Shown: piece after piece, positions 1 to 35,552 of the stretch
How the letters are laid out: each line of letters begins with the position of its first letter
How positions within the stretch are numbered: the first letter of the stretch is position 1
Source of the DNA: Bdellovibrionales bacterium
GTDB taxonomy: Bacteria > Bdellovibrionota > Bdellovibrionia > Bdellovibrionales > UBA1609
Direction: 5' to 3'
Assembly (NCBI GenBank): GCA_020630675.1
Contig: JAHDIR010000029.1
Location: 1-35,552 of the forward strand
Length of the DNA stretch: 35,552 nucleotides
Position numbers and translations under genes: made by a program
The notes under the pieces: model-generated
Told to the model about the DNA's origin: nothing
The model's database searches: none
The model's input: only the letters and a program-made list of their open reading frames with translations

Positions 1-14
1 AGATAAAAAGTAAT

Positions 15-848
15 CTAATTGGCTGACTTAGGTTTTGAAACCAGCATAACTGAAGCGATAATTAAAGCCATGCCACTTAAGCTCATTAGGCTTACGGTTT
101 CATCAAATAATATATAGCCAACGAGAATAGCCAAGATTAAACCTAGGTAATTAATGATGCTAACTTTATCAGCTCGCTCAGTTTGATAGGCAATGGTCAT
201 GTTCACTTGAGCCAGTTGTGTGAAAATTCCAATGGCAAGGACATAAGCCCAATCCCAAGAAACAGGTGGGACCCATTGTAAATATACAAAAGGCGAAACT
301 AACGGAACAGTGACTAAAGGAAAGTACAAAACAACCACCATGGGGTCTTCAGTAGTTCTCAACATTCTCACAAAATTATAAGCAAAACCAGAGCCAATAG
401 CAGACAGCATACCAATGAATAAATGTGTGTAGGTAACATTAAAGTCAAAACCTCGTATCAAAATAACACCAACAAAAGCTAATAAAAAGTAGAACCACTG
501 ACTTAATTTTAAGTGTTCTTTTAACAAAACAGAAGCAATAGCGACTGTAAAAATGGGAGATAGGTATTGTAAAGATACGGCAGTAGCTAAGGGGATAACC
601 TGTAGTAAGTAGAAGTAAAGGCAAAGGGCTAGGGTGCCAGCAAATCCTCTTGCCAGCAATAATTTTTTATTTTTTCCTAAAGGTGGTATTTTATTTTTTT
701 TAATACTTACAAGGCATAATACAAGTGAGATTAAAGCTCTAAAAAAAACGAGCTCTAGAAAAGGAATATGACTGAGTTGCTTAACACTTGCATGAGTGAC
801 TGCGAAAAAAATCACAGCCAGGAGCATCTTTATTTGTCCAGGGCTCAT
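15..848 (-). CDS. EamA/DMT-family membrane permease
   Basis: A 277-residue, almost entirely hydrophobic protein with about ten predicted membrane segments arranged as two similar halves, as in EamA drug/metabolite transporters. The N-terminal half has the family-style stretch LATAVSLQYLSPIFTVAIAS (approx. residues 87-106), and the C-terminal half repeats the pattern with KVSIINYLGLILAILVGYIL. The protein sits in the inner membrane; family members export amino acids, metabolites or drugs, and the substrate cannot be read from sequence. Its ATG overlaps the stop of the upstream gamma-glutamyltransferase gene in an ATGA arrangement (845-848), so the two are translationally coupled. An exporter or importer of a glutathione-derived or gamma-glutamyl product is a reasonable inference, but only from context. 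The gene looks full length, with its stop 15 bases from the window edge. Confidence 0.88.
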   Translation of the reverse strand: MSPGQIKMLLAVIFFAVTHASVKQLSHIPFLELVFFRALISLVLCLVSIKKNKIPPLGKNKKLLLARGFAGTLALCLYFYLLQVIPLATAVSLQYLSPIFTVAIASVLLKEHLKLSQWFYFLLAFVGVILIRGFDFNVTYTHLFIGMLSAIGSGFAYNFVRMLRTTEDPMVVVLYFPLVTVPLVSPFVYLQWVPPVSWDWAYVLAIGIFTQLAQVNMTIAYQTERADKVSIINYLGLILAILVGYILFDETVSLMSLSGMALIIASVMLVSKPKSAN

Positions 849-2497
849 AAGCCGCCGACAGCGCCTTCTCCGCGGGAGTCAAAGGCTGCCTCTAATATGC
901 CATCTCCTCTTAGGCGAACAGCATACAGGCGAGACCACCACAGATGTTCTTCAATGATATGGTCATAGTCTTTTAGCTCTTCAAGAACATAAGCTGAGGG
1001 CTTAAAGTTTTTTTCAACAAAAAGTTTGTGAGGTAAAAATTGATGATGAACTCGTGGAGCTTGCAAAGCACGGTCGAGCTCAAATTTAGAAACAAGAATT
1101 CTGTAGAGGCCTTGAAAAACAGAGCTTATGATTTTAGGTCCGCCAGGAGATCCAATAGCCAAAATAACTTTGCCATTTTTTTCAACTAAGGTAGGGCTCA
1201 TTGAGCTAAGAGGGCGTTTTCCAGGTTGTACATAGTTTCCTTGACCTTGAATTAAGCCATACATATTGGGCTTGCCAGGAAGGGTCGTAAAGTCATCCAT
1301 TTCGTTGTTCATGGAAATTCCGTACTTATCTGTGACTACGGCCGAACCGTAATTTCCATTAAGAGTGATAGTCATTGAGACGGCATTTCCATCTTTATCA
1401 AGCACAGAAATATGAGTCGTTTCATTGCTTTCTTGAGGGTATTCGTACTTTAAAAGAGGTTTTAATTTTTCTGTTTCATCGTCATCAATACTTTTGGCCA
1501 TTGCACTTAGGTATTTGTCAGAAAGTAAGTGCTCAATAGGGTTGTTGTGAAAGTCGGGGTCTCCCAAAAGTGAACGTCCGCGAAAAGATCGACTTAATAT
1601 CTCAGCAATATGATGAAGCTCTTGGTGGCTGAGGGGTTTAAATTTATCAATTTTAAGCTTATCAACCAGCTTTAAAGCAGAGGCAATAACAACGCCACCA
1701 CTACTAGGAGGAGGCATTAAGTTGACTTTGTACCCTCTAAAGTCAACAGTAAGAGGGTCTAGCCACCTAACTTTATAGTTTTTTAAATCAGCTAAGGTCA
1801 TGACTCCACCGGCTGACTGTACACTTTTAACAATATCTCTGGCGACAATTCCTTTGTAAAAAGAAACTATGTTTCGGTTTCTCATTTCTTTTAAAACTCT
1901 AGAAAGCTGTTTTTGTTTTAAGGTTTCTCCTGGCTTATAAGACTTTTCCTTTTTTTTGAAAAAGTATTTTTTACCAGCAGGGTTAAATCTTTTACGAGTT
2001 TTTTCAGTTCTTTTGACCCATTCACCAGACACCTGAAACCCTTTGCTGGCTAAGCGGATGGGTTCTTCTAATAGGCGACTCCAATGAAGCTTTCCATATT
2101 TTTGGTGAAGAGCCCACAGGCCAGCGGGAATGCCTGGTACACCAACAGCAAGCCCTCCATTTTGTGAGGATTTAGCCGGTTTGTTGACGTAAAAGTTTGA
2201 GTCGGTGGCCGCCGGAGCTGTTTCGCGAAAATCAAGAACCTTAAGGTCTTTTTTCATTTTAACCATAGCAAAACCACCGCCACCAATAGAAGAAAAATAT
2301 GGACTGGTAACGGCTTGGCTTAAGGCCACGGTGATAGCAACATCAACCGCATTTCCGCCTTTGGCCGCAATATTTTTTCCGGCCTGAACGGCATATGGGG
2401 ACTGACAAGATATAAGAACTTTCGAACCTTCAAAAGGAATGGCCAAAGTAAAAATAGGTGCAAATAAAATGAGAATAGAAGCATAAAATCTGCTCAT
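845..2497 (-). CDS. ggt: Gamma-glutamyltransferase, exported
   Basis: This enzyme cleaves or transfers the gamma-glutamyl group of glutathione and related peptides, normally in the periplasm. The 550-residue protein starts with a signal peptide (hydrophobic residues about 4-20). Family landmarks are present in order: the SSIGGGGFAM segment near 69-78; the autoprocessing and catalytic threonine T360 in NETTHISVLDKDGNAVS, which begins the small subunit after self-cleavage; NNEMDDF at 397-403; RPLSSMSPT at 428-436; and the GSPGG oxyanion motif at 449-453. Length is normal for the family. The start has a good AAGGAG ribosome site at 2505-2510, seven bases upstream. The stop overlaps the start of the DMT permease gene. 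The enzyme would be made as a proenzyme that self-cleaves before T360. Confidence 0.95.
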   Translation of the reverse strand: MSRFYASILILFAPIFTLAIPFEGSKVLISCQSPYAVQAGKNIAAKGGNAVDVAITVALSQAVTSPYFSSIGGGGFAMVKMKKDLKVLDFRETAPAATDSNFYVNKPAKSSQNGGLAVGVPGIPAGLWALHQKYGKLHWSRLLEEPIRLASKGFQVSGEWVKRTEKTRKRFNPAGKKYFFKKKEKSYKPGETLKQKQLSRVLKEMRNRNIVSFYKGIVARDIVKSVQSAGGVMTLADLKNYKVRWLDPLTVDFRGYKVNLMPPPSSGGVVIASALKLVDKLKIDKFKPLSHQELHHIAEILSRSFRGRSLLGDPDFHNNPIEHLLSDKYLSAMAKSIDDDETEKLKPLLKYEYPQESNETTHISVLDKDGNAVSMTITLNGNYGSAVVTDKYGISMNNEMDDFTTLPGKPNMYGLIQGQGNYVQPGKRPLSSMSPTLVEKNGKVILAIGSPGGPKIISSVFQGLYRILVSKFELDRALQAPRVHHQFLPHKLFVEKNFKPSAYVLEELKDYDHIIEEHLWWSRLYAVRLRGDGILEAAFDSRGEGAVGGL

Positions 2498-2590
2498 AAA
2501 AGAACTCCTTGAAATTGAATTTAAATTGCGAAGGTAAATTAACCTATAGCCTATTAAATGTCTTTTAAAAAAACTTAATATTATTAAAAT

Positions 2591-2611
2591 CTTAGGCTTG
2601 GCAAGGCTAAG
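2591..2611. promoter_or_regulatory. 21-bp imperfect palindrome between divergent ggt and trmB
   Basis: The 21 bases form two 10-base arms around a single central G with one mismatched pair. It lies in the divergent region between ggt (minus) and trmB (plus), just upstream of a TATAAT at 2631-2636. It is not followed by a T-run, so an operator is more likely than a terminator. No protein is assigned to it. Confidence 0.25.
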
Positions 2612-2630
2612 CTTAAGTGTTTGTAAATAC

Positions 2631-2636
2631 TATAAT
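2631..2636 (+). promoter_or_regulatory. Candidate -10 box for trmB
   Basis: A perfect TATAAT. Transcription would begin near 2643, downstream of the GTG at 2617 that would otherwise open the longest trmB frame. This supports the ATG at 2683 as the start. No convincing -35 box is seen at the usual spacing. Confidence 0.4.
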
Positions 2637-2682
2637 ATTTAACTATTGCTGTTCTGTTCAGCCTTTGCTAGAAACCATCTAT

Positions 2683-3378
2683 ATGAAAAGCGGACCTCAC
2701 TCCCATATGCGACTTACTAAAAACCTTCCAAAGCCGACCTACTATGCGGCCGCTTTGAACGGTGAGTTTGCTCAACATGCCTATAATGAAGAAAGGGCCA
2801 TTGAATTTTGTGGAAAATGGCGTTCATTAGCTTTTTCAAGCCCCTTGGACCAACCTTTAGATTTAGAAATTGGAACGGGAAATGGTTTTTACTTCACTCA
2901 TCATGCAAGCACCCATAAAGATCGGCTCTTACTAGGAATTGAATTAAAGTATAAACCTTTAATTCAAACTATTCGAAGAGCTTTAAGGGCTGGTTGTGAA
3001 AATGCAAGAATAGCTCGTTATAATGCAAATTTCATATGGGAATTATTTGAAGACGAAGAACTAAACAATGTTTATATCCACTTTCCTGACCCTTGGATTA
3101 AAAAAAGCAAAAAGAAAAATCGCTTAATTAATACCAAGTTTTTGAACCAATTATTTACTAAGCAAAAAGAAGGCATGTTTGTTGAGTTTAAAACAGACAG
3201 TCTCGATTATTTTGAATGGGCTATGGAGTTTTTTGAAGCCAGTTCTTATCGCGTTGAGCATGTCACTAGAGACTTACATAATTCAGAGTTTGCAGAAAGT
3301 AACTTTGAAACTCATTTTGAAAAAATATTTCTCAAACAAAACATAAAAATTAATTATACTAAAGTTTTTAAGTCATAA
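2683..3378 (+). CDS. trmB: tRNA (guanine-N7-)-methyltransferase
   Basis: TrmB methylates N7 of guanine 46 in the tRNA variable loop using S-adenosylmethionine, in the cytoplasm. From the ATG at 2683 the protein is 231 residues, the usual size. The SAM-binding LEIGTGNG lies at 61-68, the family signature FPDPW at 134-138, followed by the basic stretch KKSKKKNRL, and the C-terminal SNFETHFEKIFL corresponds to the conserved TxxE-type end. The frame is open further upstream to a GTG at 2617, but those 22 residues do not look like family sequence and lie across a probable -10 box, so I prefer 2683. No clear ribosome site precedes it. It is followed 14 bases later by fbaA, probably in one transcript. 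Confidence 0.93.
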   Translation: MKSGPHSHMRLTKNLPKPTYYAAALNGEFAQHAYNEERAIEFCGKWRSLAFSSPLDQPLDLEIGTGNGFYFTHHASTHKDRLLLGIELKYKPLIQTIRRALRAGCENARIARYNANFIWELFEDEELNNVYIHFPDPWIKKSKKKNRLINTKFLNQLFTKQKEGMFVEFKTDSLDYFEWAMEFFEASSYRVEHVTRDLHNSEFAESNFETHFEKIFLKQNIKINYTKVFKS

Positions 3379-3392
3379 ATTAAGGAGACATC

Positions 3393-4448
3393 ATGGATTC
3401 ACTAAAACCTGGAATTGTATTCGGACCTCAATTAGAGCAGCTATATAACCAAGCTCAACAATCGGGTTTTGCCTTACCTGCGGCTAATGTTATTGGCACA
3501 AACTCAGTTAACTCAGTTCTTGAAACGGCTGCTAAGTTAAAATCTCCAGTGATAGTTCAATTTAGTAATGGAGGCGCTCAATTTTTTGCTGGTAAAGGTC
3601 TTGCCAACGATAGCTACCAAGGCGCTATATCTGGTGCTCATGCAGGGGCGCAGTACGTTCAGTTAATGTCTGAGTATTATGGAGTTCCCGTTGTTTTACA
3701 CACAGATCATGCCGCTAAAAAATTATTGCCCTGGATTGATGGCTTGTTAGATATAGGAGAAAGCCATTTTAAAAAAAATGGCCGACCTTTATTTAGTTCA
3801 CATATGTTAGACCTGTCTGAAGAATCCTTAGAAGAAAATATTTCTACTTGTGTTGAATACTTTAAGCGTATGAATGAAATGCACGTAGGTATTGAGATTG
3901 AGTTGGGTGTTACTGGTGGGGAAGAAGATGGGGTCGATAACTCCGGGATTGATAACTCCAAGCTTTATACTCAACCGGAAGAAGTGGCATATGCTTATGA
4001 AGAGCTCAGCAAAGTGGGTTCAAACTTCACCATTGCTGCATCTTTTGGGAATGTTCATGGCGTTTATAAGCCTGGAAAAGTTAAGCTTATGCCAATTATT
4101 CTAAAAAATTCTCAAGATCATATTCAGAAAAAATTTAAAACGCCGAGCAACCCTGCTAAGTTTGTGTTTCATGGGGGCTCTGGCTCGAGCAAAGCTGAAA
4201 TCCAAGAAGCCATTAATTATGGCGTGATCAAAATGAATATAGATACCGACTTACAATGGGCATTCTGGAATGGCATTCATGGTTACCAGGAAAAATATGC
4301 TGAATATTTAAAAACTCAAATTGGAAACCCTGATGGTGAGAGCTCTCCGAATAAAAAGTATTATGACCCAAGAAAATGGTTACGAGTGGCAGAAGAGAGT
4401 TTTGTTACTCGTTTGTCCCAAGCTTTTAAAGACTTAGGCCAATCTTAA
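3393..4448 (+). CDS. fbaA: Class II fructose-bisphosphate aldolase
   Basis: Catalyses reversible cleavage of fructose 1,6-bisphosphate to dihydroxyacetone phosphate and glyceraldehyde 3-phosphate in glycolysis and gluconeogenesis. The 351-residue protein matches the E. coli class IIa enzyme closely from end to end. Catalytic D105 and zinc ligand H106 are in LHTDHAAKKLLPW; E170 is in EIELGVTGGEEDG; zinc ligands H222 (VHGVYKPG) and H260 (HGGSGS) are present; and the phosphate-binding NIDTDLQWA follows near 282. A good AAGGAG ribosome site precedes the ATG. It ends in a hairpin (4470-4489) shared with the convergent ferredoxin gene. Confidence 0.97.
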   Translation: MDSLKPGIVFGPQLEQLYNQAQQSGFALPAANVIGTNSVNSVLETAAKLKSPVIVQFSNGGAQFFAGKGLANDSYQGAISGAHAGAQYVQLMSEYYGVPVVLHTDHAAKKLLPWIDGLLDIGESHFKKNGRPLFSSHMLDLSEESLEENISTCVEYFKRMNEMHVGIEIELGVTGGEEDGVDNSGIDNSKLYTQPEEVAYAYEELSKVGSNFTIAASFGNVHGVYKPGKVKLMPIILKNSQDHIQKKFKTPSNPAKFVFHGGSGSSKAEIQEAINYGVIKMNIDTDLQWAFWNGIHGYQEKYAEYLKTQIGNPDGESSPNKKYYDPRKWLRVAEESFVTRLSQAFKDLGQS

Positions 4449-4469
4449 TCAACAAGTGTTTTAACTTTA

Positions 4470-4489
4470 AAAGCCTCGCAAGAGGCTTT
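4470..4489. terminator. Bidirectional hairpin between fbaA and ferredoxin gene
   Basis: An 8-bp perfect stem (4470-4477 with 4482-4489) closed by a GCAA tetraloop. It lies 21 bases after the fbaA stop and 16 bases after the convergent ferredoxin stop. On the minus strand the stem runs into TTTT; the plus-strand tail is poor. It probably serves mainly the ferredoxin transcript. Confidence 0.55.
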
Positions 4490-4505
4490 ATCGGCGTGAT
4501 GGTTT

Positions 4506-4793
4506 TTACCAATAGGAACTTTGAACAATAAGGTTGCTGTGCACGACAATTTGGCAACTAGCTCTTTGGAATTCATTCCAAGAGTGTTTTTCTTGAAGAA
4601 CGGTTTCTCTAGGGCTTCTTGGTAAGCTTTCTGAGGATTCAAAGCTGACTTTAATGACGCATTTTCCACAAACGCCATCGCCATCGCAAGAGCTGGCCAC
4701 CGGCACTTCATTTTCAATAAGGGCGGCCATAAGATTTGTGCCATCGGTTACTTCGATATTTTTACAGAGCTGAGGTATTTTTATCACTGGCAT
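4506..4793 (-). CDS. [2Fe-2S] ferredoxin
   Basis: A 95-residue plant-type or adrenodoxin-like ferredoxin, a small cytoplasmic electron carrier. The cluster ligands are visible: C36, C42 and C45 in the C-x5-C-x2-C pattern SSCDGDGVCGKC, and C80 in RASCQ, followed by the typical beta strand ending in VQSSYW. The length is normal for the family. A second frame across 4445-4744 on the same strand is a shadow. The gene is monocistronic, convergent with fbaA and divergent from the dehydrogenase. Its redox partner cannot be told from context; the nearby dehydrogenase and thioredoxin reductase are not known ferredoxin partners by family. Confidence 0.9.
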   Translation of the reverse strand: MPVIKIPQLCKNIEVTDGTNLMAALIENEVPVASSCDGDGVCGKCVIKVSFESSESLPRSPRETVLQEKHSWNEFQRASCQIVVHSNLIVQSSYW

Positions 4794-4825
4794 AAGCTTT
4801 ATTGTATCTCAGAAATAAAAAATTT

Positions 4826-4833
4826 GCTATAAC
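4826..4833 (+). promoter_or_regulatory. Extended -10 promoter element, dehydrogenase gene
   Basis: TGCTATAAC spans 4825-4833: an extended -10 (TG, one base, TATAAC). Expected transcription start is 4840-4841, only about three bases before the ATG at 4844, implying a leaderless or nearly leaderless message. No ribosome site precedes this ATG, which fits. The -35 region is unconvincing. Confidence 0.4.
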
Positions 4834-4843
4834 CAGATTCCAT

Positions 4844-5509
4844 ATGTCTAAAGAAAATCGATATGTTATCATTGGTGCAAGTCGTGGCTTAGGTCGCTCT
4901 ATAGCTCATCAATTTAAGAGTCACTGTAAAGATCAATTTTTGTTTATATCAAGAAAAGTTGAGCCTTTAAAAACACTATGCCAAGAACACTTTCAGCATA
5001 ATGGTCAGCACTTCTGCTTTGATTGCACGCAAATTGATAGTTTGAATATATTGACTGATCGTTTACTTCAATTTGATTGTACGCATATTTTCTATATATC
5101 TGGAGGTGGCCCTCATGGAAAATTTGCCGATAAAAAAATGAAAGATCATTTGTGGGCTTATCAGTTGAGTTTGTTATTTCCTGCCCACCTTATACATTGG
5201 GCTTTGCAAACTAATTTGTTAAAGCAGCTGATTGTCGTTGGTTCAAGCATTGCGGAGGACAAACCAGATGCTTTGGCCGCTAGCTATGCTTCAGCTAAGC
5301 ATGGCTTAAAGGGCCTTGTAACGAGTTTAAATGAAGAGGGAGTGGGCATTGACCTAAGATTGTTTAGCCCTCCCTATATGAGAACAGATATGTTGCCGCT
5401 AAAGCTGCCTCAGGCCATTGCTGAACATGTGAAAAACCCTGATGATATAGCGAAGGCTTTTTATGAATGGTCTCATGATGCTAATGGTCTAAAGCATTGG
5501 CAGTTTTAA
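4844..5509 (+). CDS. Short-chain dehydrogenase/reductase (SDR)
   Basis: An NAD(P)-dependent oxidoreductase with a Rossmann fold, about 221 residues, of unknown substrate. Family motifs: the nucleotide-binding GASRGLG at 11-17, ISGGGP near 85-90 (the NNAG position, altered), catalytic serine in VGSSIAED (S134 or S135), and the YASAK catalytic motif with Y148 and K152. The C-terminal SPPYMRTDM corresponds to the PGxxxT segment. An in-frame ATG at 4802 would add 14 residues, but it lies 8 bases from the divergent ferredoxin start and precedes the probable promoter, so 4844 is preferred. It is monocistronic; about 150 bases separate it from trxB. Confidence 0.88.
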   Translation: MSKENRYVIIGASRGLGRSIAHQFKSHCKDQFLFISRKVEPLKTLCQEHFQHNGQHFCFDCTQIDSLNILTDRLLQFDCTHIFYISGGGPHGKFADKKMKDHLWAYQLSLLFPAHLIHWALQTNLLKQLIVVGSSIAEDKPDALAASYASAKHGLKGLVTSLNEEGVGIDLRLFSPPYMRTDMLPLKLPQAIAEHVKNPDDIAKAFYEWSHDANGLKHWQF

Positions 5510-5661
5510 GGTTAAATGAGGGGTATTTGCAAAATATCTTTAGCTCTTTTTTAAAAATTGCTAACGTTTAAAAGTCGTTGTTCTTGGTTGAATGTTGCGA
5601 CTCTAAACGGTATTTATAAGCTTTGTAGTATTGTTTATTTTTTAAATCTTTGGAGAAAATT

Positions 5662-6585
5662 ATGGAAAATGTCATTATTATTGGTTCTGGGCCTGCTGGT
5701 TTAACGGCAGCTATTTATGCGGCTCGCGCAAATTTAAACCCACTAATGATTGAAGGTGAAGAAGTGGGAGGTCAACTAATGACAACCACAGATGTTGAAA
5801 ACTATCCTGGATTTGCCGAAGGAATTATGGGGCCCGACTTAATGATGGTCACACGCAAGCAAGCTGAAAGGTTTGGAACTCGTTTTATTTCGCAAAATGT
5901 AACAAAAGTAGATTTTTCATCTCAGCCTTTTAAAATGTGGGTCGGTGATAAAGAGTACCAATCTAAATCTGTAATTATTTCTACTGGCGCTAGTGCAAAG
6001 TACTTAGGGTTAGAAAACGAACGTCGTTTGTTGGGGCGAGGAGTCTCTGCTTGTGCAACTTGTGATGGTGCTTTTTTTAGGGACGTAGATGTTTGTATTG
6101 TTGGTGGTGGAGACACTGCTATGGAAGAAGCTCTTTTCTTAACTCGTTTTGCAAAAAAAGTTTGGGTATTCCATCGACGTGAAGAATTTAGAGCTTCTAA
6201 GGTGATGGCTGACCGTGTTTTGAATCATGATAAAATTGAAGTTGTATGGAACACTCAGTTAGTTGATGTTTTAGGTGATAAGGCTGTTACTGGTGTGAAA
6301 CTAGAAAATGTAAAAACTAAAGAAGTGAAGGAAATGCCAATGGAAGGTGTTTTCATAGCGATTGGCCATAAGCCAAACACTGATGTTTTTAAAGAATTTA
6401 TTACAACAAATGAAGTTGGTTATATCCAAACAAAAGCTGACTCAACTTATACAAATGTAGAAGGTGTTTTTGCTTGTGGTGATGCACAAGATGATATTTA
6501 TAGACAAGCCATCACAGCAGCTGGAACAGGTTGTATGGCCGCTATTGATGCCGAAAGATGGTTAGATAACCAAGAACATGCCTAA
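5662..6585 (+). CDS. trxB: Thioredoxin reductase (NADPH)
   Basis: A cytoplasmic FAD enzyme that passes electrons from NADPH to thioredoxin. From the ATG at 5662 the protein is 307 residues. FAD-binding GSGPAG is at 8-13, EVGGQLM at 34-40, the redox-active CATC disulfide at C131-C134, NADPH-binding GGGDTA at 148-153 with basic HRR at 171-173, and the second FAD segment CGDAQD at 272-277. A TTG at 5650 could extend the frame by four residues, but GGAG at 5652-5655 sits six bases before the ATG and decides the start. The last eight bases overlap the start of a response regulator gene. Confidence 0.96.
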   Translation: MENVIIIGSGPAGLTAAIYAARANLNPLMIEGEEVGGQLMTTTDVENYPGFAEGIMGPDLMMVTRKQAERFGTRFISQNVTKVDFSSQPFKMWVGDKEYQSKSVIISTGASAKYLGLENERRLLGRGVSACATCDGAFFRDVDVCIVGGGDTAMEEALFLTRFAKKVWVFHRREEFRASKVMADRVLNHDKIEVVWNTQLVDVLGDKAVTGVKLENVKTKEVKEMPMEGVFIAIGHKPNTDVFKEFITTNEVGYIQTKADSTYTNVEGVFACGDAQDDIYRQAITAAGTGCMAAIDAERWLDNQEHA

Positions 6586-7072
6586 AAAAGAGGGGAGTGC
6601 CCCAGAGTCTTTAAAGCAAAGAATTGAATCCTTAACTCAGGAAAGAATGAGGCAACAGGAGGTTGTTTCAATCAATTCCTATAAAAATAAAAAAGTAAAA
6701 ACGGCTCCGACACTTCTTGTGGTTGAGGATGATGAATCTATTCGTAAAGCTTTGACTCGAATTTTCTTTGATGAAGGTTATGTGGTTGTCAGTGCTGCCA
6801 ATAGTACGGAGCTTTCTGTGTTATTGACTGAGCACAAAATTAATTTGATTTTATTAGATATTGGTTTGCCTTGGGTAAATGGGTTTGAGTTGGCGACACT
6901 CATTAAAGAGTATGATTCCTTAAAAGAGATTCCAATTATCTTTGTTTCTGGTCAAAATGATATACAAACAATGAAAAAAGCTTTTAAAGTAGGAGCTCAT
7001 GATTTTGTGTCTAAACCTTTTCAATTAGAAAAAATAAAAAAAACGGTGAGCACAGTTTTACAACTTCAATAA
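6578..7072 (+). CDS. Receiver-only response regulator (CheY-like)
   Basis: A 164-residue protein with one receiver domain (about 44-162) and no output domain. The acidic pair D51-D52 is in VVEDDES, the phospho-acceptor D94 is in LLDIG, the switch serine S124 is in FVSGQ, and the conserved lysine K146 is in SKPF. An extra N-terminal 40-residue segment is charged and partly helical (PESLKQRIESLTQERMRQQE), perhaps a short coiled coil for partner binding. The start overlaps the trxB stop by eight bases, so expression is probably coupled. No sensor kinase is in the window. It could act as a signalling relay, or its link to thioredoxin reductase may be only transcriptional. Confidence 0.9.
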   Translation: MPKKEGSAPESLKQRIESLTQERMRQQEVVSINSYKNKKVKTAPTLLVVEDDESIRKALTRIFFDEGYVVVSAANSTELSVLLTEHKINLILLDIGLPWVNGFELATLIKEYDSLKEIPIIFVSGQNDIQTMKKAFKVGAHDFVSKPFQLEKIKKTVSTVLQLQ

Positions 7073-7135
7073 AAAAGGCTCACCTGCAATAATATATTAT
7101 ATTACTTATCATTTTTAAAAAAGGGAGTTTTAATA

Positions 7136-8515
7136 ATGAGATCTATTGATTTAAGTCAATATCTGAATGGTTTAAGTTCGTATACAGAGCTTCGCTTTCA
7201 TGAAAATTCAAATAACGATATTATGATTTTAAATGGAAATGTTGTTAGCAACACTAAGTCTGTTCAAGGTGGAGTGAGTGCCCGTGTTTTTAAAAATGGT
7301 ATGTGGGGTTTCTCTTCAAGTTCAGATGGGACAAGCGAAGCCATTAGTCAGGTTTTGAAATTGGCTCAAAATAATGCCGACTTTTTGGGTGGTAAAAGCC
7401 AATCTCAGGATAAAAAATTAGAAAAATCCTCAGGAAAATTTACAAAAGAATTTTATACAAAGAAAAAAAAATGGTCTCAAAAAGAGCGTATTGATTTTTT
7501 ACAAGAAGTCGATACTTATATAACAAAAACATACCCTCAGCTGTCTAGCCGAGCCCTAGGTTTTTCTTGTATTGATTTTAGTAAACAGTTGGCTACATCT
7601 AACAATTCAAATGGCCAAACTTTTTTGCCTCGCTCTCATTTTCGATTAAATTTAACAATTGAAAAAGAAGGAAAATCTTTTTCTTTGGCTGATACGAAGG
7701 GAGGTTTGGGAGAAATTGAAGATGTCTTTTCTGAACCCAAAGACCTCTTTTCAATGATTGATGATTTATTTCATCACTTGGAAAAAAAGAAAGAGGGTGT
7801 TTTAGCCAAGGGCGGAGTGCATGATGTTGTTTTAGGTCATAGTATTACCGGCATTCTAGCTCATGAGGCTGTGGGGCACACCGTCGAGGCTGATTTAGTT
7901 TTGGGGGGAAGTGTGGCTGGGGAGCTTTTAAATCAAACTGTTGCCAGCCCTTTGGTTTCAATGACTGACTTTGCCCACAGTGCCTTCGGTGAAGTTTGTC
8001 ATGTTCCGGTCTACATTGACGATGAAGGAACGCCATCTCAAGATGCCGAGCTTATTAAAAATGGCCAGCTAAAAACATTTATGCACAATAGAGAATCAGC
8101 GGCCCACTTTGGACACAAAGCCCTAGGAAATGCCAGAGCTTTTAATTATTTTGATGAACCTTTAATTCGAATGAGAAATACGGCTATATTACCAGGGCAA
8201 AGTGAATTAAAAGATATGATCTCTTCTGTTGAAAGTGGATATTACTTTACGCACACTTCTAACGGACAGGCGGATTCGACCGGTGAGTTTATGTTTGGAG
8301 TTCCTATGGGTTATGAAATAAAAAATGGTCAATTAGGTCAGGCCGTGATCGATACAACAATTTCTGGTGTTGCTTTTGAAATGTTAAAAACTGTTGATGC
8401 TGTTGGGAACGATTTTAAATGGATGAGTAGTGGTTTTTGTGGCAAAAAACAACGAATGTCTGTTTCTTTTGGGGGCCCATCAATAAAGTGTAAAATAAAT
8501 GTAGGGGGGCAGTAA
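7136..8515 (+). CDS. tldD: TldD metalloprotease, catalytic subunit
   Basis: The catalytic half of the TldD-TldE heterodimeric zinc protease, which trims unfolded peptides and, in some bacteria, matures ribosomal peptides or antitoxin-type substrates. The 459-residue protein has the zinc-binding HEAVGH at 243-248, the glycine-rich VLGGSVAGELLN after it, and the C-terminal SGFCGK segment whose C435 is the third metal ligand in the family. GGGAG at 7123-7127 lies eight bases before the ATG. The next gene, tldE, begins two bases after the stop, so the two subunits are made together. It is cytoplasmic, with no signal peptide. Confidence 0.94.
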   Translation: MRSIDLSQYLNGLSSYTELRFHENSNNDIMILNGNVVSNTKSVQGGVSARVFKNGMWGFSSSSDGTSEAISQVLKLAQNNADFLGGKSQSQDKKLEKSSGKFTKEFYTKKKKWSQKERIDFLQEVDTYITKTYPQLSSRALGFSCIDFSKQLATSNNSNGQTFLPRSHFRLNLTIEKEGKSFSLADTKGGLGEIEDVFSEPKDLFSMIDDLFHHLEKKKEGVLAKGGVHDVVLGHSITGILAHEAVGHTVEADLVLGGSVAGELLNQTVASPLVSMTDFAHSAFGEVCHVPVYIDDEGTPSQDAELIKNGQLKTFMHNRESAAHFGHKALGNARAFNYFDEPLIRMRNTAILPGQSELKDMISSVESGYYFTHTSNGQADSTGEFMFGVPMGYEIKNGQLGQAVIDTTISGVAFEMLKTVDAVGNDFKWMSSGFCGKKQRMSVSFGGPSIKCKINVGGQ

Positions 8516-8516
8516 C

Positions 8517-9800
8517 TTGGAACTGTTAAAAAAAACATTAAATCAACTATTAAGTAAAGGGGCTGAGAAAGCACAACTTGTTTTTAGTGAAAATCACAAG
8601 CAAGAGTTTAATGTTGAAGCCAATGAAATTTCTCTTTTAAGAACTAATATCACAAAAAGTCTTTCTCTTCGTGTTATTAAAGATGGAAAACAAGGTCGTT
8701 TAAGTATTAATAAAGTAGATGAATTATCTTTGAGTCAAGCTGTTGAAGATGTCTTAAGTATTTGTGCAGCTTCTCCCGTTGATAATGGTTATGATATATC
8801 TTCTGAAACTGGAAAATTTAGTTTTTCGTCTGGAAAAGAAGAGGTGAAACCAGAAGAGGCTTATAATTACTTGAAAGCTTATTTACAGCAATCTCAAAAA
8901 GAGTTTCCTCAAGTACAGCAAGAGTCAGTGATGGTTTCTTACGATTATAGTAAGGTATTTGTTGTTAATACAAACGGTCTTCTCGCTGATATTAATAGTG
9001 GCCAATATAGTGTTTCCAATATGTTTACAGCCAAAGAAGGTGAACGCACTTCATCTTTTAACTTCACTGGCTTTTTAACTTCTCAACTTGATGTTCCTTT
9101 AATGGAAAAAATGTCCACTAGAAAGTTACTCAATGAATCCGTTTTGCATTTAGATGCAAAACCCATCGGTCAAAAATTTAACGGTGATATTATTGTTACA
9201 CCACATGCGCTGACTGGTTTTTTTCTTGGTGGTTTATTATCTCATTTACGAGATGGTCGTTTAATAGATGGCAGTAGCTACTTTAAAGATAAGCTTGGGC
9301 AAAATGTATTATCTTCACGTTTGGGAATTCAGGTTTATACTTGCGACCCTCGTTTTGCGGTGAGTGCTCCTATGACAAGCGACGGTTTTATTTCAAAAGA
9401 TTATTCGATTTTTAATAAAGGTCGTTTAGATAATTACTTACTGTCACAATATGGTTCTAATAAAACTGGCTTAGGTCAAACCTACAATGATGGTGGGCTT
9501 ATTGAGATGTCTGCTGGTGAAATGAAGTTGGAACAAATGATTAAGAATACAAAAAAGGGTTTAGTTGTGGCTCGTATTTCTGCAGGAGCTCCTGGGGCGA
9601 ATGGTGATTTCTCTGGTGTGGCCAAAAACAGCTTTTACGTTGAAAATGGAGAGGTAAAATATCCCATTAAAGAAACTATGATCAGCGGAAATTTATTTGA
9701 GATGTTTAATTCAATGAGTGAGGTCAGCCAAGAGGTACTCAATAATGGCAGTGCTATATTACCTTGGGTCAAGTTTACAGGAGTGTCAGTTTCTGGCTAG
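8517..9800 (+). CDS. tldE: TldE/PmbA, non-catalytic partner of TldD
   Basis: A 427-residue protein of the PmbA/TldE family, homologous to TldD but without the HExxxH metal motif; the equivalent region reads VTPHALTGFFLGGLL. It pairs with TldD to form the closed tunnel-like protease. The C-terminal part AGAPGANGDFSGVAKNSFYV and YPIKETMISGN are typical of the family. The start codon is TTG at 8517, two bases after the tldD stop, with a run of six G (8504-8509) as ribosome site at seven bases. A TTG start may set a lower synthesis rate, but this is speculation. No terminator is obvious after the stop. Confidence 0.92.
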   Translation: MELLKKTLNQLLSKGAEKAQLVFSENHKQEFNVEANEISLLRTNITKSLSLRVIKDGKQGRLSINKVDELSLSQAVEDVLSICAASPVDNGYDISSETGKFSFSSGKEEVKPEEAYNYLKAYLQQSQKEFPQVQQESVMVSYDYSKVFVVNTNGLLADINSGQYSVSNMFTAKEGERTSSFNFTGFLTSQLDVPLMEKMSTRKLLNESVLHLDAKPIGQKFNGDIIVTPHALTGFFLGGLLSHLRDGRLIDGSSYFKDKLGQNVLSSRLGIQVYTCDPRFAVSAPMTSDGFISKDYSIFNKGRLDNYLLSQYGSNKTGLGQTYNDGGLIEMSAGEMKLEQMIKNTKKGLVVARISAGAPGANGDFSGVAKNSFYVENGEVKYPIKETMISGNLFEMFNSMSEVSQEVLNNGSAILPWVKFTGVSVSG

Positions 9801-9970
9801 CTTAGGCGGATTTATAATCAGTGAAACACAGAGTTTTCAAGAAAGCCTATAATTATTACAATCAAACATATATAGATTACATTTAAGAGCTTCCAATGGT
9901 GAATAATTATAAATTAATTGCTACTAACAAGTTTTTAACTCGATGAATCATTTATTTTTGAGGATTTGTT

Positions 9971-10972
9971 ATGGCATTTACATTTAACAGAGAACTTTTA
10001 TTTTTATTTTTCTTTACTCTATTTTCATCAATATATGTTGAGGGAAGCTCAGTAAATAGTGATAAACCTCAATCATCAGTTATGAGTGAAGTTATTCCTG
10101 CCGAAGAGGTTTTTAATACGAACGAATCACAAAAAAGCGTTGGATTACCTGAATTTAATGGACCTTTTAATTGGGATTTCGTTGCTGAGCAATCAAATCA
10201 ATACGCATTTTATACAGTTAGTTTCAATTACAGTATAGCAGAAAAAATAAAAAATAATGTAAAGTCATATATGTTAAATTGGGCAATAAATCACAGCAAT
10301 TTAATTAACATTAAAATTAATTTACAGGATAAAGGTTACAATGATAAAACCTTTTCTTTTCAAGCCTTTTTTGAAGGTATGCATCAAGCTACAATCTACA
10401 GTTATGGTACCTTTATTGAAGCTTACTTCTCGCTTTATGCTTATCGGGCGGACACTTACTGTAAGTTTGAGTGGATGATAGATGAGATTGATCAATCAAT
10501 TGAAATGATTTCTGACAATTGTTTACCAGCAAACCCTGATCTTTTTTCAGCCTCTGATTTTAATATTAACAATGAATACTCAAAGTTACTTGCCAAAGTG
10601 GATAAAGCGTCCGAAGAGTATGAATCTAGTTTCGAGGCAATGGAGCAATTCAGAAGACTTGAGCCTAGAATCTTAAGGCATATGATTGCTAATGGTCATT
10701 TTGATATTTCAAAATTTAAAGTATCCCTTAAAAAGAACTTTTCAGAATATTCAACAGAAAACTCAAGCCTACCAGATCAGGTAATACTAATTTTAACTTC
10801 TGACAGAGTGACTTGCGAGTTTAAAGAAGGGTTTGGAAAAATAAAAGAAGCCAAGAAAAAAAGGTCAGGCCGAAATAGCTTTAGAGGTGAGTTTATTTCT
10901 AAATTTGCTTTAAGTGATTTACGTGATGAAGTCACCTGTAAGGGGAATGATTTTGTATCGTCGGTGAGATAA
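9971..10972 (+). CDS. Secreted protein of unknown function, frame-disrupted end
   Basis: I do not recognise this 333-residue protein. It starts with a clear signal peptide (hydrophobic 9-22, likely cleavage near VEGSS) and has a good GAGGA ribosome site seven bases before the ATG. The mature part is mixed alpha/beta with several cysteines (near 158, 183, 284 and 323), so it is likely exported to the periplasm or beyond. The frame ends at 10972, but the -1 frame is open from 10951 to 11142 and reads like protein (…FDCIFKTEEVSIDETL…). The annotated C-terminus SSVR is therefore probably not natural: either an indel or a -1 frameshift joins the two frames. The gene is alone between tldE and a convergent barrel gene. 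Confidence 0.6.
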   Translation: MAFTFNRELLFLFFFTLFSSIYVEGSSVNSDKPQSSVMSEVIPAEEVFNTNESQKSVGLPEFNGPFNWDFVAEQSNQYAFYTVSFNYSIAEKIKNNVKSYMLNWAINHSNLINIKINLQDKGYNDKTFSFQAFFEGMHQATIYSYGTFIEAYFSLYAYRADTYCKFEWMIDEIDQSIEMISDNCLPANPDLFSASDFNINNEYSKLLAKVDKASEEYESSFEAMEQFRRLEPRILRHMIANGHFDISKFKVSLKKNFSEYSTENSSLPDQVILILTSDRVTCEFKEGFGKIKEAKKKRSGRNSFRGEFISKFALSDLRDEVTCKGNDFVSSVR

Positions 10973-11142
10973 AGCTGGCTCATTACTTCGGAGAAAATCA
11001 GAATCAAAATGAGTTTGACTGTATTTTTAAAACTGAAGAAGTTTCAATTGATGAAACCTTAAATGAGCTAGAACAGCATCTATTGCTCGAAAATTATAGA
11101 CAGCAACTCACTCTATCTATCAAAAAAGCTCAAAAAAACTAA
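10951..11142 (+). other. Out-of-frame C-terminal extension of the 333-residue protein
   Basis: In the -1 frame relative to the upstream gene, 63 sense codons are open from just after a TGA at 10948-10950 to a TAA at 11140-11142, four bases before the convergent gene's stop. There is no good start codon or ribosome site of its own. The composition (Glu, Asn, Leu, Lys, one Cys; helical NELEQHLLLENYRQQL) is protein-like. The crossover must lie in 10951-10970; TTTT at 10951-10954 allows a Phe codon to re-pair at -1, but a simple one-base indel is equally possible. Confidence 0.5.
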
Positions 11143-11146
11143 ATAA

Positions 11147-11977
11147 TTATTTTTTTCCAAAAACATAGGTGAATGATAGATTATAAACAGACGAAACAGA
11201 ATCATAAAAAAATTCACCAAGAGATTCCGTATTTATACGAGCATTTTTTACTCTAGAGACACCATAATCTAGTCGAATAAAAATATTTTTTTGGATGAGA
11301 TAACCCAAACTCAATCCGTAAAAGTTTCGATAAGGGTTTTCAACTGTAGCCTCCTCGGAATTTATATTTTTATTTTCAGGTATATAACTAGCGATGGAGG
11401 CTGTGGCGTAATAATTTTTTAAAAAGTTATAATTTAACTGGAAATTTACAAAATAAGAATTTTGTAAAAGCTTAAAATTTCTTGTAAAACCATATGTAGA
11501 CGTTGTAGATAGCCCATGGTTGTACAAACTATTAATACCTAACTGCAAATCAACAGTTTTTTCGTTTTCATTAACTCTAAGGTCATAAAAATCATAAGAT
11601 AACTTTAAGAAAGCATCACTTTTATTTGAAATAGGTAGGTTTCCTATCAAGTGTAATTCTTGCATTCGCACTTTGCTGGTGGTACGGGCCTCTTCATTAT
11701 CACTAGAAATCAACACACCCAGATTTGTTGCTATAGTCAAATAATCATTGATTCCATAAGCTATAATTTGACTAAGATCACTGCTTTTATCTTTTACTGT
11801 ATTGTTAGATGAGTTTAATTGGTAATCTGTGGTGAAGTCAGTAACAATGAAACTTGTATAGGTATAAATTTCTTTTTTTTGAGGGATATAACTACTACTA
11901 TTAAAAAATGGATTGGCTCGTAAAGGCCAAAAAAACAAAGTACTACAAATAAATAATATAAAAGGTATCATCTTCAT
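11147..11977 (-). CDS. Exported beta-barrel-like outer membrane protein
   Basis: A 276-residue protein of unknown function with a signal peptide (residues 3-21, then RANPFF). The rest shows the alternating, aromatic-rich short strands of an outer membrane beta-barrel: AFLKLSYDFYDL, YFVNFQLNYNFL, IFIRLDYGVSRV and a last strand VYNLSFTYVFGKK. A general style resemblance exists to the 321-residue protein at 21213-22178, but I cannot show homology by eye. Its start lies in a very AT-rich stretch without a ribosome site; the Met at position 3 is an alternative start. It is convergent with the secreted protein gene and 42 bases downstream of trmO, so it may be read from the same transcript. Confidence 0.6.
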   Translation of the reverse strand: MKMIPFILFICSTLFFWPLRANPFFNSSSYIPQKKEIYTYTSFIVTDFTTDYQLNSSNNTVKDKSSDLSQIIAYGINDYLTIATNLGVLISSDNEEARTTSKVRMQELHLIGNLPISNKSDAFLKLSYDFYDLRVNENEKTVDLQLGINSLYNHGLSTTSTYGFTRNFKLLQNSYFVNFQLNYNFLKNYYATASIASYIPENKNINSEEATVENPYRNFYGLSLGYLIQKNIFIRLDYGVSRVKNARINTESLGEFFYDSVSSVYNLSFTYVFGKK

Positions 11978-12019
11978 ATCTATTAAATTTAATTTAAATT
12001 TATTAAATTGACCACTAGT

Positions 12020-12736
12020 TTAAGGCTCACTAGCATTTGGTAGAGTTTCTAATTTCAGTTGTGTGCAAGTCACTTTAAAATTTATTATTTGAAAGTGAAT
12101 TCTAAAATACTGATAAGATAAAATATAATGGCCAGCCAGCTCCTTGGCTTTAATTCTTTTATTTGGGTGGTTGATAGGAGCATAAGATAGTTGTGATTCG
12201 ATAAATGCAAGCAATTCATATTTGTTTTTAGAAAACTTTTTGCATAACTGCTCTTTAAAGTTAGGGCTGTATTCAATTTCAAATTTTTGCAGATCATCTA
12301 ACCAACCTTGCTGGCTAAAGTTAATTTTGTCTGAATATTCTAAGTAAGGCTTAATATCTAAAATCTGAGTGTTATTCATAAGGTCATAGTTTTTTATTTG
12401 CAGCTTAAGACCTTTTATTTGGATTAACTCCACACAACTCATACCAATAGGGTTGGGCCGGTACGGAGATCGGGTGGCAAAAACTCCTTTTTTAGTTAGG
12501 CTACGAGGAGTTTGAACCATTGGCTTCCAAGACATATTATCAAATAAATATATCAACCAAATATGACTAAACCCTGATAACTGACTTAAAGCTTGTTCAA
12601 AATTATTATTTGGATGAAGAATGACTTCACCTAAATTTGGGTTCAGGTTAGCCTGCCTTGGTACATCATATTTTTTACTTGAAGACCCTTTGAAATAACC
12701 AATAGAAGACATAGAGTAGCTTACTACATTCTCCAT
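12020..12736 (-). CDS. trmO: tRNA m6t6A37 methyltransferase TrmO
   Basis: TrmO methylates the N6 of threonylcarbamoyladenosine at tRNA position 37 with SAM, improving decoding of ACY threonine codons. The 238-residue protein contains the TsaA/UPF0066 hallmarks: the SIGYFKG start near 10-17, SGFSHIWLIY at 54-63, FATRSPYRPNPIGMS at 86-100 and ILDIKPYL at 125-132. The longest frame starts at 12748, but the ATG at 12736 has a GGAG six bases upstream, encoded inside that longer frame, and is preferred. It overlaps the end of the SpoU-type methylase gene by 13 bases; the two modification enzymes are made together downstream of metG. Confidence 0.92.
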   Translation of the reverse strand: MENVVSYSMSSIGYFKGSSSKKYDVPRQANLNPNLGEVILHPNNNFEQALSQLSGFSHIWLIYLFDNMSWKPMVQTPRSLTKKGVFATRSPYRPNPIGMSCVELIQIKGLKLQIKNYDLMNNTQILDIKPYLEYSDKINFSQQGWLDDLQKFEIEYSPNFKEQLCKKFSKNKYELLAFIESQLSYAPINHPNKRIKAKELAGHYILSYQYFRIHFQIINFKVTCTQLKLETLPNASEP

Positions 12737-13473
12737 TGTTTGCTCCATTCATAACTCGCCATAGATAAAGCAGAAACAACATTGAGGGAATTTTTTATAC
12801 CAAACATGGGTATTTTAACAATATGGTGACTACGAGAAATTAAGTTTTGAGGTAAACCATTTTTCTCGTTGCCCACCAGTAAAATGGTTTTTTGAGAAAA
12901 AGAAAATTTCATCAAGTTTTTATTGGGATAAGCAGTTTCTAGGGCTACAAGTTCATAATGATCTTTTGTTATTAATGAATTTAGATGGCTGAGTTTTTGA
13001 TCGTCTTGAGTAATTTCAATATTTTTTTCAGCGCCTAAAGAAGCTCTAAGTACTTGTGAGTTTTTTGGTGTCGCGGTGTATCCCGATAAAATCACTTGTT
13101 GAATATTGAGTCCATCAGCAAGTCGGATCATAGATCCAATGTTAAATCCTGAGCGAATGTTATGAAGGTAAAATATAAGTGAACTTTTAAGAGCAACGGC
13201 TTGAGTACGATCATTTTTTTCAATGAGAATATCCGAATCTTTTACAGGAAGGCCCGATATTTTTTCAATATAAATGGCGAGAGGCTCTAGTTGGTTAACA
13301 TTTAGGTCTGAGCCAAATTTTTTAACAATGTTTTGAACGTCAAAATTGATAGAAGTTTGCCAAAGGGAATAGGCATTTATCGCAGCTAAATTATATTGTT
13401 TATTGGACAAGTTGCTTCTAAGGGCCTGGTTACATAAAAACCACATCTTCCTTAAAGAAACTTGCTTTGCCAT
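12724..13473 (-). CDS. SpoU/TrmH-family RNA 2'-O-methyltransferase
   Basis: A SPOUT-class methylase that adds a methyl group to a ribose 2'-OH in tRNA or rRNA; the exact target is unknown. All three SpoU motifs are visible in the 249-residue protein: NIRSGFNIGSMIR (105-117) with the catalytic arginine, LLVGNEKNGLP (198-208), and IPMFGIKNSLNVVSALSMAS (221-240). The first 90 residues form a helical extension, possibly for substrate binding. The variant IPMFGIKNSLNV, where the family often has IPM-x-G-x-x-xSLNV, fits. Its ATG overlaps the metG stop by one base (TAATG), showing coupling in the metG operon, and trmO overlaps its own end. Confidence 0.88.
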   Translation of the reverse strand: MAKQVSLRKMWFLCNQALRSNLSNKQYNLAAINAYSLWQTSINFDVQNIVKKFGSDLNVNQLEPLAIYIEKISGLPVKDSDILIEKNDRTQAVALKSSLIFYLHNIRSGFNIGSMIRLADGLNIQQVILSGYTATPKNSQVLRASLGAEKNIEITQDDQKLSHLNSLITKDHYELVALETAYPNKNLMKFSFSQKTILLVGNEKNGLPQNLISRSHHIVKIPMFGIKNSLNVVSALSMASYEWSKQWRM

Positions 13474-15494
13474 TATTTAATTTTTTGTCCAGGCTTAGCC
13501 CCTTCACTTGGGGATAATATAAACAAGTCTTTTCCTCCGGGGCCAGCGGCAAGAACCATTCCTTCAGACCAACCAAACTTCATTTTTCTAGGTTTAAGGT
13601 TGTAAACCATAGCAACCAGTTTTCCTTGTAAATCTTCAGGTGAAAAAGCTGATTTAATTCCAGCAAAAACATTTTTGGTATTTTCTTCTCCAACATTGAG
13701 GGTGAGTTGTAAAAGTTTATCAGCCCCTTCCACTTCTTTGGCTTCAATAATTTCAGCAACTCTTAAATCAATTTTCAAAAAATCGTCAATAGTGATTTCA
13801 CTAGGAGGTTCTGAAGATTTACTGTTTTTTGACTTTTTTGTTTCATTTTTTTTATGACTTGTTTGGGTTTGATTTTCTTGTTGTATAGCCTCGACCTGTT
13901 TTTTATCAATACGTTTCATAAGATGTTTGTAGGGTTTGAGTGTTTTTCCACTTAAGGTTTTATCAAAGTCACTCCATTGATAATCATCTTCCTGGAAAAG
14001 CTCAGCAGTGTCTTGACTTAACTTAGGTAAAATAGGTGATAAGTAAATAACATAGATTCTAAAGAGGGTAAGGATAGTCGTGAGCACTTCTTGAACTCTT
14101 TTAGGTTCAGTTTTTACTAGCTTCCATGGTTCAAGGCTATCAAAGTATTGATTGGCTTTGTCGGTGAGCTCACGAACAATAGTAGTCACCTTGGAGTATT
14201 CACAAGCTTCATATAGCTCAGCGACTTTTTCAGAGGCTGCGATAGCTTCTTTGATTAATGGTGCTGCCTCTGAATCGACTTGACTACATTGGCCAGCAAA
14301 ATTTTTATGAAGCATTTGAGCGCCTCGTGAACCTAAATTAATTAACTTTCCTACAAGGTCTGAGTTGACTCTTTGAGTAAAGTCGTCAAAGTTAAATTCA
14401 ATATCGTTAGGTTTACTAGAAAGTTTAGTTGCAAAATAATAACGAATGTAACTAGGGTCTAAATGTTTAATATATGATTTTACATTTAGAGATGTTCCTT
14501 TTGATTTACTCATTTTGGCATTGTTAGTATTTAAAAACCCATGAACAAACACGCGATTGGGTAAATTATAACCTGCACTTTTTAAAAAAGCAGGCCAAAA
14601 CAGAGTATGAAAGTTTACAATATCCTTACCTATAAAGTGATAAATTTCAGCTTTGGGGTTGCGCCAGAAGTCGTTCACATCTTCGCCGCTAGATTGGCAA
14701 TGTTCAGCCGTGGCAGAGATATACCCAATGGGAGCGTCGGCCCATACATAAAAGTATTTACCAGGCTTGTCAGGTACTTCAAAACCAAAATAAGGGTTAT
14801 CTCTTGATATGTCCCAATCTCTAAGGTCTTCGCTGAACCATTCTTTCACTTTATTATAAGTTTCTTTGCCAACGTGGTGAGGTAGCCACTCAGATAAAAA
14901 ATCTTTGTATTGATTTAGTTTGAAGAATATATGTTCAGACTGACGAACAACAAGAGTTTCTCCCGATTCAGCACTTCTGGGATTTATCATATCCATAGGT
15001 GAGTAGGTGGCACCACAGTTATCACAATTGTCTCCGTTTTGATCTTCAGCCTTACATTTAGGGCATGTGCCCTTGATGTAACGATCAGGTAAAAACATAC
15101 CTTCTTTTTCAGAATAAAGCTGATCAATCACTCGAGACTCAACAGCTCCAGCCTCTTTAATTTTTTCATAAAATTCGTACATATACTTTTTATGAGTCTC
15201 AGTATGAGTAGATGAAAAATTATCAAAGTAAATACCAAAGTTATTTAGGTCTTGAATATGTCCTTCACGAACTTTTTTAATAAACTCTTCTTCAGAAATA
15301 TTTTTTTTACGGGCCGCTAACATAATCGGTGTTCCATGAGAGTCAGAGCCACAAATAAACTTACAATTGTGTCCACGCCGCTTTTGAAAGTTGTACCAAA
15401 TGTGAGCTTGAGTGTGTTCTAGTAAATGTCCAATGTGAAGAGGGGCATTAGCATATGGAAGGGCTGGAGTGACCACTATATTTCTTTTTGTCAT
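13473..15494 (-). CDS. metG: Methionyl-tRNA synthetase
   Basis: Charges tRNA-Met and initiator tRNA with methionine. The 673-residue class I synthetase has HIGH at 20-23, a four-cysteine zinc knuckle (C144, C147, C157, C160), and KMSKS at 327-331. After a lysine- and serine-rich linker near 540-566 ([19 protein letters not shown]) comes a C-terminal tRNA-binding OB fold of the EMAP/Arc1p type at 567-673 ([20 protein letters not shown]). This is the long dimeric-type MetRS, as in E. coli. AAGG at about nine bases before the ATG is a modest ribosome site. It heads a three-gene operon with the SpoU-type methylase and trmO. Confidence 0.97.
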
Positions 15495-15560
15495 TTTTTT
15501 AAACCTTAGATCAATAAAATATATGTTTGAGATTTAATTTTTAGGTGCACTATTTATATA

Positions 15561-15586
15561 AAAAAACCCTCAATAAATGAGGGTTT
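15561..15586 (-). terminator. Rho-independent terminator after the ABC ATPase gene
   Basis: A 9-bp perfect stem (15564-15572 with 15578-15586), a five-base ATAAA loop, and on the minus strand a following run of six T. It lies 20 bases past the ABC gene stop and before metG, so it separates the two minus-strand units. Confidence 0.85.
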
Positions 15587-15605
15587 AAAATTCAAAAAAT
15601 AATTA

Positions 15606-17330
15606 TTAGGCATTCAATAGGGCTTTTGGTTTTCCTTTAGGAATGGCACTGAGTAATTTTTTTGTATAGTCCTGTTTTGGGTTTTCATAAATGCTGACAG
15701 CATCGGCAAATTCAACCACTTTTCCGCTATTCATAACAGCAAGTTCATCAGAAATAAATTTAACAACAGCTAAGTCATGAGATATGAAAACATAAGTTAG
15801 GTTAAACTCTTCTTGAAGATCAAGTAGCAAGTTTAAAATTTGTGCCTGAACGGAAACATCAAGAGCTGAAACAGACTCATCACAAACAATAAAGTCGGGC
15901 TTTACAGCAAGGGCTCTTGCAATGCATATACGTTGTCTTTGTCCTCCAGAAAATTCATGCGGGTAACGATTGAGCATTTCTCGGCTCAGCCCCACTTTGT
16001 CCATGAGGTCACCGGCCATTTTTTTACGTTCAGCTTTGCTGCCTCCCACTCCGTGTATAACCAATGGTTCCATAATGGCAGCGCCAACGGTCATTCTTGG
16101 GTTTAACGAAGCATAAGGGTCTTGAAATATAATTTGTATATTACGTCTTAAGTTTCTGAGCTCCTCACCTTTCATATGAGTGATGTCTTGGTTGTTGTAA
16201 TGTATGCTGCCATCGGTCGATTCTAAAAGTCTTAAAATGGTTCGGCCCAAAGTGGTTTTACCACAACCAGACTCGCCAACAAGTCCCAGAGTTCGGCCTT
16301 TTCTGACTTTTAAAGAGACGTCGTCTACAGCTTTGACATGCTTTTTAACTTGTCCCCAGAAGCCTTTTTTAAGAGGAAAGTATTTTTTTAAATTTTTAAC
16401 TTCTAAAATAACATTGTTTTCTTCGGTAATGGGGCGAAAACCTTTGGCTGTTTTTAAGCTTTCTACATCAAACTGTTTTTCTTTTCCATCAACCGTCATA
16501 AAGTCATCGACAGTAGGTAATCTTTCTGGGTTTTTCTCAAGAGAAGGGCGGCAAGAAAGAAGCCCCTTTGTATACGGGTGTTTGGCCTCGATAAAGATTT
16601 TGTCAGTACTTCCTTTTTCGACAATATCTCCACGGTACATAACGATCACTTCGTCAGCGATGTCAGCAATGACGGCTAAGTCATGAGTAATAAAAAGAAC
16701 ACTCATGCCGTATTTTTTTTGTAATTGAGCCAGTAATTCTAAAATTTGTTTTTGGATGGTGACATCTAAAGCTGTTGTTGGTTCATCAGCAATGAGTAAG
16801 TCGGGCTTGCAGGCAATAGCCATCGCGATCATCACTCTTTGTCGCTGCCCACCACTCATTTCATGGGGGTAAGACTTAATCCGTCCTGCAGGGTCAGGAA
16901 TGCCCACTTGATCTAAAAGCTCTAAAGCCTCGGCCATAGCTTCTTTTTTAGTCATATTTTGGTGAAGCATAAGAGTTTCACATATTTGATCGCCAACAGT
17001 AAATACAGGGTTAAGACTTGTCATTGGCTCTTGGAAAATCATAGAGATTTGATTTCCTCTAATTTTTCTCATTTCTGCATCAGATTTTTTTAGTAGATCT
17101 TCGTTGTTGTACAAAATTTTTCCAGAAGTGACCTTGCCAGGAGGGTTAGGCACAAGCCCCATAATGGCCAGTGATGAAACACTTTTTCCAGAGCCAGATT
17201 CACCCACTAAACCCACAGTTTTACCTCTAGGGATTTCAAAAGAAATATTTTTGAGGGCTTTCACAACACCACTGTCGGTTTTGAATTCAATGGACAAGTT
17301 TTCAATTTTCAAAAGATTATCACTACTCAT
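15606..17330 (-). CDS. Peptide ABC transporter ATPase, two ATPase domains fused
   Basis: A 574-residue cytoplasmic ATPase that powers oligo- or dipeptide import, with both nucleotide-binding domains in one chain as in YejF and GsiA. First domain: Walker A GESGSGKS (43-50), signature MSGGQ (158-162), Walker B ending ADEP (181-184); then the oligopeptide-transporter C-terminal segment [14 protein letters not shown] (251-264). Second domain: Walker [10 protein letters not shown] (352-360), signature FSGGQ (460-464), Walker B CDES (483-486) with the catalytic glutamate present. No permease or binding-protein gene lies in the window, so the rest of the transporter must be elsewhere or upstream genes have been lost. 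The start overlaps, ATGA fashion, a coding-like frame upstream that lacks a start codon. Confidence 0.93.
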
Positions 17331-17539
17331 TGGTCCTCCGGATCAAGCCCACCATTAAGTGCGAGCTCTAATCCATTTAAGTACCTTAAAAGACCTAAGA
17401 ACTCAAGGAAGTCAGGCTGGGCCTTTGCGACAGAAAAATATTCAAAAAACTGCTTTATTTTAGTAGGAGGTTTGAAATCATGATTTTCATATTGTATTGT
17501 GTCATTTTTGTTAACAAAAAGAGGTATAAGTGTCTGATA
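17327..17539 (-). other. Start-less coding-like frame coupled to the ABC gene
   Basis: Seventy sense codons are open up to a TGA that overlaps the ABC ATG (ATGA). The product reads like protein, for example PPTKIKQFFEYFSVAKAQPD and FLEFLGLLRYLNGLELALNG, then GLDPEDQ and stop. No ATG, GTG or TTG occurs in this frame; three ATGs (17505, 17490, 17481) lie in the neighbouring frame, which stops at 17455-17457. It is therefore either the surviving C-terminus of a decayed gene, a gene with a single-base error between 17455 and 17505, or a gene with an unusual start. Its upstream end reaches the divergent gene's start. Confidence 0.45.
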
Positions 17540-19263
17540 TTAATAATAAATTTAAGATATTTCTTTTTCCTTTGTTGCTTGTTGTGAGTCTTTTCTTTAC
17601 CAGCCAGTTACTCTTTGCATCAGACATAAGGACAAATTCTCTAACCAACGAAGTTTATCAGTCAGATTGTCCGACGAAGTATCGCTGTAAATACGTCGCT
17701 TTGAATCGTTCTGCCTCAAACTTGAGAAAAGATACAATAGAAACATTAGATAATAATGCCTCTGGTGGATACTTTAGACTTTCCAATTTATTAAGTACTA
17801 AAATTGAAATTGATAGTAGTGATTCCAACACTGTTGTCTTTACTTCTAGAGATTCGCAAGATCCAAATAAGTTAGCGAAGTGTGTCGACCCCAGACATGG
17901 TGCCGAAAGTGGTAAAATGATTTCGTGCATGGATGTGATTGATTACCTTTTACGTTTATATGACAAACCTGAATTGGCGAGGGGTGGCAATAATTCTTTT
18001 AGCGTTAAATTTGTTTTTTATGAATACGATGCCACGGCATCTAAGGGGTTTAACTTTGGCTTTAGCGGGTTTTCTGATCAATCCTCTGGAGGCTCAGAAA
18101 CAAAACCTGCCCGCGCAAGCGTGAACTCTTCAGGAGATAGTCAGTCGTTTGTTTTAAATGCTGGTAACCGATTGGCAGACCTGCTTTCTTTGCGCCTGAA
18201 CCTTGGGCAGCTTGGAGAATATGTTGAAAGTATATTTAGCCTAGAAACAACAATGCAAAATGGTCAACAGCTGTGGAACGAAAAGTTTGGAACCAGACAA
18301 TTTTATCTTAATTCCTCCAATTTTTCAGGAGGTATAACCTCTGAAATGGCTGGGTTTCGTTACTCGGGAAAAGTTGAGCGAGTTTCTGGGCAGAACGGTC
18401 AGAGCTTACTAAGAATCTCAAATTTTAATTATTACTATGCCGTTCCCACACAAGATACAAGCTCCAGTAACTCCGCTATCTCTTTAGTAAACGTTATTGA
18501 GAGTGGTGGTAGTATTCCTTGGAGCACTACAATAGAGCCTGGAAGGCCTTTTAAACTTTTTGAAATGAATGCCTCTGAATTTTCAAAAATAAGAAACACA
18601 GCCTTAGCTGGTATAAAAAGAAATAAAGCTTCAAAGGCCTCTAGTGTTATAGGTGTTCTTTATATAGAAGAATTAACAAATAGCTTTGGTGAAGATGATA
18701 CGAGCGATAGATTGGCCAGTGTAGCTAACTTTGATTTTGCCCGTTTATTTAATGACGCCACCATTCGTTATGAATCAAAACTTTTGGACACTGTGCCTTT
18801 AAATCTTCGTAGTGATCCTTCGACAAAAGTAATAGAAAATAATCAAAAAAATTACCTTTTATCTTCATACTTTTTTAAGCTAAATGAATCCGATTTAGAC
18901 CCTGGTATGGAACACACCTATGTTGAGTTATCTATTGTTGATGGTGGGCCAGTAGAGATGATTGGAGGAGTTCAAAAACTTAAGTTGGGACAATTAGCTA
19001 AAAAAGGAACACATATTGGTATTAAGCTTAAAGATAAGCTTGATATTAGGGAGCTGAAGTTTAAATTAAAAATAAGACTTTCCCGTTTTTATTATGACAA
19101 GGAAAGTTTATGGACAGATTTAAGTCAGATCGAAAGGGATTCTTCGGGAAAAGTCACTAAAGGTCCCACAAATATGTACATTTACCATATAAAGCATAAT
19201 TTAACTAATGGACGTAATGGTTTGAGTGCTAGCGAACGTTATGGCTTTATCGAAAAGTTTTAG
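17530..19263 (+). CDS. Exported protein, possibly secretin-like; unknown function
   Basis: A 577-residue protein that I cannot assign firmly. It has an N-terminal signal segment (hydrophobic about 10-29, LLFASD cleavage region) and starts at GTG with GAGG six bases upstream. Residues about 45-150 resemble a secretin N-domain (a beta-alpha pattern ending in DVIDYLLRLYDKPEL). The following FSVKFVFYEYDATASKGFNFGFSG resembles the strand entering a secretin barrel. The middle is Ser/Asn/Gly-rich with short amphipathic strands. No canonical secretin signature is clear, so this is a low-confidence idea. Two further exported proteins follow after 11 and 3 bases and look co-transcribed. Cysteines near 47, 53, 118 and 133 could form disulfides. 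Confidence 0.65.
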   Translation: MSDINNKFKIFLFPLLLVVSLFFTSQLLFASDIRTNSLTNEVYQSDCPTKYRCKYVALNRSASNLRKDTIETLDNNASGGYFRLSNLLSTKIEIDSSDSNTVVFTSRDSQDPNKLAKCVDPRHGAESGKMISCMDVIDYLLRLYDKPELARGGNNSFSVKFVFYEYDATASKGFNFGFSGFSDQSSGGSETKPARASVNSSGDSQSFVLNAGNRLADLLSLRLNLGQLGEYVESIFSLETTMQNGQQLWNEKFGTRQFYLNSSNFSGGITSEMAGFRYSGKVERVSGQNGQSLLRISNFNYYYAVPTQDTSSSNSAISLVNVIESGGSIPWSTTIEPGRPFKLFEMNASEFSKIRNTALAGIKRNKASKASSVIGVLYIEELTNSFGEDDTSDRLASVANFDFARLFNDATIRYESKLLDTVPLNLRSDPSTKVIENNQKNYLLSSYFFKLNESDLDPGMEHTYVELSIVDGGPVEMIGGVQKLKLGQLAKKGTHIGIKLKDKLDIRELKFKLKIRLSRFYYDKESLWTDLSQIERDSSGKVTKGPTNMYIYHIKHNLTNGRNGLSASERYGFIEKF

Positions 19264-19274
19264 TTTAAATAGTT

Positions 19275-20405
19275 ATGTTTAAATTTTTAATTGCCATTTT
19301 ATTTAATATTATTGTGTCTGTGGCACTGGCTGATCAGAGCAGGTCATGTAGTCTTGAAAATGAAATTCCGTGTAAAAATTTGGATGTTGTTGAGCGAGTC
19401 ATGCTTGATAGAGTTTGGTCACAAATTAAAGAGTTTGAAGATGAATGGTTTGGTTTATATTTTAAATTTTTACCACAAGTTGCTAACCAAAGGGGGGTTG
19501 AGTTTTTTTATGATCAACCCTTTGAAGTGTGTAAAAATAATGGTGTAGCTGTAGGTCAAGCTGTAGCTTCCTTAAAGTTAATTTTTTCTGTGCAAACCCC
19601 GAGTGAGCAAAAGTATCAAGTTTTGCATTCAGCCTGTGGTAATGAAGTCTTTTTTGTTGAGAGTTGGGTTATTCGTGGTCGAGGGTTACCACCTTTAGAT
19701 TGGAAAAAAATATTAATAGATCGACAACGTCAGTTTTCATTATCTAAAAATGAAACTTACAAAGAAGTAGAGTTTAGTTTGCCTGAAGCTCAATTTAACC
19801 CTACAGAAAAATCATTTTTTAAATTCGAGACTACGAAAGTTCCGTTTTTAGCCAAGTCAGTGTATCAAAGAAATATTGAAAAAATTGATGAGGTTAACTC
19901 TAAAAAAGAAGACTATATTTCTTCGGAACTGGCTTTGTTTGGTGAAAAAATATTAACATCTAAAAGAGATTTTATTAATAAACAGGCTCAATTTATTTTT
20001 TTGACTCCGTCATTGTTTTTTCGCCCTCGATCAAGAAGATTTTCTACTTCAGAATGTTTTTCTTCGGTGGTAAGTTACCGGTTTAATAAAGATCATCGTG
20101 AGATTATTTCGAGTGGTTCTAATAAACAGCTTGGACTTAGTCAGATTGAATTTAACAAGTGTTTGGATCAAGAAATCTTTCGCTATTTATCTTCGGCGAA
20201 TGAACTTTTACAGAATTATTATGATTTTTCTCGACCGGTTTTTGATGTGGGCAGAAGTCTAAATAAAAGTGCAGTTTTAAAGAATGAACTTTTGCAGTTG
20301 ATATCATTTATTCGCTCAGGAGTTACAACAAGAGCTGAGGGGTTGGTTCGCCAAATATTAATTAATGTTAATGAAGATGTGATAACTGATAAGCGAGTTG
20401 AGTAA
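19275..20405 (+). CDS. Exported protein of unknown function, second of three
   Basis: A 376-residue protein with a signal peptide (MFKFLIAILFNIIVSVALAD, cleavage after ALA). I recognise no domain. The N-terminal region carries several cysteines (CSLENEIPC near 25-33, C87, C120), compatible with disulfides in the periplasm. The C-terminal third is helical and charged (ANELLQNYYDFSRPVF… ELLQLISFIRSGVT). It starts 11 bases after the 577-residue gene and ends 3 bases before the next, so the three belong to one transcript. The ribosome site is weak, suggesting coupling to the upstream gene. A role in one envelope complex with its neighbours is inferred only from the operon. Confidence 0.6.
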   Translation: MFKFLIAILFNIIVSVALADQSRSCSLENEIPCKNLDVVERVMLDRVWSQIKEFEDEWFGLYFKFLPQVANQRGVEFFYDQPFEVCKNNGVAVGQAVASLKLIFSVQTPSEQKYQVLHSACGNEVFFVESWVIRGRGLPPLDWKKILIDRQRQFSLSKNETYKEVEFSLPEAQFNPTEKSFFKFETTKVPFLAKSVYQRNIEKIDEVNSKKEDYISSELALFGEKILTSKRDFINKQAQFIFLTPSLFFRPRSRRFSTSECFSSVVSYRFNKDHREIISSGSNKQLGLSQIEFNKCLDQEIFRYLSSANELLQNYYDFSRPVFDVGRSLNKSAVLKNELLQLISFIRSGVTTRAEGLVRQILINVNEDVITDKRVE

Positions 20406-20408
20406 AAT

Positions 20409-21212
20409 ATGAAAAAAAATAAACTTTATTTTTATTTATATTTTTTGCTTTTACCAATCCCATCTTGGGCAAGCTTTGTCGGCGAACATCCAAAGGAAAT
20501 GCTTCTTCCCTCGGCCATTGTCAAAAATTTATTACTGGAAATTAAGCGACAGTTTCCTGTGGGCTATGATGAACATTTTAAAATAGTTAAAATTTTAGAA
20601 CATTCACGTTATTACTCGGTTCAAAACAGTGATTGTTCTTTTGATGGATTACTGACAATTGATATTAGTCATAATGCTTCAGAAGGGGCTATGACGGAAA
20701 TTATGGGGTTTACTTGCAATAGCTATAAATCTCAAATTTTTTTACAGCGCTGGGGAGATGATTTAAATGAAACTCCAGGTAAAAATTTTATAAAACTTAA
20801 CCTTTTTCCTGAGGATCTTCCTGCAAATTTTCACTTAGACATCTTTGATTCGGCCCTTGTTATTAATTACTGGCAAAATAATGAAGGTGAATTTACATTT
20901 ACATTGACTAAAAATAATGATTTTTCGACAAAAGTATTTTCTTTAAAAAAAACAAATGGCCAAAACGGGGCTGTGATTTGGGAGCATAACTTTTCTCAAA
21001 AGAGCCAAGAAATGGCTGTTGAACCAGAGGCACAGTTACCGGCTCAAATGTCTATGATCACTATTTCTGAAAAACAAGAGGAAGGAGTTTATTGGTACAC
21101 TCATTTTATAAATGATCAGCATTTTTCTAGGCCTCAATTCACCACTGTTCTTCAAAGAGTACAAAGCTTATTGAGTATCAGTGATTTGCCGATATCTTTC
21201 CAGAAACTTTAG
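20409..21212 (+). CDS. Exported protein of unknown function, third of three
   Basis: A 267-residue protein with a signal peptide (hydrophobic 7-19, cleavage likely after SWA). The body is beta-rich, with two cysteines (near 76 and 104) that could pair. No family is recognised. Its first ATG is four bases after the previous stop, and the stop TAG at 21210-21212 directly abuts the stop of the convergent barrel gene, with no bases in between. It ends the three-gene exported set. The absence of a room for a terminator means any termination signal would lie inside the opposing gene. Confidence 0.6.
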   Translation: MKKNKLYFYLYFLLLPIPSWASFVGEHPKEMLLPSAIVKNLLLEIKRQFPVGYDEHFKIVKILEHSRYYSVQNSDCSFDGLLTIDISHNASEGAMTEIMGFTCNSYKSQIFLQRWGDDLNETPGKNFIKLNLFPEDLPANFHLDIFDSALVINYWQNNEGEFTFTLTKNNDFSTKVFSLKKTNGQNGAVIWEHNFSQKSQEMAVEPEAQLPAQMSMITISEKQEEGVYWYTHFINDQHFSRPQFTTVLQRVQSLLSISDLPISFQKL

Positions 21213-22178
21213 TCATAAATTCTTATTTAAGAGCTTTTCGGCCTCAGAATCTACGCCCTTTAGTTGAAAGCGATCTATTTTTAATCTTCTTTTTCTTGAG
21301 CGTCTTGGGTTAATAATACGCCATTTTAATTCTGCTAAAATACTTTGTCCATTGGCGGTGTTGCTGCCGTTAATTGATTTTTCATACTTTAAATAAAATA
21401 AAAAGTTATTAAATATTCTCATGCCAGCCCATGCCTTCGCGTTCATAATGTTAGGGTTGACGGCGTAAAAGCGAAGGCTTCCGGCGTTGAATTGATCAGT
21501 TCGATTACTGCGAGTTTCTGGTGAATCGATAAATTCATCATCACTAATAATTTCCTGTCCCCATATTGAGCCACCGTAAAGGAAGCGGCCAATACTGTTG
21601 TATGCTCCCACTTCCCACGGGGCAAAGTGAGCTCGACCGTCCCCTTGGTAGGCATAAGCTGTATAGAAGTAAAATCTATGCTTTAAAAACTTTTTTTCTA
21701 CCCAAGCCCCAAATTCAACTCTCAAAGCTCCTTCATTTATAATAGCTTTGTCGTCATCAGGGTCAAAAGTCAGTATAGGTACCGATGTGCGAATTTGCGG
21801 TAGTAAGTAAAAAGACTTTGTGGCTAATTTGTAATAAAGACTAAAATTTGCATCGGTAACGGCTCCATTGGTTCTGGTGGCGGTAGAGGTTTCACTTTTT
21901 CCGTAGGCATAAGTTAGGCCAGTGGACAAGCCGACTTTATTTGTTAAACCATAAGTAAAACTGGGTTTAGCCGCTATGTATGTGAATTTATTATCATTGG
22001 GTAAACTCTCAAAAGAGCCCCCTTGCTTGTCATAGTTAGAGTCAGTAGTGTAGAACTCAGTAATTAGGCTTCCTTTGAGTTGCCCTTTTCTAAACTTAGG
22101 TGGCGTTGCAGCAAGCCCAGAGGCTGAGCTTATTAATATAGAAAATATAGTGTATAAAATGAGAAATTTTTTCGACAT
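21213..22178 (-). CDS. Outer-membrane beta-barrel-like protein
   Basis: A 321-residue exported protein with a signal peptide (hydrophobic 5-22, cleavage near GLAATP). It has the alternating strand pattern of transporter-type outer membrane barrels: KVGLSTGLTYAYGKS, ANFSLYYKLATKSFYLLPQI, RVEFGAWVEKKFLKHRFYFY and FNNFLFYLKYEKS. After residue about 295 comes a basic tail (RRSRKRRLKIDRFQLKG) that is unlike a terminal barrel strand and would stay periplasmic or outside. The function is unknown. It diverges from the MFS permease over a 24-base gap, with a perfect TATAAT placed so that its message would begin at or next to the ATG; there is no ribosome site. Confidence 0.6.
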   Translation of the reverse strand: MSKKFLILYTIFSILISSASGLAATPPKFRKGQLKGSLITEFYTTDSNYDKQGGSFESLPNDNKFTYIAAKPSFTYGLTNKVGLSTGLTYAYGKSETSTATRTNGAVTDANFSLYYKLATKSFYLLPQIRTSVPILTFDPDDDKAIINEGALRVEFGAWVEKKFLKHRFYFYTAYAYQGDGRAHFAPWEVGAYNSIGRFLYGGSIWGQEIISDDEFIDSPETRSNRTDQFNAGSLRFYAVNPNIMNAKAWAGMRIFNNFLFYLKYEKSINGSNTANGQSILAELKWRIINPRRSRKRRLKIDRFQLKGVDSEAEKLLNKNL

Positions 22179-22202
22179 AACTTATTATACTAAAAAGAGC
22201 CT
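22179..22202. promoter_or_regulatory. 24-bp divergent gap with face-to-face -10 boxes
   Basis: Minus strand: TATAAT at 22184-22189, five bases before the barrel gene ATG, with TTGTTT at 22208-22213 as a possible -35 (18-base spacer) inside the MFS coding start. Plus strand: TATACT at 22186-22191 would start the MFS message near 22198, a few bases before its ATG. The two hexamers overlap, so the promoters are probably mutually exclusive. Confidence 0.5.
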
Positions 22203-23417
22203 ATGAAAAACAAAGATCAATTTATAATTTTTTTAACTGTATTCATCGATCTTGTTGGTTTTGGTATAGTGATTCCTTTACATCCGTACTTAGCCGCTAA
22301 GTATGGGGCTGACGAGTTCATGATTGGTGTTCTCATGGCTGTTTACTCTCTTATGCAATTTTTATTTTCTCCTTTTTGGGGCAAATTAAGTGACCGTATA
22401 GGACGAAGGCCTATAATTTTATTGAGTCTTTTCGGCGCTGGTTTATCTCACTTAGCTTTTGGTCTAGCGAGTGAGTTTTATATGCTCATCATCGCTCGCG
22501 GTTTTGCCGGACTTTTTGGGGCAAATATCTCCACGGCGATGGCTTATATGGCTGATAAAACAGAGCGAGCAGAGCGTTCAAAGGCCATGGGTATGATTGG
22601 TGCTGCCTTCGGCTTAGGTTTTACAGTCGGGCCCTTTCTAGGTTATGTTTTTATTCAAATCGGAGAAAAGCTTGGCTCTGAAGCTCCCTTTGGCAGTCAC
22701 TTTGCAGCGATTGCAGCTTCTTTAATTTGTTTTCTTAATTTTGTTTTTGCCTACTTTTATTTAAAAGAAAGCCGAGACAGAAAGCCTATTGGTAAAGCCA
22801 AGAGTTTAAGCACAAGAATGGCAAGTTTAAAAAAGTACTTTTCTGTTCCAGTCATGGCGAGTTTATTGATGATATTTTCTTGTTATTCCGTGGCTATGGC
22901 TAATATGGAAATACCTTTGTTTTTATATGTTAAGCAAAAGTTTGGTTGGGGGGCCAGTGTGGCCAGTTTAGGTTTTGCTTATATGGGGCTTCTCTTGGTT
23001 TTTGTACAAGGATATTTTGTTCGTAAATATTTGAAAAAGTGGGGAGAGTCAAAAGTTCTGATGCTTGGTTTATTGGTGGCAAGCCTTGGTTTTTTTGGGA
23101 TTGGTCTGGCAAACTCTTTATTGACCTTAGGATTAGTCGTTACCTTATTGGCATTTGGCATAGGTGTGATTAGTCCTACTGTTAATGGAATGATAAGTTT
23201 ACTAGCTAGTTCTGAAGATCAAGGGGAGGCTCTAGGAGTTTCTCAGAGTTTATCGGCTTTAGGTCGAATTATTGGACCTTTAATTGGTGGCTGGGTTTAT
23301 AGGGAGTACGGGCCTTCAACCCCATTTTTCTTTGCGGGCGTAGTTATGTTGTTAGCTATTTTATTAGGGGCTAAGTCTTATCGCAAACTTCCTAATGCGG
23401 CTAATGCCAATACTTAA
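22203..23417 (+). CDS. MFS efflux permease, TetA/DHA1-like
   Basis: A 404-residue inner membrane permease with 12 predicted helices. The N-terminal FIDLVGFGIVIPLHPYLAAK and the motif A loop GKLSDRIGRRP (60-70) are characteristic of the TetA-like drug:H+ antiporter group, and the VGPFLGYVF segment near 139 matches the antiporter motif C region (G-x(6)-G-P). The second half repeats the fold, with ALGRIIGPLIGGWVY near 356. The substrate is unknown; tetracycline resistance should not be assumed. It is followed 14 bases later by a small rhodanese-like gene, probably in the same transcript. Only a weak AGAG precedes the ATG. Confidence 0.88.
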   Translation: MKNKDQFIIFLTVFIDLVGFGIVIPLHPYLAAKYGADEFMIGVLMAVYSLMQFLFSPFWGKLSDRIGRRPIILLSLFGAGLSHLAFGLASEFYMLIIARGFAGLFGANISTAMAYMADKTERAERSKAMGMIGAAFGLGFTVGPFLGYVFIQIGEKLGSEAPFGSHFAAIAASLICFLNFVFAYFYLKESRDRKPIGKAKSLSTRMASLKKYFSVPVMASLLMIFSCYSVAMANMEIPLFLYVKQKFGWGASVASLGFAYMGLLLVFVQGYFVRKYLKKWGESKVLMLGLLVASLGFFGIGLANSLLTLGLVVTLLAFGIGVISPTVNGMISLLASSEDQGEALGVSQSLSALGRIIGPLIGGWVYREYGPSTPFFFAGVVMLLAILLGAKSYRKLPNAANANT

Positions 23418-23431
23418 CCAAGGACATACCT

Positions 23432-23761
23432 ATGTTTAATAAATTATTTTTTAATTTCTCCGATTATAAACTTGAAAAGTTTCAGTTAGAAAACTTGGCA
23501 ACAAGCCAAGTTCCCTTTAATTTTTATAGTTTGGACCCTCTTCCTGATGGAATCGCTAGCCAATTCTCTCCATTTAATTATTTACAAGTGGTTGATGATC
23601 CTTTTGCAGATATGGAAAAAAAGTCTATTTTAAAAGAAAGCCCTTTGGTTTTTATTTGTGCGACTGAAAAAAAATCACAAAAAGCCGTAAAAAGAGCCAT
23701 CAAAGAGGGGTTTCAAAATGTGTATTTTGTTGAGGGTGGCTTAAGCAGTCTAAATTCGTAA
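23432..23761 (+). CDS. Small rhodanese-like protein
   Basis: A 109-residue protein whose last 45 residues match the C-terminal half of a rhodanese domain: a strand ending in the candidate active-site loop CATEKKS (C76), a helix (QKAVKRAIKEGF), then VYFVEGGLSSL. The N-terminal half lacks the usual LIDVR segment, so the domain is divergent or incomplete and sulfurtransferase activity is uncertain. AAGGA lies about six bases before the ATG. It follows the MFS gene by 14 bases. No partner for sulfur transfer is apparent in the neighbourhood. Confidence 0.65.
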   Translation: MFNKLFFNFSDYKLEKFQLENLATSQVPFNFYSLDPLPDGIASQFSPFNYLQVVDDPFADMEKKSILKESPLVFICATEKKSQKAVKRAIKEGFQNVYFVEGGLSSLNS

Positions 23762-23892
23762 ACTCTAGCCAGTGGGTCTGAAATAGATACAATATGGAAT
23801 GAATGGCCTAAGCTTTTCCTAGACAGCACTGGTGAATCCAAAAAAAATTTGATACACTTTAATCACTCAATGTAAAAAAATTAGGTGCAATT

Positions 23893-26583
23893 ATGTCTGA
23901 AAATACACAGCAATTATCTGATCGTTATGACCCTAAAAATGTAGAAGCTAAGCTCTATAAGTGGTGGGAAGAAAAAAAATATTTTAAAGCCGAAGATAGC
24001 TCTACAAAGCCACCTTATTGTGTCATTCTTCCTCCTCCCAATGTCACCGGATCTCTTCACTTAGGTCATGCTTTGGATCATACCATTCAAGACTGTTTAA
24101 TTCGCTGGAAGCGCATGAGTGGTTTTAACACTCTATGGTTACCCGGAACAGACCATGCCGGCATTGCAACGCAAACAGTTGTTGAAAAACAGCTAGATAA
24201 ACAAGGGCTTAGCCGAAAAGAAATGGGGCGTGAGGCTTTCTTGGAAAAAGTTTGGGATTGGAAAAATAAAAATGGTGATCATATTGTTAAGCAGATGAAG
24301 CGCTTGGGTGACTCATGTGACTGGGATCGTCTTACGTTCACTTTAGATGATAATGTTTCCGATGCTGTTAAAAAAGTTTTTGTAAATCTTTATAAAAAAG
24401 GTGTGATTTATAGAGCTAAAAAACTAATTAACTGGAGCCCTAAGTTGGAGTCGGCTTTATCTAATGCCGAAGTAGATCACAAAGATGTAAGTGGGCACTT
24501 ATGGCATATCAAGTACCCCGTAGACGGGGAAAATCAAAAATTTATCACAGTTGCAACCACTCGCCCCGAAACTATGCTGGGAGATACGGCTGTGGCAGTT
24601 CACCCAGACGACGAACGCTACGAAGATTTAGTGGGCCAATTTATTACCCTTCCTATCGTTAATAGAAAAATTCCAATTATTGCTGACAAATATGTTGAAA
24701 AAGAGTTTGGATCAGGGGCCGTAAAAATAACACCAGGACATGACTTTAATGATGAAGCTATGGGCAAACGTCATAATTTAGAAATTATAAATTTATTAAA
24801 TCCTGATGGTACAATGAATGAAAATGCCGGCAACTATAAAGGGTTAAAAGTAAAAAAAGCTAGAGAACAAATTGTTGCTGATTTAGAAGAGCTAGGTTTT
24901 TTAGTGAAAATAGAAAAGCATAAACAATCTGTTGGGCATTGTTCTCGCACAAATTGTGTGGTTGAGCCTTATTTATCAGAGCAATGGTTTGTAAAAGTTG
25001 ATGATTTAAAAGGCAATGCTAAACGTGCTGTTGAAAGTGGAACAACTAGTTTTGTTCCAGAAAATCAAACCAAAGTTTACTTTAACTGGATGAATATTAT
25101 GGAAGATTGGTGTGTTTCACGCCAACTTTGGTGGGGCCATCAAATTCCAGCTTGGTACTGTAAGAGTTGCGATTATGTATCCGTTGTAGAGAAGGCTCCT
25201 GAGAAATGTGAAGGTTGTGGAGCCACCGAACTTAAGCAAGATGAGGACGTTTTAGATACTTGGTTTAGTTCAGGCCTATGGCCCTTTAGCACTTTGGGAT
25301 GGCCAGAAGAAACGGAAGCCTTGAAAACATTTTATCCATCTACAGTTTTGGTCACAGGTTACGACATTATTTTCTTTTGGGTGGCTCGTATGATGATGAT
25401 GGGGCTTGAGTTTAAAAAAGATGTCCCTTTCCGAACTGTTTATTTACATGGTTTAGTTAGAAATTCTAACGGTTCTAAAATGTCTAAGTCGGATGGAACG
25501 GCTGTAGACCCTATAGAAATTATTGATAGTAATGGAGCTGACGCTTTAAGGTTTACGTTGCTTTCACAAGTTATGTTAGGGCGTGACTTAAAGTTTTCAT
25601 CTCAGCGATTAGATGGCTATAGAAATTTTATGAATAAAATTTGGAATGCGGCTCGATTTTCATTGAATGTTCTTGGTGACTTCCCTGTTCCTGCCGAAGG
25701 TGATCAGGCTTTGGTCGCTAAAACGAAGCTCTCTGATGCTGATCAGTGGATTATCTATAAACTTGGTCAATGTGAAAAAGAGGTGAACTCTTACTTAGAA
25801 GAAATGAATTTTTCTGGTGCTGCTAAATCTGTGTATACTTTTATATGGAATCAGCTTTGTGATTGGTACCTTGAATTTATTAAGCCCGTGGTTTACGGCG
25901 AAAACTTAGAAGAAAAACAAGCCACACAGTTAGTGCTAGCACAAACGTTAAACCGAGCGATGCGTTTACTGCATCCCTTTGCCCCATTTATCAGTGAAGA
26001 AATTTATCAGAAGCTTCCCATTAAAAAAGAAAGTGTAGTGATTGATCAATTTCCAACAGTCACTGTTGATAAATCTTGGCTAGATTTAGGTTCAGAAGAA
26101 GTGGCCAATAAAATGGATTTAGTTTGTGATGTCATAACTGCCATTCGAAACATAAGGGGTGAAAACAGAATCAGCCCTGCTGAAAAAATTCATGTAAAAC
26201 TTTTGCCTCAGGATGATAAAACTCAAAAAGTTCTTGGTGAAAATAAGAGTTATATTATGAATATTGCTCGTTTAGCTGAATGCCAAATTGGTGCTTTTGA
26301 TAAATTAAGTAAATGTGCAATGACTCCTGTGAGCAAAAATAATTACAAAGTTGATGTTGTTGTTCAGTTGGAAGGCCTCGTAGATTTTGATGAAGAAATA
26401 AAGCGATTAGAAAAGCTCATGGATAAGAAAACAGGTGAGATCACAGGAATAGAGAAAAGACTTTCTAATGAAAGCTTTGTTAAAAACGCACCGGCAGACA
26501 TTGTTGAGCAGGCCAATAAGCAATTGGTTGAGCTAAGAGCTCAAACCGTGAGTTTAAAAGAAAGTTTAGATCGTCTTCATTAA
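23893..26583 (+). CDS. valS: Valyl-tRNA synthetase
   Basis: Charges tRNA-Val. The 896-residue class I enzyme has HLGH at 56-59, the editing domain in the middle (TTRPETMLGDTAVAVHPDD), KMSKS at 529-533 and a C-terminal coiled-coil arm (about 830-896, KRLEKLMDKKTGEITGIEKR) that contacts tRNA. A four-cysteine cluster (CKSC … CEGCG near 416-441) precedes the DVLDTWFSSGLWPF motif and probably binds zinc. AGGTG lies seven bases before the ATG, and the length is normal. About 130 bases separate it from the rhodanese-like gene; an extended -10-like TGATACACT near 23850-23860 may be its promoter. It ends in a hairpin shared with recQ. Confidence 0.97.
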   Translation: MSENTQQLSDRYDPKNVEAKLYKWWEEKKYFKAEDSSTKPPYCVILPPPNVTGSLHLGHALDHTIQDCLIRWKRMSGFNTLWLPGTDHAGIATQTVVEKQLDKQGLSRKEMGREAFLEKVWDWKNKNGDHIVKQMKRLGDSCDWDRLTFTLDDNVSDAVKKVFVNLYKKGVIYRAKKLINWSPKLESALSNAEVDHKDVSGHLWHIKYPVDGENQKFITVATTRPETMLGDTAVAVHPDDERYEDLVGQFITLPIVNRKIPIIADKYVEKEFGSGAVKITPGHDFNDEAMGKRHNLEIINLLNPDGTMNENAGNYKGLKVKKAREQIVADLEELGFLVKIEKHKQSVGHCSRTNCVVEPYLSEQWFVKVDDLKGNAKRAVESGTTSFVPENQTKVYFNWMNIMEDWCVSRQLWWGHQIPAWYCKSCDYVSVVEKAPEKCEGCGATELKQDEDVLDTWFSSGLWPFSTLGWPEETEALKTFYPSTVLVTGYDIIFFWVARMMMMGLEFKKDVPFRTVYLHGLVRNSNGSKMSKSDGTAVDPIEIIDSNGADALRFTLLSQVMLGRDLKFSSQRLDGYRNFMNKIWNAARFSLNVLGDFPVPAEGDQALVAKTKLSDADQWIIYKLGQCEKEVNSYLEEMNFSGAAKSVYTFIWNQLCDWYLEFIKPVVYGENLEEKQATQLVLAQTLNRAMRLLHPFAPFISEEIYQKLPIKKESVVIDQFPTVTVDKSWLDLGSEEVANKMDLVCDVITAIRNIRGENRISPAEKIHVKLLPQDDKTQKVLGENKSYIMNIARLAECQIGAFDKLSKCAMTPVSKNNYKVDVVVQLEGLVDFDEEIKRLEKLMDKKTGEITGIEKRLSNESFVKNAPADIVEQANKQLVELRAQTVSLKESLDRLH

Positions 26584-26659
26584 AGTGAGTGAAGCCTTAA
26601 GTGCATATGTATTTTATTGAATGCGAATTCTGTTTAAATATTTTTAATTGCTCATTTAG

Positions 26660-26692
26660 TGAAGTCACTTTATTTTTTAAAAAGTGACTTCA
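26660..26692. terminator. Hairpin between convergent valS and recQ
   Basis: A 12-bp perfect stem (26660-26671 with 26681-26692) and a nine-base AT loop. Neither strand has a strong T-run after the stem, so termination strength is uncertain, but position and symmetry between two convergent genes support a bidirectional terminator. Confidence 0.55.
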
Positions 26693-26704
26693 AGTTTAAT
26701 TTAT

Positions 26705-28237
26705 CTATGGGTTGAGCTTTTCAAGAACAGCAGAGCCAAAAACTTCAATTTTTTTCTCACCCATACCATAAACTTTTTCTAGTTCAGCTTCGTTGGTTGG
26801 TGCTTTTAAGGCTAGGTCTCTTAAAGTTTTATCACTAAAAACCATAAAGGCTGGAATGTCATTTTCTTTGGCGTACTCTTTACGCCACTCTTTTAAAACA
26901 TCCACGCGCCATTTAGCTTCTTCAGGAAGTTCGGCACTAAAAATGGCTTCTTTTTGTTTTTTCTTTGATAGGGCAGATGTGGGTTTTTCGGCCTCCACTC
27001 TAGCCACCATACGATCAGATTTAGGGCTACATGAGTCACAATGCCCACACTTTTCAATTCGCTTTTCATCGTCAAAATAAGTGAGGATGTCTGAATGTCG
27101 ACACTCTCCTCCCTCAGAATACTGAACCATAGCATCTAAGGCCTGCCTACGATTGAGTTTTATTTTTGAGCTGGCTCTTGATTGTAAGATAAAAAATGAA
27201 TGCAAGCTTTTATCTTTTTTAGAGTAAAGAAGTAAGCAAGTTGAATCTTTACCATCACGTCCAGCACGACCAATTTCTTGATAGTAGGATTCAATATTCC
27301 CAGGCATTTGTGTATGCATCACTAAGCGAACGTCGGCGTGATCTATTCCCATACCAAAAGCGTTAGTGGCAGCAAGTATGCGAATGTCGCCACGAGCATA
27401 TTTTTTTTCAACTTCTGTTCGATCGGCAGCATTTAACCCTGCGTGATAGTAACCGACTTTTTCATTCTCTTTTTCAAGGAGTTCAGCCCAGCTTTCCGTT
27501 TTTTGTCGGGTTCCACAATAAACAATGATTCTGCCTTCAGGGGTTTGCTTTACAGCCTGTAAGACAAAGTTTCTTTTATCTTTAGTTTTTTCTTCACAGA
27601 ACTCAACTTGATAAAAAAGGTTAGGTCTATAGAAGCCGTAAACATGTTGGTCAGCTTGTCGGAGTTTTAAGTGACTAATAATATCTTTTTTAACTAAAGG
27701 AGTGGCTGTTGCTGTTAAGGCGATCATAGGAACATTGGGACAGCTTTTTCTAAGAGTTGCTAATTGAGAGTATTCTTTTCTGAAGTCATGGCCCCATTGG
27801 GAAACACAATGAGCTTCATCGATCGCAAAAAGTGTTATGGCCTGTTTTTGTAACCACTCTGCGATCCCCTTTTTTTGAACTCTTTCAGGAGACATATATA
27901 AAATATAACTTGAATTATTTTTTTTTCGCTCTTTAAGATCGCTAGAAATACGCTGCTGCTCAGCTTCATTTAGGCCAGAGTGCACGCAGCCAGCTCCTAA
28001 GCCTAGAGCTCTTAAGCTACGAACTTGATCGTTCATTAAAGCTATAAGAGGAGAGATCACAAGAGTGATCCCTGGCTTTAAAAATGCCGGTAATTGGTAG
28101 CACAGGGATTTACCACCACCTGTAGGCATAATTGCCATTACATCATTGCCACTAGCTACCGATTCAATAATTTCTCTTTGTCCGTGGCGAAACTCAGAGA
28201 GTTTGAACTTTCTTTCGAGGATTTGATCTATATTCAT
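26705..28237 (-). CDS. recQ: ATP-dependent DNA helicase RecQ, short form
   Basis: A 3'-5' superfamily 2 helicase for recombination and replication fork repair. The roughly 510-residue protein shows the RecQ motifs: FRHGQREII (motif 0), Walker A TGGGKS (39-44), DEAH (139-142), SATATP-type ALTATATP near 172-179, and QEIGRAGRDG near 319-328. Four cysteines (C378, C396, C399, C402) form the zinc site. Only about 40 linker residues separate this from an HRDC-type domain at about 441-507, so the RQC winged-helix domain of E. coli RecQ (609 residues) appears to be missing. A TATAAA at 28247-28252 lies nine bases before the ATG, implying a very short leader. Confidence 0.93.
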   Translation of the reverse strand: MNIDQILERKFKLSEFRHGQREIIESVASGNDVMAIMPTGGGKSLCYQLPAFLKPGITLVISPLIALMNDQVRSLRALGLGAGCVHSGLNEAEQQRISSDLKERKKNNSSYILYMSPERVQKKGIAEWLQKQAITLFAIDEAHCVSQWGHDFRKEYSQLATLRKSCPNVPMIALTATATPLVKKDIISHLKLRQADQHVYGFYRPNLFYQVEFCEEKTKDKRNFVLQAVKQTPEGRIIVYCGTRQKTESWAELLEKENEKVGYYHAGLNAADRTEVEKKYARGDIRILAATNAFGMGIDHADVRLVMHTQMPGNIESYYQEIGRAGRDGKDSTCLLLYSKKDKSLHSFFILQSRASSKIKLNRRQALDAMVQYSEGGECRHSDILTYFDDEKRIEKCGHCDSCSPKSDRMVARVEAEKPTSALSKKKQKEAIFSAELPEEAKWRVDVLKEWRKEYAKENDIPAFMVFSDKTLRDLALKAPTNEAELEKVYGMGEKKIEVFGSAVLEKLNP

Positions 28238-28419
28238 TGAACTTTCTTTATATCATTTAGTATTTTTTATGGAAGCTATTATCTAAAACAATGTAAAACG
28301 GGACGGAGTGCGTAACAGACTAAAGTACATCATAGGGCTTATTTTTCTACAGGCTAAAAAACCATAGGTAAGTATAAGAAATGTTTAAGACGAAAAAGTA
28401 AAAACAGAAGTGAGGTAAA

Positions 28420-29202
28420 CTAGTGTAAGGTTTTTTGGGGAGGGCGTGATGAGCTTGGCATTATGCTATGGCATGCTTTTTGGTTTAGCTCGAAGAGGTA
28501 GTTAGCTCGATGAACCTTAGCCTCAGACAAAAATTGCTCTTCTTTTACCAGTTTTTTCATGATTTCATCTTGCAATCTAATAGATATTTTGGGGCTAGAG
28601 CTGATTAGATTAAGAAACTCAACAGAGCCTTTTAAACCCTCGATGTCTCGGTCCAAATGCATTAAAGTAGTCATTGATTCTGTTGGATAGGCTTTATTAT
28701 AAAAATTAAAGCTTTTGCTATAAAGCTCCCTACCGAGAGCCACAATTAAGTCTGCCAATATATTGGGGCTAAATAGAGCTTCAACGTTATTGGTAGAGGG
28801 AATAATTTGATCGGCTAGAATCACAACTTTTGGAATATTTCGCTCACCGGTATTGATGGTGGCTAGGTAGGACTGCACGTCTTCAATTTTAAACCCAGCG
28901 GTTTTAAGCGAATTTAAAGAATTGGTATGGTCACTAGAAAAATCAATAGCAATCAAAACATCGATGTCTTTTTTGGGGGCCGTTGGGGCTAAAAAAAATA
29001 ACTTTTTATTATCAGGTAAAACAGATTCAATAAGACCAAGGGCTTTATTAATTTGATCTGTAAAAGTTTGGGGTACATTGGGGTTAAGTGAAAAAGCAAT
29101 ATTTAATGTGAGAGCAGAGTTCTCGGAGTAACTTGGAAGAGATAAAGTCGTCAGTAATAGGAGTATAAGCCCTAACTTTTTAAAGATACAAAGTTTTTTC
29201 AT
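28420..29202 (-). CDS. Exported protein of unknown function
   Basis: A 260-residue protein with a signal peptide (hydrophobic 10-24, cleavage near SYSENS). The mature part looks alpha/beta: IDVLIAIDFSSD and KVVILADQIIPS resemble strands of a three-layer fold, followed by helices. There is a single cysteine late in the mature region. I recognise no family and no catalytic motif. The C-terminus (SRPPQKTLH) is probably disordered. The gene is isolated: a pair of hairpins separates it from the upstream oxygenase gene, and 182 bases with no evident gene lie between it and recQ. Confidence 0.6.
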   Translation of the reverse strand: MKKLCIFKKLGLILLLLTTLSLPSYSENSALTLNIAFSLNPNVPQTFTDQINKALGLIESVLPDNKKLFFLAPTAPKKDIDVLIAIDFSSDHTNSLNSLKTAGFKIEDVQSYLATINTGERNIPKVVILADQIIPSTNNVEALFSPNILADLIVALGRELYSKSFNFYNKAYPTESMTTLMHLDRDIEGLKGSVEFLNLISSSPKISIRLQDEIMKKLVKEEQFLSEAKVHRANYLFELNQKACHSIMPSSSRPPQKTLH

Positions 29203-29219
29203 TTTATTTCCACAACAAG

Positions 29220-29242
29220 AAAACCCTTTTTTTAAGGGTTTT
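29220..29242. terminator. Second hairpin downstream of the oxygenase gene
   Basis: A 9-bp stem (29220-29228 with 29234-29242) and a five-T loop on the plus strand. On the minus strand the stem ends in TTTT and then CTTG. It stands between the oxygenase gene and the exported protein gene, as a back-up to the hairpin at 29318-29340. Confidence 0.5.
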
Positions 29243-29317
29243 TGAGTACATCAATTCAACATGAGAAAGCTTAAACTAACAATGATTGCCCTTAAAATCC
29301 AATTGATTGAAAAAATG

Positions 29318-29340
29318 ACAAAAAAGAACTGCTTTTTTGT
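29318..29340 (-). terminator. Terminator immediately after the oxygenase gene
   Basis: A 9-bp stem (29318-29326 with 29332-29340), five-base loop, starting two bases after the oxygenase stop. On the minus strand it is followed by CATTTTTTC. The stem is AT-rich with only two G-C pairs, so it is weak alone; a second hairpin follows at 29220-29242. Confidence 0.6.
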
Positions 29341-29342
29341 TT

Positions 29343-30281
29343 TTAACTCAGGCCAATCTCTTTTAGTCTCTCCATTAAGAAGTCATGAGACAAAATGTCT
29401 GGATATTTTTGCTGACCATTTTCACACGATTCGATGCAAGAAAGCATGGCTTGCGGATGTGGGTGAATAAAAAACGGCATAGAATACCGACTTTTATTAG
29501 CCCCTTTAGGGTTAACCACTCGGTGAGTTGTAGAAGGGATGACTTCGTTGGTAATGCGAGAAAGCATATCACCGGCATCAACAATCAAGTTATTTTTATC
29601 TGTTTCTACTGGTAGCCATTGCCCATCACGGTCGAGAAGCTCCAATCCAGAGGTCGTTGCACTGACAAGAATAGTTATTAAGTTAATATCTTCATGGGCT
29701 GCTGCGCGAACACAGTTAGGGTCAGTTCCTTCTGGAATAGGAGGGTAGTGAAGAAGCCGCAAAATGGAGTTGCCGTCAGAAATCATGTCTGAGAAATAAT
29801 GATTGGGAATATCAAGAGAGTGAGTTAATGCAGAAAGTAGGCTTTGTCCCACTCCCTCTAAAGATTTAAATATATTTGTAAATGTATTTTTAAATTCAGG
29901 GAGTTCTTGAGGCCAAATATTATCGGGATACAAATTAGAGAATTTGTGATTATTCTCTAAAATTTGACCAACATGCCAAAACTCTTTGAGATCAGGAAAT
30001 TTATTATTTTTAGCATGCTCTTTACCAAAAGGGGTGTAGCCGCGTTGTCCAGCCCCAGCTTGACTGATATAACCAGACTTTATAGTCTCAGGTAACTCAA
30101 ATAAAGATTGGCACAGTTCATAGGCTTTATCTAATAAAGGAACGGGGACCGGGTGATCTTTAATAATAATAAAGCCGTAGTACTTTAAGCCTTCAAACAA
30201 CTCTTTTACAAACTGTTCTCTATCTTTATTATTTCCATCGGTATATTGATCCAGACTGAGTTCAGGCACTTTTTCTAACAC
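29343..30281 (-). CDS. 2-oxoglutarate/Fe(II) oxygenase, IPNS-like family
   Basis: A cytoplasmic non-haem iron dioxygenase of the isopenicillin N synthase-like family, 312 residues. The N-terminal DIOX_N region is present (LFEGLKYYGFIIIKDHPVP), and the jelly-roll carries the iron triad H196-x-D198 (AHEDINLITIL) and H253 (STTHRV), with R265 and S267 (RYSMPFF) binding the 2-oxoglutarate carboxylate. That RxS pair favours a 2-oxoglutarate-dependent reaction rather than penicillin synthesis. The substrate is unknown and no natural-product cluster is around it. Start is GTG at 30281 with a five-G ribosome site five bases upstream. It diverges from rnr. Confidence 0.9.
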   Translation of the reverse strand: MLEKVPELSLDQYTDGNNKDREQFVKELFEGLKYYGFIIIKDHPVPVPLLDKAYELCQSLFELPETIKSGYISQAGAGQRGYTPFGKEHAKNNKFPDLKEFWHVGQILENNHKFSNLYPDNIWPQELPEFKNTFTNIFKSLEGVGQSLLSALTHSLDIPNHYFSDMISDGNSILRLLHYPPIPEGTDPNCVRAAAHEDINLITILVSATTSGLELLDRDGQWLPVETDKNNLIVDAGDMLSRITNEVIPSTTHRVVNPKGANKSRYSMPFFIHPHPQAMLSCIESCENGQQKYPDILSHDFLMERLKEIGLS

Positions 30282-30375
30282 AATGACCCCCTAAAATGAC
30301 ATTCGAGTTTTAAACGAGCTGTAGTTCCGAGTTGCTATTGCTTAAAGTTTAAGCTCTCACCTTTTACTGTTTTTT

Positions 30376-30400
30376 GGCCAGGACATCAATCCTAAAGGCC
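30376..30400. other. Hairpin between oxygenase gene and rnr
   Basis: GGCCAGGA (30376-30383) can pair with TCCT-AAA-GGCC (30390-30400), leaving a three-base bulge and a six-base loop. It lies in the 218-base divergent region. A second, 6-bp hairpin (30440-30445 with 30461-30466) lies nearer rnr and encloses a TATAAG. Either could be regulatory; neither has a T-run. Confidence 0.25.
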
Positions 30401-30499
30401 AGTTTTAAACTAAGAAATCAGTGATTTTAACCAGATAACCACCTGCGCTATAAGCTCATTCAGGTGTAAATTAAGGAGATAAGTATTAAAATTATAAAA

Positions 30500-32671
30500 A
30501 TGAAGTCTAAACACCCCACAAAATTAAGCGGAATAATCAAAAGACACCCTGATGGCTTTGGTTTTTTTATTCCAGATGATCGCACACAGCCTGACGCCTA
30601 TATTACAAAACCAAATATGCGTGGAATTATGTCTAACGACAAAGTCGAAGTTGAACTAATTCCTGAGCCAGGTGGTGTTCGTTTTCGAGGAAGAGTCATT
30701 CGTATTACTCAGCGAGCCTTTAATAATGTAGTGGGGCAAGTTTATTTGCTAAACAACGATGTTCCAGTTCTTGCTGATAGTAGTTTTGCCTGGGGTTCTG
30801 ATCTTAAACTTGAGGGCACAGATGACCTTGAAGATGGTCAATGGGTCATTGCTCAAATTAAAAATTTTCCCGACCACCCCGGCGGTTTTTCCGGTCAAGT
30901 GGTTCAAGTTTTAGGTGATGGGTTAATCCCTTCACAAGACAATATTAGAATTCTGTACGCTCACCAAATTCCTCAAGAGTTTAGTAAAGATTGTTTAGAA
31001 GAAGCGAGCTTATTGAGTGCCCAAACGATCAAAGACGAGCTTAAAAATAGAACAGACTTACGAACAACTCCTTTTATTACAATTGACGGAAGCACAGCTA
31101 AAGATTTTGACGACGCTATTTATGTTGAAAAAAATAAAGAAGGTTTTAAATTATTAGTCGCCATAGCTGATGTAAGCTTTTATGTTCCTGAAGGGAGCGC
31201 CATAGATAAAGATGCTTATGAAAGAGGTACGAGCACTTATTTGCCTAACTTTGTAAGCCCTATGTTGCCCGAAGAACTAAGTAATGAACTATGCTCTTTA
31301 AAGCCAAATGTGGACCGGTTAGCTTGTGTGGCTGAAATGCAATTTGATCACTCAGGGCAAATAGTTCGCACAAACTTTTATGAAGCGGTCATTAAAAGTC
31401 ATGCTAGAGTTACTTACGGGGAAGCTCAAGAAATTATTGAAGGTTGTGAGGACACTCCTCACGAGTCCGTTCGAGGGCAAATTTTAATAGCTTGTGAATT
31501 TGCAAAAATACTCATGAAAAACCGTTTTAAAAGAGGAAGTTTAGATTTAGAAATACCTGAAACTCAAGTGCAAGTGAACGATGCTGGAGAAGTGGTTGAT
31601 ATCTCTCAATCGCAAAGACTTTTTGCTCATCGTTTAATTGAGGAGATGATGCTAGCTGCTAACGTGGCTGTCGCTACTTTCTTTGTAGATAAAAGTGCGC
31701 CATCAATGTTTCGAATTCACGAGCCTCCAAAAGAATTAATGATTGATAAACTTGAGGTTTATTTAAACAGCTTAGGTGTCAGTGTTAATTTGTCAGGCCA
31801 TGGTCAGCAAAAAAAAATGACAAAAGCTCTTAAAGAGTTTGAAGGAAAGCCTGAACATAAAATATTAAGCATGTTGGCCTTACGCTCTATGAGCCAAGCA
31901 AAATACTCTTTAGAAAATGTCGGTCATTTTGGGTTGGGATTTAATAACTATTTACACTTTACCTCTCCAATAAGGCGCTATCCCGATTTAATTGTTCATC
32001 GTCAGCTAAAGGCTTATAGCAAAGCTAGTCGTACTTATAAAAAATTAAGTGAAGATGACATTTCGTCTAAAAGTACTTGGCTGAGTGCATGTGAGCAAAG
32101 GTCTGTAAAGGCTGAAAGGCAATTAATATCGATTAAAAAAGCGCGTTTTATGCGTCAATTTTTAGGGCAGGAGTTCACAGGTTATATTAGTGGAATTGCT
32201 AAGTTCGGAGTATTTGTCAGCCTTCGTCAATATGATATTGATGGGTTAGTGAAAATTGAAGAGTTTCCTGGGGATCGATTTACCTACCAGGAAGAGTTTA
32301 TGAAGTTGGTCGGGGAGCGTTCTGGGGTTGAATTTAAAGTTGGCGACGACCTTGTTATACAAGTTGCCGCCGTTAATGAAGAAGAGGGGCAAATTGATTT
32401 TAAACTAGTCTTAGATGAAGATAAAGCTAAAGAAATTAAGGCAAAATCGGGTCGAGGAGCTTCTGCTTCTAAAACAGAGCGCAGCTTTAAAAAAGGAAAG
32501 AAAAAAGCTCATCGTAAAGGTCAGCCTAGGCGCTCTGGTAAAAAGAAATCAAAAAGCGGTATGTTGGAGGAAAAGTCTTTTTCAGCTCCACCGCCAAAGC
32601 TTGCTTTTGGTAAAAAGAAAACGAAAAAAAAATCGGCCTCAAAAAAGAAAAAACGTTCTCGCCGAAAATAA
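30500..32671 (+). CDS. rnr: Ribonuclease R
   Basis: A processive 3'-5' exoribonuclease that degrades structured RNA. The 723-residue protein starts directly with a cold-shock domain (SGIIKRHPDGFGFFIPDD) and lacks the N-terminal helix-turn-helix of the 813-residue E. coli enzyme. The RNB domain holds the catalytic aspartates D196, D202, D204 and D205 in TIDGSTAKDFDDAIY. An S1 domain follows (about 557-637, TGYISGIAKFGVFVSL), then a lysine-rich tail (about 645-723) likely to help bind or unwind RNA. The best ribosome site (GGAG, 30475-30478) is 21 bases from the ATG but only six from an in-frame ATT at 30485. Transcription ends in the repeat at 32675-32744. Confidence 0.95.
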   Translation: MKSKHPTKLSGIIKRHPDGFGFFIPDDRTQPDAYITKPNMRGIMSNDKVEVELIPEPGGVRFRGRVIRITQRAFNNVVGQVYLLNNDVPVLADSSFAWGSDLKLEGTDDLEDGQWVIAQIKNFPDHPGGFSGQVVQVLGDGLIPSQDNIRILYAHQIPQEFSKDCLEEASLLSAQTIKDELKNRTDLRTTPFITIDGSTAKDFDDAIYVEKNKEGFKLLVAIADVSFYVPEGSAIDKDAYERGTSTYLPNFVSPMLPEELSNELCSLKPNVDRLACVAEMQFDHSGQIVRTNFYEAVIKSHARVTYGEAQEIIEGCEDTPHESVRGQILIACEFAKILMKNRFKRGSLDLEIPETQVQVNDAGEVVDISQSQRLFAHRLIEEMMLAANVAVATFFVDKSAPSMFRIHEPPKELMIDKLEVYLNSLGVSVNLSGHGQQKKMTKALKEFEGKPEHKILSMLALRSMSQAKYSLENVGHFGLGFNNYLHFTSPIRRYPDLIVHRQLKAYSKASRTYKKLSEDDISSKSTWLSACEQRSVKAERQLISIKKARFMRQFLGQEFTGYISGIAKFGVFVSLRQYDIDGLVKIEEFPGDRFTYQEEFMKLVGERSGVEFKVGDDLVIQVAAVNEEEGQIDFKLVLDEDKAKEIKAKSGRGASASKTERSFKKGKKKAHRKGQPRRSGKKKSKSGMLEEKSFSAPPPKLAFGKKKTKKKSASKKKKRSRRK

Positions 32672-32674
32672 GCA

Positions 32675-32744
32675 AAAAGGTACGGACACACCTATGGTGT
32701 TGCATAAAAAAAGGTACGGCTACATAAGTGTGTCCGTACCTTTT
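32675..32744. repeat. Triple-copy inverted repeat / terminator after rnr (REP-like)
   Basis: A 17-base arm (32675-32691, AAAAGGTACGGACACAC) is repeated exactly, inverted, at 32728-32744. A shorter direct copy of its first 11 bases sits between them at 32709-32719. The inverted arm can pair with either copy: a 17-bp stem with a 36-base loop, or an 11-bp stem with a 14-base loop ending in TTTT. ACACC-TAT-GGTGT inside (32688-32700) is a further small hairpin. The element fills nearly the whole 80-base gap between rnr and the convergent transpeptidase gene, so it can terminate both. Its layout resembles REP/BIME elements. Confidence 0.7.
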
Positions 32745-32751
32745 CGCTGCA

Positions 32752-33210
32752 TTAAGGGGCAATAAGTACAGGGGTTTCTTTTTCAATCAAAGAGTAAATG
32801 GTTTCAATATCTTTGTTGAACATTCTCACGCACCCTTCAGACCAATTTTTATCTTCCAAACCTCCATGAATGTAAATGGCACCACCAAGAGGTGTCGACC
32901 AGTCGGAGCCTCCATGAGTATTTTGAGCCTCTAAAATAGATTTGAACTCCTCTGAAGTTATGTGGCCTGCTATTAATCCATTTTTTGCATCATTTAAATT
33001 GGGATAATTCAAGCCAAGACTCAAGTGAAACTTTGATTGATCATTTTTAACACAAATTTTGTACTCTCCTTCTGGAGTTCTAAGGTCACTTCGAGTTTTT
33101 TTGTGTCCAATTTCATTTTTACCAATTCCAATGGGGAACTCAAAAGCAAGAGTCTGTTCTTGAAAAACTTGTAGAATTTTTTTTGATTTCAAAACCTTAA
33201 TTGTAAGCAT
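32752..33210 (-). CDS. L,D-transpeptidase (YkuD) domain protein
   Basis: A 152-residue protein that is essentially one YkuD domain, the fold that cross-links peptidoglycan stem peptides or attaches lipoprotein. The catalytic set is present: H115-G116 in YIHGG, then S124-E-G-C127-V-R129 (SEGCVRM) with nucleophile C127. The segment RTPEGEYKI near 44-52 is the usual substrate-entry motif. It has no signal peptide, and the nine in-frame codons upstream of the ATG contain no alternative start before a TAA, so how it would reach the periplasm is unclear. TATAAA ends ten bases before the ATG, giving a leader of only about three or four bases. Confidence 0.85.
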   Translation of the reverse strand: MLTIKVLKSKKILQVFQEQTLAFEFPIGIGKNEIGHKKTRSDLRTPEGEYKICVKNDQSKFHLSLGLNYPNLNDAKNGLIAGHITSEEFKSILEAQNTHGGSDWSTPLGGAIYIHGGLEDKNWSEGCVRMFNKDIETIYSLIEKETPVLIAP

Positions 33211-33478
33211 AGATTTTAAGTTTATACTTTTGAAAATTAAGGGACAACTTTTAATTTTTGAGCTTTGAATAATTTTTTAAAATCACAAAAATACAATTTG
33301 GTGCATGAGTTATGTTTTTACTCTTTTTTTGTAAAATAGGCCCTAGGCTTATGTATTGAATAAAAAATACTCTTTAGGCTATGGGCTTGGCTTTTGTCAA
33401 ATTAGGCTTATTTGTTTTTCATCCGAAAGAACTTGTTTACAATATTAGATGTCACCTTCGGCATTAGGGGAGTTATAG

Positions 33479-35380
33479 ATGTTTAATAAATCAAAAATAT
33501 TAGTGGCCATATTTATATCATTAGTTGCCATGTTTTTCTTTAACAACTGTGGGAAATTTAGTGAGTCTGAAAACAACACCTTAGAAAGCCGACTCTTCTC
33601 AAAAACAACGAACGAGTACAAAGAATTAAAAGTAGCCCTTATGGGAGATACGGATATTCATGAAAAATTTACCCAAGGACTCGAACTGGCAAAAAGAGAA
33701 GGCACCGAGGTTATGATGATCAATGGTGATTTTGCTTATGCAGAAGATGGGCTGTCAGATGTTGAAACAGTTTATGCTTGGCGAGATCGTATTGAAAGAT
33801 CTATCGACTTTAACCAAATATCTGTAATTGGTAGTGTTGGAAACCATGATATTGATAAGAAAGATCAGCTTGGTCATAACGGTGAAATGCTACATCGTTA
33901 TATAAAATATTTTGGTCGATTTAGAAACAGTCAAAATCAGTTAAACGAAAAATGCACGGGACAGAGTGAAATTAGGCAAGACAGAGACGTGATGCTTATG
34001 AATGAAGTTTGTACCTTTGGCAACGTTAGTATTGTCGCCAGTGCCATAGGAATTACTGAGGTTTTTCCTGACAGTTTTTATGAAAATGAGTTGAAAAAAA
34101 AACTTTCTCAAATGCCAACAGAAAATTGGAAGCTAGCAGGTTATCACTACACATTAAAGTCCATGAATATGGCAGGAAAAGGAGATCAAACAACACATAC
34201 TTTTTTTGACATTATTCGCCAACAGGGGGCTATAGGAGTTCAGGCACATACTCATACGGCCATGGCTTCTTGTCCTATTGGAGGCCGGTTTGCTGAAAAT
34301 AGTCCTGTTCGTTGTTTAGCTAATTTTGAAAATGACGTTTATAATAGATATATTGAACCAGGAATTGGAATTTATTTAGATTCATCTGTTTCAGGACGTG
34401 ATGTAAGGGACAGAAAAGGCTGTAGCAATGAAGGTTCGAGTAATTGTGATCATCTATACGATTACATCAGTTATGAGGGCTATCATATAAAAAATGGAGC
34501 ACCAAAAAATATTGGAAGTCGTGATGGTATTCTTTTTGTCGATTTTAATAAGGGGGGAGACCCTTCCAAGGCCTATGTTTACTTTAAAAACTTTAGTGGT
34601 AATGTAATTTTTGACTTTGTTATTCATCGAAATGTAGCCAACAGTAACTCTGATAACTCAGGCAATGCCTCGGGGCCCTTATCGGCTATAAATAATGGTC
34701 AGTATAGAGGCGAAGCCAACGGTAGAGTGTTAACCAAAGTTTCTGATAACCTTGCTTGTCGTCCACAAACACTTTACGGAGTTATCACTAATAAAGTCAT
34801 TTATGACCAACTGAGCGCAAAGTACGATAAAGAAGCTTGTGAAAGTGGTGTATCCACCGGCCAAGAGAGCGATAATACGGCAAACAATAGTAATGGCAGC
34901 AGTTCTGGTGGTAGTAACTCAGGAAGTTCATCAGGCTCTGGAAATAGTGAAACTGGGGCATTGAGTGGGGTTGATCAAGGACATTATAGAGAAACTGTAA
35001 ATGGTCGAATATTAACCAAAGTTTCTGAGACACTAGCCTGTAAGCCAAGTGCCCCTTATGAAGTAAAAACAAATAAAGCTATATATGAAAAATTAAGTGC
35101 TGCCTATAACAGAGAAGCTTGTCAAAATATTGATTCAAATTTGGTGACAAACAACAATAACTCTACAGAAGCAACACCCTCCTCAGGTCGTAATTTAGCG
35201 AGCGTTGATCTTGGTCACTATTGGGAAAGAGTGAATGGTCGAGTTTTAACTAAAATCTCTGACTCTTTAGCTTGTAGCCCGAGATCACCTTCGGCAGTAA
35301 AAGTCAGTAAAGAGATATATGATCTTTTAGATCAAAAATATAATAAAGCTGCTTGCTCTAGCGTTAGCGGACATAAGTAA
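33479..35380 (+). CDS. Metallophosphoesterase lipoprotein with three C-terminal repeats
   Basis: A 633-residue exported protein. The signal peptide ends in FFNNC, a lipobox-like site with C24, so it is probably lipid-anchored. Residues about 50-385 form a calcineurin-like phosphoesterase: D59-x-H61 (GDTDIH), G83-D84 (NGDFAY), GNHD at 121-124, H223 (GYHYT) and H257-x-H259 (QAHTHT). The substrate is unknown. The C-terminal part has three 48-residue modules (407-454, 501-548, 579-626), each with cysteines at module positions 21 and 48, joined by Ser/Asn/Gly-rich linkers. The modules may bind a ligand or surface. GGGGAG lies eight bases before the ATG. It is monocistronic with a 268-base upstream region and no identified partner. 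Confidence 0.85.
   Translation: MFNKSKILVAIFISLVAMFFFNNCGKFSESENNTLESRLFSKTTNEYKELKVALMGDTDIHEKFTQGLELAKREGTEVMMINGDFAYAEDGLSDVETVYAWRDRIERSIDFNQISVIGSVGNHDIDKKDQLGHNGEMLHRYIKYFGRFRNSQNQLNEKCTGQSEIRQDRDVMLMNEVCTFGNVSIVASAIGITEVFPDSFYENELKKKLSQMPTENWKLAGYHYTLKSMNMAGKGDQTTHTFFDIIRQQGAIGVQAHTHTAMASCPIGGRFAENSPVRCLANFENDVYNRYIEPGIGIYLDSSVSGRDVRDRKGCSNEGSSNCDHLYDYISYEGYHIKNGAPKNIGSRDGILFVDFNKGGDPSKAYVYFKNFSGNVIFDFVIHRNVANSNSDNSGNASGPLSAINNGQYRGEANGRVLTKVSDNLACRPQTLYGVITNKVIYDQLSAKYDKEACESGVSTGQESDNTANNSNGSSSGGSNSGSSSGSGNSETGALSGVDQGHYRETVNGRILTKVSETLACKPSAPYEVKTNKAIYEKLSAAYNREACQNIDSNLVTNNNNSTEATPSSGRNLASVDLGHYWERVNGRVLTKISDSLACSPRSPSAVKVSKEIYDLLDQKYNKAACSSVSGHK
34697..34840 (+). repeat. 48-residue Cys-pair module, copy 1 (coding repeat)
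   Basis: Residues 407-454 of the phosphoesterase lipoprotein. Begins GQYRGEANGRVLTKVSDNLA, with cysteines at module positions 21 and 48. Followed by a 46-residue low-complexity Ser/Gly/Asn linker. Confidence 0.85.
34979..35122 (+). repeat. 48-residue Cys-pair module, copy 2 (coding repeat)
   Basis: Residues 501-548. Begins GHYRETVNGRILTKVSETLA, cysteines at module positions 21 and 48 with no insertion or deletion relative to copy 1. Followed by a 30-residue linker. Confidence 0.85.
35213..35356 (+). repeat. 48-residue Cys-pair module, copy 3 (coding repeat)
   Basis: Residues 579-626. Begins GHYWERVNGRVLTKISDSLA, cysteines at module positions 21 and 48. Ends seven residues before the C-terminus. 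Confidence 0.85.
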
Positions 35381-35392
35381 ATTTTTCGGAAT

Positions 35393-35433
35393 TAAAACTT
35401 GAGGCTTTTATAAAATGAAGTTCTCAAGTTTTA
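35393..35433. terminator. Hairpin after the phosphoesterase lipoprotein gene
   Basis: An 11-bp stem (35393-35403 with 35423-35433) with a 19-base loop, 12 bases past the stop codon. The 3' arm ends in TTTT, but no further T-run follows. It is a plausible terminator. The remaining bases to the window end contain no supported gene. Confidence 0.45.
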
Positions 35434-35552
35434 CAGTGCCACCTTCTTTTGGCCCAAGAACTCTATCATTCTACCTTGAAGTGAACTGATTTTAGAACGA
35501 AAAAAGTAAATATTATATATTGGCATGGGATTTGTAGTTTAATTAATAAAAA

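Follow-up and report, generated by a model that had tools for sequence, protein, structure and literature searches.

The window analyzed here, a 35,552-nucleotide stretch of a Bdellovibrionales contig (G000:C52), ends with a forward-strand gene (33479 to 35380), the last on the contig, whose open reading frame and translation give a 633-residue putative lipoprotein made up of a signal peptide, a metallophosphoesterase domain resembling purple acid phosphatases (PAPs), and three C-terminal copies of a small two-cysteine module. Its G+C content (37.6%) is similar to that of the rest of the window (36.7%). Membership of the organism in Bdellovibrionales agrees with protein sequence matches of the genomes assigned to its family (G016) and order (G119) to named Bdellovibrionales/Bdellovibrionia MAG contigs. 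The signal peptide (33479 to 33550, forward strand; MFNKSKILVAIFISLVAMFFFNNC) ends in a lipobox-like FNNC with the presumably lipidated cysteine at residue 24; this motif differs from the classical lipobox [LVI][ASTVI][GAS]C, but the same atypical FNNCG occurs at a second lipoprotein-like N terminus in the genome (L042:7524-8000), and we infer that the protein is probably lipid anchored in the cell envelope. Elsewhere in the window, open reading frames of 577, 376, 321, and 333 amino acids (17530 to 20405, 21213 to 22178, and 9971 to 10972) gave no Pfam match at an E value of 1e-4, and a reverse-strand gene (29343 to 30281) encodes a 2-oxoglutarate/Fe(II) dioxygenase with a DIOX_N domain, which is best known from plants.

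The enzyme domain (33620 to 34630, forward strand; approximately residues 48 to 384) was identified by alignment with 12 homologues, by Foldseek, by a PHROGs match to metallo-phosphoesterase (E value of 3.4e-4), and by the presence of PF00149 in its homologues. It carries the PAP-type motifs GDTD (D57), GDFAY (D84 and Y87), GNHD (N122), AGYH (H223), and AHTH (H257 and H259), with the metal center motifs defined as in PMC6515233, and all seven metal ligands (D57, D84, Y87, N122, H223, H257, and H259) are invariant in the 13 aligned sequences, that is, the query and its 12 homologues. In the full-length AlphaFold2 model, the enzyme core is well predicted, with many 10-residue blocks at pLDDT values of 74 to 91, and the best 11 Foldseek matches of the model are all PAPs or PAP phytases (E values of 2.6e-10 to 1.2e-07), led by wheat phytase (6gja_A, 2.6e-10) and human PAP (1war, 2.9e-10). 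Judged by its motifs and its predicted fold, the enzyme is a PAP-like metallophosphoesterase with a full set of metal ligands, and it is therefore plausibly active. The earlier note had called the protein a secreted phosphoesterase, a description that the lipobox-like N terminus and the calcineurin/PAP-type active site bear out. Pfam PF00149 (calcineurin-like phosphoesterase) did not match this protein at E values of up to 1, but homologues at 26 to 30% identity do match it, two of them at 1e-07 and 5.9e-09; by sequence, the enzyme thus appears to belong to PF00149 by descent and to have diverged too far for the Pfam model to recognize it.

Relatives of the enzyme occur in 3 other genomes among 369 of the phylum, and 16 homologous loci were found across Bdellovibrionota, Rokuibacteriota, Acidobacteria, Chloroflexi, Patescibacteria, and other groups; searches for the whole protein in phages and plasmids returned none. 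These secreted bacterial metallophosphoesterases, which start with DLKVAFIGDxGxG, share the enzyme domain over about 330 residues (21 to 26% identity in the best segments) but differ in their tails, which are short or bear other domains: none of the 16 carries the module. The module is therefore a detachable accessory that would take no part in catalysis, and on this sequence comparison the modules are an addition to a widespread enzyme.

A short Asn/Ser-rich linker leads from the enzyme to the modules, all on the forward strand. Copy 1 (34697 to 34840) spans residues 407 to 454 with Cys427 and Cys454, copy 2 (34979 to 35122) spans residues 501 to 548 with Cys521 and Cys548, and copy 3 (35213 to 35356) spans residues 579 to 626 with Cys599 and Cys626, ending 7 residues before the end of the protein. 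Every copy measures exactly 48 residues from its first glycine to its second cysteine, and the cysteines always stand at module positions 21 and 48, 27 residues apart. The three modules of fixed length and register that the earlier note described are thus real, and so is the variation it reported in the linkers: 46 residues between copies 1 and 2 (34841 to 34978; 15 Ser, 10 Gly, and 6 Asn) and 30 Asn/Ser/Thr-rich residues between copies 2 and 3 (35123 to 35212). The sequence pattern that it proposed holds overall, except for the spacing before NGR, which is three residues and not five (G-x-Y-[RW]-x3-N-G-R). Pairwise identity among the modules is 26 to 29 of 48 residues, and the similarity is far from chance, because the pair alignments score 26 to 34 standard deviations above shuffled sequence and none of 2,000 shuffles reaches them. 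Among the residues kept are NGR, LTK, LAC, and Y-x2-L-x3-Y. The similarity begins 4 to 6 residues upstream of the first glycine (LSAINN, LSGVDQ, and LASVDL in copies 1, 2, and 3), so that the last six or so residues of each intermodule linker belong to the conserved unit, which is therefore about 54 residues long.

At the DNA level, the copies are only 60 to 66% identical, with 44 to 48% agreement at third codon positions, and Tandem Repeats Finder detected no tandem array. Nei-Gojobori (NG86) estimates of dS for the three module pairs are 1.8, saturated, and 1.1, compared to dN values of 0.29 to 0.36, which indicates that each copy is held by purifying selection. The duplications are old, and each copy has been kept under purifying selection since. 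The suggestion of a recent tandem duplication in the earlier note falls on this divergence and on the missing DNA-level array. That the copies lie head to tail in one gene is what a recent expansion with no retained function would produce, but synonymous divergence near saturation and a dN/dS ratio well below 1 leave such an origin next to no probability.

The earlier note did not recognize the module as a named domain, and neither did our searches: Pfam, NCBIfam, PHROGs, PADLOC, and PDB sequences gave no meaningful match. The sole named weak match was DUF2706 (PF10913), and we rejected membership because the score of 13.8 bits lies under the gathering threshold of 25 and the match covers only 15 residues; searched in isolation, one module copy matched it with an E value of 0.0042. 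PDB sequence matches to IST1 had E values above 1 and were likewise discarded. Searches with a profile hidden Markov model (HMM) of the module across the family, order, and phylum (368 other genomes, those of the same genus included) found no other carrier; outside its own genome, the profile gave weak, partial matches only (E values of at least 0.0046), and those that were read proved to be stop-containing frames, matches on the other strand of genes with no relation to the module, or proteins of other kinds, UvrA-like ATPases among them. Pattern scans of 84,980 species, which used short patterns, and of viral contigs produced candidates and no relative, and a literature search for the module found nothing. 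The module may nevertheless be distributed more widely, beyond the genomes searched.

One short look-alike came from a relative (G068), in which probably phage-fibre-like open reading frames (L014/L041 and L040) carry a repeated 'CANGKILKKVSGSWAC' motif that resembles NGRxLTKxSxxLAC with an E value of 0.008. About 23 residues match, within the first half of the module, but its second half has no counterpart there. We therefore did not accept this repeat as a relative, and by sequence the likeness is probably convergent.

Within its own genome, the module has a probable fourth copy. The top non-self match of the three-copy profile lies at the C terminus of a 564-residue secreted protein (L042:4032-5723, reverse strand; G000:C107), where a diverged two-cysteine module reads SLSQVSYRQYKNTLHGMVLKKTSNSSAC...YALLLQAYQNQGQPNCP. 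Its E value of 0.18 proves nothing alone, but several features that played no part in its detection point the same way: LS is kept upstream, the copy stands in frame at the end of the open reading frame after an acidic, Asn-rich linker, and Y-x2-L-x3-Y is followed by a penultimate cysteine, a combination of motif and later cysteine seen in a fraction of 0.0025 of shuffles. The ungapped first half shares 11 of 28 residues with the module (z score of 7.8), hhalign pairs both halves with it (P value of 1.4e-4), and the second half by itself shows no significant similarity in local alignment. A strict motif, drawn from all four copies and so including the diverged one, matched exactly four places in this genome, the four copies, and three elsewhere among 140 genomes, all three of which carry an in-frame stop codon. 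On these sequence comparisons, we consider homology of the fourth copy to the module to be well favored. Because the only other copy found is diverged and sits, within this one genome, on a secreted protein unrelated to the phosphatase, the module looks lineage restricted and has likely moved between the two proteins. Its treatment as a discrete unit in the earlier note gains from this second carrier, for which a search of 46 further genomes from the family found no homologue.

The position of the copies bears on the idea that the module is a sorting or export tag, a C-terminal signal read by sorting or secretion machinery of the envelope, the additional copies being mere duplicates. Copy 3 and the diverged copy do lie at the extreme C terminus of their proteins. 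Yet copies 1 and 2 are internal, and a tag of general use would be expected on a large number of secreted proteins, whereas the HMM search found just two carriers in the genome; we regard a tag as improbable. Slightly less so, but still quite unlikely, is a role in assembly, in which the cysteines would bond between modules or chains, or bind metal or heme, and so join proteins into a complex. All six module cysteines of the phosphatase are invariant, and the gene of the 564-residue carrier adjoins a cytochrome-c-peroxidase-like gene, as such a role might lead one to expect; against it, the module contains no CXXC or heme motif, and a single pair of cysteines at fixed positions in every module is most simply read as an internal bond.

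Structure prediction gave no usable model of the module. AlphaFold2 on the module alone, with four sequences, reached a mean pLDDT of 47 and placed a beta-hairpin that turns at NG, a short helix that runs up to C21, and a further helix spanning K-x-I-Y-x2-L-x3-Y, whereas the full-length model, built without module homologues, shows all-helical hairpins with the cysteines near opposite ends (pLDDT mostly 29 to 64). The two models disagree on secondary structure, and a Foldseek search with the module model found nothing, as expected at this confidence. Such low confidence, together with the alternation of the modules with low-complexity linkers, would suit a spacer or stalk that merely extends the enzyme from the membrane and binds nothing specific. 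Nevertheless, the strong retention of NGR, LTK, LAC, and Y-x2-L-x3-Y over saturating synonymous time exceeds what a spacer needs, and the diverged copy is terminal and spaces nothing on its protein, so we hold a pure spacer to be unlikely.

The reading that we prefer, tentatively and at somewhat less than an even chance, is that a surface phosphatase carries the modules as accessory binding domains, each on a flexible tether and closed by a disulfide. That the register stays exact and the cysteines invariant while the linkers vary speaks in favor of a domain, and Ser/Gly/Asn low-complexity linkers are typical of flexible tethers. A lipid-anchored PAP-like phosphatase would then be displayed on the cell envelope with three small accessory domains on such linkers. 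Each would fold compactly over its roughly 54 residues and be closed by a disulfide that links the two invariant cysteines within the module, and, to go by the architecture, the repeated domains may attach to a polymer at a surface or to material that bears the substrate (a glycan, a phosphorylated polymer, or the surface of prey or particles). With several such domains, avidity would rise and the phosphatase would act near its substrate. A bolder proposal, which we consider conceivable but doubtful, is that the module is the first member to be seen of a new, lineage-born family of small disulfide domains. Such a family would have passed from one secreted protein to another within a single Bdellovibrionales lineage and would direct enzymes to a specific surface, which may be that of prey. 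Should the module prove to be a genuine small binding domain, an orphan by sequence with four copies on two proteins of one genome, it would suit the study of how small disulfide domains originate and are reused.

Compared to known systems, the enzyme shares its predicted fold and all seven metal ligands with PAPs such as wheat phytase (6GJA) and human PAP (1WAR), but it differs from them in its low identity (12 to 15%), in the C-terminal modules, and in two motif glycines that are replaced in motifs I and V (GDXG to GDTD and GHXH to AHTH). It would provide an example of a PAP-type phosphatase that has acquired tethers specific to its lineage. Other secreted enzymes are held close to their substrates by tandem carbohydrate- or cell-wall-binding modules. 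Our searches related the modules described here to no such family by sequence, and the sequence is an orphan across all the collections covered, but they resemble those modules in occurring in several copies, at the C terminus, on Ser/Gly/Asn linkers, and as discrete conserved units. The layout of a secreted enzyme with tandem C-terminal accessory modules is already known, and because this principle is so well established, we see the importance of the present case as moderate: a familiar architecture, here built from an orphan module.
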